Shown here: positions 1-64,000 of the stretch, piece by piece
Layout: each line of letters begins with the position of its first letter
Position numbering within the stretch: position 1 is the stretch's first letter
Assembly: GCF_000969885.1 (NCBI RefSeq)
Contig: NZ_CP009501.1
Span: 2,246,908 to 2,310,907 of the forward strand
Length of the DNA: 64,000 nucleotides
DNA from: Methanosarcina thermophila TM-1
GTDB lineage: Archaea > Halobacteriota > Methanosarcinia > Methanosarcinales > Methanosarcinaceae
Direction: 5' to 3'
Translations under genes and position numbers: made by a program
The notes under the pieces: model-generated
What the model saw: the letters and a program-made list of their open reading frames with translations, nothing else
Told to the model about the DNA's origin: nothing
Database searches by the model: none

Positions 1-640
1 CGGAATTCTGCTGCAGAGCACGGGAGGAATGTCCTTAATAGCTTCTGATATTATACGTTTTTCCAGAAATCCTCTGCTTGCTCTGAATCTCTTTGGTTTT
101 CTTTTTTCTGTGCCCCTGATGTGTTACATTCTTGCCTATGTTATCTTTATTCCAATAACTAAAGAGTTGGCTGCCAGACTTGATGACCCCCTTATTTCCA
201 CTGCAACTGCACTTGCACTTGGGGCTGTTGCCTCGTTTAACCTGGTCTACCCATCACCTGTAGTAATTTCGGCAGCGGGGGAACTCTCAGCAGCATTGAC
301 AGGCTTTTTATCCTGGGACTTCTTGTTGCAGTTCCGGTTTCCATTGCAGGTTACCTTTATGCCAGATGGCTTGGAGAAACTGAACTCAAAAGCATTTCTA
401 ATAGAGTAAATGAAAAAAGAGCTGAAATTCTGAAAAAAATATGAAAGTTTATAAGAGTACTGCTGAAAAACCCCGGCGGCTTGAGGCTTACGCTCCTATC
501 TTTTTCCCTTTAATCTTTATTTTCTTTAATACAGGTTTTGAACATTCGTACCCTATGCTTGAGTTTCTGGGAGATCCAAACATTGCGCTTCTTACAGGAG
601 TTATCCTCTCCATTTTTTCCGGGAGGAGGCTCGACTCTTT
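1..640 (+). pseudogene. GntP-family permease remnant (frameshifted, truncated)
   Basis: This is the decayed middle part of a GntP-type (gluconate/organic acid:H+ symporter) membrane protein; its 5' end lies outside the window. Frame 2 (from base 2) reads GILLQSTGG, then hydrophobic segments and a VYPSPVVISAAGEL stretch. Near base 290 similarity moves to another frame (IDRLFILGLLVAVPVSIAGY), which stops at 442-444. It then moves again at an A7 run (433-439) to a third frame with LEAYAPIFFPLIF and LGDPNIALLTGVILSIF, motifs in GntP order. One extra A in the run would join the last two parts. The C-terminal half of the family is missing, so this is not just a sequencing slip. The third frame runs open into the next gene, which makes a spurious 253-residue fusion starting at 441. 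Confidence 0.7.
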
Positions 641-704
641 TTGTATTTTCATATCCTTTTTATTTTTGCTAAAGCACAACTATAAGTTCATAATTTGGCA
701 TGTG

Positions 705-718
705 GCAAACAATAAATA
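705..718 (+). promoter_or_regulatory. possible promoter of the DtxR-family gene
   Basis: An AT-rich TATA-like stretch (AATAAATACC) lies about 25-30 bases before the ATG at 741. No ribosome binding site precedes that ATG, so a leaderless transcript is plausible. Inference only. Confidence 0.3.
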
Positions 719-740
719 CCGGTTTTTTGTATTTCTTTAT

Positions 741-1202
741 ATGAACGATCAAAGCTATCCTGAATTTACAGGTCTTGAACTCTCCCCAAGAAAGGTAGAT
801 TATCTCAAGTTCATTCTTGAAAAAGGAGGTACTGTAAAAACTACAGAAATATCCTCTGGTCTGCAGGTTGACCCTTCAACTACAAGCAAAACCTTAAACG
901 AGCTTGCAAGTGCAGGCTACCTGAATCACGTCCCCTACAAGGGTGTAGACCTGACTGAAATGGGAAAAGCATATACCCAATTTCTTGTCCGAAGACACAG
1001 GATTCTCAGTCTTCTTTTAACCCACTACGGGCTTTCTTCGAAGGAGGCATGTGATGAGGTCTCACGCTTTGAAGCTTTTGTCTCCAGGGACGCCGTAAAT
1101 AAAATCTGCAACTCAATGGGTCATCCGATGTTTGGAGTATGTGGAGAAATAAGTCATGAAAAGTGCCTGCATGAAGAAAATCATCATTCAGTGCCGAAAT
1201 AA
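741..1202 (+). CDS. DtxR/MntR-family metal-dependent transcriptional regulator
   Basis: Predicted 153-residue cytoplasmic DNA-binding protein. Residues ~15-75 form a winged helix: a recognition region VDPSTTSKTLNELASAGYL is followed by a VPYKGVDLTEMGKAY wing. Residues ~80-150 match the DtxR/MntR dimerisation domain (RRHRILSLLLTHYGLS, EACDEVSRFEAFVS). The segment near residue 130 carries His and Cys residues (GHPMFGVCGEISHEKC) suited to metal binding. The family represses metal uptake genes when metal-loaded. Its position before a zinc/manganese ABC transporter with two palindromes between them suggests it controls that transporter; which metal is unknown. The ATG at 741 is chosen because the upstream in-frame part is permease remnant. 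Confidence 0.8.
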   Translation: MNDQSYPEFTGLELSPRKVDYLKFILEKGGTVKTTEISSGLQVDPSTTSKTLNELASAGYLNHVPYKGVDLTEMGKAYTQFLVRRHRILSLLLTHYGLSSKEACDEVSRFEAFVSRDAVNKICNSMGHPMFGVCGEISHEKCLHEENHHSVPK

Positions 1203-1264
1203 ATGAAGTATAGATGGAATACTAACATAAAATAAATCCCTATTAATAAATTTATAGAGATAAA

Positions 1265-1281
1265 TTTGGGCTTGTACCAAA
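1265..1281 (+). promoter_or_regulatory. palindromic operator candidate 1 (TTTGG-N7-CCAAA)
   Basis: TTTGGGCTTGTACCAAA is an inverted repeat between the DtxR-family gene and the metal-binding lipoprotein gene. A second site with the same arms and spacer length starts exactly 40 bases later. It is the likely binding site of the upstream regulator (inference). Confidence 0.6.
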
Positions 1282-1304
1282 TAAGTTTTCTGATAACTCA
1301 AAAG

Positions 1305-1321
1305 TTTGGGGTATGTCCAAA
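1305..1321 (+). promoter_or_regulatory. palindromic operator candidate 2 (TTTGG-N7-CCAAA)
   Basis: TTTGGGGTATGTCCAAA has the same arms and 7-base spacer as the site at 1265-1281. Forty bases between starts is about four helical turns, which would suit cooperative binding. It lies ~130 bases before the transporter start. Confidence 0.6.
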
Positions 1322-1447
1322 TTTGAATATTACAGGCTCTGGATGTAAATAAATTCTGGATTCCAGGTTTATTTTTTTCTGACATCGGTCTTTATTCCAT
1401 CCAGAAATGAGTTAGTCAGCCAGGAAAGAAGTGAGAATGAAGAAAGC

Positions 1448-2449
1448 GTGATCTCAAGCATGAATCTGAAAATTCTACCTTTATTGATGCTCTTGACTGT
1501 AGGTTTGAGCCTTTTTGCCAGCGGTTGCATGAGTCCAGGCGATTCCCAGGTAAATGGAAGTACAGGACAGGCAGTAGAAAAAGCAGAAACAGGTGAGCCT
1601 ATAATTGTAGCTGTAAGTGTACTTCCTCAAGCCGAATTTGTAGAAAAAGTGGGTGGAGATAAAGTAAAAACCATTGTCGTCATTCCTCCGGGAGCAGATC
1701 CTCACACTTATGAGCCTTCTCCAAGAGAACTGAGGGAAGTAAGCAAAGCTCGTATGTATGTAACGGTCGGAACTGGAATGCCCTTTGAGGAGGTCTGGAT
1801 CAGGAGGTTTGAAAGCGCCAGCAGTGAGACTCTTATTGTAAACACTTCTAGCGGAATTGAGCTGAAGGAGCTTGCTGCCCACGGTGAAGAAGAGACGAAA
1901 GGAAGACCTCCAGGCGAGCTTGAAGGACATGAGGGCGAATCTGTGACTGATGCACATAAAGAGGAGCTTGATCCCCATATCTGGACGTCTCCTGCAAATG
2001 CAAAAATAATGGTTGAAAATATTTACGAGGGGCTTGTGACACTCGACCCTGAGAACAAAGAATACTATGCCCAGAACAGGGATGCTTACCTTAAGGAACT
2101 TGATGCCCTGGATGCCAGAATCCGGGAAAAACTCGAGGGAAAAAAAGGAAGGAATTTCATGGTTTTTCATCCATCCTGGGGATATTTTGCAGCAGAGTAC
2201 GGGCTTACAATGATTACTATTGAAACTGAGGGAAAAGAACCGAGCGCTCAGGACATGGCGAAAATTGTGGACATTGCAAAAGAAAAACAGGTTAGGGTGA
2301 TCTTTGTCCAGCCTCAATTCAGCACACGGAGTGCGCAGGCTGTAGCCGAAGAGATAGATGGTGAGGTTATAGCTGTAGACCCGCTTGCAAAGGATTACAT
2401 TAAAAACATGGATAGGGTGTCCGATGTTTTTGCCCGAAACCTTGTGTGA
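1448..2449 (+). CDS. metal ABC transporter substrate-binding lipoprotein (ZnuA/TroA family)
   Basis: Predicted extracellular receptor for Zn2+ or Mn2+ that feeds the permease/ATPase encoded next. A signal peptide (residues ~5-26) ends in a lipobox LFASGC with Cys27 as lipid anchor. Family landmarks: PHTYEPSP (first metal His, ~86), a His/Glu-rich loop (~155-175, HEGES, DAHKEE), DPHIWTSP (second His, ~177), FHPSWGY (third His, ~240) and a late Asp in DPLAKDY (~313). The 333-residue length is normal. GTG at 1448 is used; ATG at 1460 is an equally good start. It is first of a three-gene set and probably under the TTTGG operators. Metal specificity cannot be read; the modest His-rich loop leans to zinc. 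Confidence 0.88.
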   Translation: MISSMNLKILPLLMLLTVGLSLFASGCMSPGDSQVNGSTGQAVEKAETGEPIIVAVSVLPQAEFVEKVGGDKVKTIVVIPPGADPHTYEPSPRELREVSKARMYVTVGTGMPFEEVWIRRFESASSETLIVNTSSGIELKELAAHGEEETKGRPPGELEGHEGESVTDAHKEELDPHIWTSPANAKIMVENIYEGLVTLDPENKEYYAQNRDAYLKELDALDARIREKLEGKKGRNFMVFHPSWGYFAAEYGLTMITIETEGKEPSAQDMAKIVDIAKEKQVRVIFVQPQFSTRSAQAVAEEIDGEVIAVDPLAKDYIKNMDRVSDVFARNLV

Positions 2450-2538
2450 AGCCAATAACGTCTGTATTCGAGTTTCATTAGCTAAATACCAGAAGAACAT
2501 AATCCAATTATATAAAAACGATCTCGGAAGGAAAGGCG

Positions 2539-3303
2539 ATGGAGAAGGTCATAGAACTGAAAGATGTCTGGGTTCGCTATGGAAATCAGACAATTCTTGA
2601 GGGAATAAATCTGGAGCTTAAAGAGCCCAACGGACTGCTTGGAATAATCGGACCCAATGGGGGAGGAAAGACCACATTTCTCAAAGTGCTCCTGGGGCTC
2701 TTGAAGCCTTACAGGGGTAGTGTGAAGCTCTTTGGGAAACCTCCCGAGAAGAGCAGGGAGCTTGTAGGCTATGTCCCTCAATATAAAGGGTTTGACTTTG
2801 ATTTTCCTATCAGCGTCTGGGAAGTTGTGCTTACGGGGAGGATGAGCCATACGGGTCTTTTGAAAAATTATAGGGAAGAAGACAGAAAAGCTGCTGAAGA
2901 TGCCCTGAAGACGGTAGAGATGTTTGAGTATAGAGACAGGCAGATAGGGCAACTCTCTGGTGGGCAGCGGCAAAGGGTCTTCATTGCACGGGCTCTTGCT
3001 ACAAACCCCAAACTCCTGCTTCTGGATGAACCCAATTCTGGGCTTGACCCTCATATGCAGGATGAACTTTACCGCCTGCTGGATAGGCTCAAACATAAGA
3101 TGGCGATTATCATGGTTACTCACGATTTAAGTGCTGTTTCGGTTTATGTTGATAAAATAGCTTGCTTAAACCGCAAACTCCATTACCATAACTCTAAGGA
3201 AATCCCGATTGAAGACCTTGAAGCCACTTATCAGTGCCCTGTTGAACTAATTGCCCATGGTATGCCTCACAGAGTGCTGAGTAACCACGAGGGAAATCCC
3301 TGA
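2539..3303 (+). CDS. metal ABC transporter ATP-binding protein (ZnuC family)
   Basis: 254-residue ATPase that powers the importer from the cytoplasmic face. Visible motifs are Walker A GPNGGGKTT (~38-46), the Q-loop region VPQYKGFDFDFP, signature LSGGQRQR (~139), Walker B LLLLDEP (~160-166) and the H-loop in VTHDL. The DFDFPISVWEVVLTGR segment is typical of zinc/manganese-type ATPases. It follows the binding protein by ~90 bases and precedes the permease by 36 bases. The start at 2539 has a GGAAGGAAAGGCG purine-rich region just upstream. Confidence 0.9.
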   Translation: MEKVIELKDVWVRYGNQTILEGINLELKEPNGLLGIIGPNGGGKTTFLKVLLGLLKPYRGSVKLFGKPPEKSRELVGYVPQYKGFDFDFPISVWEVVLTGRMSHTGLLKNYREEDRKAAEDALKTVEMFEYRDRQIGQLSGGQRQRVFIARALATNPKLLLLDEPNSGLDPHMQDELYRLLDRLKHKMAIIMVTHDLSAVSVYVDKIACLNRKLHYHNSKEIPIEDLEATYQCPVELIAHGMPHRVLSNHEGNP

Positions 3304-3339
3304 AGGTCAAGCTGGTCGAAAAACAAGGGAGAAAAAAAG

Positions 3340-4176
3340 ATGTTTGAGCTTCTGCAATACAGTTTTATCCAGAATGCCCTTGCAGCTGCAGTTCTTGCAA
3401 GCATAGCCTGCGGGATTATTGGGGTCTATGTTGTCGTCAAAAAAATAGTCTTCATTAGTGGTGGAATAGCCCATGCTTCCTTTGGGGGCATCGGGCTGGG
3501 TTATTATCTTGGAGTCAACCCCATGTACGGGGTCCTTCCCTTCAGCTTGATTTCAGCTCTTATAATGGGAACCGTAAGCAAGAGATCTAAAATTCCGGAA
3601 GACAGCGCTATAGGTATACTCTGGTCGCTTGGAATGGCACTTGGTATAATTTTCGTCTATATGACCCCTGGCTATGCCCCTGATCTTATGACCTATCTTT
3701 TTGGAAACATTTTGACAGTACCCCGCTCTGACCTTTACTTTATGCTGGCTCTTGATATCCTGATAGTATGTGCAGTTTATCTGTTTTATAAGGAGTTCCT
3801 TGCCCTCTCTTTTGATGAAGAATTCACAACTGTGCAGGGGCTTCCTACAGAGAAGCTTTATCTTTTCCTGCTCTGTATTATTGCCTTGACAGTCGTAGTT
3901 CTTATTAAAGTCGTAGGAATTATTCTTGTGATCGCGCTTCTTACCATTCCTGCTACCCTTAGTCGAAGATTCACTCATAACTTGAAGCAAATGATGCTGA
4001 TTTCCATACTCTTCGGAACTGTGATCAGCGTTACTGGAATAGGCCTTTCGTATGCTCTGGATGTCCCATCTGGTGCAACGATTATTCTCGTACTGAGTCT
4101 TATATACGGACTTACAGCTTTTGGGATGGAGATACTTGAGAATAGAAGAAGCTCAGGGGGTTTAGAGAGATCCTGA
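3340..4176 (+). CDS. metal ABC transporter permease (ZnuB family)
   Basis: 278-residue ABC-3 family membrane permease with about eight hydrophobic helices. Family landmarks are the N-terminal [20 protein letters not shown] helix, the [19 protein letters not shown] segment and the conserved late [15 protein letters not shown] helix. It forms the channel for the preceding ATPase and lipoprotein. A ribosome binding site (AGGGAGAAAAAAAG) lies just before the ATG. It completes the operon; a new promoter follows at ~4268. Confidence 0.9.
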
Positions 4177-4267
4177 GCCTCTGTTCTGATAGATAATGTG
4201 AAAATTTTAGCGAAATCGAGAACCAATTCTCTTTCAATTATATTTATGGCGTCTTATTAAGACAAAA

Positions 4268-4277
4268 TTTTATATAT
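4268..4277 (+). promoter_or_regulatory. TATA-like promoter for the 4300-5035 transcript
   Basis: TTTATATATG in an A/T run is a strong archaeal TATA-like element; initiation would fall near 4295-4303, giving a ~280-base leader before the gene at 4580. Confidence 0.5.
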
Positions 4278-4387
4278 GGTGAGATGTAAGAGCCTAATCG
4301 TTTAATAGATTTCATTTTACAGAATCCCAGGAATAAATCTCTCAGCTGGATTCGAAAAGAAAAACGGAATCTGTAGCATCTAACCCA

Positions 4388-4500
4388 TGTGCGTAAAACC
4401 GCTTCGAGTGGGGGAGCGACGGATACGCTGGCAAGTAAACATACTGGATTTATCTAGAGCCACCCTATGCAGATCCAGTAAATGTATCTAAAAGCCACCC
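4388..4500 (+). ncRNA. structured 5' leader or small RNA (candidate)
   Basis: Two stem-loops stand out. The first has an outer stem GCGTA (4391-4395)/TACGC (4424-4428) and an inner stem CGCTTC (4400-4405)/GGAGCG (4413-4418) with loop GAGTGGG. The second is CTGGATTT (4444-4451)/AGATCCAG (4471-4478), one G-T pair. The motif AGCCACCC occurs twice (4458-4465 and 4493-4500), each after TATCTA. The stretch is GC-richer than the surrounding spacer and lies between a TATA-like element and a start codon, so it may be a regulatory leader or an independent RNA. I do not recognise a known family. Confidence 0.4.
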
Positions 4501-4579
4501 CAGACAAGTGAACAAACCCGTTATTAAGACAGCAACCACCAGATTATTTAGAAACAGAACGCCACATCAGGGTGATAAA

Positions 4580-5035
4580 ATGGATCGTGATACAACCCGG
4601 GATCAAAATATTAAAAAAAACGAATCCTTTGACGGAGAATACCTCGGCCTTCCGGATATCCCCCTTCCGGAAACTGATAATGTGCTGTATTCAATCCTCA
4701 ACTCTTTAAACCAGAATATTGCAGATTTTCACACCTTTGTGAAATTTAACCCCTATCTGTCAGAGGATCATCTGAACGTTGAACTGCTTAAAAGAAGCAT
4801 GGGCATCCACAGGGACTTTACAGCCCTATTTCTGCACACCAAAGAGGAAATGATATTAACCTACCCTGAATTTGTAGAAAAAATAGAAAAACTATTGTTT
4901 AAGGGAAATGTAGGTACCGACTGCATAAAATATACCCACAAATTATGTGCATCAATAAGTGACTATAAAATTGCCCTACACAGAGAAGGTTATTTGCCTG
5001 ATCTGAGAAGACCGTTACCGTTAGTTGATCTGTAA
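4580..5035 (+). CDS. hypothetical protein, 151 aa
   Basis: I do not recognise a family. The product is soluble, mildly acidic and predicted mostly helical after a polar N-terminus; landmarks are YLGLPDIPLPETDNVLYSI (~22-40), LKRSMGIHRDFTALFLHTKE and a C-terminus YLPDLRRPLPLVDL. No signal peptide or membrane segment. The ATG at 4580 is chosen because AGGGTGAT ends five bases before it; an in-frame upstream start at 4508 would put coding sequence into the structured leader and has no ribosome binding site. It has its own promoter and a long leader. Short tandem repeats begin just after its stop. Confidence 0.65.
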   Translation: MDRDTTRDQNIKKNESFDGEYLGLPDIPLPETDNVLYSILNSLNQNIADFHTFVKFNPYLSEDHLNVELLKRSMGIHRDFTALFLHTKEEMILTYPEFVEKIEKLLFKGNVGTDCIKYTHKLCASISDYKIALHREGYLPDLRRPLPLVDL

Positions 5036-5039
5036 TCTT

Positions 5040-5160
5040 CCGGTAAAAGCCAGATATCGTCAGCTGATATGGATCATCCGATAAAAGCTGGACATCGTCA
5101 GCTGATATATGATCATTTGGTAAAAGCCAGACCAGTTGATATTATGATCATCCGGTAACT
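5040..5160 (+). repeat. tandem repeat, ~38-bp unit, three copies plus a stub
   Basis: Copies at 5040-5077, 5078-5116 and 5117-5151 share (C/T)(C/T)G(G/A)TAAAAGC at the front and GCTGATAT...GATCAT at the back; a fourth copy is cut off at 5152-5160. The third copy has lost a few bases. No open frame is conserved. Confidence 0.75.
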
Positions 5161-5424
5161 TCCTTTTTTTCTATAAGTCATTCTTTTATGATTTAGAGGT
5201 TTAAACGTATATATTTTTAAAAATGTTGTAAAAGTTGTAAAAAGACCTGGGATTATTAATCGTAACAACCAAATGTGTTTTCAAGCCTAATTTCTTACGC
5301 GGAAGAAAATTTTCTTTATTGTTTATCCCTGAACTTCTAATATATTTTACGGTACTTCCAGAACCTTATATTTAATTTTCAGTACATCCGTAGGTTTATA
5401 TTACTCAAAGATATCTGGAGTGCA

Positions 5425-5535
5425 AGGCATCTGTGAAAAAAACGGTGTCTTTGAAAAACGGCACGCGAAAAACGGATTTATTAAAAAACGGTTTACGAAA
5501 AACGGTACAAAAAACGGCATTTGAAACAGATGCCT
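5425..5535 (+). ncRNA. candidate repeat RNA: six AAAAACGG motifs inside a terminal stem
   Basis: AGGCATCTGT (5425-5434) pairs perfectly with ACAGATGCCT (5526-5535). Between the arms AAAAACGG occurs six times, starting at 5438, 5454, 5468, 5484, 5498 and 5510, so spacing is 12-16 bases. A TATA-like TTTATATTA at 5394-5402 sits ~25 bases before the left arm, and T-rich tracts follow the right arm, as expected for start and end of an archaeal transcript. Unpaired repeats in a closed loop resemble protein-titrating RNAs in outline only. An alternative is a DNA-level iteron cluster. No known family is recognised. Confidence 0.4.
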
Positions 5536-5928
5536 ATTCATATTTGATACGAATCTATTCTTATTTATCCTAACCTTTATTATTTTTTCTTATTTGTCTT
5601 ATTTTTTACCGTTATTTTTCTAACTTTGTCTTAATTTTTACCGTTATTTTTTCCTAATTTACCTCAAAATTTTTCTCATTCTCCATTCTATATTTCTCAC
5701 TTTGAGGTTTAATATATTCAAGTTTTGAATTTAGGTTTACCTTTAATCTGCATATAGAGCGCCTCTACACAATAGCTTATTGGCAATAAAAATTGCACAG
5801 GTTAATGTTTTTTCAGCTTAAGATCCACAGGATCGCTTATCAAGAAGCTCGGGTTTAAGAACACAATTTAAATGTATAGACAGTCTAATTTTAAAATATT
5901 CTCTGCAGATACTTAAGGTGGGATTTAA
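5536..5928. other. AT-rich spacer before the NERD gene
   Basis: This stretch is T-rich with a twofold repeat of TTTTTACCGTTATTTTT (around 5605 and 5636), whose complement contains AACGG like the motif upstream. I see no open frame with coding character until 5929. Confidence 0.5.
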
Positions 5929-7008
5929 ATCGTTCAAGTCTTCGGGTGTTCGGGCGCTGAAAAAAGTTTAATCAAAATTGCCAGAGAACTGGGTTTTCAG
6001 TTTGAATGCCTTGATGATATATCCAGAGAGGAAAGATATCTTAAAAACCAGTACAGGTTGAGATATTCGGCTGAATGTGATAAAATTGAAACTGAAATAA
6101 AAGAACTGGAAACCGAAATAGGTAATCTTGAAAGAGAGATAGAATCAAGGTCGCTCGAAATTAAGAACAATATTAGTCAGAGGATAAAGGATCTCGAGAG
6201 TGAGATTTATGAGCTCGAGAATATCAGATTTAGCCTGAGTTCCCTATTTTCGTACTTAAGAGCTAAATTAGCCTTATATAATAAGACAAGGCTCATTCAG
6301 GATTTGAGGCTCAATCCTCAAAAAGAGATCAATAAATTGCTTCGAGAAGAATACTCTGAGTTCCAAGACTTGAATAACAGATATGCCTATTTAAAAAGTA
6401 ACAAGAATGAAGAGATAGAAAGGTGGCTACAGCCTCTCTCTGAGAACCTTGAGAGGATAAACAAAATCAAAAGTACCAATGAATATAAAGGTGCAATTGG
6501 AGAGCTTGAGGTAATCAAAAACCTTGAAAATTTATCTGAGAGTTATTTCTTACTTAATGATTTATTTCTGGAGCTTGATGAGTACATAACTTTTCAGGGC
6601 TCGAAACTAAAATCAGCCCAGATAGATCATCTGGTTGTGGGTCCAACAGGAGTTTATGTCATTGAGGTAAAGAACTGGAGTTATGAATATGTCCAGAAAG
6701 TATTCAGAGAGAACTCCTATACACCTTACGATCAAATTCAAAGAAGCAGTTACCTTACTTACAGATATCTGAATAATCTTAAATACGGGAATATGTTTCA
6801 AAAAATTTATTTCCGACTTGCAAAAGACGAGATAGAGGTAAAGTCAATAATAGCTGTCACTGGTGCAGACATTCCCTATATAAAAGAAAAACATACGGCT
6901 GTAGTGCGTTCAAACGAGTTAAGTGACTACATAAAAAGAGGCTATCAGATTCTTTCTCCTGATGAAGCCCGTGAGATTGCCGAAAAACTAAGCTATCGAG
7001 TTCTGTAA
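5929..7008 (+). CDS. coiled-coil NERD-domain protein (nuclease-related), apparent ATC start
   Basis: About 359 residues. A long heptad-rich coiled coil (~45-180, IETEIKELETEIGNLEREIE) precedes a NERD domain (~190-320): GAIGELEVIKNL, then AQIDHLVVGPTGVYVIEVKNW, which contains the acidic/Lys residues (D, E-V-K) of the endonuclease-like fold. Coding character continues upstream of the first usual start codon (TTG at 6058) through VQVFGCSGAEKSLIKIAREL to base 5929, where a TAA precedes it. A GGTGGG ribosome binding site (5918-5922) points to the ATC at 5929, so the start is either a rare ATC or an ATG lost by mutation. NERD proteins may process DNA; the role here is unknown. It converges on porB. 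Confidence 0.7.
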   Translation: MVQVFGCSGAEKSLIKIARELGFQFECLDDISREERYLKNQYRLRYSAECDKIETEIKELETEIGNLEREIESRSLEIKNNISQRIKDLESEIYELENIRFSLSSLFSYLRAKLALYNKTRLIQDLRLNPQKEINKLLREEYSEFQDLNNRYAYLKSNKNEEIERWLQPLSENLERINKIKSTNEYKGAIGELEVIKNLENLSESYFLLNDLFLELDEYITFQGSKLKSAQIDHLVVGPTGVYVIEVKNWSYEYVQKVFRENSYTPYDQIQRSSYLTYRYLNNLKYGNMFQKIYFRLAKDEIEVKSIIAVTGADIPYIKEKHTAVVRSNELSDYIKRGYQILSPDEAREIAEKLSYRVL

Positions 7009-7084
7009 TTCCTTAACTGAAAGCGAAGAAAACAGCGCACGATTTCAAAGCAAAAACAAAAATTAAAAAACAGAACTTCAGTTT

Positions 7085-7975
7085 TCACTGAAGTCCGAAG
7101 TGTTCTATGTTCCAGTCTGCTATTGCCTGGATTTTCTTTATTTCTTCTTCTCCACCTTCCATGGTGAAGAGATGCTTGAACCTTTTCTGGGTCTTGAGGT
7201 ACTCTTCAACCGGTCTTGGGTTCTTGATTTTTCTGACCTGTGTAATTTCCCCATTTTCCATCTCATAAAGGGGCCAGAGGCAGGTTTCGACTGCTAATTT
7301 GGCGATCTCAAGGGTCTTTGAGGTGTCAAAGCCCCAGCCTGTTGTACAGGGGGCGTGTGCGTGGATGTAGGTAGGACCAACGATTTCGGTAGCTTTCTTG
7401 ACCTTACGCATCATGTCCCTCGGGTAGCCTATCGAGGCTGTGGCTACATATGGAGAGCCGTGGGCTGCCATAATGGCAGGCATATCTTTTTTGGGGCGTG
7501 GGTTACCAAAGGAAATTTTTCCTGCCGGACTTGTTGTTGTGCTGGCACCGTATGGAGTTCCACTGCTGCGCTGAATCCCGGTGTTCATGTAGGCTTCGTT
7601 GTCCATACAGACATAGGTGAAGTCGTGTCCTCGCTCAAAAGCGCCTGAGAGGGCGCCAATTCCGATGTCCATGGTCGAACCGTCGCCACCGATTACTACA
7701 ATCTTGGTGTTGTTCTTTCTTCCCAGGGCTTTTAACGCAGCTTCAACCCCAGATGCAACTGCGCCTGCGTTTTCAAAGAGGGAGTGGATCCAGGGAACCT
7801 GCCAGGCAGAATTCGGGAAAGGTGTGGACATTGCTTCAAGGCAGCCTGTAGGGTTAACTACAATGGTATCAGGGCCTGAGCCCATAAGTGTGAATTTCGC
7901 AGCAAAGGCATCACAGCAGCCTGCACAGCCGCTATGCCCTGAGCTGATGTATGTTTTTGGTGCGGGTTTGCTCAT
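7085..7975 (-). CDS. porB: pyruvate:ferredoxin oxidoreductase, beta subunit
   Basis: 296-residue thiamine-diphosphate-binding subunit that decarboxylates pyruvate and passes electrons to ferredoxin, forming acetyl-CoA (reversible in methanogens). The TPP/Mg site is [15 protein letters not shown]...[11 protein letters not shown]. Cys residues for the subunit's [4Fe-4S] cluster are CAGC near the N-terminus, NPTGC (~45) and HAPCTTGW (~210). It is last in porGDAB and overlaps porA by four bases, so translation is probably coupled. Length is normal for the family. Confidence 0.95.
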
Positions 7976-9180
7976 AGCAACTCCTCCTTAAGATCCAGGA
8001 ACTGGCTTTCAACTGTAATCCCGGTCTTTGCAACTTTCTTGGTTTCTTCAATAATCTTTGCAATGCTTTCTGCGCGTACGTCTCGGCCTCCGTGGCCGAC
8101 TGTGTAACCAATTATGGGTACACGGACATTGCTGTTATAGAGGCAGGACTTGGTTTCGGTAAAGAGAGCACCTTCATTTGTGCCTATGGAGATGTTTTTA
8201 TCAAGTACGACAACAGCATGTGCGTTCTTGACGGCTTCTCTAATCTGTTCCTTGGGGAAAGGTCTGAAGGATCTTACCTTTAAGACGCCGACCTTTTCTC
8301 CTCTTGCCCTGTATTCGTCAACAACGTCCTTAATAGTCCCGAGAATAGAACCCATAGACATGACGATAATCTCAGCGTCATCAAGCATGTATCCGTCAAT
8401 AAGTCCTCCGTGGAACCTGCCAAAGATTTCCTCGAACTCCTTAGCCACAGCCTCGATTTTCGGAAGAGCTTTTTGCATTGCCTGTTCCTGAAGATACCTG
8501 AACTCTTCATAGGTATCCGGAGCTGCAAAGGCTCCGAAGGTCTTGGGGTCTTCAGGGTCAAGAACATTTTCAGGCTGGAAAGCAGGGAGGAAATTATCGG
8601 TCAATTCCTGTTCGAGCAGGACAACAGGTTCGTAAACATGAGACAGGATAAAGCCGTCCATGCAGACCATGCCAGGAAGCATTATATCATTGTCTTCTGC
8701 GATCTTGTAAAGCTGGGGCAGGGTGTCAGACGCTTCCTGAACATCTTCTACATAGAGTTGAATCCAGCCTGTGTCCCTCTGGGCAATCGCATCCTGGTGG
8801 TCGTTCCAGATATTGATCGGTGCGCTTACTGCCCTGTTAGCCACAGTCATTACAATGGGCAGCCTCATTCCCGAGGCGTTGAAAAGCGCTTCGTGCATAA
8901 GCAGAAGTCCCTGAGAAGTTGTGGCTGAATATGTTCTTGCGCCGACCGCTGATGCACCTATAAGGGCAGAAATTGCAGAGAATTCAGCTTCCACATTAAT
9001 GTACTCACAGTTGGGAATTTCCCCATCTGCTATGAACTGCGCCAAGTTTTCAACAATATGGGTCTGGGGAGTAATCGGATAGGCTGAGATTACGTTTGGG
9101 TGGCAGATTTTTGCAGCATGGGCTACAGCATAGGAGCCTTCCACAACTACCATTTTTTCCTTGTAAGCTGGGTCAATCAT
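7972..9180 (-). CDS. porA: pyruvate:ferredoxin oxidoreductase, alpha subunit
   Basis: 402-residue alpha subunit. The N-terminal pyrimidine-binding region has [25 protein letters not shown] and [20 protein letters not shown], the usual pattern of archaeal PorA. The C-terminal domain is transketolase-C-like ([29 protein letters not shown]). It pairs with PorB to complete the active site. The start shares one base with the end of porD and its stop overlaps the porB start, so all four subunits are translationally linked. Confidence 0.95.
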
Positions 9181-9515
9181 TATTTTTCCTCCAGTATCAT
9201 TTCAATTGCATCCGCAGGACATTCATTTGCACAGATGCCGCAACCCTTGCAATAATCATAATCGTATTCAAAAAAGCCGTCTTCCCTGGGCTTGACAGAC
9301 ATATCAGGGCAGACAATCTCGCAGATTCCGCACTTAGTGCATTTTTCATAAATATAAACAGGACGGAAATTTCTCCAGCCGCCGGTTTTGTTCTTAAGGG
9401 TTGAACCAGGCTTACAGACTCTGCAGCGTGTAATGTTTATACCCGTCTCTTCTTTTTCCTCGGTTTTCAGAACTTCAGGGCGTATTTTGCGGTCTTGCTC
9501 AGATCCGTTACTCAT
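9180..9515 (-). CDS. porD: pyruvate:ferredoxin oxidoreductase, delta (ferredoxin) subunit
   Basis: 111-residue 2[4Fe-4S] ferredoxin-type subunit. The two clusters are bound by [12 protein letters not shown] and [12 protein letters not shown] in the C-terminal half. The N-terminal ~55 residues carry a polar tail and an additional CRVC pair, a frequent family feature of unknown role. It carries electrons from PorAB clusters to the external ferredoxin. The start overlaps the porG stop by four bases. Confidence 0.95.
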
Positions 9516-10060
9516 GCCTCTTCCCCCCTGATGAGCTTATAGGCTTTCTGAATGGCGTTTGCATTCTTCTCTCCAACTCTTCCAGGAAAACGAGCCATTA
9601 TTGCATGCTTGATGGATTCAACATTGATCTCACCAGTTGCACCCGCAAAAGCACCAAGGAGGACAGTGTTTACAATGGGGACACCTATAATGTCCATTGC
9701 CACCTTTGTGGCATCCACGGTCATGACCCTGGCTTTTGTGTTGAGTTTCAGGCTTTCCGGCGCTTCTGTTGTGTTAACAATAATTATCCCATCATCTTTT
9801 ATCCCGCTTGCAACGTCAACAGTCTCAAGCAGAGTTGCATCCTGGACAATAACATAATCAGGAGTATAAATCTGGCTTCGAAGCCTGATAGGACGATCGC
9901 TAATCCTCGTGAATGCCTGCACCGGGGCACCTCTACGCTCTACCCCAAAAGCGGGGAAGGCCTGGCTGAACTTTCCATCCTCAAAGGCTGCAACGGCAAG
10001 TAGTTCAGCCGCGGTAACAGAACCCTGGCCTCCTCGACCGTGTATTCTGATTTCCTTCAT
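9512..10060 (-). CDS. porG: pyruvate:ferredoxin oxidoreductase, gamma subunit
   Basis: 182-residue gamma subunit of the same enzyme. It opens with [20 protein letters not shown], the family signature, and continues with [21 protein letters not shown]. This domain is proposed to bind coenzyme A. It is first in the operon: AAAAAGGAGAATCCAG puts AGGAG eight bases before the ATG. Promoter elements should lie in 10061-10180 on the minus strand; a 15-base palindrome sits there. Confidence 0.95.
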
Positions 10061-10161
10061 CTGGATTCTCCTTTTTAATGCGGTTTTATCTACCGTTTTC
10101 TAATGTCTTTCTGTATTTTTGCTGTGCTCGGCAGTCTGTTTGGCAAATTTTAATTAGCTGT

Positions 10162-10176
10162 CTAGCACACTGCTAG
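10162..10176. promoter_or_regulatory. palindrome upstream of porGDAB
   Basis: CTAGCA-CAC-TGCTAG is perfect, and the flanks AATTA (10152-10156) and TAATT (10177-10181) extend the symmetry across a 5-base bulge. It is ~100 bases upstream of porG and could be an operator or a hairpin at the 5' end of the leader. Confidence 0.4.
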
Positions 10177-10233
10177 TAATTAAATATTAATCGAGTTAAT
10201 CTAATATTATTCAATTTATTAGTCTGTCAGATA

Positions 10234-10292
10234 CTACAGACACTAACTGCAGACACTATATGTATCTGACTACAGACACTATATGCATCTGA
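10234..10292. repeat. short direct repeats upstream of por operon
   Basis: CAGACACTATATGTATCTGA (10250-10269) recurs at 10273-10292 with one change; a partial copy (CTACAGACACTAACTG) precedes them from 10234. The rest of the 10061-10650 spacer is AT-rich and without open frames. Confidence 0.65.
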
Positions 10293-10650
10293 TTCTTTCC
10301 TCAGGCACTAGCACTAATACAATACGTTATAATGCAAATGCAGGTTCAGGTATCAAAAAAAATCCTGGGTGGCAAATTGTTAACCTGCGTCTCCTTCATT
10401 AAGTTAAGTTGATATTGAAAGCGTTTTTAATTTTGAGTTTACGCCGTTTTGTGCCTGATAGTTCATGGATAATAGTGTAGAATATATTAGGTTTTCGGTG
10501 AAATGAAAGAAATTTTTGTATATATTTCTAATTTACAATTATTTTTTTAGCGTATTATATCATTATTTTTCAGGTTAACCAGTTTTCTTTATTTGTTTTG
10601 TCGCATTATATCTGTAAACAAATATTCTTTAAAAAATATGGGATATTTTA

Positions 10651-11619
10651 TTATTTCGGCTGAGAGTAATTCCCTATTAGCTCAATCAGCGCCTTCCCAT
10701 CCTTCAGATTATTGATCTTTTCCCTAATCTGCCGCGAGCCGTGCAGCCCCTTTGTAAACCAGTGGGCATGCATTCTTACATTTGTGGATGAACAGAGATT
10801 ATATTCTTCAAGTAAGGCAACATAGGTCTTGAGATCCTCCAATTGCTGGGCTTGCCTATTAACTTCCAGTTTTTCTCCGGTCTCCAGATAATGCTTTATT
10901 CTTTTAAAAATAAAGGGATTTCCTATTGCCGCACGCCCGATCATAAGCCCGTCACAACCTGTAAAATCAAGTGTTGCCTCGGCAGATTCTTCATCCCTTA
11001 TGTCACCATTTGCAATAACTGGAATAGAAAGCTCACGTTTGACCGCTCTGATCGCAGCAAGGTCCGAACTTCCGGAGTACATCTGCTTTGCCTTCCTGCC
11101 GTGCACTGTCAGAGCTGAAGCTCCAGCCCTTTCGATAAGGCGTGCAATCTCAAGGGTTTTCTCTTCTCTTTCAAGAATGCGGATCTTTGCTGTTACAGGA
11201 GTTTTCAGAACAGCGGTCATCTCTGAAATTATTTCATATACAGCTGTTTTAGAATTGAGAAGAGCTGAACCGCATCCTGTCCCTGTAATACGTTTTGCAG
11301 GACAGCCCATATTCACGTCGATAAGTTCAGGCTTGTATTCATCCTCAATAAAGATTGCAGCTTCCCTCAGCTTCTCAGGGGAACTTCCTACAAGCTGAAT
11401 CCCAAAAGGCCGATCTGCAGGGGAAGAGAGTCCTTTAAGAAGCGCCTTTCGGTTTCTGTTGAGCAGCGCATCTGCACTGATCATCTCAGTGTAGGTAATA
11501 TCAGCTCCATTCTGCCTGCAGAGCAGCCTGAAAGCCAGGTTTGTCACATCCGCCATAGGCGCAAGAAGAAGGTTCCCAGAAGTTTCGATCTTGCCAATTT
11601 TTAATTTATTGAGTTTCAT
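10651..11619 (-). CDS. dus: tRNA-dihydrouridine synthase
   Basis: 322-residue FMN enzyme that reduces uridines in tRNA to dihydrouridine using NADPH. The TIM-barrel starts with LLLAPMADVTNLAFR (FMN-binding strand 1); the catalytic loop is DVNMGCPAKRITGTGCGSALL with Cys106 as general acid. Later FMN-phosphate motifs are VIANGDIRDEESA and DGLMIGRAAIGNPFIF. The C-terminal helical domain is the tRNA-binding part. It is a single gene between two long spacers. Which D-loop positions it modifies cannot be told. Confidence 0.9.
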   Translation of the reverse strand: MKLNKLKIGKIETSGNLLLAPMADVTNLAFRLLCRQNGADITYTEMISADALLNRNRKALLKGLSSPADRPFGIQLVGSSPEKLREAAIFIEDEYKPELIDVNMGCPAKRITGTGCGSALLNSKTAVYEIISEMTAVLKTPVTAKIRILEREEKTLEIARLIERAGASALTVHGRKAKQMYSGSSDLAAIRAVKRELSIPVIANGDIRDEESAEATLDFTGCDGLMIGRAAIGNPFIFKRIKHYLETGEKLEVNRQAQQLEDLKTYVALLEEYNLCSSTNVRMHAHWFTKGLHGSRQIREKINNLKDGKALIELIGNYSQPK

Positions 11620-12092
11620 TTTTCCGAAAACTTTTACCTGTTTTTTGATCGTGTTTCACTGTTTTTCTAATTGTTACTTTCCAATTATTATGTGACCATT
11701 TTTCAAGCTATTACTCTGACTGCTTTCTCATTCCCTTCCTTTATTTATCTATTTTGGAATTGCTTCCTTATACTAGAGATTTAAATCCATATTTTTTTCT
11801 GTAGTTTATGAAATTTTATTTAAATTTCAGGGTTCTTCGGCTTTTTCACTTTTCTTGATTTTGAGGCTTTTTTCTGACTTCTTAAGACATCATGCTAACT
11901 TTTTGAGGTATTGTTCTAACTTTTTGAGATTTGCCCTGACTTCTTAAGACTTTGTTCTTATATTTTTCACTCCATATAATTCATCAAAAGTTCTACTCTG
12001 ATTTAGTAAGACAAAAAATCTGCATAAAATCTGCATAAATCTGCATAAACACTGACAAAATTCCTGCAACTGGTTAGCTTCAGAAAACAAAA
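11620..12092. other. AT-rich spacer without genes
   Basis: The stretch contains degenerate repeats of TTTTTGAG/CTTCTTAAGAC around 11880-11960. I see no open frame with coding character and no convincing RNA. Confidence 0.4.
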
Positions 12093-12188
12093 ACAGGATG
12101 TCGAACTGGTTGGTTAAGAAAACAGGTTAAGAGAGCTAAAACAGGATGTCGAATTGGTTGGTTAAGAAAACAGGTTAAGAGAGCTAAA
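12093..12188. repeat. 48-bp tandem duplication
   Basis: The unit at 12093-12140 begins ACAGGATGTCGAACTGG and is repeated immediately at 12141-12188 with one C-to-T change. It lies just after the signal peptidase stop codon. Confidence 0.85.
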
Positions 12189-12217
12189 AATAAGAGGTTG
12201 AGCAGCCATAAACCTAC

Positions 12218-12775
12218 TCATGAGAACAAAAGCCTGACATATCCCGCATAAGGGATTCTGTACTTCGCAACTCCTATAATCCACTCATCTTTTACAGGCG
12301 TTTCGTAGCTTATCTGTCCTTCCTGGTCAAAGTGGCTATTGGTTATAACATTATCTCCTTTGGTAATATAGCCGGAATACGGAGCAATGGGACCGTTCTC
12401 CCACATAGGCTCTCCGGCATCCACTCTGTACATAGCTCTATGAATTATCGGGGTTACCCCTTCCTCTCCATATGGACGGTAAAGGATAACATCTCCATAA
12501 TCTTCAAAAGACTTATAGCCTATATTTTTGCCTTCCTCATTCGTGATAATATCCACTCTATCGGCGCTTTTGATAAAAATAATGTCTCCTACCTGCATAT
12601 GCGGTTCCATACTCCCCGACTCCACCGCAACCATAGGAGTCCAGAGTCCGAATACCAGCTTGGAAAAGACCATGAAAATGATCAGGATAGCTGCAACAGA
12701 CAGCAAGTCCTTTCCAAGGGAAACCCAGGGGCTTTCCTGTTCCTGGACGCTGTTTTCCTTATTAATCTCGCTCAT
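12218..12775 (-). CDS. signal peptidase I (archaeal/ER type)
   Basis: 185-residue membrane protease that removes signal peptides from exported proteins. One transmembrane helix (~24-43) precedes the catalytic domain. The nucleophile is Ser55 in VESGSMEPHM. His112 in IIHRAMY replaces the bacterial Lys, the mark of the Sec11/archaeal S26B group, and Asp141 in TKGDNVIT completes the site. It probably matures the lipid-free secreted proteins, for example the S-layer-type protein in this window. Single gene flanked by repeat-containing spacers. Confidence 0.9.
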   Translation of the reverse strand: MSEINKENSVQEQESPWVSLGKDLLSVAAILIIFMVFSKLVFGLWTPMVAVESGSMEPHMQVGDIIFIKSADRVDIITNEEGKNIGYKSFEDYGDVILYRPYGEEGVTPIIHRAMYRVDAGEPMWENGPIAPYSGYITKGDNVITNSHFDQEGQISYETPVKDEWIIGVAKYRIPYAGYVRLLFS

Positions 12776-13516
12776 AATCAGCCTTTATTCTTTTGATTTT
12801 ATTCTTAGGGTGCTGCATTATAGTTCATTCGGCTTTATATTTAATCCGAATATTCGGTTGAAATTTATTTGATTGAACCCTGTAACCTCAGGGTCATAAT
12901 AAGATCTTCATGTATCTAATGCAGCTGCAGAACCATTTACAGTTCTGCACTTTACTGTTCTGACTTATATAAAGTTAGTCAAAATTAGTTACTGGATCTT
13001 CTCAGCAGATTTACTCAAGATTTGTTTTTATTGTATATTAATTTTCAATTAACTTTTTCATTATTCAACATTTATCATTTATAATATTTCGTATTTCTAT
13101 AAATAATAAACAAATTTATTCAATACACAGGAGCCAACATTCATTACATAACAGAAGAATTGAAATCCATCTACAATAAGTAAGAATTGAGCTTCTTCTG
13201 CGATAAGTAAGAATTGGGATTTTTCCTACAGCAAGTAAGTATTGGAACCAGTTCTATATAAATCAGAACTAATATCTGTTCTGAAATAGGCAGGGATTAA
13301 TAAGCATAAATATCTACCGGAACATATAAAAGTTTCATAAGGTTCTTCTTTAGAGTAACGAGTTAAATTTAGCGTATTATTCTGCATCTTATTAGTTTTT
13401 ATATTAAGCAGGCTTTTGCTTTAATCCAGTTCCAAAGTGAGACTGGCTTCATGCCAGACCAGGAATGAGGAGAGATCAGAAAAAATTCAAATAGTCAGAA
13501 AGGGCAGGTTGAAATT
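12776..13516. other. divergent promoter region between signal peptidase and DP1
   Basis: A 741-base AT-rich spacer between divergent genes. It should hold both promoters and contains the tandem repeats at 13171-13258. No open frame or tRNA is visible. Confidence 0.4.
13171..13258. repeat. degenerate ~30-bp tandem repeats
   Basis: Units at 13171-13200, 13201-13230 and from 13231 share (A/G)(A/C)AAGTAAG(A/T)ATTGR with T/C-rich tails. A weaker copy (GAAGAATTGAAATCC) precedes them. Confidence 0.6.
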
Positions 13517-15442
13517 ATGGAAAGAAGTAGTATTATAAGGGCTGTTATGGAAAAAGCATATCAGATCAGCCCTGAAGCCGTAGAACTTATCTATTCCAGT
13601 GACTCTCCCGAAGACCTGCTTGAATATGTGCTTTCAACTGTAAATGAATCTGTTATTGTCATAGGGATCGAAGATATAAATCTTCAAGGCTTTGCTGCTT
13701 CTAGAAAGGCTTCAAAACTGATTTACACAGGAAATAGAGAATACCCTGATTTCGAAACTTCTTCAGAATTAGAACCTATTTCTCCTTCCGAACCTGTTAC
13801 CTCCCCAGATCCTGATTCTATTATTGTAAATCCTGACCCGGCGGTAGAGTCATCTCAAGACCCTGTCTCTGATGCTATTTCAGTCCCGGACACTGTTCCA
13901 GGCACGGTTCGGAATATGGATTATGAACCGGTTTCAGATACTCAACCAGGCACTTTTAAATCCGAGGAAGTTCCGCCCTCTTATCTCGTTTCAAACTCCC
14001 CTTCTGCAGCAAAGACACCGCCTCCTATTTTTTCTTCTAGTTCATCCCAGGCTATAAACAGGTTAGCTTCTTCTTTTTTTGGACAGGAGAGCTCTCTTCC
14101 CTCTTCTTCAAATCGGATTTTCAGGGAAGAGCTGTATTCCTCCGCTTCTGGCAGCAGGCTATTCTCCAGCTCCAGAGATGAATACAAAAGTTATCCGGGC
14201 AGAAATCCCGTAACCGTAATTTCCGATATAACAGGTCATTCCACCTGCGTTGGAGAGTATATGCAGTTTGTGCAGTATTTCAGGGACAGATATAGCAGGC
14301 TTTCGGAGATTATCCGCGGAAGAATCAATGCACGCCCAATCGAAAGTTTAAAAAGACGAAATTTCCGCAGAGGAGGAGAAGGGGGTTTTGAAGAAATCTC
14401 GATCATAGGTATGGTTTCGGATATCAGTAACACAACCAATGGTCACAAAATTCTGTCTCTGGAGGACCCGACAGGCTTTTTTCCAGTTCTTATTCGAAAT
14501 TCCGATAAGGAGCTATTTGAGCAAGCCTCAAGAATTCTTCTTGATGAGGTCATAGGGGTAACGGGTTCGATAACAAATGATGGGAGCCTTATGCTCGCTA
14601 CAAAGTTAATACAGCCCGATGTCCCGAATAATATTCAGCGCAGGACCGGAAGTCATGGAAAAGCTGTCCTGATTTCGGATGTGCATGTGGGCAGTTCCAA
14701 ATTTCTGGAAGATGCCTGGCTGGATTTCCTGGACTTTCTGAAAGGAGAGTCGGATTTAGAAAGTATGCGAGAGCTTGCAGCCAGTGTCCGTTATGTTGTT
14801 ATTGCAGGAGACCTTGTTGATGGAATAGGGATCTACCCTGACCAGGAAATGGAACTGGACATCCTGAATGTCTATGAGCAGTACAGGAAAGCTGCCGAGT
14901 ATATCAGGGAAATTCCAGAGCATATTCGCGTAATAATAAGTCCGGGCAACCACGATGCTGTTCGCCAGGCAGAACCTCAGCCCGCTCTGCCGGAAAGTAT
15001 TCAGGCAGATTTCCCTGAGAATGTTATTTTTGTTGGCAATCCTGCGCTTATAGAGCTTGACGGCGTTCAGCTTCTTATCTATCACGGCAGGTCAATTGAC
15101 GATCTTGTTGCGAGTATACCTGGAGTCTCGTATCAGGAGCCTGCAGGTGCAGTTCTTGAGATGCTGAAGCGCAGGCACCTTGCTCCTACCTACGGGAGCC
15201 GGGTTTCCATATCCCCCGAGAAAAAAGATTATTTTGTAATCGACCCTGTGCCTGATATCATCCATACAGGCCACGTTCACACCCTTGGAGTCCAGCGCTA
15301 TAAAAATGTCCTTCTTGTCAATTCTGGAACCTGGCAGGACCAGACCGAATTCCAAAAGCGTGTAAATCTAGTGCCTATGCCTGCAAGAGTCCCGATTGTG
15401 GATCTAGAGAATTTTGATGTAAAGATTCTTGCTTTTGATTGA
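13517..15442 (+). CDS. polB: DNA polymerase D small subunit (DP1, exonuclease subunit)
   Basis: 641-residue small subunit of the euryarchaeal replicative polymerase PolD, providing 3'-5' proofreading. Residues 1-75 form a helical N-terminal domain. Residues ~80-240 are a Ser/Pro-rich disordered linker. An OB-like domain (~290-365) precedes a calcineurin-like phosphodiesterase domain with DVHVGS (~387), GDLVDG (~430), GNHD (~475), a His in YHGRS (~522) and GHVHT (~585). All metal ligands look intact, so it should be active. AGGTTGA just before the ATG supports the start. The large subunit is not in this window. Confidence 0.93.
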   Translation: MERSSIIRAVMEKAYQISPEAVELIYSSDSPEDLLEYVLSTVNESVIVIGIEDINLQGFAASRKASKLIYTGNREYPDFETSSELEPISPSEPVTSPDPDSIIVNPDPAVESSQDPVSDAISVPDTVPGTVRNMDYEPVSDTQPGTFKSEEVPPSYLVSNSPSAAKTPPPIFSSSSSQAINRLASSFFGQESSLPSSSNRIFREELYSSASGSRLFSSSRDEYKSYPGRNPVTVISDITGHSTCVGEYMQFVQYFRDRYSRLSEIIRGRINARPIESLKRRNFRRGGEGGFEEISIIGMVSDISNTTNGHKILSLEDPTGFFPVLIRNSDKELFEQASRILLDEVIGVTGSITNDGSLMLATKLIQPDVPNNIQRRTGSHGKAVLISDVHVGSSKFLEDAWLDFLDFLKGESDLESMRELAASVRYVVIAGDLVDGIGIYPDQEMELDILNVYEQYRKAAEYIREIPEHIRVIISPGNHDAVRQAEPQPALPESIQADFPENVIFVGNPALIELDGVQLLIYHGRSIDDLVASIPGVSYQEPAGAVLEMLKRRHLAPTYGSRVSISPEKKDYFVIDPVPDIIHTGHVHTLGVQRYKNVLLVNSGTWQDQTEFQKRVNLVPMPARVPIVDLENFDVKILAFD

Positions 15443-15558
15443 GTTTAATCGAATTTTAAACTAGACTGAGCTCTTTAAATTGCTGGAAAGATACAAACAA
15501 TAGAGGTTATTGTTGGTTTTGTGTTACTGAAGCTATCTGCAAAATTATTTTCCGATTC

Positions 15559-15567
15559 TTATATATA
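15559..15567 (+). promoter_or_regulatory. TATA-like element for taw1
   Basis: TTATATATA lies ~20-24 bases before the ATG at 15583, which has no ribosome binding site; this fits a leaderless mRNA. Confidence 0.45.
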
Positions 15568-15582
15568 CCACAAAGATTTAAT

Positions 15583-16620
15583 ATGCGGAAAATGCCTATG
15601 GAAGAAAAAAAGAGAAATACCGGGGAAGATTTCCCAGAAGTTCAGGAAAAAAATGGAGGTGGAGAATCTACTTCTCTTCCATTTGATATACCTGATTTTA
15701 AAACCCTCCTGAAAAAGCAGGGCTATGCTCTAGCAGGTCGCCATTCGGCTGTAAAGACCTGCCTCTGGCTCAGGCACGCTATGAACGGGCAGGGCTCCTG
15801 TTATAAATCGAAGTTCTATGGAGTTCAGTCCCACCGCTGCCTTCAAATGACTCCAACGCTTATGTGCAACCAGCGTTGTCTTTTCTGCTGGCGCCCAACT
15901 GAGGTTCCCGTTCCTGCACCTGAGGAGTGGGATTTACCTGAGAAGATAGTGGAAGAAAGCATTGCCTGCCAGCGTAAGTTGATCACTGGTTATGGCGGTT
16001 CTCCGAATGCACTTAAAGAACGCTGGCTTGAGGGCAATGAGCCGAACAATGTTGCGATTTCGCTGTCTGGAGAACCTACCTTATATCCTTATCTTCCGGA
16101 ACTTATTGAAGAATATGAAAAAAGAGGCTTTACGACTTTTCTTGTGACAAATGGTACAGTTCCGGACATGTTTGCAAAAATTTCCCCTTCCCAGCTCTAT
16201 ATGAGTCTTGATGCGCCGGATCTTGAGACCTATCTGAAGGTCTGCCAGCCCAGATCACCTGCGCTCTGGGAAAAGATCAACGAGTCTCTATCCATAATGA
16301 AGCAGAAAAAATCAAGAACAGTCATCCGGACCACCCTGGTTAAAGGTGAAAATATGTTCAAGCCTGAAGCTTATGCCAGGCTTATAGAAAAAGCCTCCCC
16401 TGACTTTGTGGAGGTAAAAGCGTACATGCATCTGGGTTTCTCAAGGCTCAGGCTTGATCGCTCAGCAATGCCGACTCATGAGGAAGTTCTTGAGTTTTCG
16501 AAGGAACTTGCAAAGCATCTGGGATATAAGATCGCAGACGAATCCGAAATCAGCAGAGTAGTCCTGCTCTCAAAGGATGGGAACAAGTCTCCTGTTAGAA
16601 ATCTTTCCTTTCCTGATTAA
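15583..16620 (+). CDS. taw1: 4-demethylwyosine synthase (tRNA-Phe wyosine biosynthesis, TYW1 family)
   Basis: 345-residue radical SAM enzyme that condenses pyruvate with N1-methylguanosine-37 of tRNA-Phe to make 4-demethylwyosine. The radical SAM cluster motif is CNQRCLFCW (~94-102). Upstream Cys residues in CLWLRHAM, GSCYKSKFYG and SHRCLQM would bind the second [4Fe-4S] cluster typical of this family. The SAM-binding LSGEPTLYPYLPELI follows. The ~40-residue N-terminal polar extension is poorly conserved, so an ATG at 15592 or 15598 is possible. Single gene. Confidence 0.92.
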   Translation: MRKMPMEEKKRNTGEDFPEVQEKNGGGESTSLPFDIPDFKTLLKKQGYALAGRHSAVKTCLWLRHAMNGQGSCYKSKFYGVQSHRCLQMTPTLMCNQRCLFCWRPTEVPVPAPEEWDLPEKIVEESIACQRKLITGYGGSPNALKERWLEGNEPNNVAISLSGEPTLYPYLPELIEEYEKRGFTTFLVTNGTVPDMFAKISPSQLYMSLDAPDLETYLKVCQPRSPALWEKINESLSIMKQKKSRTVIRTTLVKGENMFKPEAYARLIEKASPDFVEVKAYMHLGFSRLRLDRSAMPTHEEVLEFSKELAKHLGYKIADESEISRVVLLSKDGNKSPVRNLSFPD

Positions 16621-17308
16621 TTCGTTCTTTAACTTCCTGAGTCTCTTAATTGATAGCCAGCAATTTGTGAGGTCGGATACAGGAAGATTTTTATATTAGT
16701 ATGAATATATAAAATAAGTTAGGGGATAGAAACAAATATAAACTCAGGTTTCAATTAGCATATAATTCCGCCAGGGATTAATCCAATTTTATACTAATTG
16801 ATACAGTTGAGAAAGATTATGTCTCATATCTAGTGATATCAACAGAGCACGAAGCAGAACAGGCTTACGCAATCAGGAGCTGTTTCTTACCGGAACTCTG
16901 GAATCCGGCTTTTCCGGGATGCGTATTGTTACTTTTCAGTTTTTCGTGTTCTAAGCGGTTTTTACATTTGGCTTTCGGTTGAGACGGGAACTCGCTGTGT
17001 GATTATCATTACATGTTCTATGAAAACCTTGTTAAGCTAACCGAAAAGCTAAATGAATGACAAACTGAGAAATAAAATTTATTAAGATTCCTATTAAAAG
17101 TTAAAATTGATTCAAATACAAGAAAACTGGAGTTTAAGCAGTTTTAGGCAATCCAATATTCAAGTTTAATCTGCCTTAAATTTATCAAACTCAATTAAAA
17201 AATATCTCAAATCAAATAGTAAAATTAGATAGTAAATTCGATAACGGATTCAATTTCAAATTACCAGAATATCAGATTTTGTTACTATCTTTACGGGGAA
17301 CTTTTAAA
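16621..17308. other. long spacer before prf1
   Basis: 688 bases, AT-rich with one GC-richer island (16890-17010) containing ATCCGG/CCGGGAT, a short bulged hairpin. I find no tRNA and no open frame. The prf1 promoter must lie in its 3' half. Confidence 0.4.
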
Positions 17309-18556
17309 ATGACTGAACAATCGGCACATGAGAAATATGAATTTAAAAAGAAGCTTGAAAGCCTGAGGAATAAGAAGGGAAGAAGTACAGAGTTAATTTC
17401 GCTTTATATACCTCCTGACAAGCAGATTTTTGACGTTACAAACCAGTTGAAAGAGGAACACGGGCAGGCTGCAAACATCAAATCCAAACTCACCAGAACG
17501 AACGTACAGGGAGCTATTGAATCTCTTCTCTCAAGGCTCAGATACCTGGACAAGGTGCCTGAAAACGGAATAGTGTATTTCACAGGAGCTGTGGATATAG
17601 GAGCCAACAAAACGAGCATGGAAAGTGAAGTAATCGTCCCTCCGGAGCCCATCACTGTTTATAAATATCACTGTGACTCAAGTTTCTATCTTGAGCCCCT
17701 GGAAGAGATGCTCAAAGATAAGGGCACTTTCGGGCTTTTGGTACTTGACCGCAGGGAAGCTACAATAGGGCTTCTGGTAGGAAAACGAATCCAGGCTTTA
17801 CGCAACCTGACTTCTACAGTTCCGGGCAAGCAAAGGAAAGGTGGTCAGAGTTCTCACCGTTTCCAGCAGCTCAGGCTCATTGCTATCCACGATTTCTACA
17901 AGAGGATAGGAGATGCTGCGAGTGAGATTTTCCTTGCGGTTGACCCTAAAGATCTGAAAGGTATCCTGATAGGAGGGCCTTCCCCTACGAAAGAAGAGTT
18001 CTACGCCGGAGAGTTCCTGCACCATGAACTTATGAAGAAGATACTTGGACTCTTTGATACGGCTTATACGGATGAATCCGGGCTTTCGGAACTGGTCAAT
18101 GCTGCCGGAGATAAACTTCAGGATCTTGAGCTCGTTGGACAGAAGAATGCTGTCAGAGCTTTTTTCAAAGAGCTTATTGCCGATTCAGGCAAAGTAGCTT
18201 ATGGGGAAACTCAGGTTCGGGCAAACCTTGAGATTAATGCTGTGGATGTGCTTCTGCTTTCCGAGGATTTGCGGGCTGAAAGGGTAACCACCACCTGCAG
18301 TGTTTGCGGATATGAAAATAAGTGGACACGGCGCTGGAAGCCCGGGGAACCCGCTCCTGCAGCAGGAACCTGTCCGAATTGTGGAGCTTCACTTGAAGTC
18401 ACAGACGTTACTGATGTTGTGGATGAACTCTCAGCACTTGCTGACAAAAGCAATGCAAAAGTTGTTTTTGTATCTACGGACTTTGACGAAGGCTCGCAGC
18501 TTATGAACGCTTTCGGCGGCATTGCTGCAATCCTCAGGTACAGCACTGGGGTATAA
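17309..18556 (+). CDS. prf1: archaeal peptide chain release factor 1 (aRF1)
   Basis: 415-residue omnipotent release factor that reads all three stop codons and triggers peptide release. Domain 1 has NIKS (~56-59) and YHCDSSF (YxCxxxF, ~118-124), the stop-codon-recognition motifs. Domain 2 carries GGQ (~178-180) in KGGQSSHRF. Domain 3 includes a zinc-ribbon-like CSVCG...CPNCG (~330-360). ATG at 17309 follows ACGGGGAAC with good spacing; an in-frame TTG ten codons earlier (17279) lacks a site. In Methanosarcina it must coexist with pyrrolysine decoding of UAG; nothing unusual is visible in its motifs. Confidence 0.95.
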   Translation: MTEQSAHEKYEFKKKLESLRNKKGRSTELISLYIPPDKQIFDVTNQLKEEHGQAANIKSKLTRTNVQGAIESLLSRLRYLDKVPENGIVYFTGAVDIGANKTSMESEVIVPPEPITVYKYHCDSSFYLEPLEEMLKDKGTFGLLVLDRREATIGLLVGKRIQALRNLTSTVPGKQRKGGQSSHRFQQLRLIAIHDFYKRIGDAASEIFLAVDPKDLKGILIGGPSPTKEEFYAGEFLHHELMKKILGLFDTAYTDESGLSELVNAAGDKLQDLELVGQKNAVRAFFKELIADSGKVAYGETQVRANLEINAVDVLLLSEDLRAERVTTTCSVCGYENKWTRRWKPGEPAPAAGTCPNCGASLEVTDVTDVVDELSALADKSNAKVVFVSTDFDEGSQLMNAFGGIAAILRYSTGV

Positions 18557-18782
18557 TCTCCCCAGCCTCCTACCCAATACTTTTTATCCAATACTTTTTT
18601 AATTAAACTGTCCTTAGGACATTTATCAAATATAGCAGGTTAAAATTAGCGAATTAAATTGTAAGCTAAAACCAGCAATTGAATTGTAAATTAATTTAAT
18701 TAAATTATGAGTTAAAACTGTAAACGGAGTCCATAAATCAAAATTACCACATAATTCTCGTACTTTTTACAGGTGATTTATC

Positions 18783-20492
18783 TTGTTTCTGGAATTTAAA
18801 GCTCAGGCTACATCAATCTTAAAAGACGCTATTCGAAAGGCCGGACTTGAAATCGAAGATTCCGAACTTTATTTTGAAACCTCTTCTCACGCTGACCTTG
18901 CAAGCAGAGCCGCTTTCAGGCTGGCAAGCATGTACAAACAAAACCCGAAAGAGCTTGCGGCTCGTATCGTTTCTGCAATCGAAATTCCAGATGGTTCATA
19001 TATAGGAGAGGTAAGTGCTTCTGGCCCTTACATTAACTTTTATGCAAGCAGGCACTATCTGGACAGCACAGTTACCACAATTCTGGAAGAGAAAGAGAAA
19101 TTTGGCTGCGGGACCTCAAAAGGCAAAATCTTACTTGAACATACTTCAGCAAACCCAAACGGGCCGCTGCACGTGGGGCATATTCGGAATTCTATTATTG
19201 GAGATACCCTTGCCCGCATTCTCAGGCGAGCAGGATATGACGTTGAGGTACAGTACTATGTCAATGACATGGGCCGCCAGATTGCAGTAGTTTCCTGGGC
19301 GTGTGAACGCTTCAAGCTTGATCTTTCCAGAAAACCCGATGCTGCTATTGCCGATGTATATATAAAAGCTAATGTCGAGCTGGACAAAAACCCAGAATAT
19401 GTAAAAGAAATTGATGCCCTTATGGAAAAGGTAGAAGCTGGGGATGTCAGGACAATAGATAGTTTTGATAAGGCAGTTTCCCTGGCGATTTCCGGGATTA
19501 AAGAAACCCTGTCTCGCCTGAACGTTGTCCACGACAAGTTTGTCAGTGAATCAACTTTCCTTAAATCTGGAGCTGTATATGACATTGTAGAGAGGATCAA
19601 AGCTACAGGAAGGACAAAAATTGATAAAGGAGCCCTTGTGGTAGACCTTTCGGACTATGGATTTGAGAAAACCCTTGTTATCCAGCGTTCAAACGGCACT
19701 TCCCTTTATACGACAAGGGACCTTGCCTACCACGAATGGAAAGCCAGACAGGCTGACCGCATAATCGATGTTCTCGGAGCTGACCACAAGTTAATCTCAG
19801 CCCAGCTCAGGGCTACTCTGAACGCAATTGGAGTTAAGGAACCTGAAATTGTAATTTTCGAGTTTGTTTCTCTTCCTGAAGGCTCTATGAGCACCCGCCG
19901 CGGGCAGTTCATAAGTGCAGATGAGCTCTTTGATAGGGTTACGGAAGCTGCCTTTGAACAGGTAGAAGCTCGCCGCCCTGAAACCTCCTACGAGTTCAAG
20001 AAACAGGTTGCGGAAGCAGTAGGAATGGGTGCAGTAAGATACGATATAGTACGGGTTTCACCTGAGAAGTCCACGGTTTTCAACTGGAAGGAAGCTCTTG
20101 ACTTCGAAAAGCAAGGCGCTCCCTATATCCAGTATTCCCACGCCCGTGCCTGCAGTATTCTCGAGAAAGCAAAAGAAGAAGCAGCCTGGGACCCCTTAAT
20201 AAAAATTGAGCCTGCTCTGCTTGTCGAGGATACTGAAATCGATCTCATAAAAAAGATGGCAATGTTTGACAGCATAATCGACCTTGGAGCCCGCGAATTG
20301 AAACCTCATGTACTTGCAATTTATGCCCGTGAACTTGCCGATGCCTTTAACCAGTTCTACCGCTTCGTCCCTGTAATTGCTGCTGAGGACGAGAAAATCA
20401 GGGCTGCAAGGCTGGCTCTTGTGGATTGTGCAAGAATTGTGCTTGCAAACTCGCTTGATACGCTTGGAATCGCAGCTCCTGAATCAATGTAA
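18783..20492 (+). CDS. argS: arginyl-tRNA synthetase
   Basis: 569-residue class I synthetase charging tRNA-Arg. An N-terminal Add1 domain (~1-110) for the D-loop is followed by the HIGH-type motif HTSANPNGPLHVGH (~120-133) and the degenerate KMSKS-type segment EGSMSTRRGQFI (~365), normal for ArgRS. The C-terminal DALR anticodon domain ends SLDTLGIAAPESM. The start is TTG at 18783, eight bases after AGGTGAT. A terminator hairpin follows the stop directly. Confidence 0.95.
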   Translation: MFLEFKAQATSILKDAIRKAGLEIEDSELYFETSSHADLASRAAFRLASMYKQNPKELAARIVSAIEIPDGSYIGEVSASGPYINFYASRHYLDSTVTTILEEKEKFGCGTSKGKILLEHTSANPNGPLHVGHIRNSIIGDTLARILRRAGYDVEVQYYVNDMGRQIAVVSWACERFKLDLSRKPDAAIADVYIKANVELDKNPEYVKEIDALMEKVEAGDVRTIDSFDKAVSLAISGIKETLSRLNVVHDKFVSESTFLKSGAVYDIVERIKATGRTKIDKGALVVDLSDYGFEKTLVIQRSNGTSLYTTRDLAYHEWKARQADRIIDVLGADHKLISAQLRATLNAIGVKEPEIVIFEFVSLPEGSMSTRRGQFISADELFDRVTEAAFEQVEARRPETSYEFKKQVAEAVGMGAVRYDIVRVSPEKSTVFNWKEALDFEKQGAPYIQYSHARACSILEKAKEEAAWDPLIKIEPALLVEDTEIDLIKKMAMFDSIIDLGARELKPHVLAIYARELADAFNQFYRFVPVIAAEDEKIRAARLALVDCARIVLANSLDTLGIAAPESM

Positions 20493-20545
20493 AGGATAGA
20501 ATCCAGAAAAAGAGAGCTTAAGATTTCTCTATCCTTTTTTCTTTT
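20492..20545 (+). terminator. terminator of argS
   Basis: AAGGATAGA (20492-20500) pairs with TCTATCCTT (20528-20536) and a T-rich tract follows. TTTCTCTATCCTTTTTTCTT is repeated ~37 bases further on. Confidence 0.6.
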
Positions 20546-20793
20546 CTTATTATTATCTCATTTCTCTATCCTTTTTTCTTATTATTTCCTTTGTTTACTT
20601 TCTTACCTTACTATTTGAGTATGATTCAGATACTTCTTGATGTCGTCTGGACTAATAACTGGTGGAAAACTCACATCTGCTTCCATATAGAGGAATTTGA
20701 GAAAAATATAAAATCTTTGCAGCAAAAATAACAATTTATAACTACGCTGCTTGATACAAAAATAACAGTTCATAACTGCTGCTGCTTGATATT

Positions 20794-21204
20794 ATGACCA
20801 CCATAAACGAAGCTTTTCGGATGTTCTTGGATGAACAGGAAGCCAGCTTGAAGCCTGATGTCTTCCTAGACTTTGAAGATGTGATCCTTCTCTATGAAGA
20901 ATTCCTGGAATTCAGCGCCGAAGATTCCTTTTCCGAGGAAGACAGAGAGCTTTACTATGTCCAACACGAGCACGAGAATAAGAGTTACTGCGACATTTTC
21001 AGCCCTGAGCATCTTACCCCCTACGGAATTAAGAGTTTTCTCGATGATTACGTAGTTGAGGTCGGAGGAGGCAAGAAGCTAGTTGGAACAGCTGCCAGAG
21101 TCCTGGAAAAGTTCTTTGAGTGGGCTCTGGAAAAAGGTTTAATCGACGAGAAAGCTTTTGAAGTAAACAGTGAGCTTCTCAGGAAATATAAGAAAAGGTA
21201 TTGA
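20794..21204 (+). CDS. hypothetical protein with SAM-like (integrase N-terminal type) helical domain
   Basis: 136 residues, acidic and all-helical by composition. The pattern FRMFLDEQE...YEEFLEFSAED, then CDIFSPEHLTPYGIKSFLDDYVVEV, then GTAARVLEKFFEWALEKGLI resembles a conserved domain often found beside SEC-C motifs and distantly like the N-terminal SAM-like domain of tyrosine recombinases. No catalytic residues are present, so it is not a recombinase. Likely a small nucleic-acid or protein adaptor; function unknown. It is a single gene with a spacer of ~300 bases before it. Confidence 0.7.
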   Translation: MTTINEAFRMFLDEQEASLKPDVFLDFEDVILLYEEFLEFSAEDSFSEEDRELYYVQHEHENKSYCDIFSPEHLTPYGIKSFLDDYVVEVGGGKKLVGTAARVLEKFFEWALEKGLIDEKAFEVNSELLRKYKKRY

Positions 21205-21342
21205 GTAGCTTGAGAAAGATAAATAGATGAGTATTTGCAAATAGAGGCTTATAATAAAAATCTGCTTCTCTTCTTTACTTTGAATTTTTACTTAAGTTTA
21301 TTCCAATACTTATAATACTCGAGACTGTCTTACATATCAGGT

Positions 21343-22389
21343 ATGCAGGAGATTATTTTTATTGATGGAGGCAGTATTCCCACGCCTGAAGGCATTACAA
21401 GGGAATGGGTAAAGACTGCGGCTGAGAATAGGGATGAGGATGAGAAACTTTTTTCCATGATCAGGGAAGCTTTCCGGAAGAAAATCGATGTGGGAGTGCA
21501 TGTTCCCACTTATCCTCAGTTCAGGGATATGATAGGGCAGTTCCTTGATATCATCAAAGACGAAAAGAACTGTTATGAACCATATGTACTCAAAGAGGAA
21601 AATGCAAAAATCCTTGAAATGGAGATAATCGACGAAGTTGCGAAGCAGTACAGGGAAGAAACAGGAGAAACTCTTGAAGTCAGGGTTTGTGTCGCAGGTC
21701 CTACAGACCTCTACCTTCAGGCTTTCGGGGAAACGAATTATGTCGATGCGTATCACGTTCTTGCGCTGGATATTGAAAATTTCATAAAGCAGGCATTCGT
21801 GGCTGCGAAGAATTTCAAAATAAAGGTTATAGCCCTGGATGAACCAAGTCTAGGGATAAATGACAGAATCCAGTTTTCTGATGCTGATATTATATCCGCT
21901 CTCACCGTTGTTTCGACTTATGCAAGAAAGCAGGGAGTAGATGTGGAAATTCACTTGCATTCCCCGCTAAAATATAAGCTTGTTTGCGAGACGCCTATCA
22001 ATGTTCTAGGTTTTGAATATGCGGCAACTCCTTCCTATCTGAATCTTCTGGATAAGCAAGTGCTTGAGGACTCAAATACTTACATTAGGCTTGGTGTTTC
22101 AAGAACTGATATTTCCAGCCTTATAGGCATTGTTAATGAAACATACGGGGTCAATGCCTGGAAAGACAGGGAATATATGCAAAAAATCGTTACAGACCTT
22201 GAAACCCCTGAGGTTATAAAAAAGAGGCTTGAAACAGGTTATTCCGTGCTCGGAGACCAGATAAAGTATGCAAGTCCGGATTGTGGGCTTGCTTTCTGGC
22301 CAGATCAGGAGCTTGCTTTTAAACTGCTTGAGAATACTGCAAAAGGTGTCAATGAATTTAATGCAGAAAATGTAAGGCAGGAAGAATAA
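21343..22389 (+). CDS. MetE C-terminal-like (core methionine synthase family) protein 1
   Basis: 348-residue (beta/alpha)8 protein of the cobalamin-independent methionine synthase (MetE C-terminal) superfamily. Archaeal single-domain members transfer a methyl group from a corrinoid or pterin donor to homocysteine. Visible landmarks are VCVAGPTDLYL, IALDEPSLGIN, EIHLHSPLKY, INVLGFEYAATPSYL and SPDCGLAFWP. Compared with MetE zinc ligands (His, Cys, Glu, Cys), the His, Glu and last Cys are present, but the Cys of HxC is replaced (HSP). Substrate is therefore uncertain. A paralog follows 249 bases downstream. Confidence 0.75.
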   Translation: MQEIIFIDGGSIPTPEGITREWVKTAAENRDEDEKLFSMIREAFRKKIDVGVHVPTYPQFRDMIGQFLDIIKDEKNCYEPYVLKEENAKILEMEIIDEVAKQYREETGETLEVRVCVAGPTDLYLQAFGETNYVDAYHVLALDIENFIKQAFVAAKNFKIKVIALDEPSLGINDRIQFSDADIISALTVVSTYARKQGVDVEIHLHSPLKYKLVCETPINVLGFEYAATPSYLNLLDKQVLEDSNTYIRLGVSRTDISSLIGIVNETYGVNAWKDREYMQKIVTDLETPEVIKKRLETGYSVLGDQIKYASPDCGLAFWPDQELAFKLLENTAKGVNEFNAENVRQEE

Positions 22390-22637
22390 TCTTTTCCTGA
22401 ATAATTTAATAGCCGGACGAAAACTTAGTTTCTTAAATTTTTCATTTTATTTATTTGATTTTTTTTCTTTTTCTAGTATTGTTTTCTTTTTTATTTCTCC
22501 AATTTTTTCTTTTTTACAGGATTGTTTTCTTTTTATTTATTCGGTTTTTTTCCTTTTCTACCAGTATTTTTTCTATATTTTTACTTTTTTTCTGTCCTTC
22601 CAATAACGCTAAATCCTTACAGGTCTACTAAGAGGAC

Positions 22638-23672
22638 ATGGAAGAAATCATCTTTGACGATATTGGAAGTTATCCCCTTCCTGAAGGAGTTAGTAAGGAA
22701 TGGATCCAAAATGCCTTTAAAACAAGAGAAGAAGATGAGAAACTCTTTACGGTTATCAATGATGCCTTTCAGCAGAAAATAGATGCAGGTGTGGATGTTC
22801 CTACCTATCCGCAGTATCAAGATATGAACGAGCAATTCCTGAAGGTTATCAGGGATTCTAACTGCTGTGACAGCCCTTTTGAGGTGAAACTTGAATGCGC
22901 CAGGATTGAGGAGCTTGAGGCAATAGAGAAGGTTGCAAAAGCCTATAAAGAGCAGTTTGGAGAGACACTTAAGGTCCGGATCTGTGTAACCGGTCCGACT
23001 GAACTTTATTTGAGAGAATTTGGAGGCACACAGTACACGGATATTTATTCTCTTCTTGCAAAAAGCGTGAACAATTTCGTTAGAAACTCCATGAGATCTG
23101 CAAAAAATTTCAAGATTACAACGGTTTCTATTGATGAGCCAAGTATCGGGTTGAACCCCGAGATAACTTTTGATGAAAATGATATTATCTCGGCTCTTAC
23201 CAACGCTTCAAAGGCGGCAAGTAAATGGGGAGCCGACGTAGAGATTCACCTTCATTCACCTCTCTACTATAATCTTGCCTGCGAAGCTCCCACAATAAAC
23301 GTTATAGGAGTAGAATCTGCAGGCACGCCTTCCTATCTGGAACTCATAGACAGGAAAATACTGGAAGACACGGATTCTTTCCTGAGACTCGGGATTGCAA
23401 GAACTGATATCTTCACTCTGGCAGGAGTCCTTAATGAAATGTACTGTACCAATGTCTGGAAAGACCAGAAATATCTTTCGGAGATTGTTAGCCAGCTTGA
23501 GACCCCGGATACTATAACCAAGAGGCTCAGGGTCTATTACAGGCGCTTTGGCAATCTAATAAAATATGTGGGTCCTGACTGCGGGCTGGGCTCCTGGCCT
23601 AACCAGAGGATGGCTTTTATCCTGCTTTCCAATGTAGCTCAGGGTATAAGAAATTTCAAGGGTTTTCTCTAA
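22638..23672 (+). CDS. MetE C-terminal-like (core methionine synthase family) protein 2
   Basis: 344 residues, clearly a paralog of the upstream gene (shared DEKLF..I..AF..KID.GV.VPTYPQ, CVTGPTELYLREFG, SIDEPSIGLN, EIHLHSPLYY, VGPDCGLGSWP). It has the same loss of one zinc-ligand Cys, so this is a property of the subfamily, not random decay. The pair looks like an old tandem duplication. AAGAGGA precedes the ATG. A T-rich 180-base tract separates the two genes, suggesting separate transcripts. Confidence 0.75.
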   Translation: MEEIIFDDIGSYPLPEGVSKEWIQNAFKTREEDEKLFTVINDAFQQKIDAGVDVPTYPQYQDMNEQFLKVIRDSNCCDSPFEVKLECARIEELEAIEKVAKAYKEQFGETLKVRICVTGPTELYLREFGGTQYTDIYSLLAKSVNNFVRNSMRSAKNFKITTVSIDEPSIGLNPEITFDENDIISALTNASKAASKWGADVEIHLHSPLYYNLACEAPTINVIGVESAGTPSYLELIDRKILEDTDSFLRLGIARTDIFTLAGVLNEMYCTNVWKDQKYLSEIVSQLETPDTITKRLRVYYRRFGNLIKYVGPDCGLGSWPNQRMAFILLSNVAQGIRNFKGFL

Positions 23673-23913
23673 TCCTGAACTCTTTAATTAGCTTTTATAT
23701 GAAATAAATTTCACGAATTCCTGTATTGCAAGGTTTGCAGCCTGAGATATCAGGCTCCATTTTTCCTTCCAGTGGAAATTACACTAGAGATAGGATTTCT
23801 TAAAAAATAGCCGACAGATGTCAAAGCACAGTGGAAATAAAGGGGTAATTTTTATTATCTATTTTTATAATTATTTTTCCCAGGGTTTATTCGTCTTTAC
23901 TTATCTCTTCTGA

Positions 23914-24084
23914 TCATTTATCGAGTCTCCCATGCCTTCTATCGATCTCGTCCATCATATCCAGCATCTTTCTAATCGCAGTTCGGATAGCGTCAGACTG
24001 GCTGACAAACTTCTTGTTATCTCCTACATGCCTGTTAAGGTCATCCAGAAGTTCCTGAGGAATTTCAACGCTTACTTTTGGCAT
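23914..24084 (-). CDS. small ribbon-helix-helix (CopG-type) protein, 56 aa
   Basis: Short gene read on the minus strand. The product begins MPKVSVEIPQELLDDLNRHV (beta-strand and first helix) and continues with FVSQSDAIRTAIRKMLDMMD (second helix), the arrangement of ribbon-helix-helix DNA-binding dimers; the tail is DRRHGRL. AGGTG lies nine bases before the ATG. The basic second helix supports DNA binding. It is a probable transcription regulator with no evident partner gene, so it may act on distant targets or on itself. Confidence 0.8.
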   Translation of the reverse strand: MPKVSVEIPQELLDDLNRHVGDNKKFVSQSDAIRTAIRKMLDMMDEIDRRHGRLDK

Positions 24085-24371
24085 TAGAGTTACACCTATT
24101 CAGATTTTTTATACATTGAAGTTGATTAAGCAATTAATTTATTTCTAAATGTATTGCTCTTTTAATGAGATAAGATTAAATAAACCTGTTTAATGAGCTG
24201 TTGAGTTGAAAATTCGACTTGAAATGAACAGATTTACTATTCATGATCATATATTCTTTGATATTTTTGCACCAAACAATATGATAGCTGGATACTGTAA
24301 TTTCACTGAGAAAAATCTAATAAAATGCAGGCTTTTAAAGCAGAAAATTCCAATAAAAAAGATGATAGTAG

Positions 24372-24445
24372 CGGGCCCGAAGGGATTTGAACCCCCGGCC
24401 TATGGATTAAGAGTCCATCGCTCTGCCTGACTAAGCTACGGGCCC
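24372..24445 (-). tRNA. tRNA-Lys (anticodon CTT)
   Basis: The minus strand folds as a normal 74-base tRNA: acceptor GGGCCCG/CGGGCCC, D arm with AGCTTAGTCAGGCAGAGC, anticodon stem ATGGA/TCCAT around loop CTCTTAA, and T arm GGGGGTTCAAATCCC. No CCA is encoded. A minus-strand TATA-like TTATAAATATTTAAA lies ~50 bases upstream (24490-24505). Confidence 0.95.
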
Positions 24446-24971
24446 ATGCATTGTTATTCTCATTGAATGAGCGACTCTCAAAATGTATCTTTAAATATTT
24501 ATAAGTTTCGGCACAGGCTTTTATCTCTCAAATCTTTCCATAATTGAACCCGAATTTATAGAACTTATTCAGATTTCTCAGGAAAACTTGCTTTATAGAA
24601 ATTTTTACCTTTAATATATAAATATCTTTTATTGTAATCCATTTTATTTTTTATAGAAATTGATCTTACTTAAGTATCTTTGAGATTGAAAATCAGAAGT
24701 CTGAAAACCATGCACTATATTTTCTTAACTCCATTATTTTTCTTTTTTTAGAGATATTAATGCAAAACGTTATATACAAGCGAATATGAGTATGACCAAT
24801 TAATTGACTTATCCGAAGCTCTGTTGGGGATTAGTTAATCAAATAGATTAAGTAGAATTTGTACTTCCTGAATTTGGGTTCTCAAGTTTGGCTTGTTAAG
24901 TACTTTTTTTACTCTTTTCTGTCGATAGAGCTTTCTTAAGCCGATTAATAGAAGTTAAAGGAATGAATGTA
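24446..24971 (+). promoter_or_regulatory. promoter and long leader of the TRAM gene cluster
   Basis: GTTATATACA (24769-24778) is a TATA-like element; transcription would start near 24800, leaving ~170 bases of leader before the first TRAM gene. Long leaders are common for cold-responsive chaperone genes, but no specific fold is clear. The 5' part of the stretch holds the tRNA promoter and AT-rich DNA. Confidence 0.45.
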
Positions 24972-25178
24972 ATGTTTAAAGATGAAAATACTTCTGTGCC
25001 CGTTGAAGAGGGCGAAACCTACGATGTAACTATTCAGGATATTGCGCGCCTGGGAGACGGCATTGCCCGTATCGAAGGTTTTGTAGTTTTTGTCCCGAAT
25101 ACCAGTGTTGGCGATGAAGTCCGGATTAAAGTAGAAAGAGTGCTTCCCAAATTTGCGTTTGCGAGCATTGTCGAGTAA
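24972..25178 (+). CDS. TRAM-domain small RNA-binding protein, copy 1
   Basis: 68-residue single TRAM domain (beta-barrel RNA-binding fold). Core: GETYDVTIQDIARLGDGIARIEG, then VVFVPNTSVGDEVRIKVERVLP. Stand-alone TRAM proteins of methanogens act as RNA chaperones, some cold-induced. ATG at 24972 is preferred to the in-frame ATG at 24963 because AAAGGA is only one base from the first but about ten from the second; the other copies show the same geometry. First of four tandem copies. Confidence 0.88.
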   Translation: MFKDENTSVPVEEGETYDVTIQDIARLGDGIARIEGFVVFVPNTSVGDEVRIKVERVLPKFAFASIVE

Positions 25179-25231
25179 ATGCAGGGAAATAAAATCACAT
25201 TAAATTAAGGTAAATTAAAGGAATGGTTTTC

Positions 25232-25438
25232 ATGTTTAGAGAAGAAATTCGCTCAATTCCTGTCGAAGAGGGCGAAGTTTACGATGTAACAATTCAGGAC
25301 ATTGCTCGTCAAGGAGATGGCATTGCTCGCATTGAAGGTTTTGTTATCTTTGTCCCGGGCACTAAAGTCGGTGACGAGGTTCGGATTAAAGTCGAAAGAG
25401 TACTCCCCAAGTTCGCATTTTCAAGCGTTGTCGAGTAA
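25232..25438 (+). CDS. TRAM-domain small RNA-binding protein, copy 2
   Basis: 68 residues; differs from copy 1 mainly at the N-terminus and by I for V and PGTK for PNTS in the second half. Its upstream spacer (25179-25222) is identical to the spacer before copy 3, showing recent duplication of a 260-base unit. Start at the second ATG of ATG-GTT-TTC-ATG on ribosome-binding-site spacing. Confidence 0.88.
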   Translation: MFREEIRSIPVEEGEVYDVTIQDIARQGDGIARIEGFVIFVPGTKVGDEVRIKVERVLPKFAFSSVVE

Positions 25439-25491
25439 ATGCAGGGAAATAAAATCACATTAAATTAAGGTAAATTAAAGGAATGGTTTTC

Positions 25492-25698
25492 ATGTTTAGA
25501 GAAGAAATTCGCCCAATTCCTATCGAAGAGGGCGGAATTTATGATGTAACAATTCAGGACATTGCTCGTCAAGGAGATGGCATTGCTCGCATTGAAGGTT
25601 TTGTTATCTTTGTACCGGGCACCAAAGTTGGCGATGAAGTCCGGATTAAAGTCGAAAGAGTGCTTCCCAAATTTGCGTTTGCGAGCATTGTCGAGTAA
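25492..25698 (+). CDS. TRAM-domain small RNA-binding protein, copy 3
   Basis: 68 residues and nearly identical to copy 2 (changes include SIP to PIP, VEEGEV to IEEGGI, and FASIVE at the end as in copy 1). The mosaic of copy-1-like 3' end and copy-2-like 5' end suggests gene conversion or unequal crossing over within the array. Confidence 0.88.
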   Translation: MFREEIRPIPIEEGGIYDVTIQDIARQGDGIARIEGFVIFVPGTKVGDEVRIKVERVLPKFAFASIVE

Positions 25699-25745
25699 GT
25701 GTAGGGAAATAAATTATATTAACTTTAGTTATTGGGATGATTTTT

Positions 25746-25952
25746 ATGTTCAGAGGCGAAAGTAGCTCTGTTCCTGTCGAAGAGGGCGAAGTTTACGATG
25801 TAACAATTCAGGACATTGCTCGTCAGGGAGACGGCATTGCCCGCATTGAGGGCTTTGTTATCTTTGTCCCGGGCACCAAAGCTGGCGATGAAGTCCGGAT
25901 TAAAATTGAAAGGGTTCTCCCTAAATATGGTTTTGCAAGCCTGGTTGAATAA
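25746..25952 (+). CDS. TRAM-domain small RNA-binding protein, copy 4
   Basis: 68 residues and the most diverged in the C-terminus (KIERVLPKYGFASLVE). Its preceding spacer is shorter (unit 254 bases) and different in sequence, so it split off earlier than copies 2 and 3. GGG precedes ATG-ATT-TTT-ATG, again favouring the second ATG. A strong terminator follows. Confidence 0.88.
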   Translation: MFRGESSSVPVEEGEVYDVTIQDIARQGDGIARIEGFVIFVPGTKAGDEVRIKIERVLPKYGFASLVE

Positions 25953-25977
25953 ACAGGATGCTCCAAATGAAAAAAGC

Positions 25978-26012
25978 AAGACTGAGGAATCAATAATTCT
26001 TCAGTCTTTTTA
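25978..26012 (+). terminator. terminator of the TRAM cluster
   Basis: AAGACTGAGGAAT (25978-25990) pairs with ATTCTTCAGTCTT (25996-26008) with one G-T pair and a 5-base loop, followed by T residues. Confidence 0.75.
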
Positions 26013-26350
26013 CTTCTTTCATCTTATTAATTAATCTCCGGAACTTTAAGGCTTGGAATTACTTTTCTTTAATCTGTTCCTTGTTTTGATATAACTAGAT
26101 ATTCTCAGTATATTTTTGGTCTATTGTATTGTTCTCAATTCTTTTTGACCGGATTATTTTTTTGTTTATTTTTCAGTTCAATTGTATGTTTTATTTATTC
26201 ATGGCTTCTGATAGTGAACATTCGATGCTATTATATAATAGATATTCAATCTATTTTGAGAACTCAATTGACAAAATTTTGTAAATGCTTTACAGAACAG
26301 GTATTTGCTTTACATCTGTAGCCGGGAAAAACAGCCCGGAGTGATTTCTA
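26013..26350. other. AT-rich spacer before the bactofilin gene
   Basis: About 340 bases, T-rich, without a convincing open frame. The promoter of the next gene is probably around 26225-26300; no unique element stands out. Confidence 0.35.
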
Positions 26351-26800
26351 ATGAGTCGTTTTATCAAGTACCACCCCAGGTCCAATACTTACGTGATTGA
26401 AAAACGAGCTTTTTTTGAAGAGGATCTTACTCTGGACGGCAATGTAATTGTCGGGCAGGAAGTAAAATTCTGGAAGAACTTCACAGTGACCGGCAGGCTT
26501 GAACTCGGAAAAGATTCGATTGTTAGGGGTAATGTAAAAGCCAGAAGTGCTCTTATTTGCGCCGGGGCAAAAATTCTGGGCAGTATCGAAACAGTTTCTG
26601 AGCTTGTCCTTCTTGATAGGGCTAAAATAAATACCGCAGCCTGTCAAGGAGATATCCGCGCCAGACCTGGATGCTCTCTCAACTCAGTTAAAGCAGACGG
26701 TACGCTCGAACTCATTGGAAAAGTTAATGTCGGGAAAGTAGAGCCGTTAACCAAAGTAATTATTCGGGCTGAAGAATCGGGATTTTCCAGCAGTACTTAA
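26351..26800 (+). CDS. bactofilin-family (polymer-forming cytoskeletal) protein
   Basis: 149 residues. The central part is a right-handed beta-helix of short turns spaced ~17 residues with repeated G-x-(V/L)-x-(V/A/G) steps: LTLDGNVIVGQEVKFWKNF, VTGRLELGKDSIVRGNVKA, ALICAGAKILGSIET, ELVLLDRAKI. Bactofilins polymerise into non-nucleotide filaments in bacteria; archaeal members are little studied. N-terminus SRFIKYHPRSNTYVIEKRAFF is short and lacks a membrane anchor. It has its own ribosome binding site (GGAGTGATTTCTA). Confidence 0.75.
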   Translation: MSRFIKYHPRSNTYVIEKRAFFEEDLTLDGNVIVGQEVKFWKNFTVTGRLELGKDSIVRGNVKARSALICAGAKILGSIETVSELVLLDRAKINTAACQGDIRARPGCSLNSVKADGTLELIGKVNVGKVEPLTKVIIRAEESGFSSST

Positions 26801-26893
26801 TGTTTTTTCCCTCTTTTCATTCTTTTCGTATCTTTTTATTCCGTTTGTATTTTTGTACAGCGGTCTTATCCCTTTCCATCAAGCCGTAAAAGT

Positions 26894-27658
26894 TTATCTT
26901 TTGAACCTCTCTTCTTCGAGAAGTTTCAGGACACGGTCCCTTAAACTGTTAACCTCAGGACTTGTCCTGCGCCGTGGGCGAGGCAGGTCTACGGGCACAA
27001 TCTCTTTTATTCTTCCAGGTCTTGTGGTCATGACCAATATCCTGTCTGAGAGAACAACCGCCTCATCCACACTATGGGTCACAAAAATGCAGGTAATGTG
27101 TTTCTGTTCCCATATCTTCAGGAGTTCGTCTTGAAGAATATTTCGAGTCTGGGCATCCAGTGCCCCAAAAGGCTCGTCCATAAGAAGCACTTCAGGTTCA
27201 TTAGCAAGAGCTCTTGCAATTGCAGCCCTCTGCTGCATGCCTCCGGACAGCTCATAAGGATAGCTATTTTTAAACTGTTCCAGGCCTACAAGATCGATAT
27301 ACTTCTCCGCATGCTTCCGAGCTTCAGCTTTACTAATTCCCTGCATCTCTAGCCCGAAAGTAACGTTATCAATGACTGTTCTCCAGGGAAACAGGGAATA
27401 CTGCTGGAAAACCATACCCCTCTTGGGATCAGGACCAGTTATAGGGACTCCATTGAGTGTGATTTCTCCTGAAGTCTGGGTTTCAAGTCCTGCAATAATA
27501 CGAAGCAAGGTAGTTTTCCCGCAGCCAGACGGTCCAAGAATGCAGATAAATTCGCCATCTTCAACATCAAAGCTCACATCGCGTAGAGCTTCCGTAACGC
27601 CATTACCCTCTTTTTTAGTAAATATACGTGAGACATTTTTTATACTTACTCTGCCCAT
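26894..27658 (-). CDS. NitT/TauT-family ABC transporter ATP-binding protein
   Basis: 254 residues. Walker A GPSGCGKTT, Q-loop VFQQYSLFPW, signature LSGGMQQR, Walker B VLLMDEPFGALD and H-loop THSVDEA are all present; VMTTRPGRIKEI at the end is typical of the nitrate/sulfonate/taurine family. ATG at 27658 lies one base beyond the permease stop; an in-frame ATG at 27700 would overlap the permease. Third gene of the importer operon. Confidence 0.9.
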   Translation of the reverse strand: MGRVSIKNVSRIFTKKEGNGVTEALRDVSFDVEDGEFICILGPSGCGKTTLLRIIAGLETQTSGEITLNGVPITGPDPKRGMVFQQYSLFPWRTVIDNVTFGLEMQGISKAEARKHAEKYIDLVGLEQFKNSYPYELSGGMQQRAAIARALANEPEVLLMDEPFGALDAQTRNILQDELLKIWEQKHITCIFVTHSVDEAVVLSDRILVMTTRPGRIKEIVPVDLPRPRRRTSPEVNSLRDRVLKLLEEERFKR

Positions 27659-27659
27659 T

Positions 27660-28448
27660 TTATACCACAGTTCCTGCTGTCCATCTAAGTAATTTTGCAT
27701 CTACATAGTATCTGAAGAAGCGGTCAATTAAAAGGCCTACGAACCCAAGCAGAAGCATGTAAACGAGCACGAAATCCATCCTGTGCAGGTAGTAATTGTG
27801 CCAGATCTGATATCCAAGTCCGTTATCGCTAACTCCGAACATTTCCGCTGCTACAAGGCACATCCAGCCTACTCCCATGGCTATCCTTATTCCTGCAGCA
27901 ATTGAAGGCATAGCTGAAGGAATTGCAATGTAACGTATAAGATCCAGATTCCGAGTACACCCAAGAACCTTTGCTGCCTCAACATAAACTTTCGGGACGT
28001 TTTTAAAACCTGTGTAAGTATTGATAATAATAGGAAAGACCATTCCCACAAACACAACGAAACCTGCAGCCTGGCGAGTAAGCCCAAACCACACGATTGC
28101 AAAGGGAATCCAGGCAAGGGGAGGAATCGGGCGCAGAATTTCGATTATAGGATCGATCGCCCTATCTGCTTTTCTGAACCATCCCATAGTTATTCCGAGT
28201 GGAATTCCTATTGTAAACGCAGCTATAATACCAATTGAGAAATGAACCAGACTTGTCAACGTATCTGTGTAAATTAGCCCGCTTTCGACAATAATAGTGA
28301 AAGAGTTTACTACATCAAAAAAGCTGGGCAGAAGAAACTTATTCTGTACTATTCTATCCGCTACAAGCTGCCATATTGCAACTGCGATTATGAGAGACAA
28401 CGCTTCAATGGCATTCTCTTCTATTGTTTTTATGAAACGGTTCTTCAT
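27660..28448 (-). CDS. NitT/TauT-family ABC transporter permease
   Basis: 262-residue BPD-type permease with about six transmembrane helices. The ATPase-contact EAA loop reads YVEAAKVLGCTRNLDLIRYIAIPSA. Together with the lipoprotein and ATPase it would import an anionic or small organic nutrient (nitrate, sulfonate, taurine, pyrimidine-precursor or similar). Substrate cannot be told from the sequence. It is separated from the binding-protein gene by ~115 bases. Confidence 0.9.
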   Translation of the reverse strand: MKNRFIKTIEENAIEALSLIIAVAIWQLVADRIVQNKFLLPSFFDVVNSFTIIVESGLIYTDTLTSLVHFSIGIIAAFTIGIPLGITMGWFRKADRAIDPIIEILRPIPPLAWIPFAIVWFGLTRQAAGFVVFVGMVFPIIINTYTGFKNVPKVYVEAAKVLGCTRNLDLIRYIAIPSAMPSIAAGIRIAMGVGWMCLVAAEMFGVSDNGLGYQIWHNYYLHRMDFVLVYMLLLGFVGLLIDRFFRYYVDAKLLRWTAGTVV

Positions 28449-28563
28449 GTCTAATTAAAAAGAGTTCTTACTTTTTTACCTTTCCGGCAGACATCATTTC
28501 TCAGAAAAAAGAAAAGTTAAGGTTGCCACTATATAAAACAGAGACAACCGAATTTATTTTAAC

Positions 28564-29565
28564 TTATTCTTGTTCCTGAGCCTGTTTTTCACTCATAACT
28601 TTCTCATAGAAGCTTGTATCAAAGATATCTTCCTTTGTCAGGGATTTTGGAATAATACCAAGTTCATACTGAGTGTTTGAGTAATTGACAGCCGAACTTT
28701 CAATCAATGCAGGATCTGTAATCCACTCTCCATCCCATTCTTCAAGAGATGTCTTTACAGTCTCAAGGTTCTCTGTGGTTTTATTTGAATAAATCTGAGC
28801 AGCTTCGTCTACATTTGCCTGGTTGTACTCTGTTGCTTTAATATGGGTCCTTACAATCTGCTCCACAATCTCCGGGTGTTCCCTGATAAGTTTTCCACTT
28901 ACGACAAGTACACAGCAGGAGTGATTTGCTTCCATCTCTCCAGATTGCACTATAGTACGCCCGTTACCTTCCCTTTCTATAACCGTTGGGGATGGGTGAG
29001 GCAAGAAGACAGCATCAACCCGTTTAGCCGAAATAGCGGTGACGGCATCTCCTGGAGTCATTCCGAGAATTCTCACATCTTTCTCAGCATCAAGCCCGTT
29101 TTCACGGAGCCAGTTCTTTAGCAGGGTATCCTGAATCGTTCCTGGCGGGAAAGTAGCTATCGTAAGTCCTTTTAAGTCTTCAGGGCTTTCATATTCGTGT
29201 TCGGGTCGAAGAACAAGACTTGAGCCGTTTATCTGTACGGGCGTAACAATCTTTGCGTCAAGTCCTTCGCTGAGAGCTGCAACCACAGGGGCTGCCCCGA
29301 CATAAGCGACATCCAGATCTCCAGACATCATAGCTTGCATCTCAGGGGCTCCTGTCGGGAATTGATATTCGTTAATTTTTTCAATTCCATATGGTGCAAG
29401 GTCTTCTTGCCACCATCCTTTCTCAGCCGCAGTCATGTATGCGATCTGGTGGGTACTCGGCTGATAGCCAATGTTCAATTCAGTAAGATCATCGGATGCG
29501 CAGCCGGATACGAAGATTGATGCTAGCAGCAATAAAATAAGTGTGAATATACCTATTTTTTTCAA
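28564..29565 (-). CDS. NitT/TauT-family ABC transporter substrate-binding lipoprotein
   Basis: 333 residues. Signal peptide with lipobox FVSGC; Cys22 is the lipid anchor. SsuA/TauA-like fold: LNIGYQPSTHQIAYMTAAEKGWW, GAPEMQAMMSGDLDVAYVGAAPVV, LKGLTIATFPPGTIQDTLLKNWL, KRVDAVFLPHPSPTVIE. The GWWQ and GDLDVAYVGAAP motifs are family hallmarks. First gene of the three-gene minus-strand operon; its upstream region has unusual 18/19-base tandem repeats. Ligand unknown. Confidence 0.88.
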   Translation of the reverse strand: MKKIGIFTLILLLLASIFVSGCASDDLTELNIGYQPSTHQIAYMTAAEKGWWQEDLAPYGIEKINEYQFPTGAPEMQAMMSGDLDVAYVGAAPVVAALSEGLDAKIVTPVQINGSSLVLRPEHEYESPEDLKGLTIATFPPGTIQDTLLKNWLRENGLDAEKDVRILGMTPGDAVTAISAKRVDAVFLPHPSPTVIEREGNGRTIVQSGEMEANHSCCVLVVSGKLIREHPEIVEQIVRTHIKATEYNQANVDEAAQIYSNKTTENLETVKTSLEEWDGEWITDPALIESSAVNYSNTQYELGIIPKSLTKEDIFDTSFYEKVMSEKQAQEQE

Positions 29566-29592
29566 AATCTCACCTCGTTAATTCTTAAAACT

Positions 29593-29684
29593 GACAATAA
29601 TCCTGTAATGATAATAGTCCCTATAAATGACAATAATCCTATAAATGATAATAGTCCCTATAAATGACAATAATCCTATAAATG
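29593..29684. repeat. alternating 18/19-bp tandem repeats upstream of importer operon
   Basis: GACAATAATCCTATAAAT and GATAATAGTCCCTATAAAT alternate for five units (a ~37-base super-unit 2.5 times). They begin ~28 bases upstream of the lipoprotein ATG, so they fall in its leader or promoter. Repeat expansion here could affect expression. Confidence 0.8.
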
Positions 29685-30011
29685 ACAGACTTTTTTTTCT
29701 CTAAATTATTTTTTTGATTTCGGGTCTTCTTAAGGAATAATTAATAACTTCTCCTGATTTCCATAAACTTTTTTGCGAAGAATTTCTTTTTTTCAAATAA
29801 AAGTCCTGGTAAGAAATAAAAAATAAATATATGCAGTGAGTATCAATATTTTTTACGTTTCCTATATATATCTTCTCAATGCCGTCATGATTATATCCCA
29901 AATGTATTAATACAACGGGATATATTTCTCATTAAGGACTAAATCTTCTGTGAAATGTAAATTATTTCCCAAAAACAAAAATTTTCTAGAGGGTTTAAAA
30001 GGTTGAATTTT

Positions 30012-30533
30012 ATGAATGTTGCAGACAAGGTTATCAAATCCGCATTCGAATCCGATGAGGTTTTTCAAAAAACGCTTTCCACTGTAATTAAAGAGGATCT
30101 TAACCTCACTGCTGTGGATTTTGCCAAAAAAGCAAATATCCCCCCAAGCACCCTTTACAAGATCCTGTCAGGCAATCGGGACCCCAACATTAAAACCCTC
30201 CGCCAGATCGTGAAAACCATCCGTGATATTAAAGTATCAGACAGTGGAGAATTTATTGCTGTCATTGCAGCTCGCTCTGTGCTTGACAATATCGTGGAGA
30301 CAAAGAAGAAGATATCCGGCAGGCTGATTACAATCAGGGAATACTCGGCAACCTCAATGGAAGAAGCTATAATAGCAGCCGTTAACGCCGAGAGAGACGG
30401 AGCAAAAGCCCTGGTCTGCGCTCCCATAGTGAGCCCGACTGTAGAAAAGATTGTAAATATTCCAGTCACGACAATTATCCCGAAGAACAGTCTTATAGAT
30501 GCGATTGAACTTGCGCTTAAAAAGATGGAGTGA
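30012..30533 (+). CDS. HTH (Xre-type) transcriptional regulator
   Basis: 173 residues. An N-terminal helix-turn-helix lies at ~25-70: LTAVDFAKKANIPPSTLYKILSGNRDPNIKTLRQIVK, a lambda-repressor-like pattern. The C-terminal domain (~95-170) has SMEEAIIAAVNAERDGAKALVCAP, a PrpR/Rossmann-like half found in archaeal regulators of this type and possibly a ligand sensor. ATG at 30012 is six bases after AGGTTGA; a TTG at 30003 is inside that site. It is divergent from the ABC importer, so it may regulate it (inference). Confidence 0.8.
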   Translation: MNVADKVIKSAFESDEVFQKTLSTVIKEDLNLTAVDFAKKANIPPSTLYKILSGNRDPNIKTLRQIVKTIRDIKVSDSGEFIAVIAARSVLDNIVETKKKISGRLITIREYSATSMEEAIIAAVNAERDGAKALVCAPIVSPTVEKIVNIPVTTIIPKNSLIDAIELALKKME

Positions 30534-30706
30534 TCGTTAGGAAAAAAGCAGTATTATATTTGAAGAGAAATAAAATCTGGGAAAACACCTGATATCCGAA
30601 ATAAAAAGCAATTTAAAGTATATACAGAATTTCCAAAAGCGGTAAGTTAAACTAAACTTGAATCAAGTCTGAGTCAAATCTTAATTCTATTAAAAATGAA
30701 AAAGAC

Positions 30707-30727
30707 CCGCGTTAATTTGAAACGCGG
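30707..30727. terminator. bidirectional hairpin between convergent genes
   Basis: CCGCGTT (30707-30713) pairs with AACGCGG (30721-30727), loop AATTTGA. On the minus strand it is followed by a T-rich stretch, so it best fits termination near the S-layer-type gene. Confidence 0.55.
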
Positions 30728-30817
30728 AAATTCTGAATCTAATTTTTTAACTTTTGTTTTTCTTTGGCTTTCTTTATCTCTGAATTCTATTTTACTACCG
30801 CTTTTACCTCCACTAAT

Positions 30818-33800
30818 TTACTTTTTAAGTTCCTTTATTTTTTCCTGAATCATTGAGATATCCCCGCCACCTTTTGTAAAGAAGTAGGCAGCTCCACCTA
30901 CTATTAGCAGGAAAAAGGCTCCAAGCGCATAGAGCAGTAAGGAAGACTTCTCTTTTACAGTGTAGGTTGCGGTTTCTCCTCCAACTTCTACCCTGTAGGT
31001 TCCAGGCACCTCTTCTACGTGCTCAAAGGTTACAGTGGTGTTCTTCCCTACATCCAGGGAAATTTCTTTTGATTCGGTTGCGTTTCCGTTTATAAACAAT
31101 TCCACACTCTGATTTCCTGCAGCGTTGCCTATGTTTCCGACGTCAATTGAGATTTTTGCAGCCTTTCCTGCACTTACTTCTAAGGGCTCAACTACAAGGT
31201 TTGAGAATTCGAAGATGGCTTCAAAGTCTCTTACTCTTATATCTTCTTCCAGATCCAGGAATCCTTCTTTTGTCACGCTCAGTTTAAGAGTGCCGCTTTT
31301 ATCTGTCTTATAGGAGACTTTTCCATCAGGTCCCGTTTTGTTAACTAAGTTCCCGTTAATCGAAACATTTGCACCCTCAATTGGGTCGCCACCGATTGCC
31401 TTGACAACCTCAATTTCCAGGGTATCCCCGACATAAGCCGTTTCAGGTGAAACACTAACTGTCATTTTCTCTTTCGGAGGAATGACATTGACGTTCTTGT
31501 TTGCAGTTGTGTATCCATCTTTTTGTGCAGTCAATTTAAGGGGTCCGATATTCTCTGCAGTGTATTTAACAGTCCCATTAGCGTCGGTCTTACCTATATT
31601 AGTCGTGTTAACATTTACGCTGGCACCTTCGACCGGGCTGTCACCTGCAGTCACTCCGATATCAAAAGTGTCACCTACAACGATCTCATCAGGCACGCTG
31701 ATCTTGAGCTCTCTGCTGGCTCCATCTTCGTTCTGGATTTCTACAGCAGGATAGAACCTGAGAACATTGTCATCAGCTACTTTGAAGCTGATATTGCCCA
31801 TGATCTCGATTGTTTCTCCCCTATCAAGCCCGATATCATCATCATTCTTCATTCTAATGCCACTTTCGGAAACACTGCTAACCTCCATCTCGCCAAAGCT
31901 TTCTCCATTTTCGATTTCAATGTACTCATCCGAAATCTGGAAAATACCCTGTGTGAAAACAGCCGAGGTCTCAGTTCCTGCGAAGACTGTGCCGAAGTGT
32001 ACTATGATCAGGGGTATATCCTCAGCTTCCCCAATGTCGGTTTCGTAAATATAATCCTGATTGGAGGCAACGAAAGCCTCATCTACCACTTCTCCATCCT
32101 TCTCGAGCTGTACCCAGACAGTATCCCCATTAATGTCTACTTCCACGATGTTCAGGGAATAGCCGTTTTCAAGCACAAGAGCAGAACCTGAGTACATGGA
32201 CTTCCTGTCATCACTGTCTATAAGGATTTTAGCAAGAATATTATCCGAGAGAAGGCTTACGTCGTCTACTGCTCCGTTAACGGCTCCCTCATCATATCCT
32301 GCAAAATACTTGTCTGCCATAAACCCTACGACCATGAAATTGCCCCAGTTACGGTATTCGAACTGAACTTTCTGAGGCTTGGATTCATAGACCAGTTTAT
32401 CGGATGGGATAGTCCTGCCATTCAGTTCTTCTACCCTAAGCTCTTCAGTTCCGATTCCCTCATCTATGTTATAATAGAAACCTTCAAAGTTGAAAGGATT
32501 CCAGACAGGAGTAGAGTTTCCATCTTTATCCTCATCATAAACAGTCCCGCGAAGCTCGTAAGTTCCGGATTCTGAGGTATCGAGAATGGGAGCAAAACGC
32601 AGTTTACTGTCATCGGCAACCCTGAGTTTTATCTTACCCATGAGGTCGATAGTTTCGCCTTTATCAAGTCCGATACTATCTTCATTTTCCATTCTTATTT
32701 CATTACTGCTAGTGGACTTTACTTCCATTTCTCCGAAGGTGTCTCCATTATTGATTTCTATATAATTGTCCGAGATCTGGAAAACCCCTTCAATAAATGC
32801 AGCCGAGGTTTCAGTGCCTGAGAAAACTGTACCGAAATGGGCAATGATTATAGGTACATCTTCAGCTTCGCCAAGGTCAGTCTCATAGACATAGTCCTGT
32901 CCAGAGGAAATAAAAGCGTCATCCACAACATTTCCATCTTTCTCAAGCTGTATCCAGACAGTTTTCCCATTAACGTCAACCTCCACGATATTCAGGGAAT
33001 AACCGTCTTCGAGGATAAGAGAGTCTCCTGCATACGCTGATTTTTTATCATCGCTGTCTATGAGGATCTTGGAGAGAATACCGTCAGAAATCAGGCTAAC
33101 ATCATCACCTATAACTGAGTTTTCACTGTAGCCTGCAAAGTATTTCTCTGCCATGAACCCTATAACCTGGTAGGAACCCCACCTATTATATTCAAAATCA
33201 GTCTCAGTAGGTCTTGTTATATACTTGATGTTTCCTGCATCTATACTTCTTTCTATATTTTCAATCCTCATTTCTTCTGAGGATACACCGGAATCAAGGT
33301 CATAGTAGAAGCCTGAGTAACTCTGTGCGTTCCAGGTATAGGTAGTGGGCATCCCCTCTTCCCATATTCTGTTCCCACTTGCTGGAGCTTCAATTGTTAC
33401 ATTCCAGGTCCGTGTAGATTGGTCGTATACGCCGCTGGGATCACTGATTACTGCTTTGAGTGTATAAACAGTCGCATTGTCCCCTCTAAGTTCGTATGAA
33501 GAAGAAGTCACGCCTGTATCAGTTTTTTGATTTATATCATTGACAAACCACTCAACGTTAATACTCTGGTTGTTTGTAGAACTTACACTGAAGGTCTGCG
33601 ATTTTCCCTGCTCTACTTTAACCGTTTCCTCAGAGGGGGCAAAATTAACAGGCACTCCTTCTGCTGATACTGTCCAATCCCATCTATAGCTTGCAGTTTC
33701 GTTACCATCCTCGGCTATAACAGTGACGTTATATATGCCTGCTGAAGATGCAGTGGTGTTTTGATACATATCTGACATTGCTCTAATAGCCGGTTTAACT

Positions 33801-34255
33801 TGTTGTCCGTCTATATACCAGGTGATGTTTGCTTCCTTGTTTGTCTCAATGCTAAATTCCTGGGATTCTCCTATTCTTGTACTTGGATTAGTCTGAGGAT
33901 TTGGGTTTATAATCGCCAGTGCACCTGCAGTACCTTCTACATTCCAGATTATTGGATCTAATCCATCTATACTGGCTATCACCTGGTATGATCCCTGCTG
34001 AAGAGTATGATCGAGAGTTGCAACATTATTACTATCGGTTTGTGTTGTTGTTGTCTCTCCTCTTATATTCCATGTGACAGTGGCACTTTCATTTAAAGGA
34101 ATAGCAAATATTTGAGATGTACCTGCTATCCCTGTAACAGTTGAGTTCGTTGAGGGTGTAGGGTCTGCTACCAGACTCGGGGCTGCTGTTACAGCTCCGC
34201 AAAATAGCCCCAGCACCATAATTGCTGTAAATATCTGTAAACTAGCTTTTTTCAT
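30818..34255 (-). CDS. S-layer-family surface protein with two S-layer domains and Ig-like extension
   Basis: 1145 residues, secreted and membrane-anchored. Signal peptide ~1-25. Residues ~25-290 contain three Ig/PKD-like repeats, each with a W-x-I/V or W-F-V strand. Two tandem Methanosarcina S-layer domains follow (~295-560 and ~575-850), each opening with W-N...GFYYD/NxDxG and ending FGEMEV.S...DIGLD(K/R)GETI. Then come two carboxypeptidase-regulatory-like domains (~865-1010), a CARDB-like domain (~1020-1105), one transmembrane helix (~1112-1132) and a short basic tail. The known major S-layer protein of the genus is much shorter and lacks the Ig-like N-terminus, so this is a larger relative. 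Single gene. Confidence 0.88.
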   Translation of the reverse strand: MKKASLQIFTAIMVLGLFCGAVTAAPSLVADPTPSTNSTVTGIAGTSQIFAIPLNESATVTWNIRGETTTTQTDSNNVATLDHTLQQGSYQVIASIDGLDPIIWNVEGTAGALAIINPNPQTNPSTRIGESQEFSIETNKEANITWYIDGQQVKPAIRAMSDMYQNTTASSAGIYNVTVIAEDGNETASYRWDWTVSAEGVPVNFAPSEETVKVEQGKSQTFSVSSTNNQSINVEWFVNDINQKTDTGVTSSSYELRGDNATVYTLKAVISDPSGVYDQSTRTWNVTIEAPASGNRIWEEGMPTTYTWNAQSYSGFYYDLDSGVSSEEMRIENIERSIDAGNIKYITRPTETDFEYNRWGSYQVIGFMAEKYFAGYSENSVIGDDVSLISDGILSKILIDSDDKKSAYAGDSLILEDGYSLNIVEVDVNGKTVWIQLEKDGNVVDDAFISSGQDYVYETDLGEAEDVPIIIAHFGTVFSGTETSAAFIEGVFQISDNYIEINNGDTFGEMEVKSTSSNEIRMENEDSIGLDKGETIDLMGKIKLRVADDSKLRFAPILDTSESGTYELRGTVYDEDKDGNSTPVWNPFNFEGFYYNIDEGIGTEELRVEELNGRTIPSDKLVYESKPQKVQFEYRNWGNFMVVGFMADKYFAGYDEGAVNGAVDDVSLLSDNILAKILIDSDDRKSMYSGSALVLENGYSLNIVEVDINGDTVWVQLEKDGEVVDEAFVASNQDYIYETDIGEAEDIPLIIVHFGTVFAGTETSAVFTQGIFQISDEYIEIENGESFGEMEVSSVSESGIRMKNDDDIGLDRGETIEIMGNISFKVADDNVLRFYPAVEIQNEDGASRELKISVPDEIVVGDTFDIGVTAGDSPVEGASVNVNTTNIGKTDANGTVKYTAENIGPLKLTAQKDGYTTANKNVNVIPPKEKMTVSVSPETAYVGDTLEIEVVKAIGGDPIEGANVSINGNLVNKTGPDGKVSYKTDKSGTLKLSVTKEGFLDLEEDIRVRDFEAIFEFSNLVVEPLEVSAGKAAKISIDVGNIGNAAGNQSVELFINGNATESKEISLDVGKNTTVTFEHVEEVPGTYRVEVGGETATYTVKEKSSLLLYALGAFFLLIVGGAAYFFTKGGGDISMIQEKIKELKK

Positions 34256-34420
34256 AGTCGATCCTTCTGAACCTTGTGCATAAATTATATTATGAATTTA
34301 GTCAGTTTAACCCGGAGTTTACTCAATTTTTATGATCTAAGGGGATTAATCAATCAAGAATTCTTAATTTTTCTTCTTTCTCACCCTGGCTTCTATTTGT
34401 GGGGGTAACTTAACTTTTAA

Positions 34421-35443
34421 TCAGGAGGACCCATCAATTGTCTCGGCTTTTAGCTGCTGGTATCCTCGCTGCGCTATAGTTGTAAGCTTGCATTCGGGGG
34501 ATTCAAGTACAATGCCCGCTTCATACATTGTGCATTCTCCTATAACAGTTAAGTTACATATATTTTGTACTTTTTTCATCTCTTGCGGGTCAATTGTAAA
34601 AAGAAGTTCAAAATCTCCGCCTGTATAGAGGGCAAGTTCCCTCAGTTTGTCGGGGTTTGAGGCGAATTCTCTGACTTCTTTGAGGATAGGAAGGGAATCT
34701 TCCCAGATCCTGAAGCCTACATGGCTCTGTCTGGCAAGGTCGTAAAGAGACATTGCAAGACCGTCACTTGTATCTATCATGGATGTGACTGCCCCGGACT
34801 CTGCCATTTGTCTGGCTTCCTTAATGCGCGGAATTGGCTCAAAAAGTGCCTTCAGAACAGTCTCACTCACTGGTTTTTTCAATTGTAGGGCTTCCAGAGC
34901 TGCCCCCGCTGAGCCTGTATATCCAGTGACGCATACAAGATCACCTGGTCTTGCTCCGCGCCGAAGAAGGAGCTGACTTTTTTTTACCTTGCCCAGCGCC
35001 GTCCCTGTAATCGTCAGTTCTGCGTGGGTGTCAAGATCGCCTCCGATAATCGCAGTTCCACAGAATTCAGCACACGCCTGCATACCTTTTGCAAGCGCTT
35101 CAACAAAATTAATTTCGGTATCTGAAGGCATCCCGATTGCCATAATAAGCCCTATGGGTTCTGCACCCATGGCTGCAACATCACTGAGGTTTACCGCTGC
35201 TGACATCCAGCCCATTTGCCAGGCTGTCATCTCCTCCGGAAAATCCGTGGTTCTGTGCAGCATATCGGTAGTAACAACCAGGCAGTCTTCGCCTTTCAGG
35301 TCAAGGACGGCGCAGTCATCCGAACCTGCACCAATAAGGATTCCTTCCTGCCCTTTTTCCTTGCCATCAGGAGCTTTAAAAATCTCGGATAAGATGGAGA
35401 TTAGAGCGCGTTCCCCAATTGAAGATACTTTTGTGTCTTTCAT
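34421..35443 (-). CDS. thiL: thiamine-monophosphate kinase
   Basis: 340-residue enzyme of the PurM/ThiL superfamily that phosphorylates thiamine monophosphate to thiamine diphosphate, the cofactor used by PorAB. Landmarks: GSDDCAVLDL, VTTDMLHRTTDFP, MGWMSAAVNLSDVAAMGAEPIG, GGDLDTHAELTITGTALG, DTSDGLAMSLYDLARQS and TGGDFELLFTI. All Mg-ATP Asp residues appear present. A minus-strand TATA-like TTTATAAAAAG lies ~35 bases upstream. Single gene. Confidence 0.93.
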   Translation of the reverse strand: MKDTKVSSIGERALISILSEIFKAPDGKEKGQEGILIGAGSDDCAVLDLKGEDCLVVTTDMLHRTTDFPEEMTAWQMGWMSAAVNLSDVAAMGAEPIGLIMAIGMPSDTEINFVEALAKGMQACAEFCGTAIIGGDLDTHAELTITGTALGKVKKSQLLLRRGARPGDLVCVTGYTGSAGAALEALQLKKPVSETVLKALFEPIPRIKEARQMAESGAVTSMIDTSDGLAMSLYDLARQSHVGFRIWEDSLPILKEVREFASNPDKLRELALYTGGDFELLFTIDPQEMKKVQNICNLTVIGECTMYEAGIVLESPECKLTTIAQRGYQQLKAETIDGSS

Positions 35444-35800
35444 GGTCTTTTTTGAAAAAGTAACCTTTGCTTTTACTTTTTATAAACACATGCCCTCTGT
35501 GAGCTAAAATGCACTGAGTTTCTCTCCTTTATTTAATTTGTGTAACGTGCAAAGTTACACAAAAAGTTAGTAATATTCACGGAGATTTCCTATATTCAGA
35601 GAGATTTTTCTATATCTAATAAAATCTATAAAACTTTTGTAAACTTCAAATTCATTCAAACTTAAAACGTGGTTTTCTATAAAAAGCCAGAGTAAATGAT
35701 TAAAAAGGAGACGTTCTCAGAGCTGGAGAGAACAATTGCTAAAAAAGTGTAGAGTTTGAAACTGGGAACAAATTATTAAGAAAAAAATGAAGATAAAAGT
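35444..35800. other. AT-rich spacer between thiL and repeats
   Basis: Contains the thiL promoter on the minus strand near 35475-35490. Otherwise AT-rich with short repeats of GAGATTTCCTATA/GAGATTTTTCTATA (35580-35615). No coding sequence is visible. Confidence 0.4.
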
Positions 35801-35828
35801 TGTAAAACAGGAAATTAAAAACAAGAAA

Positions 35829-35968
35829 TCCAGAGCAAGAAACTGAGAACAAAAAGTCCAGAGCAAGAAACTGAGAACAAAAAGTCCAGAGCAAGAAACT
35901 GAGAACAAAAAGTCCAGAGCAAGAAACTGAGAACAAGGAGTCTAGGGCAAGAAATTAAAAACAAGAAA
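35829..35968. repeat. 28-bp tandem repeat, five full copies plus degenerate flanks
   Basis: Units at 35829, 35857, 35885, 35913 and 35941, each 28 bases. The first three are identical (TCCAGAGCAAGAAACTGAGA + ACAAAAAG), the fourth has two changes and the fifth several. Degenerate units flank both ends (from ~35801 and to ~35992). Units abut directly with no spacers. Short open frames across it only encode the repeat. Confidence 0.92.
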
Positions 35969-36032
35969 TGCAGAGCAAGAAATTAAAGATAAACTGAAGA
36001 ATAAAAAACACCGAAGAATAAAAAATGGAATA

Positions 36033-36815
36033 TTACATTGAATCAAATATAATTTCTTCTCCGTTCTCTTTTGTTCTTATTCTCACATCATTCAGGAAGC
36101 TTTTTGCTATTTTCCCCAGTTCGTACAGTTCTTCCCTTTCAAGCACCTGTGTCTCCCTCAGACTTTCACGCAAACTGTACTCCGGGATGCCCTGCTGCAA
36201 CACATACGTAACTTCGCTGTTCTTAATATTTTCTGAGATCCAGGCAGCTATGCTGGCAATCTCTTCCCTGCTTCCGATAAAGTCCCTGATTAGTGTCGTC
36301 CTGAGTTCCAGTTCCATGCCGCAGGAATCTACAATTTCGAGAGTCTCTATTAAAGATGTAATAATCTTTTCAGGTGTTTTTTTCACGGCTTCATATTCTC
36401 CGAAGCCCGCAACTTTCCCGTAAAGATCGGGATTATCTGGTGGAGCTTTTATATCGACAAAAAATTTATCAACCAGCTTTCGTTTAATCAGTTCATTTGC
36501 CATCTCAGGGTAGCAGCCGTTTGTGTGAATTCCTATTGCAAGCCCCATTTCTCTCACGAACTCTGCAAGAGGCACAATTACATCCTGCATCAGAGGCTCT
36601 CCTCCTGAAAATACAACTGCACTCACAAAAGGCTTTGATTTTTTAATTTGATCTTTTACAAAGTCCAGTTCCACGTATTTCGACTCATCAAGGTATTGAT
36701 GGTTCAGGCAGTAGGCACAGCGAAGGGGACATCCTCGAAAAAAGATGGTGACTGCTGCTCTTCCTCTCCAGTCTACGGTCGAGATTGGGACTATACCAGC
36801 ATAGTTTAATCTCAT
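36033..36815 (-). CDS. nrdG: anaerobic ribonucleotide reductase activating enzyme
   Basis: 260-residue radical SAM activase that installs the glycyl radical in NrdD. The cluster motif CPLRCAYC (~29-36) lies in FFRGCPLRCAYCLNHQYL; FSGGEPLMQ binds SAM. Length is somewhat above bacterial NrdG and like archaeal activases. It follows nrdD by 48 bases in the same direction. The C-terminal half (ETLEIVDSCGMELELRTTL) completes the partial barrel. Confidence 0.9.
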   Translation of the reverse strand: MRLNYAGIVPISTVDWRGRAAVTIFFRGCPLRCAYCLNHQYLDESKYVELDFVKDQIKKSKPFVSAVVFSGGEPLMQDVIVPLAEFVREMGLAIGIHTNGCYPEMANELIKRKLVDKFFVDIKAPPDNPDLYGKVAGFGEYEAVKKTPEKIITSLIETLEIVDSCGMELELRTTLIRDFIGSREEIASIAAWISENIKNSEVTYVLQQGIPEYSLRESLRETQVLEREELYELGKIAKSFLNDVRIRTKENGEEIIFDSM

Positions 36816-36863
36816 AGTCCATCGTTTCTTAAAGTTGTACGTATAAAAAAGGTTAAGGAACTC

Positions 36864-39248
36864 TTACCTGAGTTCCTGCACACTATATCGTTTTCTATCC
36901 AGGAGCTCCTGACGCTTGCCTTTGTTCCATCCTTCTACGGATTGAAGGTATCCTGTGATCCTTGAGAGATGCTGCACGTTTTCAGACTTGCACTTTGGAC
37001 ATCTGTCTAGCAGGCCGTCAGCTACATATCCCTCGTCAATGCACACAGTCATGTCCCGAGTAAAGGCAAAGTAACCGGTCTGGGTATTCTTTGCAATATA
37101 CATGGCAAGCTCCTGCAGACCGTCAGGATCTGGCTTTCCTTCTCCTAGCCAGATATGCATGATATTTCCACCGTCCACAATCGGGAAGAAAGTATGTTCG
37201 TACCTTATCCTTTCGGGCAGAGACACGTCTGCACTGGGCGAAAGATGAGTCCCATTGGTATAGTAAATCGGCAGGTCATGCGTCTGATTCAAATCCCGTT
37301 TTGCAGCCTCCAAATCTCCTTTGATTGTAAGCTCAGCTTTTTCAGCATACTCCTTATGCAAGAGATCTGAGACTGCAAAACGCTGGGCAGTTGTCTCTGC
37401 GGGTGTTCTTGCAAGAGCAATTTCCATTCCGGTTTCTTTTGAAAGCTTCTGAGCATGCATCTTCATCTCAAACATAGCCCTGATTGCAAGCTTATAAGCC
37501 TCTGGAGACTCATGTATCTGATAGCCTGTATGGTACTGAACCATCTCATTAATCCCTACTACTCCTATGGTATATACAAGGCTATCAAAATCCACTGCCA
37601 TTGCTCCTTTTTCCCCGGTATTCGGGTCTTTAGGACGCTGGGCTGCAAACGGAATCCGGTTTTTCTTGATCAGGTTGTTCATCCATTTTCGTTTGATTTT
37701 GAAGACTTCCACTCCCTTGTTCATCAGGAATTTGAGCTCATTAAAAAGTTTCTCATCATCATGTTCAGCTTTATATGCAGCTCTTGGACAGTTTAAAGAC
37801 AGAACCATCCATGACCCCATTGAGAAGTGCTTTCCGTCCTTAAAATAAAGTTTGTCATTGAATTCGGCGTCATCTGTGGGATTTGCAGAAAATTGATAGG
37901 CACAACATTGATAGCATGAGATTCCCTTTCCTGCGCCCCTGTACTCCGGAAGCTGGTTATCAAAATAAGGAGTCCCGAATTTAGCAGCCAGCTCGAAGGT
38001 CATCCTGTACAACTCTTTATAAGTCGGAAGATCGGGGTGAGCTCTGTTGAATTCTTCGTCTTCTTCCATAAAGTCAGGCTCAATGGAAATTTCGGGCTTG
38101 GGGAAACTGAAAGGCTTGCCCCAGGCATCTCCTTCAAGCATGACATCCATCAGAGCCTTAAATCCAAGACGAACCTCTCTTTCAAACTCCCCGTAGGTTC
38201 TCAGCGGAGCCTGTTTGCCATCCCAGACCTTACCCTTAGCGACAATCGGAATATTTCTCCAGAGCTTTGGAACCCCGGGGGAAAGCTGCACGGATGAGAA
38301 AACGGTCTGTCCGCCTCTTGCGCACATCATCTGCATCATTTCGTAGACGAACATCTGCATAAGCTGTTTTATCTCTGTTTCAGACTTGCCCTCCAGATAG
38401 GGAGCCATAAATGTCAGGAAATTATAGAATCCCTGCCCACCTGCGAAATTTGTCTGAGCCGAGCCCATAGCTTTAACTGCATGAAGGAAAGCTACTTCAG
38501 CATTTTTTGCAGGCTTTGCTACACTGGACTGCGTTCCTACCCCGTCAGGCATAAGCCCATAGTAGAAAAAGTAACGAAGATCCCAGTCTTGGCAAAAAGG
38601 TCTTGTGCCCATGTATTCAAGGTCATGGATATGGAAATCCCCATTCAGGTGTAAGTCTGCAAGCTCTTTCGGCATCAGAAGGAGGTTCTGCTCCTTGGAC
38701 ATCTTATCGGCTTTTCTTTTATGTGAGGTCTCGGCATTGTTCAGCTGGTTTGCATTATCATTCGCCTCAAAGCCGTATCCAGTATCAATTTCGTAGGCAT
38801 CATAGACCGAAGCCCCAACCCTGGTCATGATATTTCTCCACTCGACATGTCCTCTGTCAAGCAGGATATTGTTGACGATTTCCCGTATAAGAGGACCTGA
38901 GAGAAACTTTAGATTCATCTTTTTGATGATCTTTTCCGCTTCCTTTGCAATCTCAACGGCTTCTTCTTTTGTTATTGCGGGTTTATTGTAGAAGATCTCG
39001 CTTAATTTTGTCTCTTTCAGGAGCTGGTTTACAATGATATTCCTGTCCCAGTTAAGAATGAAGCCGGCTGTTGTCCTTACCTTGGGGAGGGGGGAGATGG
39101 ACTGCCCGTCAAGGGTCTTTTGCACTGGCTGGTTGTCAGATAACTCGTCATCATCTTGGAGTGGAGAGATGGACAACTCTTCAAGCGGCGTTTGCGTTGA
39201 TTGGTTGTCAGATAACTGGTTATCGTGTAAGAGAGTCTCGCCTGTCAT
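36864..39248 (-). CDS. nrdD: anaerobic (class III) ribonucleoside-triphosphate reductase
   Basis: 794-residue glycyl radical enzyme that makes deoxyribonucleotides without oxygen. After a ~50-residue polar leader with a duplicated segment (LSDNQSTQTPLEELSISPL and LSDNQPVQKTLDGQSISPL) comes an ATP-cone-like domain (~55-150). The barrel has FHIHDLEYMGTRPFC, FSSVQLSPGVPKLW and GISCYQCCAYQF. The C-terminus has CPKC (zinc) and RITGYLQSVEGW, with the radical Gly near 766. Methanogen class III enzymes are known to use a redoxin as reductant, matching the nrdH gene upstream. The duplicated leader is unusual and may be dispensable. Confidence 0.93.
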   Translation of the reverse strand: MTGETLLHDNQLSDNQSTQTPLEELSISPLQDDDELSDNQPVQKTLDGQSISPLPKVRTTAGFILNWDRNIIVNQLLKETKLSEIFYNKPAITKEEAVEIAKEAEKIIKKMNLKFLSGPLIREIVNNILLDRGHVEWRNIMTRVGASVYDAYEIDTGYGFEANDNANQLNNAETSHKRKADKMSKEQNLLLMPKELADLHLNGDFHIHDLEYMGTRPFCQDWDLRYFFYYGLMPDGVGTQSSVAKPAKNAEVAFLHAVKAMGSAQTNFAGGQGFYNFLTFMAPYLEGKSETEIKQLMQMFVYEMMQMMCARGGQTVFSSVQLSPGVPKLWRNIPIVAKGKVWDGKQAPLRTYGEFEREVRLGFKALMDVMLEGDAWGKPFSFPKPEISIEPDFMEEDEEFNRAHPDLPTYKELYRMTFELAAKFGTPYFDNQLPEYRGAGKGISCYQCCAYQFSANPTDDAEFNDKLYFKDGKHFSMGSWMVLSLNCPRAAYKAEHDDEKLFNELKFLMNKGVEVFKIKRKWMNNLIKKNRIPFAAQRPKDPNTGEKGAMAVDFDSLVYTIGVVGINEMVQYHTGYQIHESPEAYKLAIRAMFEMKMHAQKLSKETGMEIALARTPAETTAQRFAVSDLLHKEYAEKAELTIKGDLEAAKRDLNQTHDLPIYYTNGTHLSPSADVSLPERIRYEHTFFPIVDGGNIMHIWLGEGKPDPDGLQELAMYIAKNTQTGYFAFTRDMTVCIDEGYVADGLLDRCPKCKSENVQHLSRITGYLQSVEGWNKGKRQELLDRKRYSVQELR

Positions 39249-39326
39249 TTTCTCATCTTCAATATCTGTTTTAGAATGGAATTTGCAGGATTATTCAAAT
39301 TATTCTGATTTTCAAGATCGTTTTCA

Positions 39327-39578
39327 TCACATAATTCCCTGGATTTTCTCGGAGTCTACTTCTCCCTCACGGAAGAGTTCCTCGTGTGTAAGAAAAGTAT
39401 CATCGATCTGTAAAACAGGCGCTGTCATAGTGAAGACCCCGTTGAAACGCAATTCTGTTAGAGCTTCTGGAGTAGACATATCTGCTACCTCGAAAGCAAT
39501 TGAATGCGTTTCCAGGAAATTTTTTAATTTATTACATTTCGGACAGCGGTCCGTTGTGTATAATATTATTTTTGCCAT
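39327..39578 (-). CDS. nrdH: NrdH-type glutaredoxin-like redoxin
   Basis: 83-residue thioredoxin-fold protein: IILYTTDRCPKCNKLKNFLE with redox-active CPKC (12-15), then TAPVLQIDDTFLTHEEL with the cis-Pro. It is first in the nrdH-nrdD-nrdG set (78-base gap to nrdD) and most likely delivers electrons for ribonucleotide reduction. A minus-strand TATA-like GTTTATAAGA lies near 39772-39781. Confidence 0.88.
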   Translation of the reverse strand: MAKIILYTTDRCPKCNKLKNFLETHSIAFEVADMSTPEALTELRFNGVFTMTAPVLQIDDTFLTHEELFREGEVDSEKIQGIM

Positions 39579-39804
39579 GCTTTACGTCCCTCTGATTTTT
39601 ACTCTAATTCTTAATCTGATTTTTAGTTACCGCTTTTGCACAGGTTTCTTCCCGCTCTACATATTGTTTTTATTTACATTGTCGGCGGGATGAGCGTGCA
39701 GGTGCATAGTGCATTATAGCAATAAAACAAAACCCATGCGGGCCACTATTACCTCAGTTAACCCTTGTAATTCTTATAAACGTTAATTATAAGTCAGCAA
39801 TATC

Positions 39805-39853
39805 GGAAAAAGGTGCGGCTTCCAGGAAGCGCCCCCTCTGATATCCTTTTTCC
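39805..39853 (+). ncRNA. strong stem-loop, possible small RNA
   Basis: GGAAAAAGG (39805-39813) pairs with CCTTTTTCC (39845-39853); inside is a second hairpin GCTTC (39818-39822)/GAAGC (39826-39830). TATA-like elements (TTATAAACG ~39770, AATTATAAG ~39785) lie 20-30 bases before the left arm on the plus strand. It could be a short transcript or the 5' end of the radB leader; it lies outside the likely nrdH transcript. Confidence 0.35.
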
Positions 39854-39980
39854 CACGCTAATAAGTGGAAATGACCTTTATTTTAAGGTAAATATTCTAA
39901 ATGCCATATCACTTAATAATGGTTTTTTAACCTAGGTCTGGATACAATAACCCCTTTGTTTTGTATTCAAAGATCCTCTA

Positions 39981-40004
39981 TTTGTTATCAAATCTGATAA
40001 CAAA
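39981..40004. promoter_or_regulatory. perfect 10-bp-arm palindrome upstream of radB
   Basis: TTTGTTATCA (39981-39990) and TGATAACAAA (39995-40004) are exact inverted copies separated by AATC. It reads like an operator for a dimeric regulator. A 13-codon frame (40105-40146) with a strong GGAGGGGACAGGT site follows, possibly a leader peptide, but there is nothing else to support it. Confidence 0.5.
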
Positions 40005-40323
40005 CTTAATGATTCCTGTTTTTGAAAAACTGCATTATATAAGGAAACAATTTCAATCACGGAGGACTTTAACAGATATCTGCAGCCTATTGGAGGGGAC
40101 AGGTATGGTTAAGATGTATAAGACATTATTCCTTGAGACTCTATAAAATAAGATTAAAAAATTTTACCTGCTTTCAGCGTACTATTGTAAAATCTTTTTC
40201 TTCTGCTCAGTCTTGGGAATCTATACCTGGGCATTTCCTTTATATTCATTTTATCTTTTCTATTCTTTTTAGAAAATCTTTAATCTTCCTGAAAGATTGG
40301 AAATTACAAAAAAGCGTTATATC

Positions 40324-41037
40324 ATGGTTCGGTTATATCTCATCAAGCAGAAAAAGAGGTGTCACTTCATAGAGAAATTATTATCTTCCGGCTGCAAGCC
40401 CCTTGATGAACTTCTTGGAGGAGGTTTTGAGAAAGGCATTGTAACTCAAATCTTCGGACCTGCAGGAACTGGGAAAACAAATATCTGTATCCAGCTTTCG
40501 GTAGAATGCGTAAAACAAGGGCAAAGAGTCATTTACATAGATACTGAAGGACTTTCTCCTTCACGTTTCAGGCAGATTGCAGGGGAAAATGCAAAAGAAA
40601 TAGCAAAGAGCATCATCATCTATGAGCCCATGAATTTTGAAGAGCAGTATGCAGCCGTAAGAGAGGTGGAAAGAATAGCTGGAGAGAATATCGGTCTCGT
40701 GATCTTGGATTCTGCAACCTCATTCTACAGGTTCGAGCTTGAAGACGATGAAACAAGCATGAAAAGCCGCAGAGAACTTGCCAACCAGATAGGATTTTTA
40801 CATGCCCTAGCCCGCAAATATGGTTTTGCCGTAGTCATAACCAACCAGGTATATTCAGATATTGCCTCAGGAGGGGTGCGCCCCCTTGGTGGCAGTTCCC
40901 TGGAGCATATCTCAAAGACGATTATCAGACTGGAAAAAACAGGCGAAGGAACCAGGCGCGCCATCCTGTACAAACATCGTTCTCGTCCTGAAGGCTCAAG
41001 TGCTGAATTTACAATTACAGCTGAAGGAATTCGCTAA
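40324..41037 (+). CDS. radB: DNA repair and recombination protein RadB
   Basis: RecA/RadA-family ATPase without the N-terminal DNA-binding domain; a recombination mediator in euryarchaea. Walker A GPAGTGKT and Walker B LVILDSATS are intact. Homology begins at EKLLSSGCKPLDELLGGGFEKG, just after an ATA codon at 40369 preceded at good distance by AGAGGTGTC. The nearest usual start is ATG at 40324, which adds 15 residues (MVRLYLIKQ...) with no ribosome binding site. The true start is thus either ATA (222 residues) or the ATG (237 residues). Single gene after a 700-base spacer. Confidence 0.85.
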   Translation: MVRLYLIKQKKRCHFIEKLLSSGCKPLDELLGGGFEKGIVTQIFGPAGTGKTNICIQLSVECVKQGQRVIYIDTEGLSPSRFRQIAGENAKEIAKSIIIYEPMNFEEQYAAVREVERIAGENIGLVILDSATSFYRFELEDDETSMKSRRELANQIGFLHALARKYGFAVVITNQVYSDIASGGVRPLGGSSLEHISKTIIRLEKTGEGTRRAILYKHRSRPEGSSAEFTITAEGIR

Positions 41038-41250
41038 ATAGGTCAATTACTAAACAATTGCTAAGCAGAGCAATTGCTAAGAAAAACAGAAGATCAGAAA
41101 AATTCTTCAAAAGCCTTTTAATAGTTATTATGGGCAGAGAAAAAGTTAAATTCTGGCTGAAAACAAACTTAAGTCTGAATAGGAAACATATAAGATGCCT
41201 GAATATCTGGGACTTCTCGTTTGCTTTTGCAAGAATCTCTTCTCTGAATT

Positions 41251-42351
41251 TTAACGTTCCCGGGTTCCAGCTATAAATTCTTCAGTCCGCCTGTAAGCCT
41301 CATCGTCAGGGTACTGAATAGCAGGATGTTTCATGAAGTAGGAAGCCGGGGAATATAACACTCCTCCTATTCCGCGGTCAAGAGCCAGTTTGCAGCAGCG
41401 AATAGCATCGATTACCACACCTCCAGAGTTAGGAGAGTCCTCAACCGATAGCCTGAGTTCAAGGTTCATGGGCACGTCCCCAAAAAGCTTACCTTCCATT
41501 CTCAGGAAACATACTTTATTGTCCTTTTGCCAGGCTACGTAGTCACTGGGTCCTATGTGAATATTATAGTTCTCAAGCTTCCGGGAAAGTACGGACTGGA
41601 CGGCTTCAGTCTTCGATTCTCTCTTGGAGGCAAGCCTATCCCTGTTAAGCATGTTTAGAAAATCAGTGTTTCCTCCGGTATTGAGCTGGTATGTTCTTTC
41701 GAGCTTTACGCCTCGCTTTTCGAAAAGATCTGCAAGAACTCTGTGTGTGATAGTAGCTCCAAGCTGGGCTTTGATATCATCACCAATAATCGGAATATTT
41801 TTCTCCTCAAATCTTTTTGCCCACTCAGGATCACTTGCAATAAAAACAGGCATGTTGTTTATGAAAGCTACCCCTGCTTCAAGAGCACATTCAGCGTAAA
41901 AACGGGCTGCTTCTTCAGAACCTACAGGCAGGTAATTGAGAAGCATTTCGGCACCTGATTTTTTAAGTTCGTTTACGATATCCTCTTTTGTAGCTTCCTT
42001 TTCTTTGCTGACAACGAAGGTATAATTCTCATCATAATTTTTCATATGTTCAGAGACTCCATCAAGGACTCTACCCATCTTAACCTTCACACCTGTGGAT
42101 GGAATATCAGGGCAAAAAACCGCTGTGCAGTTCGGGGGAGCAAAAATAGCCTCGGAAACATCTTTTCCTACCTTCCTGGCATCGATGTCAAAAGCAGCAA
42201 CAACTTCTATATCGCCCGGCTTATATCCTCCAATTTCCCTGTGCATCAATCCGATGGGCTCTCTATCTTCAGCCTTATAGTATTCAATGCCCTGTATCAA
42301 AGAGCTTGCACAGTTTCCGATTCCTGCAATTGCTATTTTTATTTTTGTCAT
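41251..42351 (-). CDS. ino1: myo-inositol-1-phosphate synthase
   Basis: 366-residue NAD-dependent isomerase converting glucose-6-phosphate to inositol-1-phosphate, the precursor of archaeal inositol phospholipids. N-terminal Rossmann motif [17 protein letters not shown]. Active-site segments: [64 protein letters not shown]. Length is that of the archaeal/actinobacterial type. It is transcribed divergently from mtnA and converges on radB. Confidence 0.92.
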
Positions 42352-42943
42352 AAGCGCTTACTCTCCGATGAATGCCCAGATTCTCATAAACCGCATTAAT
42401 GAAATGACAGATCTTTTATGATTTCTGAAATCTACAGATTCAAGGATTTAGGAATTTAAGTTCACTGAGCTCAGGAGTTATATTCCTGAAATTACGACTT
42501 CTTGTATCTTAACTATGGATTTTAAACCTTGCCTTATTTGTTCTGTTACTCTATAAACCTATTATATGTAAGTTTTCCTTTCTAGGGGGAAATATTACAT
42601 TTATTTATATACTACATATACCTTATTCATTTTTTAGACAAATTTCCATTCTGATGATTGGATATGGGGCTTAATCTGCTACAATTTTTCCAGTTATTCT
42701 GAAGTTTAAGGCAATTTCTTTAACATAATTATGCTTTAATTGATATAGCTGTATTTTAGTTAATATATTCTCGTTTTAATTGACATAATTTATCTTTAAA
42801 TTTCTCGGTTGCACTAATGATGCGAAAAAATAGAGATTAACGAATTCTGCTAGTTGAATAGGTTTTTATCTGATGGGAAGCTTGAAAGGAAAAACCGGAA
42901 ATTTCTCCGGCAGAATCTGATGCTTACACTGGAAAGTGATCTA
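42352..42943. other. divergent promoter region ino1/mtnA
   Basis: 592 bases, very AT-rich. TATA-like stretches occur near 42603-42620 (TTTATATACTACATATA) and direct repeats TTAATTGA(T/C)ATA around 42735-42790. No coding sequence seen. Confidence 0.4.
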
Positions 42944-43963
42944 ATGAGGACAATTGATTGGAAGGACGAATCAAATTCCGTAGTGCTGGTAGACCAGACC
43001 CTGCTCCCAAAAGAGTACAGGATAATAGAATGCAAAACCCTGAGTTCTCTCTGTGAGGCTATAAAATCTCTCAGGATAAGAGGCGCGCCTGCTCTCGGTG
43101 CAGCAGGAGGTTTCGGAATCGCCCTTGCAGCTTTCCTGAGTGAAGCCAAAGATATCGAAACAATAACAAGGGATCTCGAGGTTGCAGGAAAAACTCTTAA
43201 GTCAACTCGCCCGACTGCAGTAAATCTTAGCTGGGGCGTGGACAGAGTCCTGAGAGCTATTTCGGATGCCTTTGATGTACAGGGAGTTCGGGATATTGCC
43301 CTTCAGGAAGCTAAAGACATTGCAGAAGAAGATGTAGCCATCAATAAGTTGATAGGCAAGTACGGGGCAAAACTTCTGAAAGATGGGGATACCGTACTCA
43401 CACATTGCAATGCAGGCAGGCTCGCTTGCGTGGATTGGGGTACGGCTCTTGGAGTTGCGCGCTCGGCCATTGCTGAAGGCAAAGAAATCAAGGTTATTGC
43501 CTGTGAGACCAGACCTCTGAATCAGGGAAGCAGGATCACTACATGGGAGCTGATGCAGGATAATATTCCGGTAACCCTTATTTCGGATTCCATGGCTGGA
43601 TGGGCAATGCGGCAGGGACTGGTAGACAGCGTGCTTGTAGGAGCTGACAGAATTACCCAGGATGTCGTTTTCAATAAAATAGGCACATATTCCCTTTCTA
43701 TTCTTGCAAAAGAGCATGAAATTCCCTTTTATGTAGCAGCCCCTATCTCAACCTTCGACTTCGATGGCTGGGAGGGCAGCGTAAAAATTGAAATGCGAAA
43801 TCCGGATGAACTTCGCTTTTTCGGCTCTGAGCAGCTTGCCCCGAAAGATGTGGAAGTTTACAATCCTGCTTTTGACGCAACTCCCATGGAAAATATAACT
43901 GCAGTAATTACTGAGAAAGGAATATTTTACCCGCCCTTCCTGCTGGATGAAGTACTTGTTTGA
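42944..43963 (+). CDS. mtnA: S-methyl-5-thioribose-1-phosphate isomerase
   Basis: 339-residue aldose-ketose isomerase of the aIF2B-like family; acts in methionine salvage or related pentose-phosphate recycling. Landmarks: IRGAPALGAAGGFGIALAA, catalytic Cys in THCNAGRLACVDWGTALG (~155), catalytic Asp in VLVGADRIT (~233), and NKIGTYSLSILAK. PFYVAAPISTFD is also typical. ATG at 42944 (MRTIDWKDES) matches the usual N-terminus; in-frame starts further upstream add ~30 atypical residues. Archaeal paralogs can instead be ribose-1,5-bisphosphate isomerases, but the CNAG/GADRI context favours MtnA. Confidence 0.88.
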   Translation: MRTIDWKDESNSVVLVDQTLLPKEYRIIECKTLSSLCEAIKSLRIRGAPALGAAGGFGIALAAFLSEAKDIETITRDLEVAGKTLKSTRPTAVNLSWGVDRVLRAISDAFDVQGVRDIALQEAKDIAEEDVAINKLIGKYGAKLLKDGDTVLTHCNAGRLACVDWGTALGVARSAIAEGKEIKVIACETRPLNQGSRITTWELMQDNIPVTLISDSMAGWAMRQGLVDSVLVGADRITQDVVFNKIGTYSLSILAKEHEIPFYVAAPISTFDFDGWEGSVKIEMRNPDELRFFGSEQLAPKDVEVYNPAFDATPMENITAVITEKGIFYPPFLLDEVLV

Positions 43964-44248
43964 GACTGCCTGCTTAAATAACGCAATGTATTCTTTTCAA
44001 CCCTTCCGAATCCTGGTTGTCAAAATATCTCTCTGCTGGATTTATATATCAGAAATGTAAATTATGTGATTACTAAAGTTAACAGGAAATTTAACAGTTA
44101 TGTTAAATTTTCCAGATTTCGATTGCGAATTTCCAGATAATTATTTTATCATTCACCAGGGCAATCTTTTACAGGCAGATATATAGCAATGGAATTCATA
44201 TTCAATTAAAGAAACTATTCTAATAAATGCGTTCACAGGTGTTAATAT

Positions 44249-44416
44249 ATGGCTAAAAAATCAGGTACCGGGCTTCAGTCCTCTGCAGGGCTCATGCGCT
44301 ACTATGAAGCAGATAAAAATGCAATTCAAATCCAGCCCAAAACAGTGCTGATTGTCGGCGCCATTACCGGTATAGCAGTATTATTCTTAAGTGCTGTAAA
44401 CGGCGTCTGGCCGTAA
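44249..44416 (+). CDS. secG: preprotein translocase subunit SecG (Sec61-beta type), 55 aa
   Basis: Short gene. The product starts MAKKSGTGLQSSAGLMRYYE, the conserved cytoplasmic part of archaeal Sec61-beta, followed by IQIQPKTVLIVGAITGIAVL and one transmembrane helix, ending NGVWP. AGGTGTT lies six bases before the ATG. It is part of the SecYEG channel in the plasma membrane. A TATA-like TTTATATATC lies near 44040. The alpha/beta hydrolase gene begins 25 bases after its stop and may be co-transcribed. Confidence 0.92.
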   Translation: MAKKSGTGLQSSAGLMRYYEADKNAIQIQPKTVLIVGAITGIAVLFLSAVNGVWP

Positions 44417-44441
44417 CTGGAATTTCTTCGGCAGGGTTCCC

Positions 44442-45413
44442 TTGAGCAGGCAGGATTCAGGGAAAAAGGCAAGCAAATACAGGGCTTCTTCAAGGATCAG
44501 AGCCTCTAAACCCGCAGTTCTTCTTCTGGGTTTTCTTTTTATACTTGTGGGTATTTTTGGAATTCTGTATAACCCATCAGGCTCAGCAGACGCTGAAGCT
44601 TCCTGGGAGGTCTCGGAAGCAGGCATCCTAACTTTTCCAGATCGAGAGGTGCCAGTTTTTTCAGTTAAGGAAATCGAAGATACGTACGCCCCTGAAAATC
44701 CGGATACTTTAAAACTGCTGTCTTTTGAAAGCCGTGGGCAAAGAATCCAGGCTCTCTTAAGAATTCCTGCAAACTCCTCCTCTTCTCCGGGTCTTGTCCT
44801 GCTGCCTGGGGCAGGGATTAGCAAAGAAGCCGAGCAGGGTCTGGCTGTGGAACTCTCTAAAATGGGGTATGCGACTCTCACTCCTGACCAGCGTAACCTA
44901 GGCAGCATAAACATAGAAAGAGATTTTGAATTTTTCAAAGCCGGTCTTGAGCCTCTCGAATATACCATGGTTTACGATGCCCTTAAAGCCTCAGACGTGC
45001 TTGCAGCCCAGCCTGAAGTTGATCCTGAAAGGCTTGCAATTCTCGGGGAAAGTAACGGCGGAAGAATTGCAGTTCTTGCCTGTGCCCTTAACCCTTCCCT
45101 TAAAGGAGTTATCGCGATCAGCACCGCCGGCTACGGCACTGAGAACCCCGATTCTGCACTTACAAACGATCCCGAAACTTACCGTTTTTATCGCTCAATC
45201 GACCCTAACACCTATCTTGAAACCCTGCCGTCTGCAAAATTCGTGCAGATTCATTCTTTTAATGATACCGTAATCTCTCACGATCAGGCGCTCCGAACCT
45301 TTGCCCTTGCAAAAGAGCCAAAAGCGATGTATAACGTCACTGAGGCAGCCCACGGATATACGGGCTCAATGCGTCCCTATCTTGAAAAAGAACTCGCTCT
45401 TATTTTGAAGTAA
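44442..45413 (+). CDS. membrane-anchored alpha/beta hydrolase
   Basis: 323 residues. A basic N-terminus and one helix (~25-45, PAVLLLGFLFILVGIFGILY) anchor it; the hydrolase domain probably faces outside. The catalytic triad is suggested by Ser in LGESNGGR (~204), Asp in SFNDTVI (~274) and His in AAHGYTG (~303). GLVLLPGAGIS gives the oxyanion region. Likely an esterase/peptidase of unknown substrate. The TTG at 44442 is preceded by CAGGGTT. It follows secG closely. Confidence 0.82.
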   Translation: MSRQDSGKKASKYRASSRIRASKPAVLLLGFLFILVGIFGILYNPSGSADAEASWEVSEAGILTFPDREVPVFSVKEIEDTYAPENPDTLKLLSFESRGQRIQALLRIPANSSSSPGLVLLPGAGISKEAEQGLAVELSKMGYATLTPDQRNLGSINIERDFEFFKAGLEPLEYTMVYDALKASDVLAAQPEVDPERLAILGESNGGRIAVLACALNPSLKGVIAISTAGYGTENPDSALTNDPETYRFYRSIDPNTYLETLPSAKFVQIHSFNDTVISHDQALRTFALAKEPKAMYNVTEAAHGYTGSMRPYLEKELALILK

Positions 45414-45459
45414 AGGATATGGGCTTAATACCCAGCCGAAATTAGTGAAATAAAGTGTC

Positions 45460-47625
45460 TTGTATATGAAAAATGTTTTGAGTACGAAAACTTCTCAGCC
45501 GCTCTTAAGCCTGCGGGAAATTCATGGAATTGGTGAACGGGTAGCTGACAAGCTGATTGAGCATTTCGGAACTGAAGATGCGGCTCTTCAGGCTATTTGC
45601 GAGGGGGATATAGCTTCGCTTTCGGAAATCAATGGAATTAGCCATAATTTCGCCCTCTCCCTTGCAAGAGAAGCCAGATCAAGAACCGAGGGCTGTTCAA
45701 TTTCTGATTTTCTCAAAACAAAAGAAGCCCTGGAACTTTATTCACGCCTGCTTGAGTTGATAAAGAGTTTTGCCCATACCACACATTCCAGGGACAGGTT
45801 GAACCTTTTTTACCCTTTACCTGCTTCGCGCATGGATCTGATACAGAAAAGGCAGGCTTTCATAGGAGAGTATCTTGAACTGGGAGAGGCTTTTTCTGAG
45901 AATTCCGAATTTCTGGACTTGCTTTCCAGGGTGAGAAAACTTAAACCGGTGCCGGCAAACCTCAGGGTCAGAGACCGGATAATTCTTTGCGGAGATCCAA
46001 AAATCCTGGAAGCAGCCAGAGAAAAGTTCCAGCCTTTTTTGCCTGTGCAGGGCGTAGAAGACTTCTCGGAGTTCGTAGATCTCGCAAGGGGCTACTCCAG
46101 TGTTATTGTTTTTGATGATACCTATCTTGGCTTTGACCTGCCTGAAGGCATTGAACCTGAGTATTTCCAGGACATCTCCAGGGCTGAATTCTGTCAGGTT
46201 TTGCCTGAAAAGGAACTGTCATTTTTTGCGCGGAATCTTTATTGCATCCGCGCCTGTTTGAATATAGTCTCGGCTCTACGCTCCCAGGGGTTCGGATTCT
46301 TTGAGGGATTCTCGGAAGAGAAGCTTGGCATACTCAATGCAGCTCTTTCAAAGCTCGGAGAAGATGGAAAGCCTGTTGAAGGTTTTGATCCTGAAATTGA
46401 TAGGCTTGGGGCAGCTCTGCAAAACCTTGACTCTGTATTGACTTCGGCTCTGAATGAAGCTAACCAGCGCATGAACCGAACCCTTGAGGCAAGTTCGCTT
46501 ACCCTGAGCGGGCAGGAACTCATCAAGCTTGTAAGCGGGGGAATGGAGATTAAAGACCTGCTTGCAAAAGAACTCGATAGGATTTATAAAACTGAGATTA
46601 AAGCTGTAAAAGAAGAGATCGCTGACAAGCTTGGGCTTCAGAAGCAGGAAAAATTAATGCTTGAGAGTCTTTTTCCTGATGAGATTTCCTATCCTCTGAG
46701 TGTGGACCAGTCACAGCTCCAGCTTCTCAGGCAAAAGCTGAACAATAGCCTTGAAAAAACAAGGCTTGCCCGAAAAAGAGAGCTTGCAAAAACGCTCTCA
46801 GCCTTTCACCAGCCAGTAGAACAACTTGTTAAAGAAATTCTAGATTTCGATTTGGGGTTCTCAATAGCATGTTTTTCGGCAAAATTCCAATTGAAGGTGC
46901 CGAAACTGATTCGTGAAACAGGAATAGGTTTTGAAGCTGGGGAAAACCTCTTTTTAAAAGCCCGTCATGGAGAAATCGATCCTGTGAGTTATTCCATTGG
47001 AAAAACCAGTTTTTCTCCTGCTGGTCTTGAAAACAGGGTTGTGCTTCTGAGCGGGGTGAATTCCGGGGGCAAGACTTCCCTGCTTGAACTCATTGCCCAG
47101 TGCGTAATCCTTGGATACATGGGCTTTCCGGTTCCTGCAAAAGAACTTGAACTCGGACCTGTTGAGGAATTTTACTACTTCGGAAAATCAAAAGGAACCC
47201 TGGATGCAGGAGCTTTTGAAACTACCCTTAAACAGTTCTCGATGCTTTCCGAAGTTTCGGGAAAACTGGTGCTTGCGGACGAACTGGAATCAATTACTGA
47301 GCCTGGAGCTTCTGCACGGATTATAGCAGGAATCCTGGAATACCTTTACAGAAATGAACAGAGTTTGGGAATTTTTGTTTCCCACCTGTCAGAGCTTATC
47401 CTTGAAAACACCGGGGCAGAGGTAAGGGTAGATGGAATCGAAGCCGATGGTCTGGATTCCAATCTGGAACTCATAGTTAACCGTAACCCTGTATACAATC
47501 GCATTGCTCGAAGCACTCCCGAGTTGATTGTGGAACGACTGCTCAGAAAAACCACCGGAAAAGAGCAGGAGTTTTATTCACATTTAAAGAATAAATTTAG
47601 AACTGGCACAAAAATGGACTCCTAA
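45460..47625 (+). CDS. HhH-MutS-like ATPase (archaeal MutS5-type)
   Basis: 721 residues. Two helix-hairpin-helix motifs at ~15-75 (IHGIGERVADKLIEHFG, INGISHNFALSLA) precede a core of lever-like helices and a MutS ATPase domain: Walker A SGVNSGGKTSLLELIAQ (~531), Walker B LVLADELES (~605), and HLSEL. The mismatch-recognition domain I is absent, so classical mismatch repair is unlikely; related archaeal proteins bind branched DNA. Start ATG at 45460 or 45466; both lack a strong ribosome binding site. Single gene ~45 bases after the hydrolase. Confidence 0.82.
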   Translation: MYMKNVLSTKTSQPLLSLREIHGIGERVADKLIEHFGTEDAALQAICEGDIASLSEINGISHNFALSLAREARSRTEGCSISDFLKTKEALELYSRLLELIKSFAHTTHSRDRLNLFYPLPASRMDLIQKRQAFIGEYLELGEAFSENSEFLDLLSRVRKLKPVPANLRVRDRIILCGDPKILEAAREKFQPFLPVQGVEDFSEFVDLARGYSSVIVFDDTYLGFDLPEGIEPEYFQDISRAEFCQVLPEKELSFFARNLYCIRACLNIVSALRSQGFGFFEGFSEEKLGILNAALSKLGEDGKPVEGFDPEIDRLGAALQNLDSVLTSALNEANQRMNRTLEASSLTLSGQELIKLVSGGMEIKDLLAKELDRIYKTEIKAVKEEIADKLGLQKQEKLMLESLFPDEISYPLSVDQSQLQLLRQKLNNSLEKTRLARKRELAKTLSAFHQPVEQLVKEILDFDLGFSIACFSAKFQLKVPKLIRETGIGFEAGENLFLKARHGEIDPVSYSIGKTSFSPAGLENRVVLLSGVNSGGKTSLLELIAQCVILGYMGFPVPAKELELGPVEEFYYFGKSKGTLDAGAFETTLKQFSMLSEVSGKLVLADELESITEPGASARIIAGILEYLYRNEQSLGIFVSHLSELILENTGAEVRVDGIEADGLDSNLELIVNRNPVYNRIARSTPELIVERLLRKTTGKEQEFYSHLKNKFRTGTKMDS

Positions 47626-47788
47626 GTAAATTTGAAATATATCCTAAAATATATTAAAAGAGACTTTCTATGGGAGTTTCCAGTTCTTTATTATAATCTT
47701 CCAGTAATTTTTTCCTTTTAACGCAGAGTCTCTTTTTTGTCTTTGTCAATAATCGATCTTAAGAGATAATGTTATAAATCTTTAGTAC

Positions 47789-48147
47789 TATATATTAATA
47801 AATAGTAGTGAGTTGGCGGAGATTCCGTAGAGTCCTGAAAGTCCGGTTGATACTAATTTGCACAGGCATTGGTGTCAATGCATCTCCAATAGCCTAATAT
47901 GGAGATTGCCTTCCCACTAAGCAGAGAATTCAAAACTCCAATCGGCTAAAAGGTTGAATAATTAAGGAAAAATTTGTATGAGGCTTCTCATTATTTAAGT
48001 TCACCCGGGGGCTATCTCCTTTTCAACCCAGTAAATCCGGGTGACAATAAGATAATGAAATCAAATTATGAAATGCAGAGATTCTCTCTTCAAGTCTTCT
48101 ATGGTTTTTTAAGACAGATCTAAAGAAGTGCAGAACCCAGGCCACGC
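47789..48147 (+). promoter_or_regulatory. ppk1 promoter and structured leader
   Basis: A TATA-like tract (ACTATATATTAATAAATA, 47788-47805) implies a transcript start near 47820-47830 and a ~320-base leader. Hairpins: GCATTG/CAATGC (47866-47871/47876-47881, loop GTGT); ATCTCCA/TGGAGAT (47882-47888/47900-47906); TCACCCGG/CCGGGTGA (48001-48008/48037-48044). GGAGAT at 47818-47823 could also pair with the same ATCTCC, allowing an alternative fold. It could be a cis-regulatory leader or a separate small RNA. No known riboswitch is recognised. The 160 bases before it (47626-47788) are AT-rich and empty. Confidence 0.4.
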
Positions 48148-50343
48148 GTGATAGTAATGGAGCGGAACTTCCCCATTCAGTGTGCAGATTCTGATAGGCT
48201 GGTTATGGATAACGTTGAAGGAGCTCGGGCAGAAGTTTCTCGCATGCCTGACCTCAGTGACCCGTGCTTATATACGGACCGGGAATACAGCTGGCTCCAA
48301 TTCAATAACAGGGTACTTGAAGAAGCTTTTGACGAGCGCAATCCCCTACTTGAAAGAGTCAAGTTTCTTTCGATTTTTGGAAGTAATCTTGATGAGTTTT
48401 TCATGGTCAGGGTTCCAGGCGTCCTGAAAAGAATAGCTGAAGCTCTAAAAGATGACAGGACAGACGAGCAGGCACAGGAACAGCTTCGTATTATCAGGCA
48501 AGAGCTTCTCAGGCAGCTTCCTCTCGTTGATAAATGCTGGAATGAGATCCTTGAACCTGCTCTCAGGGAAAAAGGAATTAAAGTTCTTAATTACTTTGAG
48601 CTTTCAGGGAAGGAAAGAGAAAAGCTTAGAGACCATTTCGAGAGAAATATTTTCCCTCTACTCACTCCTCTAGGCTTTGATTCAGGACGTCCTTTCCCTC
48701 ATATTTCCAACCTCAGCCTTAACCTTGCAGTACTGATTGATGACCCTGATTATGGGGAACGCTTTGCAAGGGTCAAGATCCCTCCAATGTTCACGAGACT
48801 TGTAGTCGTTCCTGAGGATGACCAGGAGAGAATAACCTCCAATCTGGAGGAACTGAAAACAGGACGTTTTGTCTGGCTCGAACAGCTTATAGCTGCAAAT
48901 CTTGACCTCCTGTTTCCCGGACAGCATATTCTCGGAGCCTACCCATTCAGGATCACACGCGATGCAGATCTCGGTTTTGATGAAGATGGGGACAAAGATC
49001 TTATGACAGCTGTAAAACAAAGAGTCGGCAGGAACTACTTTGGATCGGCTGTCAGACTTGAGACCGATTATACGATGCCTCCGAAAGTTTCGGATATTCT
49101 TCTTAAAAACCTGAACCTTACTGCTTCCCTTATGTTCAGGTCTGCAGCTCCTCTGGGGCTTTCAAGTCTCATTAAACTTGCACAGATTAACCGCCCTGAG
49201 CTTAAATATGAGCCCTTCGAGCCGAAAAAACACTCTCAACTGGCGAAAAGAGAGGAAATTTTTTCAGTTCTCAAAAAGCGAGACATTCTGCTTTACCATC
49301 CCTATGATAGCTTCGAATCGGTAATTGACTTTGTGGAGGAGGCTGCCGACGATCCTGATGTTCTGGCGATCAAAATGACCCTTTACAGGGTGGATGACAA
49401 TTCCAGAATTGTCCAGGCTCTTATGAGAGCAGCTGACCGGAGGAAGCAGGTAGCGGCTCTGGTTGAGCTTAAAGCCCGCTTTGATGAGGAAAACAATATA
49501 GGCTGGGCAAAAGAACTCGAACGCAAAGGGGTTCATGTAGTTTACGGTTTTCCGGGGCGCAAGACTCATGCCAAGATGTGCCTTGTGGTGAGAGCCGAAG
49601 AGGAAGGCATCAGATATTACGTGCATATGAGCACAGGAAACTATAACGCTGTCACAGGAAAGCTCTATACCGATATTGGTTACCTGACAAGCGATTCACT
49701 CATAGGCAAGGATATATCTGACCTTTTCAATGCCCTTACTGGATATTCGAGAAAAGACCATTATATCAAACTCCTTGTAGCCCCCCAGACTCTCAGGCAT
49801 CAGATCCTGGAGCGTATCAGGCGTGAAATTGACCTGCATGAGAAATATGGAAACGGACACCTTATCTTCAAAATGAATTCCCTTGTGGACTACCAGTGTA
49901 TCCGGGAACTCTACAGGGCTTCCAGAGCCGGAGTAAAGGTAGACCTTATTGTCAGGGGAATCTGCTGCCTCAAACCAGGTATCTACGGGCTCAGTGAAAA
50001 TATCAGGGTTACTTCGATAGTTGGGCGCTTCCTTGAACACTCCAGGATTTACTATTTCAGAAATGGCGGAAAAGAAGAAGTCTTTATTGGAAGCGCCGAC
50101 CTTATGCCGCGCAACCTGGACAACAGGGTAGAAGTGCTCTTCCCGGCATCTCCAGAATACATCCCCATCCTGAGAGATGTGATTCTTGGCACCCACCTCA
50201 AAGACAATGTAAAAGCCCGCCTTCTGCTTCCGGACGGCAGGACTGAAAGGATTTATCCGCAGCCCGACGAAGAAGAACTGGATTCTCAGTTGTGGATGCT
50301 TGAGAACAGCAGAAGCTGGGATTTAAGTTCTAGGAAAGAGTGA
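48148..50343 (+). CDS. ppk1: polyphosphate kinase 1
   Basis: 731-residue enzyme that polymerises the gamma-phosphate of ATP into polyphosphate. The N-terminal domain opens YTDREYSWLQFNNRVLEEAFDERNPLLERVKFLSIFGSNLDEFFMVR, as in other Ppk1. The catalytic His is in GRKTHAKMCLVV (~474); the second conserved His is in FLEHSRIYYFRNGG (~631); STGNYNAVT and SADLMPRNLDNRVE are phosphate-binding PLD-like motifs. Start GTG 48148 or ATG 48157. It heads a polyphosphate locus with ppx and the CYTH-CHAD protein. Confidence 0.93.
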   Translation: MIVMERNFPIQCADSDRLVMDNVEGARAEVSRMPDLSDPCLYTDREYSWLQFNNRVLEEAFDERNPLLERVKFLSIFGSNLDEFFMVRVPGVLKRIAEALKDDRTDEQAQEQLRIIRQELLRQLPLVDKCWNEILEPALREKGIKVLNYFELSGKEREKLRDHFERNIFPLLTPLGFDSGRPFPHISNLSLNLAVLIDDPDYGERFARVKIPPMFTRLVVVPEDDQERITSNLEELKTGRFVWLEQLIAANLDLLFPGQHILGAYPFRITRDADLGFDEDGDKDLMTAVKQRVGRNYFGSAVRLETDYTMPPKVSDILLKNLNLTASLMFRSAAPLGLSSLIKLAQINRPELKYEPFEPKKHSQLAKREEIFSVLKKRDILLYHPYDSFESVIDFVEEAADDPDVLAIKMTLYRVDDNSRIVQALMRAADRRKQVAALVELKARFDEENNIGWAKELERKGVHVVYGFPGRKTHAKMCLVVRAEEEGIRYYVHMSTGNYNAVTGKLYTDIGYLTSDSLIGKDISDLFNALTGYSRKDHYIKLLVAPQTLRHQILERIRREIDLHEKYGNGHLIFKMNSLVDYQCIRELYRASRAGVKVDLIVRGICCLKPGIYGLSENIRVTSIVGRFLEHSRIYYFRNGGKEEVFIGSADLMPRNLDNRVEVLFPASPEYIPILRDVILGTHLKDNVKARLLLPDGRTERIYPQPDEEELDSQLWMLENSRSWDLSSRKE

Positions 50344-50543
50344 AGAGGGAGATCCCTATTTCTTTTTTTTTAAAAATTTTTAGTGAAAAAAGATTATTTT
50401 GCTATGGGATGAGGCTTTAAAATATATTTGTTGTAGAAAAGTTGTCAAAAAACTAAGCATAATGTCTTTTTATTTTTCTTAGACATTGAATGTGCTTGTT
50501 TTCTTATATTAAAGACTCACCCCAATCGCAGATAAGAGCTTAT

Positions 50544-50666
50544 TTACTTGCAGGTATCAAGAAGACCTCTCTTTTTACCTCCCCTGCTTTCAGAGGGGTG
50601 TATTGGTTCAACTTTAGCTTCTTCTTCCTTCGGTTCTGCCTTCTTTTCTTCATTATGATGGGTCAT
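50544..50666 (-). CDS. possible small charged protein, 40 aa
   Basis: Minus-strand frame beginning MTHHNEEKKAEPKEEEAKVE and ending RGGKKRGLLDTCK. It is supported by a good ribosome binding site (TTTAGGAGTTGA) before the ATG. The composition is rich in Lys/Glu, without a recognisable fold. In-frame ATG at 50747 would add 27 residues but has no clear site. Function unknown; may not be a real gene. Confidence 0.4.
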   Translation of the reverse strand: MTHHNEEKKAEPKEEEAKVEPIHPSESRGGKKRGLLDTCK

Positions 50667-50784
50667 AGATTCAACTCCTAAATCAATTTCAACTTCTAAA
50701 TCAATTGTATTTTTAAACAGTTTTCCTGGATTTTCTTTTTTGTTCAAAAATCCTTTAACATTTAAAGGATTTCTAATTTTTACG

Positions 50785-51006
50785 TCATATCCAGATTACT
50801 TCTGCCAACGTCTTTTTTACTGGAACTAATGAAAGATTTATGTCCTTACCAGTCAGCAAATAGTGTTCTGCCTGGTTTCTTTCTTTTTGCAATAATAAAT
50901 CTTTAAATCCAAAGATTCTATTCTTAGATACATCGATAGTTTTTTTCATCCCTCCATTTACTAATAAGAAATCAACTGAAATAAATTTGAAATACATAAC
51001 TATCAA
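50785..51006 (-). CDS. doubtful small ORF, up to 73 aa
   Basis: Minus-strand frame containing KKTIDVSKNRIFGFKDLLLQKERNQAEHYLL. There is no recognised family, the start is unclear (51006, or ATG at 50949 immediately after GGAGGG), and neighbouring frames are also broken. It could be a remnant. Listed because it is one of three small frames in line on this strand. Confidence 0.25.
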   Translation of the reverse strand: MIVMYFKFISVDFLLVNGGMKKTIDVSKNRIFGFKDLLLQKERNQAEHYLLTGKDINLSLVPVKKTLAEVIWI

Positions 51007-51094
51007 AAGATTCGAGAAAGCCTGGAAGATTTACTGTTATATTTTTTAGATTAGAACATCTTCCAGGCAACTCTTTATTCACATACCCTACCGG

Positions 51095-51196
51095 TCACTT
51101 TCCTATTGGTGTTGATCCATCCTTTTCCTTAGCGGTCTGTGCATCCGCTTTGATTCGCTCGTTTAGGTCTCCTCTCTTATTTTCGTGGGGTTGCAA
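51095..51196 (-). CDS. possible small protein, 33 aa
   Basis: Minus-strand frame from a TTG at 51196; product QPHENKRGDLNERIKADAQT and onward AKEKDGSTPIGK. The DNA here is less AT-rich than its surroundings (51064-51195), and the peptide is hydrophilic and protein-like. No ribosome binding site is obvious, but an AT-rich TATA-like tract lies upstream (~51215-51240). No family recognised; may be a fragment. Confidence 0.3.
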   Translation of the reverse strand: MQPHENKRGDLNERIKADAQTAKEKDGSTPIGK

Positions 51197-51726
51197 TCTA
51201 TAATTATCTCTAAACTTATTTAAAATAAATTATATGAAAAATTGGCTGTGAGCAAATAATATTCAGATTTAAAATGTTATCTCATCAAGCAATATTTTAA
51301 ATATTAACTTAATTCAGATTCTCTTAAATATTTGATTCCATTTCAGATCTTAATTCCAGTCTTAACGCCCACACATCTGGCTTTCTCTGGAAAACATTCC
51401 AAAAAGTAATCTCAGCAGAGCTTCCATGATTAAAACAATGAGTCTATATTTTCCATTACAAGGGACTTAGTTTCTTTATAAAGAACTACAGAAAAAGTCT
51501 GAAGATTAGCTTTCCTTCTTAAAGCCCTTTTTTTATTAAGTGTATAAATAAGCAACCTATCCAATACATAGAATTATTTGTGCAGAAATAACAACAGCTA
51601 CAAACTTCCAATACACTACCAAATAACCTAAAATAGAATAAAAATATGAACTAGTAATGTGAAGCTTATTTTGAGTTTCTCGACTCCTTCGAGAAAAACG
51701 AGAGGCAGGGCTTTCAGGTGGTAATA
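51197..51726. other. spacer before ppx
   Basis: AT-rich, no open frame or tRNA seen. ppx promoter elements are probably in 51540-51700; several TATA-like tracts make the choice unclear. Confidence 0.35.
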
Positions 51727-53376
51727 ATGAAACCCGAGAAAATTTCCGAAGGCAGAGTTGTTGCATTTATTGATATAGGCACTAATTCGATCCGGCTTCT
51801 TCTGGTACGTATCAATCCCAATGGGTCTTACCTTCCCCTAACCAAGCAGAAGGAAACAGTCAGGCTTGGGGATCAGGGATTCATAGATCGGATTCTGCAG
51901 CCTAAAGCGATAGAACGCGCAGTTATTGTCTGCAAAAAGTTTGTGGAGCTTGCCAGGGCTTACAGGGCAGAGGAGATTATAGCTGTGGCAACTTCAGCAA
52001 CGCGGGATGCAAGCAATAAAGTTCAGTTTCTCGAAATGCTGAAAAGGGAGGCAAACCTAGAAGTCTGCCCAATTTCCGGAACAGAAGAAGCTCGCCTAAT
52101 TTACCTCGGGGTATCAAGCGGGCTCAGACTTGGGAACTCAAAAGCTCTGTTCATAGATATCGGGGGTGGGAGCACTGAATTATCAATAGGGGATCAGACC
52201 CGATATTATTTTCTTTACTCCCTTAACCTTGGGTCCATCAGGCTGACAAATATGTTTTTACCGGATGAAACAGGGCCTGTTTCTGAGGAACAATATGAGC
52301 GGATTAAACAATACATCCGTCATAAGCTTGCAGATGTAACAAAAGATCTTTCCAAGCACAGAATAAACTGTTCGATTGGAAGCTCGGGGACAATTGAAAA
52401 CCTTGCTAGGATCGCTTTTGTCTACTTGCACAAAACATCCCATGAAAACTTTGAGAAACTCGAATATGAAGACCTCAGGAAAATAGTCAGGGCAATGTGT
52501 GCTATACCTCTTGAAGAGCGGCGCAAATTCCCGGGAATTAATGCACAAAGGGCTGATATTATAATTGCGGGGGCTGCAATTATTGAAACTTTCATGGAAG
52601 AGTTTGGGCTTTCAGAAATCAGAGTTAGCAAACGCGGGCTTCGAGAAGGGCTGCTTGTAGATTATATATCAAAGAGCGAATTCTCCTACATGATTACGCA
52701 GATGTCGGTAAGAAAACGCAGCATCATGCAGCTTGGACTTATCTGCAACTTCGATGAGGAACATGCCCATACAGTCACCAGGCTTGCCCTTGAGCTTTTT
52801 GACAGTATTCAAGCGCTTGGGATTTACGAGTTCAAGGCAGGGGAAAGGGAACTTCTTGAATATGGTTCAACCCTGCATGACATAGGGACTTTCCTATCAT
52901 ATGATACCCATCAGGTACATGCTTATCACCTCATACGGGAGAGCAATCTTCCGGGTTTCCAGCCTGAAGAAATCGAAATAATAGCGAACCTTGCCTATTT
53001 CCACAGGAAAAACACCCCTAAGAAGAAACACCCCAATCTCGTTGGGCTTAACAAAGAAGTAATAAAAAGCATCAGGGTTCTGAGTGCCCTGCTCCGCATT
53101 GCCGAGGGTCTGGATCGCTCCCATAATGGAATTATTTCCCACGTTCGGTTTTATATTGCCTCTACCGACAGCCTGGTGCTTGAGATGCACGCTCAAAGGG
53201 AGTGTCAGTTAGAGATCTGGGAGGTAGAGAAACAGAAAAAGTACTTCAAAAAAATGTTCGGGTATGATCTTCAACCTAAAGTTATTATAAAACGTGATGA
53301 AGGCGTTCCCTTAGCCCTTGAAGGCAGTGCTGAACTTGAGAAAATCTCAGGAGTTGAGGTATCTTCAAAAAGCTAA
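51727..53376 (+). CDS. ppx: exopolyphosphatase (Ppx/GppA family) with C-terminal HD domain
   Basis: 549 residues. Two ASKHA phosphate loops: AFIDIGTNSIRLLL (~14) and LFIDIGGGSTELSIG (~143); Glu in ISGTEEARLIYLG (~120) is catalytic. From ~320 a helical HD-type domain carries LHDIGTFLSYDTHQVHAYHLI (~382) and AYFHRKN. It hydrolyses terminal phosphates of polyphosphate and possibly pppGpp-like nucleotides. ATG at 51727 follows CAGGTGG by six bases; the GTG at 51718 overlaps that site. Between ppk1 and the CYTH-CHAD gene. Confidence 0.92.
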   Translation: MKPEKISEGRVVAFIDIGTNSIRLLLVRINPNGSYLPLTKQKETVRLGDQGFIDRILQPKAIERAVIVCKKFVELARAYRAEEIIAVATSATRDASNKVQFLEMLKREANLEVCPISGTEEARLIYLGVSSGLRLGNSKALFIDIGGGSTELSIGDQTRYYFLYSLNLGSIRLTNMFLPDETGPVSEEQYERIKQYIRHKLADVTKDLSKHRINCSIGSSGTIENLARIAFVYLHKTSHENFEKLEYEDLRKIVRAMCAIPLEERRKFPGINAQRADIIIAGAAIIETFMEEFGLSEIRVSKRGLREGLLVDYISKSEFSYMITQMSVRKRSIMQLGLICNFDEEHAHTVTRLALELFDSIQALGIYEFKAGERELLEYGSTLHDIGTFLSYDTHQVHAYHLIRESNLPGFQPEEIEIIANLAYFHRKNTPKKKHPNLVGLNKEVIKSIRVLSALLRIAEGLDRSHNGIISHVRFYIASTDSLVLEMHAQRECQLEIWEVEKQKKYFKKMFGYDLQPKVIIKRDEGVPLALEGSAELEKISGVEVSSKS

Positions 53377-53450
53377 TCAACAAGTTTTTAGCTAAAGTAG
53401 TTTTTAACTAAAATAAATGAGTTATCGAATTAATTTATACATCTATCGCG

Positions 53451-56144
53451 TTAATAGAGATTTTTTATTGCACTTTCAATCCGTTCCCTGAAGTTTCCAT
53501 TTCTTATCCTTTTCCAGGCTTCGGGAAAGGTGTTAAGTAATGTTTGGAGTTCTTCCTCCCTGTACGCTAGATAGGCTTCTATTCCTTCTGCCCCTGCAAG
53601 AAACTTTTTTTTTCCTGAATTTTTTTCATTCTCGACAGGGCCCCATTCCCCGGTTCTCAGGTAAGAGCTCAGCAGATCAACTGCAATCACCGCATCGTGC
53701 AGATTTCCAAGGTGATCCTGAAAAGCTTTAAGCTCCTTAATCAGGTCTTTTATATCTTCCCCAAGTACGCTCTCAAAAAATTCGAGAGTATAACGCATTT
53801 CCTTGGCTGCAATCCTGAGCCTGTGCAGGCGTTCAACAGGAAGATAAGGTCCCTCTACCCATTCGGAGTAAGCATTGATATCTGCTAAACGTGCATAAAG
53901 GATAGACGGAAGAACATCTTTTACCCTGTGTGGCAAAGCGTCATGTTTTTCGTTAGTTGCAGGACGGATCAAGCTCTCTGGGGAGGCAAGTGCATCCGAA
54001 AACTCCTTCTTGAAAGTCCGGTATTTTTCTCTTTCAAGATAATCAAGCATATTTTTCCTGGCTTTTTCTCGCTCGTCGGCAAGCACTGCAAAAAGCGGGT
54101 CCAGATCATGCTCATGTCCAGGAGGAAGGGTTTTCAGGTATTCTTCGGTTTTTTCGCGGAAAACGTCGAGATCCCTGACCTTTCCAAGTGAACTAAGGGT
54201 TCTTCTGAGTCCTTTGAGGTGAGGTTCAAACTGTCTGGAATCAAGATAAGTCTCAAAAACCTTTGCTGCCGCTCTCATTCTGCGGACTGCGACCCTCATG
54301 TTGTGTAGTTCTTCAATGTCTTTTCCTTTTATAGTTCCTCTCTCATAGGATAGCATGCTGGAAAATTGATTATAAAGTATCCTGCAGGCAAGCCCTGCCA
54401 TAGAGTCAGCAGGTTTGACAGTTATCTCTGCAAGTGCTCTGCACTTTCTCTTTTCTTGTTTCTTTTCTTTTTCAGCTTTTCTTCCTTCTGTTTTTCTCTC
54501 TTCTAGCTCTTTCTCTTCTCTGGGCTGCTCCTTTTCTGTCTTTTTCTTTTCTCTGGATTGATTTTTCTCTGTTTTTTTCTCCTTTCCAGCCGGTTTCTTT
54601 GTTCCTATTTCCTTTGCTTCGGATTTGTTTTCGTCCAGGGGTTCTTCTTCCTCAGTAACCTGAGAAAATATAATTTTGCTTCCGTAGAGAAATTTCCAGA
54701 GCTTACTTCTCGCCTCAAACTTTTTTGCAGCTTTTTCAGTTATAGTTCCTGTTATTTCTATTTCAAGAGCGTCTTTAAGCTGCCTTGTCTTTATAGGTCG
54801 GGCATCGGAAGCTTCGAGAAGGGCTGCAATTGACATAATGGCTGCAAGCACCAGGGCTTTACTTTGGAAATCGGGGGGCAGCTTCGTATGGAAACTTTTA
54901 AAGACTGAGCTTAGATCTTTTTCGTTTAAACACGAATCCTGAATTTCAGCGATCAGGGCGAGCATCAAATTCTCGTGGAGCCTGAGTCCCTTTATGGAGT
55001 GAGTCATGAAGATTTCTCTATTTATACGGGCGCTCTCTTCAGGGAAGATTGAGTTACCCGCATCCTTCAGGAGAGCTGCAATCCCGAGGAGCTTTCTCTC
55101 CTCCTGTCCAAGTCCGTGGCATAAAAGCAGTTCATCAAAAAGTGTAAGAGCGTATTCCCTGGTTTTTTCTGCCCTGATTTTATTTATCCCATAATACTCA
55201 AGCAGGCTTTCAGTGTCCCATTGCTTAAATTCTATTGCTTCCTTTTCATTTCTCAAAACAAAGTTTTTCCCGGATTGGAGATGGAACTCACGGTCTTTTT
55301 CTTTATATGTGGCAAAAGGAAAAATAGAAAGCCTTTTTTCTTTAAATTCTGAGTGCAAGGCTTTGATTTCACCTTTAGAGACATTTAGAAGCCTGCTGAG
55401 CTCCTCGCAGGTCTGCCCCCGGTCGAGTCCTGCTAAAATTTGAGCCTGTTTTCCATATACATTTTTCTGATCTGCAAGCTGTGAGCAAAAAGCCCTTTCT
55501 CTCAAACTAAGCAAGGTTTTCTCAGGAAGTTTTTCCATGAAAAGAAAGGCTCTCTCGAACTTGGAAAAAGGGCTTTCTGTCAGGTTATAGTGCTTGAGCA
55601 GGAAATTCCGTATATTCTCAAGATCCTCAGAGTTTCCTTCGCTTTTAAGTTCGACTTCAAATTCATTATAATATTTTTCTCTGCCTCCACTTCTCAGGTT
55701 TACCCTATCCAGGTAAGCTTCTGCTACAAACCTATTCCTTATTTTTATCTGGCGTGTAATCCTTTTCTGTTTGAGGGACAGAAGTGGAAAAAGCTCAAGT
55801 CCGGCTGTAAGCTCCAGAACCATATTTCTGATACGGAAATCAGGACATTCGATCACGGATTTCCCCTCAGGTAGGAAACTTACATACTCCTCTCGCCTGT
55901 GAGTCCCACTTTCAAAACCTCCCAGACTTTTAATAGTTACCCAGCTTCCATCTTCTCCAAATGTTTTTCTGACCCGCAGATAATAACCTGAAGCCATAAT
56001 AGCCCGATTTTCAGTATCAAAAAAAATGTCCTCGTTTAACTGGATTTTTGGCTCAGAGAGGGTGTATGAAGCAAGCTCAGAGAGGCTTTCTAGAGCCTGA
56101 AAATCCGCTTCTTCAGTTACCAGAAACTTCGACTCTATCTCCAT
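53451..56144 (-). CDS. CYTH - HD-like - CHAD fusion protein
   Basis: 897 residues. CYTH domain at ~1-210 with the ExExK start (MEIESKF) and internal acidic/basic strands (YYLRVRKT, WVTIKSL, FEVELKSEG), the triphosphate tunnel fold. Residues ~225-285 look helix-turn-helix-like (CEELSRLLNVSKGEIKALH). Residues ~310-500 resemble the HD-type domain of Ppx, but the HD pair is lost (LLKDAGN). A Lys/Glu-rich linker (~505-585) leads to CHAD (~590-890) with ELHNMRVAVRRMRAAAKVFE and LHRLRIAAKEMRYTLEFFE, the His/Arg/Lys helices that bind polyphosphate. Likely a polyphosphate-bound triphosphatase or scaffold; converges on ppx. Confidence 0.85.
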   Translation of the reverse strand: MEIESKFLVTEEADFQALESLSELASYTLSEPKIQLNEDIFFDTENRAIMASGYYLRVRKTFGEDGSWVTIKSLGGFESGTHRREEYVSFLPEGKSVIECPDFRIRNMVLELTAGLELFPLLSLKQKRITRQIKIRNRFVAEAYLDRVNLRSGGREKYYNEFEVELKSEGNSEDLENIRNFLLKHYNLTESPFSKFERAFLFMEKLPEKTLLSLRERAFCSQLADQKNVYGKQAQILAGLDRGQTCEELSRLLNVSKGEIKALHSEFKEKRLSIFPFATYKEKDREFHLQSGKNFVLRNEKEAIEFKQWDTESLLEYYGINKIRAEKTREYALTLFDELLLCHGLGQEERKLLGIAALLKDAGNSIFPEESARINREIFMTHSIKGLRLHENLMLALIAEIQDSCLNEKDLSSVFKSFHTKLPPDFQSKALVLAAIMSIAALLEASDARPIKTRQLKDALEIEITGTITEKAAKKFEARSKLWKFLYGSKIIFSQVTEEEEPLDENKSEAKEIGTKKPAGKEKKTEKNQSREKKKTEKEQPREEKELEERKTEGRKAEKEKKQEKRKCRALAEITVKPADSMAGLACRILYNQFSSMLSYERGTIKGKDIEELHNMRVAVRRMRAAAKVFETYLDSRQFEPHLKGLRRTLSSLGKVRDLDVFREKTEEYLKTLPPGHEHDLDPLFAVLADEREKARKNMLDYLEREKYRTFKKEFSDALASPESLIRPATNEKHDALPHRVKDVLPSILYARLADINAYSEWVEGPYLPVERLHRLRIAAKEMRYTLEFFESVLGEDIKDLIKELKAFQDHLGNLHDAVIAVDLLSSYLRTGEWGPVENEKNSGKKKFLAGAEGIEAYLAYREEELQTLLNTFPEAWKRIRNGNFRERIESAIKNLY

Positions 56145-57173
56145 ACTTATTCTCTTCCCCCCGAGATGCCGCCCGAGTCCTGATCCAAGGGAATGGTTAT
56201 TTTTTTATGAAATATTGAGTTAATTTCTAAAACTGTTTATACCTCGAATTCCGTTCAGGGAGGACGAAACCCTTTTGTGAGGAATTAACTTAATCTCTTC
56301 AACCGCTGGTATTTTTCTTTATCTATAGAGTTAAGATTAAATTGATATATAGACATATGTTTAAAAACTGCGATATTTTGGTTAAGATATTATATATCTC
56401 AGCTTCTATATAGTTATTTTTAAGCTATTTTTCTGATTTTATTTTTAAGTTATTTTTTGATTTTTTTAGGTTATTTTTTGATTTTCTTGGATTATTTTTT
56501 GATTTTTTTGAATTATTTTTTCGTTTATTTCCTGTAATAACTGCTCAAAATCCTCGTAAACAAATCTAGTGTTATTCCTTTTATCTGCTGGAAGTAATTA
56601 ATTCACGGTATTTTCTGTTGATAACCTCTAGTTGATTCTGCGGTTCAGTGGCTGTAATGAATGAAAATTCAAAAAAGCTAAACGTAGTAAAGCATATTTA
56701 TTAAAAATTTAAAAATGGCTATATATTTATCAACGCTTAAGCTTCTAAAGAGTAAATTAGCTCGTAATTAACTTCATTATCTTGATTAAATAAAGCCAAA
56801 ATATAATAAAGTCAAAATATATCAAATCAAATTAGAACATTTAAAGTCCTTACTAGAATTATTGCGTTTAAAATTAGTAGGGATTCAGCAGTCCATAATT
56901 GAGAATTATCTTATTAAAATCTATAAAATATCCATGTGAAGCGCAGCCAGTGGAAATTGTTGAGAGATAATCGTTACTGAAAAAAAGAATTTTTAGATTT
57001 GTATGCTGGCGTAAGTGATGATAAACTGGATTTAAAAATAGTGGATCTAGATGAAAATGAATGTTCAAAAATCGTACGTTCCCAGACTGGAGGTCGATAA
57101 AAATAGGTGGGTTGATAAAAGCTGAACTAAATCCACACGGTATCTGGTATGATAGCGAAGTGAGGCAGATAAT
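56145..57173. other. 1-kb gene-poor AT-rich region
   Basis: Contains a T-rich tandem array (~56425-56530) of RTTATTTTTTGATTTT-like units, about five copies. A frame at 56981-57100 (FLDLYAGVSDDKLDLKIVDL and on) looks protein-like but has no start codon, so it may be a gene remnant. No RNA gene recognised. Confidence 0.5.
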
Positions 57174-57904
57174 ATGATAAGTAAGGAGTGCGCAAAAATA
57201 TATGCAAATGTATACAGCGCATACATCTATGTAAAATTAAAAACCCTTGGACCTATAGTGGTTGCGAGTACAAAACTAGGGATCTCAAATCACGGATTTG
57301 ATTGCCCTGTGTGTGGGTACAGCGGTCCCTTTTTAAATATCCGAAGGAAAAACGCATCCTGCCCACAATGTGGTTCTGCTGAAAGACATCGCCTTCAATT
57401 TCTTGTGATTCAAAAATTGCAGAAAAAATATGATTTTTCAAAGATGGCTATGCTGCATGTGGCTCCTGAAGAATGTTTCTATAAATTGTTCAAAAAACTA
57501 TTTGCAAAATATACAACAATTGATATAGAAAGAAAAATATAGATTATCAAGCAGATCTTTGCGACCTTCCATTTAAAGATAGTTCTTATGACTGTGTTTT
57601 TGCCTCTCATGTACTTGAACATATAAAAGAAGATAGAAAAGCCATTTCTGAGATAAGGAGGGTGTTGAAGCCTGGTGGTTTTGCTATTCTCCCTGTCCCA
57701 GTAACAGTACAAAGAACAATTGAATATCCAGAGCCAAATCCATATGAAGAGTATCATGTAAGGGCGCCAGGGTTGGATTACTCAGATAGGTATTTAGAAT
57801 ATTTTTCGCGTTTGAAAACGTGGAGTTCTGATGACTTCTCAAAGAAATATCAACTATATGCTGGAGAAAAACTTGTTGAGTATACCCCAGTTTGTTTCGT
57901 CTAA
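57174..57904 (+). pseudogene. class I SAM-dependent methyltransferase, frameshifted
   Basis: The first frame (57174-57542) has a zinc-ribbon-like CPVCGYSGPF...CPQCGSAERHR and the SAM-fold start MAMLHVAPEECFYK, ending in TTIDIERKI and a stop. The second frame from 57542 continues DYQADLCDLPFKDSSYDCVF, then ASHVLEHIKEDRKAISEIRR and VLKPGGFAILPVPV, the core of a methyltransferase type 11 domain. Adding one A to the A5 run at 57533-57537 would join them (ERKNIDYQADL). Either a recent inactivating frameshift or a sequencing slip in a homopolymer. It stands alone; such genes usually sit in surface-glycan loci. Confidence 0.75.
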
Positions 57905-58172
57905 AGTGATTGAGTTTTTACGACGGAAGAATGGAGAAGGTACATTCCCTTCTTAAACAGCCTGTGCAGACCAGTAAACAGTCGTATCAAATGTTTAAGT
58001 GATCCATAAGTTTTTATTTCCTGTCCCTTTGATTCATTAAGCTTTGTTCCAGCTAAAAACGCTTTCATAGCCCTGCGCATTTAACATTCTTAACTTTATT
58101 ACCAAACTTTCAATATCACTAAGCTTTTCAACTATTAGATAACAGATTAACTAAACTATGGAGTAACTTCCC

Positions 58173-59294
58173 TTGACAGGTAATGATATACTACTCTGGG
58201 ATGAAACCCTATTTAAAGACCCCTCTGTGCTTGAGCCTGATTATCTTCCTGATTATTTTCCTCATAGGGAATCCCAGTTGAATGCGCTCAAATTCGCGCT
58301 CAAGCCAGCCCTGCGCGGTATGCGACCTTTGAATTGTTTGCTTGTAGGTCCTCCCGGAACAGGAAAAACCAGTGCGGTTATGAAGATATTCAGGGAAGTT
58401 GAAGCCCATGCACCTGGTGTCGTTACCGTTAAAGTCAACTGTCAGATTGATTCCACGCGTTTTGCAGTAATATCCAGAATTTACAGGAAGCTTTTTGGGA
58501 TTTCTCCTCCCAACTCGGGGGTTGCATTCAGGAAGATCTTTGAAACCGTTGTTAATTTCCTTGTTTCTTCAGAAAAAGTTCTGCTTGTTGCTCTGGACGA
58601 CCTCAACTATCTCTGCTATGAAGGGCATGCCAATGAAGTGATGTACTCGCTTTTAAGGGCACATGAACAGTACCCTGGAGCGAAGATAGGAGTAATCGGG
58701 ATTGTAAATGACGCCTCGGATCTTTACTGCCTGGATTCCAGGGTTAATTCGGTTTTCCTGCCTGAAGATATTCCTTTTCCGAGATATGGAAGTGGTGAGA
58801 TTCTTGATATTCTAAAAGATCGCGTAAAGTACGGCTTTTATCCCAGGGTAATTTCTGACGAGCTGCTGGAACTTATTGTCTCGTATGTAGAAAGGACTGG
58901 AGACCTCAGGGTTGGAATCGACCTTCTCAAACGTTCTGGTTTTAATGCTGAGCGCAGAGGAAGTCGCACAATCTCTTCTGAAGATGTGGAAAAAGCTTAC
59001 GAAGCATCCAAGCTGCTCCATCTCTGCAGGGGTATAAGCCTCTTGTCTGATCCCGAAAAGCGTCTGCTCGAATTAGTAGCAAGAAAAGGAGAAATCCAGG
59101 CAGGTGAGCTTTACAAAGCTTTCCGTGAATTAACGCAGCTAGGATACACACGTTTTTATGGAATTGTCAACAAACTTCAGGCGCTTAATTACATAGATGC
59201 GGATTTTACAGGCAAGGGACAGAGAGGCAGGACAAGAATTATAAAAACAAAATTCGAAACTGAGGATGTTCTTAATTGCCTTGAAAAAAAGTGA
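58173..59294 (+). CDS. cdc6: Orc1/Cdc6-type replication initiation protein
   Basis: 373-residue AAA+ initiator. Walker A GPPGTGKTSAVMK (~60), Walker B LLVALDDLNYL (~140), sensor-1-like GIVNDASDLYCLD, sensor-2 in GDLRVGIDLLKRSGFNAE (~255), and a C-terminal winged helix (~300-365). It is of the second (Cdc6-2-like) archaeal type, whose origin role is less clear than Orc1-1. The start is TTG at 58173. The 268-base upstream spacer shows no clear origin recognition box pair, so I do not call an origin here. Confidence 0.88.
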   Translation: MTGNDILLWDETLFKDPSVLEPDYLPDYFPHRESQLNALKFALKPALRGMRPLNCLLVGPPGTGKTSAVMKIFREVEAHAPGVVTVKVNCQIDSTRFAVISRIYRKLFGISPPNSGVAFRKIFETVVNFLVSSEKVLLVALDDLNYLCYEGHANEVMYSLLRAHEQYPGAKIGVIGIVNDASDLYCLDSRVNSVFLPEDIPFPRYGSGEILDILKDRVKYGFYPRVISDELLELIVSYVERTGDLRVGIDLLKRSGFNAERRGSRTISSEDVEKAYEASKLLHLCRGISLLSDPEKRLLELVARKGEIQAGELYKAFRELTQLGYTRFYGIVNKLQALNYIDADFTGKGQRGRTRIIKTKFETEDVLNCLEKK

Positions 59295-59323
59295 GAGCGG
59301 AATTTGAATAAAAACCTCTGGAT

Positions 59324-59413
59324 CTCAGAAATTAAAATGCCTGAAAAGAGGGGAGATTCACATGGGCTTTGATGAGAAGCCAGAAAAGAGTTTTTCAGAC
59401 TTTAATTTCTGAG
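59324..59413. ncRNA. long imperfect hairpin downstream of cdc6
   Basis: CTCAGAAATTAAA (59324-59336) pairs perfectly with TTTAATTTCTGAG (59401-59413). Inside, CTGAAAA (from 59341) can pair with TTTTCAG (to ~59397), and GGCTT/AAGCC forms an inner hairpin around TGATGAG. The nested ~90-base stem is more than a terminator needs; it could be a stable RNA or a processed mRNA end. Confidence 0.4.
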
Positions 59414-59427
59414 GGTTAAAAGGAGGA

Positions 59428-59453
59428 CACGGCATGAAAACCGTGCCTTTTTC
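59428..59453. terminator. hairpin between cdc6 and thermosome genes
   Basis: CACGG (59428-59432) pairs with CCGTG (59441-59445), loop CATGAAAA, followed by CCTTTTTCC on the plus strand. Suits termination of cdc6 transcription and separates convergent genes. Confidence 0.5.
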
Positions 59454-59492
59454 CTGTTTATCCCTAATTGTTTTATGATTTATTTTTCAGGA

Positions 59493-61154
59493 TTACATCA
59501 TTGGAGGCATTCCGCCCATTCCACCTTGCCCGCCTGGCATTCCACCTTGCCCGCCTGGCATTCCACCTTCTTCTGGGCCTGGGGTTGTACGGGTGGAAGC
59601 TATGACATCATCGATCCTGAGGATCATAACAGCAGACTCGGTAGCTGCATTGATAACCTGGGTCTTGACTCTGAGAGGTTCAACTACGAAGTCTTTCCAC
59701 ATGTCAACGACTTTTCCTTCAAAAACGTTGAGTCCTGCGGTTTTTAAGCCTTTCTCGTGCTGGGAGCGAAGCTCCATAAGCATGTCAATGGGGTCAAGTC
59801 CTGCATTCTCTGCAAGGGTTCTTGGAATGATTTCGAGAGCTTCGGCATAGGCTTTGACTGCAAGCTGCTCTCTACCTTCGAGGGTAGCTGCATATTCCTG
59901 GAGCCTGAGTGCAACCTCAACTTCTGGAGAACCGCCGCCTGCAACGAGCTTTTCGTCCTCGATTGCAACGCCGACAACACGCAGGGCATCCTCAAGAGCG
60001 CTGTCAATACTGTCAACTACATGCTCTGTGCCGCCACGCAGCAGGATGGTTACAGCTTTCGGGTTGTCACAACCTGTGACAAAGGTCATACTGTCGCCGC
60101 CAATCTTCCTCTCTTCCACGAGTTCTGCATATCCGAGGTCTTCGGGAGTGATCTCGTCCAAGTTGGTAATCAGTTTGCCGCCTGTTGCTCTGGCAAGCTT
60201 TTCCATGTCGCTCTTCTTAATTCTGCGTACAGCAAAGATACCTGCTTTTGCAAGGTAGTGCTGGGCAAGCTCTTCAATTCCTTTCTGGCAGAAGACAACA
60301 TTTGCTCCGCTGTCGATAACCTTCTGGACGAGCTTCTTGAGCATCTGCTCTTCCTGATCAAGGAAAGACTGGAGCTGGTCAGGAGAGGTTATGGAGATTT
60401 CTGCATCGACTTCGGTGTCCTTGATTTCGATTGCGGTATTGAGAAGAAGGATTTTTGCGTCCTTGACTTTTTCAGGCATGTTGGGGTGAATTCTCTCCTT
60501 ATCAATAATCATTCCCCGGATAAGCTCGGAATCCTCTACCCTGCCGCCGACCTTCTTCACAACATTGATGTTTTCCTTGTCAACGGTTACTTTTCCGTTT
60601 GTGTCCACAACGCTTGTAACGGCATCTACGGCAATCTCGGAGAGGAGTCTCTTGGAGGATTCTGCACCCTTTCCAGTCATTGCGGTTTCAGCGATGCTGA
60701 TTAAAAGGTCCCGGTTAGACATCTCTACTGTCATTGCCAGGGAGTTCAGGACTTCTACGGCTTTATCTGCTGCAAGCCTGTACCCTGAGGCGATGATTGT
60801 TGGGTGAATTTCCTGCTCGATTAAATCTTCAGCTTTGGTTAAGAGCTGGCCTGCGACCACAGCTGCACTGGTAGTGCCGTCTCCGACTTCTTCATCCTGG
60901 GTCTTTGCTACTTCAACTACCATCTTTGCTGCAGGGTGTTCAATGTCCATCTCTTTGAGAATGGATGCCCCATCGTTTGTAATAATCACATCACCCATGG
61001 AGTCCACGAGCATCTTATCCATGCCTTTTGGTCCAAGGGTTGTTCTAACGGCTTCGGCTACTGCCTTTGCAGCCATAATATTGTTACTCTGGGCATCCCT
61101 GCCTCTGGTTCGCTTACTTCCTTCTTTTAAAATGAATATTGGCTGACCTGCCAT
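59493..61154 (-). CDS. ths: thermosome (group II chaperonin) subunit
   Basis: 553-residue ATP-dependent chaperonin subunit. N-terminal [14 protein letters not shown], catalytic [14 protein letters not shown], apical [19 protein letters not shown] segment, and late [15 protein letters not shown] are all conserved. The C-terminus ends in Gly/Met-rich repeats ([20 protein letters not shown]), as in other methanogen thermosomes. ATG follows AATGGAGGATTAAATC. A minus-strand TATA-like GAGTTTATATAGA lies near 61223-61235. Methanosarcina usually has several such genes; which paralog this is cannot be told. Confidence 0.95.
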
Positions 61155-61388
61155 GATTTAATCCTCCATTAGTGTGAGTTTGGAATAGCTCTGATTAAAA
61201 TCGCATTTTACATGTTTGTACTTCTATATAAACTCATCCCACTGAAGGCTCTGAATAATATGGATTTTATTTACAGCTTCTTTCAAACAAATGTCAGGAT
61301 AAAACAGTCCCATATTCGGGTTTTTACGGGAAAACAATATCATCACAAAATCTTGGTTTTAAGGGCAGTAGAATGGTTCCATCGCTCC

Positions 61389-62066
61389 CTACTTTCTTGT
61401 TTCGGGAAGTTTAGAAAGAACATCTTCTATTTCGATCGTTTTCTTAAAAGAAAGCCCAAGTGGAACTTCAAAGTCTTCATATCCACTATGCTTTCTTGAG
61501 CCCTTGCACCCGAATGATAAGCCTATGCCCTGCCTGTAGGCAAGTACGGTACAGTCCCCGCAAATAGAGGCTGCACCTATAGTATCCAATACGGTTCTCT
61601 TTCCTTCCGAATAGGCACTCGCCTGAACAATGCGCATAGCTTTTTCAGGCTTAAGAAAAAGAATCATCACATCAAAATTACCTTTATTCAGGGACAGGGG
61701 CTCTATTTTTATAAAGCAAAACTTTTTTTCCAATCTCGGAAGTGATAAAGCTGCATTTTCCGCAGCCTTCCAGTCCTTATATCTTCCGGAGTTCAGATAG
61801 TAAGCAGCAGGACTCTTCTCTGAGAAACCCAGTACATAATCTCCTGGGGGGCATCCCTGCCCAGAGATAAGGAACTCTTCTCCCATACGGGCTTTCTGCA
61901 CAAGTTCGCAAAAAAGAAAGCGGGATTTTTCAGGAGAATTTTCATCTCCTCCTGTTTCAAAAGTTACACACACAGGTTCGCCGGTTTCCATCAACCGGCT
62001 GAGCTCAGGATATCTCGAGAAGGGGCTTTTTCGGGTTTGCATGCGCTTGCTCCTTTTTTCTGGCAT
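61389..62066 (-). CDS. DUF169-family protein
   Basis: 225 residues. The core matches DUF169: YPELSRLMETGEPVCVTFETGG, FCELVQKARMGEEFLISGQGCPPGDYVLGF, and GAASICGDCTVLAYRQGIGLSFGCKGSRKHS. Conserved Cys in ISGQGCPPG and the CGDC/GCKGS segment suggest metal or cluster binding, but the function of the family is unknown. It starts directly after the sepS stop, so the two are co-transcribed and perhaps linked in function. The C-terminal KKTIEIEDVLSKLPETR is short and polar. Confidence 0.8.
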   Translation of the reverse strand: MPEKRSKRMQTRKSPFSRYPELSRLMETGEPVCVTFETGGDENSPEKSRFLFCELVQKARMGEEFLISGQGCPPGDYVLGFSEKSPAAYYLNSGRYKDWKAAENAALSLPRLEKKFCFIKIEPLSLNKGNFDVMILFLKPEKAMRIVQASAYSEGKRTVLDTIGAASICGDCTVLAYRQGIGLSFGCKGSRKHSGYEDFEVPLGLSFKKTIEIEDVLSKLPETRK

Positions 62067-63686
62067 TCAGAAGAATTCCGCTTTTACAGATGTGAAAACC
62101 GGGCCTCTCATATCTATTTTTTTCTTTTTGCCCGTGATATAACGCTGAGCAACAGAACCTATTTTCAGATTGATTTCTGAAGGAACTTTGACGACTCTTA
62201 CCCTGACAATGTGCTCGGTCGCTCCCGACATTGCAGCTTCTTCAATCTCCCTGGCAGCCTGGGCTGCAAATGCTTCTATGAAACGGATTCCTGCTCTTGC
62301 AGAGTGGTTTTCAAAGGCTTTTTGCCACTTTTTAGTGTTTGGAATTCCCAGGAGGTCTCCCTGATAGGCTACAACCTCATTGAAAGCCGCAGGTCCGCAA
62401 AGCTTTGTATTTTCTTCAGGCTCGATCACGGAAACTTTTACTTTTCTGCCGCAGACTTCTCCCTCCCAGGCAGGGAATTCACAGGGACTGGGTTCATCTC
62501 CATGAAGTTCGCACTGGGAAACAATTGCAGCTGCAATTGCAATACCTTCTTGAGTTTCAGGCATTTTATCTACGAAAACCTGTTTTGCAAGTTCACCATC
62601 TGACATTTCCCATTCTGTATACTGCGGAATCTGAGGATAAGAAAGGGAACGTACATCAGGGGCATCATGCAGAATCATTGCCAGCCTTTCCACTCCAAGC
62701 CCGAGGTTCATGACAGGATATGGGATATCATATTCTGCAAGAGCTGTTGGGGAATATATTCCGAAAGTTGCAATCTCAATCCAGCCGTCCGAGTATTTTG
62801 AATTAGAGCCTACAAGTTTCGGATGGAAGGCAAATACCTCGGTTTGAGTGTCAGGAACATAGTACTTACTACGTTTTTCATCGGGTCTGAAAATGAATTT
62901 TTCAAATCCAAACTGGGAAAGCAGTCCTTCTGCAACAGCTTTTCCGTGATCAACAGTAACATCCTCATCCATTATTACGCAGGAAGCCGAATAGTAGGTC
63001 ATGAGCCTTGAGGCATCCTCCTGCTGTTCTCGCCTGAAACAGCGATCTATGGAGAAAAAATGGAAAGGAGGCTCCTGCCTCTCAAGGAGGGCACCAAGGG
63101 AAATGAACCAGCCGCTAGTCATGTGGCTGCGGAGTGTCTTTCTGCTTGCTTGCGGCACAAGCTCTTTAAACTCAGGAAAAACCCTGTCAATCATATCGGC
63201 AACAAGGGCATCGGATACTCCAAGCATCGCTGATATCTCAGGTACAAGATCGTCTCCATCAATCTTTCCTTTTTTATATGAATGGAGAACCTGCCTGATC
63301 TTATTTATCCCTTCATCGCCTATATCTCCGAGAATTTCTTTTATCTGCGCGATGCGCTCATCGGAAATTCCAACATTAGGCCTTGGCAAACCTGCAAGAT
63401 AGAAACAGCGATCCAGAACTGCAAGAGCCTCGCTTCCGAACTGTTTGTGTACCTCTTTATCATCTACAATCAGAGGATTCATCATCTCTTCAAAACCCAT
63501 TCTCAGATAGGCTTCTCTGAGTTTCTGGATTGTATCGTAAACCGGATGTGCTTTTCCATATCTCAGAGTGATTCTGGGGTAACGTTCGTTGAGAGTAGGT
63601 ATCCTGACCAGTTTTTTACCTTCGTTCCAGGTAAGGTCGAAGTTCTCTCTTGCATCCTTTTTAATTTTTTCCGGATCAAATTTCAT
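62067..63686 (-). CDS. sepS: O-phosphoseryl-tRNA(Cys) synthetase (SepRS)
   Basis: 539-residue class II synthetase that charges tRNA-Cys with phosphoserine, the first step of the tRNA-dependent cysteine route in methanogens; SepCysS then converts it to Cys-tRNA. Motif 2 region FHFFSIDRCFRREQQEDASR, the substrate-phosphate-binding THMTSG-like RSHMTSGWFISLG, and motif 3 GLGVERLAMIL are visible. The C-terminal anticodon-binding part is complete. Length matches other SepRS (~535-540). Methanosarcina also has CysRS, which lies elsewhere. Confidence 0.93.
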   Translation of the reverse strand: MKFDPEKIKKDARENFDLTWNEGKKLVRIPTLNERYPRITLRYGKAHPVYDTIQKLREAYLRMGFEEMMNPLIVDDKEVHKQFGSEALAVLDRCFYLAGLPRPNVGISDERIAQIKEILGDIGDEGINKIRQVLHSYKKGKIDGDDLVPEISAMLGVSDALVADMIDRVFPEFKELVPQASRKTLRSHMTSGWFISLGALLERQEPPFHFFSIDRCFRREQQEDASRLMTYYSASCVIMDEDVTVDHGKAVAEGLLSQFGFEKFIFRPDEKRSKYYVPDTQTEVFAFHPKLVGSNSKYSDGWIEIATFGIYSPTALAEYDIPYPVMNLGLGVERLAMILHDAPDVRSLSYPQIPQYTEWEMSDGELAKQVFVDKMPETQEGIAIAAAIVSQCELHGDEPSPCEFPAWEGEVCGRKVKVSVIEPEENTKLCGPAAFNEVVAYQGDLLGIPNTKKWQKAFENHSARAGIRFIEAFAAQAAREIEEAAMSGATEHIVRVRVVKVPSEINLKIGSVAQRYITGKKKKIDMRGPVFTSVKAEFF

Positions 63687-64000
63687 GTATATCCTCTTAT
63701 AACAGATTATTGAAATTTATGTCTTATAACAGACTAATGAAATTTATGTCTTAACTGGAATTCTAAATCGATATACTGGAAGTTTAAACAGATCTGCTGA
63801 AACTTTCTGTGAAACTGGAATTCTAAATAGGTTCAGAGAAATTCTAAATTAGTCAATTTGGAGAAAATCTCATTCATAAAACTTAAATAGTTAAACAGTT
63901 AAACTGCTAAACAGCTGAGTAATTGTTAAAACAATAAACGGTTTAATAGTTATCGGGTAAGTTTTACATTAACGGGTTGCAATTTAATCTTCTATTCTAA
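63687..64000. other. AT-rich spacer upstream of sepS
   Basis: Holds the sepS leader and promoter (minus strand), the 27-bp duplication at 63696-63749 and three copies of GGAATTCTAAAT/GAAATTCTAAAT (near 63757, 63820 and 63840). No coding sequence seen. Confidence 0.4.
63696..63749. repeat. 27-bp tandem duplication next to sepS start
   Basis: CTTATAACAGATTATTGAAA + TTTATGT (63696-63722) recurs at 63723-63749 with two changes. It begins ten bases before the sepS ATG on the minus strand. Confidence 0.75.

Follow-up and report, generated by a model that had tools for sequence, protein, structure and literature searches.

A 10-bp inverted repeat in Methanosarcina thermophila marks an element that is well supported, by comparison with related genomes, as a conserved, single-copy, promoter-equipped, non-coding unit whose ends pair and whose interior reiterates an A-rich motif. 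It is very probably a real non-coding RNA (ncRNA) gene. The DNA analyzed, called the window throughout, is the 64-kb stretch spanning bases 2,246,908-2,310,907 of the 3,127,379-bp Methanosarcina chromosome. The element adjoins a metabolic gene cluster in this window, and about 30 relatives have its arms, motif, and promoter at the corresponding locus.

Parts of the element and its distribution

The initial annotation described two perfect 10-bp arms with 91 bases between them and six AAAAACGG motifs inside the arms, and both are present in M. thermophila. The start-to-start spacing of the motifs is 16, 14, 16, 14, and 12 bases. The TATA-like sequence that had been placed about 25 bases before the stem is found 22-30 bases 5' of it. 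The T-rich tracts reported 3' of the right arm are there as well, with 65% T at +20 to +60 past the stem and a T6 run. A predicted transcript would start at about 5422-5428 and end within the T-rich tract. The features, in window coordinates, are as follows.

4580-5035 (+), P0001, 151 amino acids, predicted helix bundle, the neighbor upstream of the element
5345-5359 (+), upstream promoter box 1, TTTTACGGTACTTCC, the first of two GTAC boxes (GTAC positions, alignment)
5376-5392 (+), upstream promoter box 2, TTTTCAGTACATCCGTA, near-invariant (mismatch search, alignment)
5395-5403 (+), TATA box, TTTATATTA (position of TTATAT before the left arm)
5422-5590 (+), predicted non-coding transcript (TATA distance, T-rich tract, no conserved frame, no Rfam family)
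5425-5434 (+), left arm of the closing stem, AGGCATCTGT (invariant where readable)
5438-5445 (+), AAAAACGG motif 1
5454-5461 (+), AAAAACGG motif 2
5468-5475 (+), AAAAACGG motif 3
5484-5491 (+), AAAAACGG motif 4
5498-5505 (+), AAAAACGG motif 5
5510-5517 (+), AAAAACGG motif 6
5526-5535 (+), right arm of the closing stem, ACAGATGCCT (pairing across 28 genomes, stem probability)
5583-5588 (+), T6 run, candidate terminator

Just 3' of the element, at 5580-5643, is a T-rich direct repeat of two 32-nt units, each with TTTACCG at its end, and this repeat is further expanded in one relative (G021).

The 64-kb window contains nine AAAAACGG words compared to 2.6 expected, a count reached by none of 100 shuffles, and six of the nine fall within 80 bp. 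The whole genome has 241 copies in 3.13 Mb on both strands, or one per about 13 kb, which shows that six copies in 80 bp are not a chance cluster. The word is not enriched genome-wide because this count is below that of the reversed control (376, both strands).

Of 31 Methanosarcina genomes, 26 carry a single copy of the element, as does each of the four genomes of a sister genus. A DNA search located it in most Methanosarcina genomes. A pattern consisting of the left arm and first motif then identified 25 of the 31 Methanosarcina genomes and nearly always matched only once in a genome. The array is also present in G018, where the left arm lies within a run of N and the right arm is unrecognizable, and counting this array brings the genus total to 26. 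Contigs end inside the array in G012 and inside the promoter block in G001. The left arm plus first motif search gave no convincing element in the other 77 Methanosarcinaceae genomes; G035 has one match, without a right arm, in apparently coding sequence. Four Methanosarcina genomes (G005, G011, G017, and G024) lack both the element and a P0001 ortholog, thus the element is not essential. These four genomes do not all group together in a PorB tree with weak support, which suggests separate losses of the element.

Conserved ends, promoter, and predicted RNA structure

The arms were compared in the 28 genomes where both are readable. The left arm is identical in all of them, and the right arm retains full pairing in 25. 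Of the other three genomes, G026 and G065 each have a single U·G, and G013 has one terminal mismatch. The distance between the arms ranges from 61 bases (4 units, G064) to 495 bases (34 units, G027), and the array consists of 4 to 34 units of AAAAACG[G/A], a more than eightfold range in length. Compensatory changes are absent from the arms of the 28 genomes, and covariation cannot be counted because the arms do not vary. Arm pairing is predicted from conservation, not covariation: the ends stay complementary and fixed while the DNA between them is remodelled. Loss of the arms or of the motif spacing at a retained locus, which the initial annotation had named as contrary evidence, is not what the relatives show; the arms persist.

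The units have a fixed core and variable surroundings. The arrays of the 25 fully sequenced elements contain 372 runs of at least four A, and CGR comes directly after 335 of them. In the flanking DNA, A-runs precede a mixture of letters, and C-G-purine is far from common there. The array spacers of these 25 elements take 108 different forms. Unit spacing is mostly 14 or 15 nt and falls between 11 and 16 nt in nearly all steps.

The promoter region has a constant geometry. TTATAT starts 29 or 30 bp 5' of the stem in 24/24 genomes. Of these 24, 23 also have two GTAC boxes exactly 30 bp apart, at positions -74/-75 and -44/-45 relative to the stem. T-runs follow 3' of the stem, in most relatives from +22. 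An exact or one-mismatch copy of TTTTCAGTACATCCGTA is found at the locus in nearly all element-bearing genomes; sites elsewhere in the genomes mostly have two mismatches, and the block is a near-unique marker of the locus. A tandem duplication of P0001 in G013 brought a copy of the promoter block directly before a P0001 copy (L080, G013:C4 about 38320).

A conserved reading frame across the element was not found, and stop codons close the frames in nearly all species. A small protein or leader open reading frame was rejected: the 34-codon GTG frame of M. thermophila is broken or absent in the relatives. The Rfam 15 search returned nothing over threshold for the element region, where the best chance match was SNORD112 (E 5.7, 15 bits against a cut-off of 58), and the scan of the 64-kb window identified only a tRNA. 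The element is not the leader of the next gene because the downstream gene differs between genomes. It is not the 3' UTR of P0001 because other genes intervene in the sister genus, where the two are about 2 kb apart, and this separation identifies the element as an independent unit.

The predicted mean stem pairing probability in the 25 full sequences is 0.94 at 37 °C and 0.96 at 50 °C, and the predicted stem holds even with loops near 500 nt. The M. thermophila element alone folds no better than its shuffles (z -1.2). Compared with spacer-permuted arrays, the array interior is less stable in 22 of the 25 species; a stricter control that also fixed the G/A after CG gave this result for 17 of 21. 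This low-structure signal is modest, and the species compared are related rather than independent. Regular hairpins between the units were rejected because of this lower stability, which favors the display of single-stranded sites. The RNA with single-stranded repeats proposed in the initial annotation is supported by the promoter geometry, the absence of coding, and the unstructured interior. The sponge role it attached to this RNA is more tentative: transcription, protein binding, and titration are inferred.

Proposed function of the repeats and alternative explanations

The reading we lean toward, with somewhat better than even confidence, is multivalent display of a single-stranded motif that titrates a sequence-specific RNA-binding protein. 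The element would be a stand-alone ncRNA gene of Methanosarcina and the sister genus driven by its own TATA promoter. The RNA would be roughly 100-550 nt long, and its 5' and 3' parts would pair as the invariant 10-bp stem to close a weakly structured loop bearing 4-34 AAAAACG[G/A] units every 14-15 nt. The repeats would capture many molecules of a single RNA-binding protein with specificity for single-stranded AAAAACGR. By titrating or assembling this protein, the RNA would relieve its action on other RNAs.

An interior without structure would lend itself to RNA-RNA pairing no less than to protein binding, and M. mazei has regulatory sRNAs that act by base pairing (PMC3510493, PMC11456600). 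The repeats could then be reiterated seeds for YCGUUUUU in mRNA ends or leaders, or a sponge for an sRNA with such a tail. We consider a base-pairing function unlikely, since neither the word nor its complement is enriched in the M. thermophila genome (241 compared to 376 for the reversed control), and a seed of five A plus CGG would be weak and unspecific.

A second conserved RNA candidate carries the same motif. It is located outside the window on the minus strand of the M. thermophila genome at C1:2188909-2189112 (L162:8909-9112) and was found in every genome tested, which were ten Methanosarcina and, in a diverged form, G064 of the sister genus. The loci in the relatives are L044, L049, L147, L140, L174, L177, L172, L168, L170, and L165. 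The candidate is divergent from a gene for a 2-isopropylmalate/citramalate-type synthase (L049 open reading frame, named by eye). It has a TATA-like TTATTTATA and a terminal hairpin. Its start TAGGGTTGCTTCT does not vary among the ten aligned sequences, and it contains 4-7 AAAAACGR-type A-run motifs in a non-tandem context. RNAalifold predicts 43 pairs, 8 with double changes, and the hairpins covary. A match to Rfam was not found for this RNA, and its sequence is unrelated to the element except for the motif. That two independent conserved RNA candidates both carry AAAAACGR is the best pointer to a trans-acting partner common to them. The second RNA and the element would work together in one circuit, in the manner of CsrC and CsrB. 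A CsrB/CsrC-like archaeal circuit, in which two unrelated ncRNAs with reiterated single-stranded AAAAACGR jointly titrate an RNA-binding protein that is a global post-transcriptional regulator, is put forward tentatively.

Tandem repeats (minisatellites, period 10-35) are common in the intergenic DNA of Methanosarcina, and part of the copy-number change in the element is ordinary slippage. Minisatellites of AAAAACGG with different spacers are found in unrelated intergenic regions (L031, L033, L036, L038, L039, L041, L043, L145, and others). Inspection by eye shows that short inverted repeats also close the arrays in L031 (CTGCAGTTAA/TTAACTGTAG) and L036 (CCTCAG/CTGAGG). Crude open reading frame calls gave no clear-cut uniform sense orientation of the other AAAAACGG arrays relative to the gene strand. 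A repeated tRNA cluster in another Methanosarcinaceae genus (L030, G031:C138), its tRNAs identified by eye, has an AAAAACG-rich spacer between two tRNA genes. The frequency of minisatellites in the genus, the other AAAAACGG arrays, and the fast change in unit number would all be expected of an ordinary ncRNA that functions through its stem or ends and has a neutral A-rich minisatellite growing and shrinking in its loop. Slippage accounts for the changes in array length, but not for the fixed core. The CGR is kept in two genera while the spacers change, the second, unrelated RNA keeps the motif in a non-tandem context, and complete arrays never have fewer than four units in any genome. These data make a neutral array improbable, to much the same degree as base pairing.

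The initial annotation also offered a DNA iteron array as an alternative. Direct repeats within an inverted repeat, one per chromosome, resemble iterons or a centromere-like site for a DNA-binding protein near a replication origin. The main orc1 is 25.4 kb before the element in M. thermophila, outside the window, and the distance is 24-36 kb in most genomes, but it extends to 66 kb in G014 and G022 and to 145 kb in G027. The repeats, spaced 11-16 bp apart and mostly 14-15, are out of phase with the DNA helix and are always 3' of the TATA box at a fixed distance, and the second RNA, which is structured, also carries the motif. The orc1 distances, promoter orientation, and unphased spacing make a DNA iteron or centromere very unlikely, and origin iterons or ORB elements were rejected since the element is not adjacent to orc1. 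A second Orc1/Cdc6 gene is located at the far end of the window (58209-59246, plus strand; G000:C1:2305116-2306153).

The gene upstream of the element, P0001, has no Pfam, NCBIfam, or solved-structure relative. Its model is a helix bundle of moderate confidence (pLDDT 73) with no significant fold match, and on these grounds a recognizable RNA-binding fold was rejected. A locus-bound P0001 ortholog is found in exactly the element-bearing genomes plus G001, where the contig ends. This shared distribution could reflect the inheritance of a single locus from a common ancestor, and P0001 is a candidate partner by association only. A second P0001-like gene (about 60% identical) is present in G029, G028, G014, G002, G020, G016, G022, and G023. 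These paralogues have in-frame TGA and/or TAA stops in several genomes and are apparently decaying. Only general minisatellites were found near them, with a AAAAACGG array in one genome. A tandem-repeat RNA beside a small gene of matching distribution recalls a type III toxin-antitoxin RNA, or another repeat RNA tied to a neighboring gene product, but this is the least credible reading because the unit is about 15 nt and not about 36, P0001 is upstream with a separate promoter between and 2 kb away in the sister genus, P0001 matches no known family, and the downstream gene is not conserved.

Comparison with known systems

CRISPR arrays have identical repeats of 20 or more nt with unique spacers; the element has an 8-nt core and short recurrent spacers and was rejected as such an array. 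The antitoxin RNAs of type III toxin-antitoxin systems are tandem repeats of about 34-36 nt located 5' of the toxin gene in one operon. Like ToxI and its relatives, the element is a putative variable-copy tandem-repeat ncRNA beside a small protein gene. Unlike ToxI, it has 11-16-nt units and an invariant closing stem, there is no toxin gene in an operon with it, and its putative partner gene is upstream and separable.

The CsrB/RsmZ RNAs present repeated GGA in hairpin loops and bind CsrA/RsmA. The element resembles the bacterial CsrB/CsrC and RsmX/Y/Z RNAs in three ways: a dedicated ncRNA bears a single short motif many times over, at least two RNAs with the motif coexist in a cell, and the copy number is variable. 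It differs in that it is archaeal, carries AAAAACGR instead of GGA, and uses one weakly structured loop instead of many hairpin loops. A search for CsrA (PF02599) in the M. thermophila genome gave no match, and the E. coli, B. subtilis, and T. maritima controls were positive. This result rules out CsrA as the partner of the element. The absence of CsrA and the different motif make the element CsrB-like in mode, but not a member of that group.

We know of no protein-titrating repeat RNA in Archaea. A literature search that covered mainly freely readable papers found neither such an RNA nor a description of the element. The element is very probably a new ncRNA family in Archaea and brings the idea of a reiterated-motif RNA in a new variant. 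It provides a single-copy candidate in the genetically tractable model methanogens M. mazei and M. acetivorans, the motif can be used as bait for a sequence-specific archaeal RNA-binding regulator, and the natural series of 4 to 34 units allows a comparison of dosage. The M. mazei RNAs sRNA162, sRNA154, and sRNA41 act by pairing with mRNAs (PMC3510493, PMC11456600). They are intergenic regulatory RNAs in Methanosarcina, as is proposed for the element. A tandem-repeat loop is reported for none of them in these two papers, whereas the element has one.

Follow-up and report, generated by a model that had tools for sequence, protein, structure and literature searches.

How is ppk1, the gene for polyphosphate kinase 1, controlled in Methanosarcina? 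RNA-seq in M. mazei reports that its mRNA falls 4.2-fold in phosphate starvation and rises 5.7-fold upon re-feeding, and the text of that study states the mechanism of this response to be unknown (PMC6864096). A cadmium study of M. acetivorans reports increased ppk transcripts at day 14 (PMC6821655), and a half-life study of the same species speculates on riboswitches, in passages that do not name ppk1 (PMC5112694). Our literature search found no title on either the promoter or the leader of ppk1 in this genus. Here we turn to the DNA itself, in a window of 64,000 nucleotides from M. thermophila TM-1, whose genome is a single contig of 3,127,379 bases. The interval of interest separates a MutS-domain gene (45460-47625) from ppk1. 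For this gap an original prediction, made from the letters of the window, had proposed a structured leader of three hairpins, in which a GGAGAT could compete for an ATCTCC arm and which might act as a switch responding to a ligand or to phosphate.

The identity of the gene, as that prediction gave it, is confirmed: the product scores 808.9 bits against TIGR03705, whose cut-off is 465.85. The start region is strongly conserved, with a weak AGG as the sole possible ribosome-binding site of the GTG codon (48132-48157) and an in-frame ATG nine bases after it. Downstream of ppk1 lie a ppx/GppA exopolyphosphatase gene with an HD domain (51718-53376), which begins 1.37 kb past the end of ppk1, and a gene for a CYTH-CHAD protein (53451-56144); the neighbourhood is therefore a polyphosphate cluster. 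One 5.8-Mb member of the genus also carries a second, partial ppk1-like stretch (G001:C1:2900189-2900767), with 79% identity to residues 23-215 and one stop, which is probably a gene remnant.

The gap is matched in 27 of 30 genus genomes, and in all 27 it lies between the MutS-domain gene and ppk1. The comparisons below draw on two alignments. The first, A2, holds 25 of the 27 loci and omits L026 and L027 as divergent or deleted; the second, A3, holds 27 sequences, namely the 25 of A2 together with L026 and L083, and omits L027. A tree-based helix scan and a survey of leader-folding z-scores use 26 sequences (A2 plus L083). Loci L159 and L160 are judged by eye, unaligned, and the repeats of L159, L164, L160, L162 and L165 (L085, L088, L089, L090 and L092, respectively) are counted once. 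The region upstream of ppk1 in G027 stands outside the comparison. Table 1 collects the features discussed in the text.

Table 1. Features of the ppk1 upstream region, in window coordinates; promoter blocks, start sites and helices are predictions.
Feature	Position	Strand	Description
P1 promoter block	47759..47816	+	AAGAGATAAT..TTATAAATCTTTAGTACTATATATTAATAAATAGTAGTGAGTT; ~58 bp; conserved, one strong site per genome
Predicted P1 transcription start	47817 (about 47814-47820)	+	placed by the usual archaeal TATA-to-start spacing
P2 promoter block	47842..47891	+	in relatives, TATA string in CAAAAGTYTATATA context, then GTGTCAATGCATCTCCGAT; TATA decayed in the window; start predicted ~47887
Hairpin 1	47847..47878	+	TTGATAC 47847-47853 / GTGTCAA 47872-47878
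Hairpin 2	47882..47906	+	ATCTCCA 47882-47888 / TGGAGAT 47900-47906; near hairpin 1
Helix A, 5' strand	47899..47906	+	ATGGAGAT; candidate pseudoknot
Helix B, 5' strand	47952..47958	+	GGTTGAA; candidate pseudoknot
Hairpin 3	48002..48043	+	TCACCCGG 48001-48008 / CCGGGTGA 48037-48044
Helix A, 3' strand	48014..48021	+	ATCTCCTT; within conserved block 48012-48031
Helix B, 3' strand	48022..48028	+	TTCAACC; best duplex of the leader alignment
T tract	48104..48109	+	~40 nt before the start codon; at least 5 T in 23 of 25 leaders
ppk1, polyphosphate kinase 1	48148..50343	+	GTG start; Pfam PP_kinase domains and TIGR03705

All of the strings named in the original prediction are present in the window: three hairpins, two of them close together, the complementarity of GGAGAT (47818-47823) to ATCTCC (47882-47887), and a TATA-like tract (~47772-47799). 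Taken together, the elements of structure are close to chance. The leader region contains five perfect stems of at least 6 bp with loops of up to 40, compared to a mean of 2.9 in 500 shuffles, 17% of which reach five. Equal-sized tiles of the window average 3.4 such stems, and 25% of the tiles reach five. Stems of at least 7 bp number two, compared to 0.8 in shuffles (19%). The minimum free energy of the whole region is -82.2 (z -0.55), and 28 of 100 shuffles fold equally well. The sole local standout is the region of hairpins 1 and 2 (47840-47910), whose z of -2.85 is reached by 1.3% of 300 shuffles; for the region of hairpin 3 (47990-48050), z is -1.57 (6.3% of shuffles). The z-scores of the first 110-nt stretch are -2.8, -1.8 and -2.5 in L001-L003, and the remaining 23 sequences span -1.8 to +1.9, so that the local strength of hairpins 1 and 2 is mostly a trait of the window's own lineage.

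The pairings themselves are poorly kept in relatives. Over the 25 aligned leaders, the proportion of cells that pair is 73% for hairpin 1, 81% for hairpin 2, 71% for hairpin 3 and 71% for the GGAGAT switch. Changes on both sides of a pair occur in none of the seven pairs of hairpin 1, in one of six for hairpin 2, and in one of six for the switch, the same as in shuffles. Strands permuted within clades pair as well in 99.9% of cases for hairpin 1, 50% for hairpin 2 and 12% for hairpin 3, which gives no clear sign that their strands co-evolve; for the switch the value is a borderline 5.5%. The original prediction had itself named compensatory changes in related genomes as its touchstone, and for hairpins 1 and 2 and the switch these are largely missing. 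Hairpin 3 fares unevenly: four of its seven pairs have changed on both sides, but 29% of its cells fail to pair, and its strength is concentrated in the window's clade (mean own duplex -11.0 vs -2.4 kcal/mol). Conserved secondary structure with covariation is thus not what we find at the three hairpins. Nor does the full leader show any excess folding across the 26 sequences surveyed (mean z +0.22); the consensus fold over 25 sequences reaches only -5.9 kcal/mol, none of the 226 helices in the tree-based scan of 26 sequences has more than three double changes, and the leader matches no Rfam family. The existence of the elements, the local folding of the first two hairpins and the borderline value for the GGAGAT pairing speak for a ligand- or phosphate-responsive hairpin switch; given the loss of pairs in relatives, the lack of excess folding or an Rfam match, and a hairpin strength mostly confined to one lineage, we regard such a switch as very improbable.

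Two other candidates were tried and set aside. The consensus fold pairs the block at 47872-47881 with the GTG start region in 22-25 of 25 sequences per pair, but both sides are nearly invariant; this pairing is further weakened by a permutation value of 15% and by its lower strength in L010 and L083. A short upstream ORF that begins in GTGTCAATGCATC varies in length between clades, as judged by eye.

Where, then, does conservation lie? The profile of between-clade identity across the gap peaks at ~47762-47816 (0.82-0.98), 47867-47906 (0.77-0.89), 48012-48031 (0.80-0.83) and the start codon region, with a weaker rise at 47942-47966 (about 0.72-0.74), and the spacers between these blocks are poorly conserved. 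The first peak corresponds to the block that we call P1; nothing else in the gap is as well conserved, and 28 of its columns are invariant among 27 sequences. It contains two TATA candidates, TTATAAAT (47772-47779) and CTATATA (47788-47794), the latter 360 bp before the GTG codon. The part of the original prediction that had a long leader begin at an upstream TATA element therefore appears likely. By a hand count, 22 of the 26 positions of 47784-47809 are self-complementary. Four sister-genus genomes preserve the 34-bp core of P1 (AAGAGATAAT through CTATATA) but diverge in the right part of the block, and the near-palindrome at the TATA region is therefore limited to this genus. Because the two TATA-like strings overlap, the position of the P1 start is uncertain; if TTATAAAT is the TATA box, the predicted start moves to ~47802.

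P1 is also specific to ppk1. Searched with a model of the block, R1, 27 of the 30 genus genomes each yield a single strong site, always before ppk1 and with an E-value of 7.3e-13 or better; the other three yield only weak matches. In the window's own genome the ppk1 site has an E-value of 2.4e-18, and the next match, at E 0.026, falls within a long coding sequence. R1 finds the block before no other phosphate gene of this genome, and no second convincing site at any of its genes that would indicate a shared operator, although a short operator could escape such a search. The idea of a ppk1 regulon was likewise dropped: beyond the R1 result, a plain pattern search gave nine matches, compared to 12 for a reversed control. 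As a separate observation, five of 12 weak sites examined (L042 1501-1525, L167, L168, L171 and L172, in five different genus genomes) have the left part of P1 (TTAAGAGATAATTATACAAATCTT) immediately upstream of a DNA-polymerase-IV-like (dinB) gene; this sharing may reflect a common promoter type or a common operator.

The second identity peak holds another TATA-bearing block, P2. A TATATA or TTATAT string lies 62-86 bp after the P1 TATA, mostly 70-75 bp, in 25 of 28 genus sequences (the string of L022 being scored from the printed sequence by eye) and in all four sister-genus sequences. In the window this string has decayed to TTTGCACA (47857-47864), where relatives have TTTATATA or TCTATATA. 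The other two exceptions are L002, which has TTTGTATA, and L027, in which the region is deleted; all three keep P1. A conserved TATA element upstream of the gene, which characterizes archaeal promoters, is thus found at P1 and, across relatives, at P2, but not at P2 of the window. Since the window's P2 is decayed, P1 should carry most of the transcription in its own species. The converse arrangement is also found. In L159 and L160 the upstream sequence, including the MutS-domain gene and P1, has been replaced, and P2, identified by eye, is kept about 422 bp (L159) and 306 bp (L160) from ppk1; the replacement in L160 looks to the eye like a tnpB gene end. The loss of P1 or of P2 in different lineages fits two promoters, either of which would be sufficient.

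We consider it probable, at roughly 0.6, that ppk1 is served by two tandem archaeal promoters, P1 followed by P2, with a ppk1-specific block at P1, and that the hairpin switch is no conserved part of this arrangement. What we observe in its favor is the conservation of the blocks, the uniqueness of P1, the spacing of the two TATA strings, and the natural variants without P1 or without P2; from these sequence patterns we infer the promoters and their start sites. The interval would then be the transcription-control region of ppk1; the original prediction was right in taking it as regulatory and probably transcribed, and wrong on its particular switch. Starts at P1 would give a leader of ~330 nt and starts at P2 one of ~260 nt, so that ppk1 probably has a leader of ~260-330 nt. 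The conserved block around the P1 TATA would bind a putative regulator as well as the basal factors TBP and TFB, and P1 is probably the binding site of such a ppk1-specific regulator; P1 would also mediate the published phosphate response. Counting against this reading are L027, which lacks the P2 region and retains P1, the uncertain start at P1, and the absence of the P1 block, within the reach of R1, from other phosphate genes; the conserved blocks could instead be operators or RNA elements.

The identity peaks that remain after P1 and P2 coincide with the strands of two candidate long-range helices, A and B, which suggest an RNA layer in the leader besides the promoters. Helix A joins the 3' arm of hairpin 2 to a second ATCTCC at 48014-48019, and the loop of hairpin 3 contains the 3' strands of both helices. 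Since the GGAGAT at 47901 can pair either locally, in hairpin 2, or with the far strand of helix A, the idea of alternative pairings in the leader survives in another form: the exchange between GGAGAT 47818 and ATCTCC is not supported, and a different long-range pairing is better conserved. Because their 3' strands adjoin and the order A5-B5-A3-B3 crosses, the two helices together would make an H-type pseudoknot, which would lie downstream of both predicted starts. The two helices were picked from the same alignment that was then used to assess them. The helix B duplex has a mean of -10.55 and a worst species of -6.5 kcal/mol over 25 species, and beats all 40 column-shuffled nulls (best -9.84), a null that preserves the composition of each column and, beyond it, only neighbouring column pairs. 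Helix A ranks first of the seven eight-column window pairs with at least 85% pairing. Jointly, 92% of cells pair over 25 species, compared to 47-61% when the strands are slid by 1-3 columns.

Other measures are less favorable to the helices. Most measures of A and B pairing are reached by 19-89 of 500 shuffles, and the covariation score by seven of 500. Compensatory changes are few: in helix B they occur in L015 and L018, in helix A one pair varies as A-U/G-U/G-C, and L026 shows a change from A-U to G-C. The permutation value of helix A is 22% with 25 sequences and 0.18% with 27, the register of the L010 and L083 3' strands having been adjusted manually in the larger set. For helix B two runs of the test give 7.5% and 20%, its 5' strand in the 27-sequence test having been chosen by best consensus fit, which favors pairing. 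Helix A is rich in purines, and other partners reach 87-89% pairing with it. As judged by eye, the helices are broken or missing in L159, L160, L027 (helix A) and L026 (helix B). Support for the candidate pseudoknot is suggestive, not decisive.

How far might RNA structure, rather than promoters, account for the conserved gap? One reading is that the leader also acts as an RNA, in which the pseudoknot of A and B controls elongation, stability or translation of ppk1, the T tract perhaps serving as an attenuation site. The column-shuffle, ranking and sliding results for the helices argue for it, as do the compensatory changes that exist and the fact that their adjacent 3' strands fall in the leader's best-conserved block. 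The T tract has exceptions in L018 and L025, and between-clade identity there is no higher than in its surroundings. Because compensatory events are few, permutation values vary and the helices are broken in some loci, we treat them as a rival or additional layer, possible but somewhat doubtful. The bolder proposal that a pseudoknotted leader RNA gates ppk1 throughout the genus, for instance by guiding elongation beyond the T tract, and so turns on polyphosphate synthesis when phosphate returns, seems to us unlikely. We also weigh the reading that P1 drives a separate small RNA ending before ppk1, while P2 or another start drives the gene itself. M. mazei is reported to have more than two hundred small RNAs (PMC5378194), and conserved blocks do lie between P1 and ppk1; but the region has no Rfam match and no conserved stable fold, the spacers between its blocks are poorly conserved, and with the window's P2 decayed ppk1 would be left without a visible promoter. 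We consider such a small RNA quite unlikely, and prefer the tandem promoters.

The tandem promoters may be compared with systems already described. Alternative starts and long leaders are reported as ordinary in Methanosarcinales (PMC5378194, PMC2838876); in Methanolobus, 14% of genes are reported to have several starts with their own promoters, and long leaders are described as well (PMC5378194). The ppk1 region resembles the TATA promoters of these reports in its TATA-bearing blocks, more than one per gene, and in a leader of hundreds of bases; it differs in that P1 is conserved over ~58 bp, far beyond the TATA box, and stands only before ppk1. With the riboswitches and structured leaders of Rfam it shares a long leader of a metabolic gene and a possible pseudoknot, but it has neither an Rfam match nor a strong consensus fold, and no recurrence is seen before other genes. 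With the phosphate-starvation stimulon of M. mazei it shares a response to phosphate, although the study reports that ppk1 responds oppositely to pst and phoA (PMC6864096), and P1 is not found before other genes.

Repeats also occur in the leaders of relatives. In a sister-genus ppk1 leader (L162, 122-385) a 28-base unit is repeated nine times, and similar units are visible in L164; smaller tandem duplications occur in L010, L013, L014 and L024.

These results narrow the search for ppk1 control to a ~58-bp block that has no other convincing site in the genome, to a probable second promoter and to a small candidate element of RNA. They also identify natural variants: P1 is missing from two species, and the P2 TATA has decayed in two others. 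If the pseudoknotted leader were real, it would be a new class of phosphate-responsive archaeal leader, fed by two promoters.
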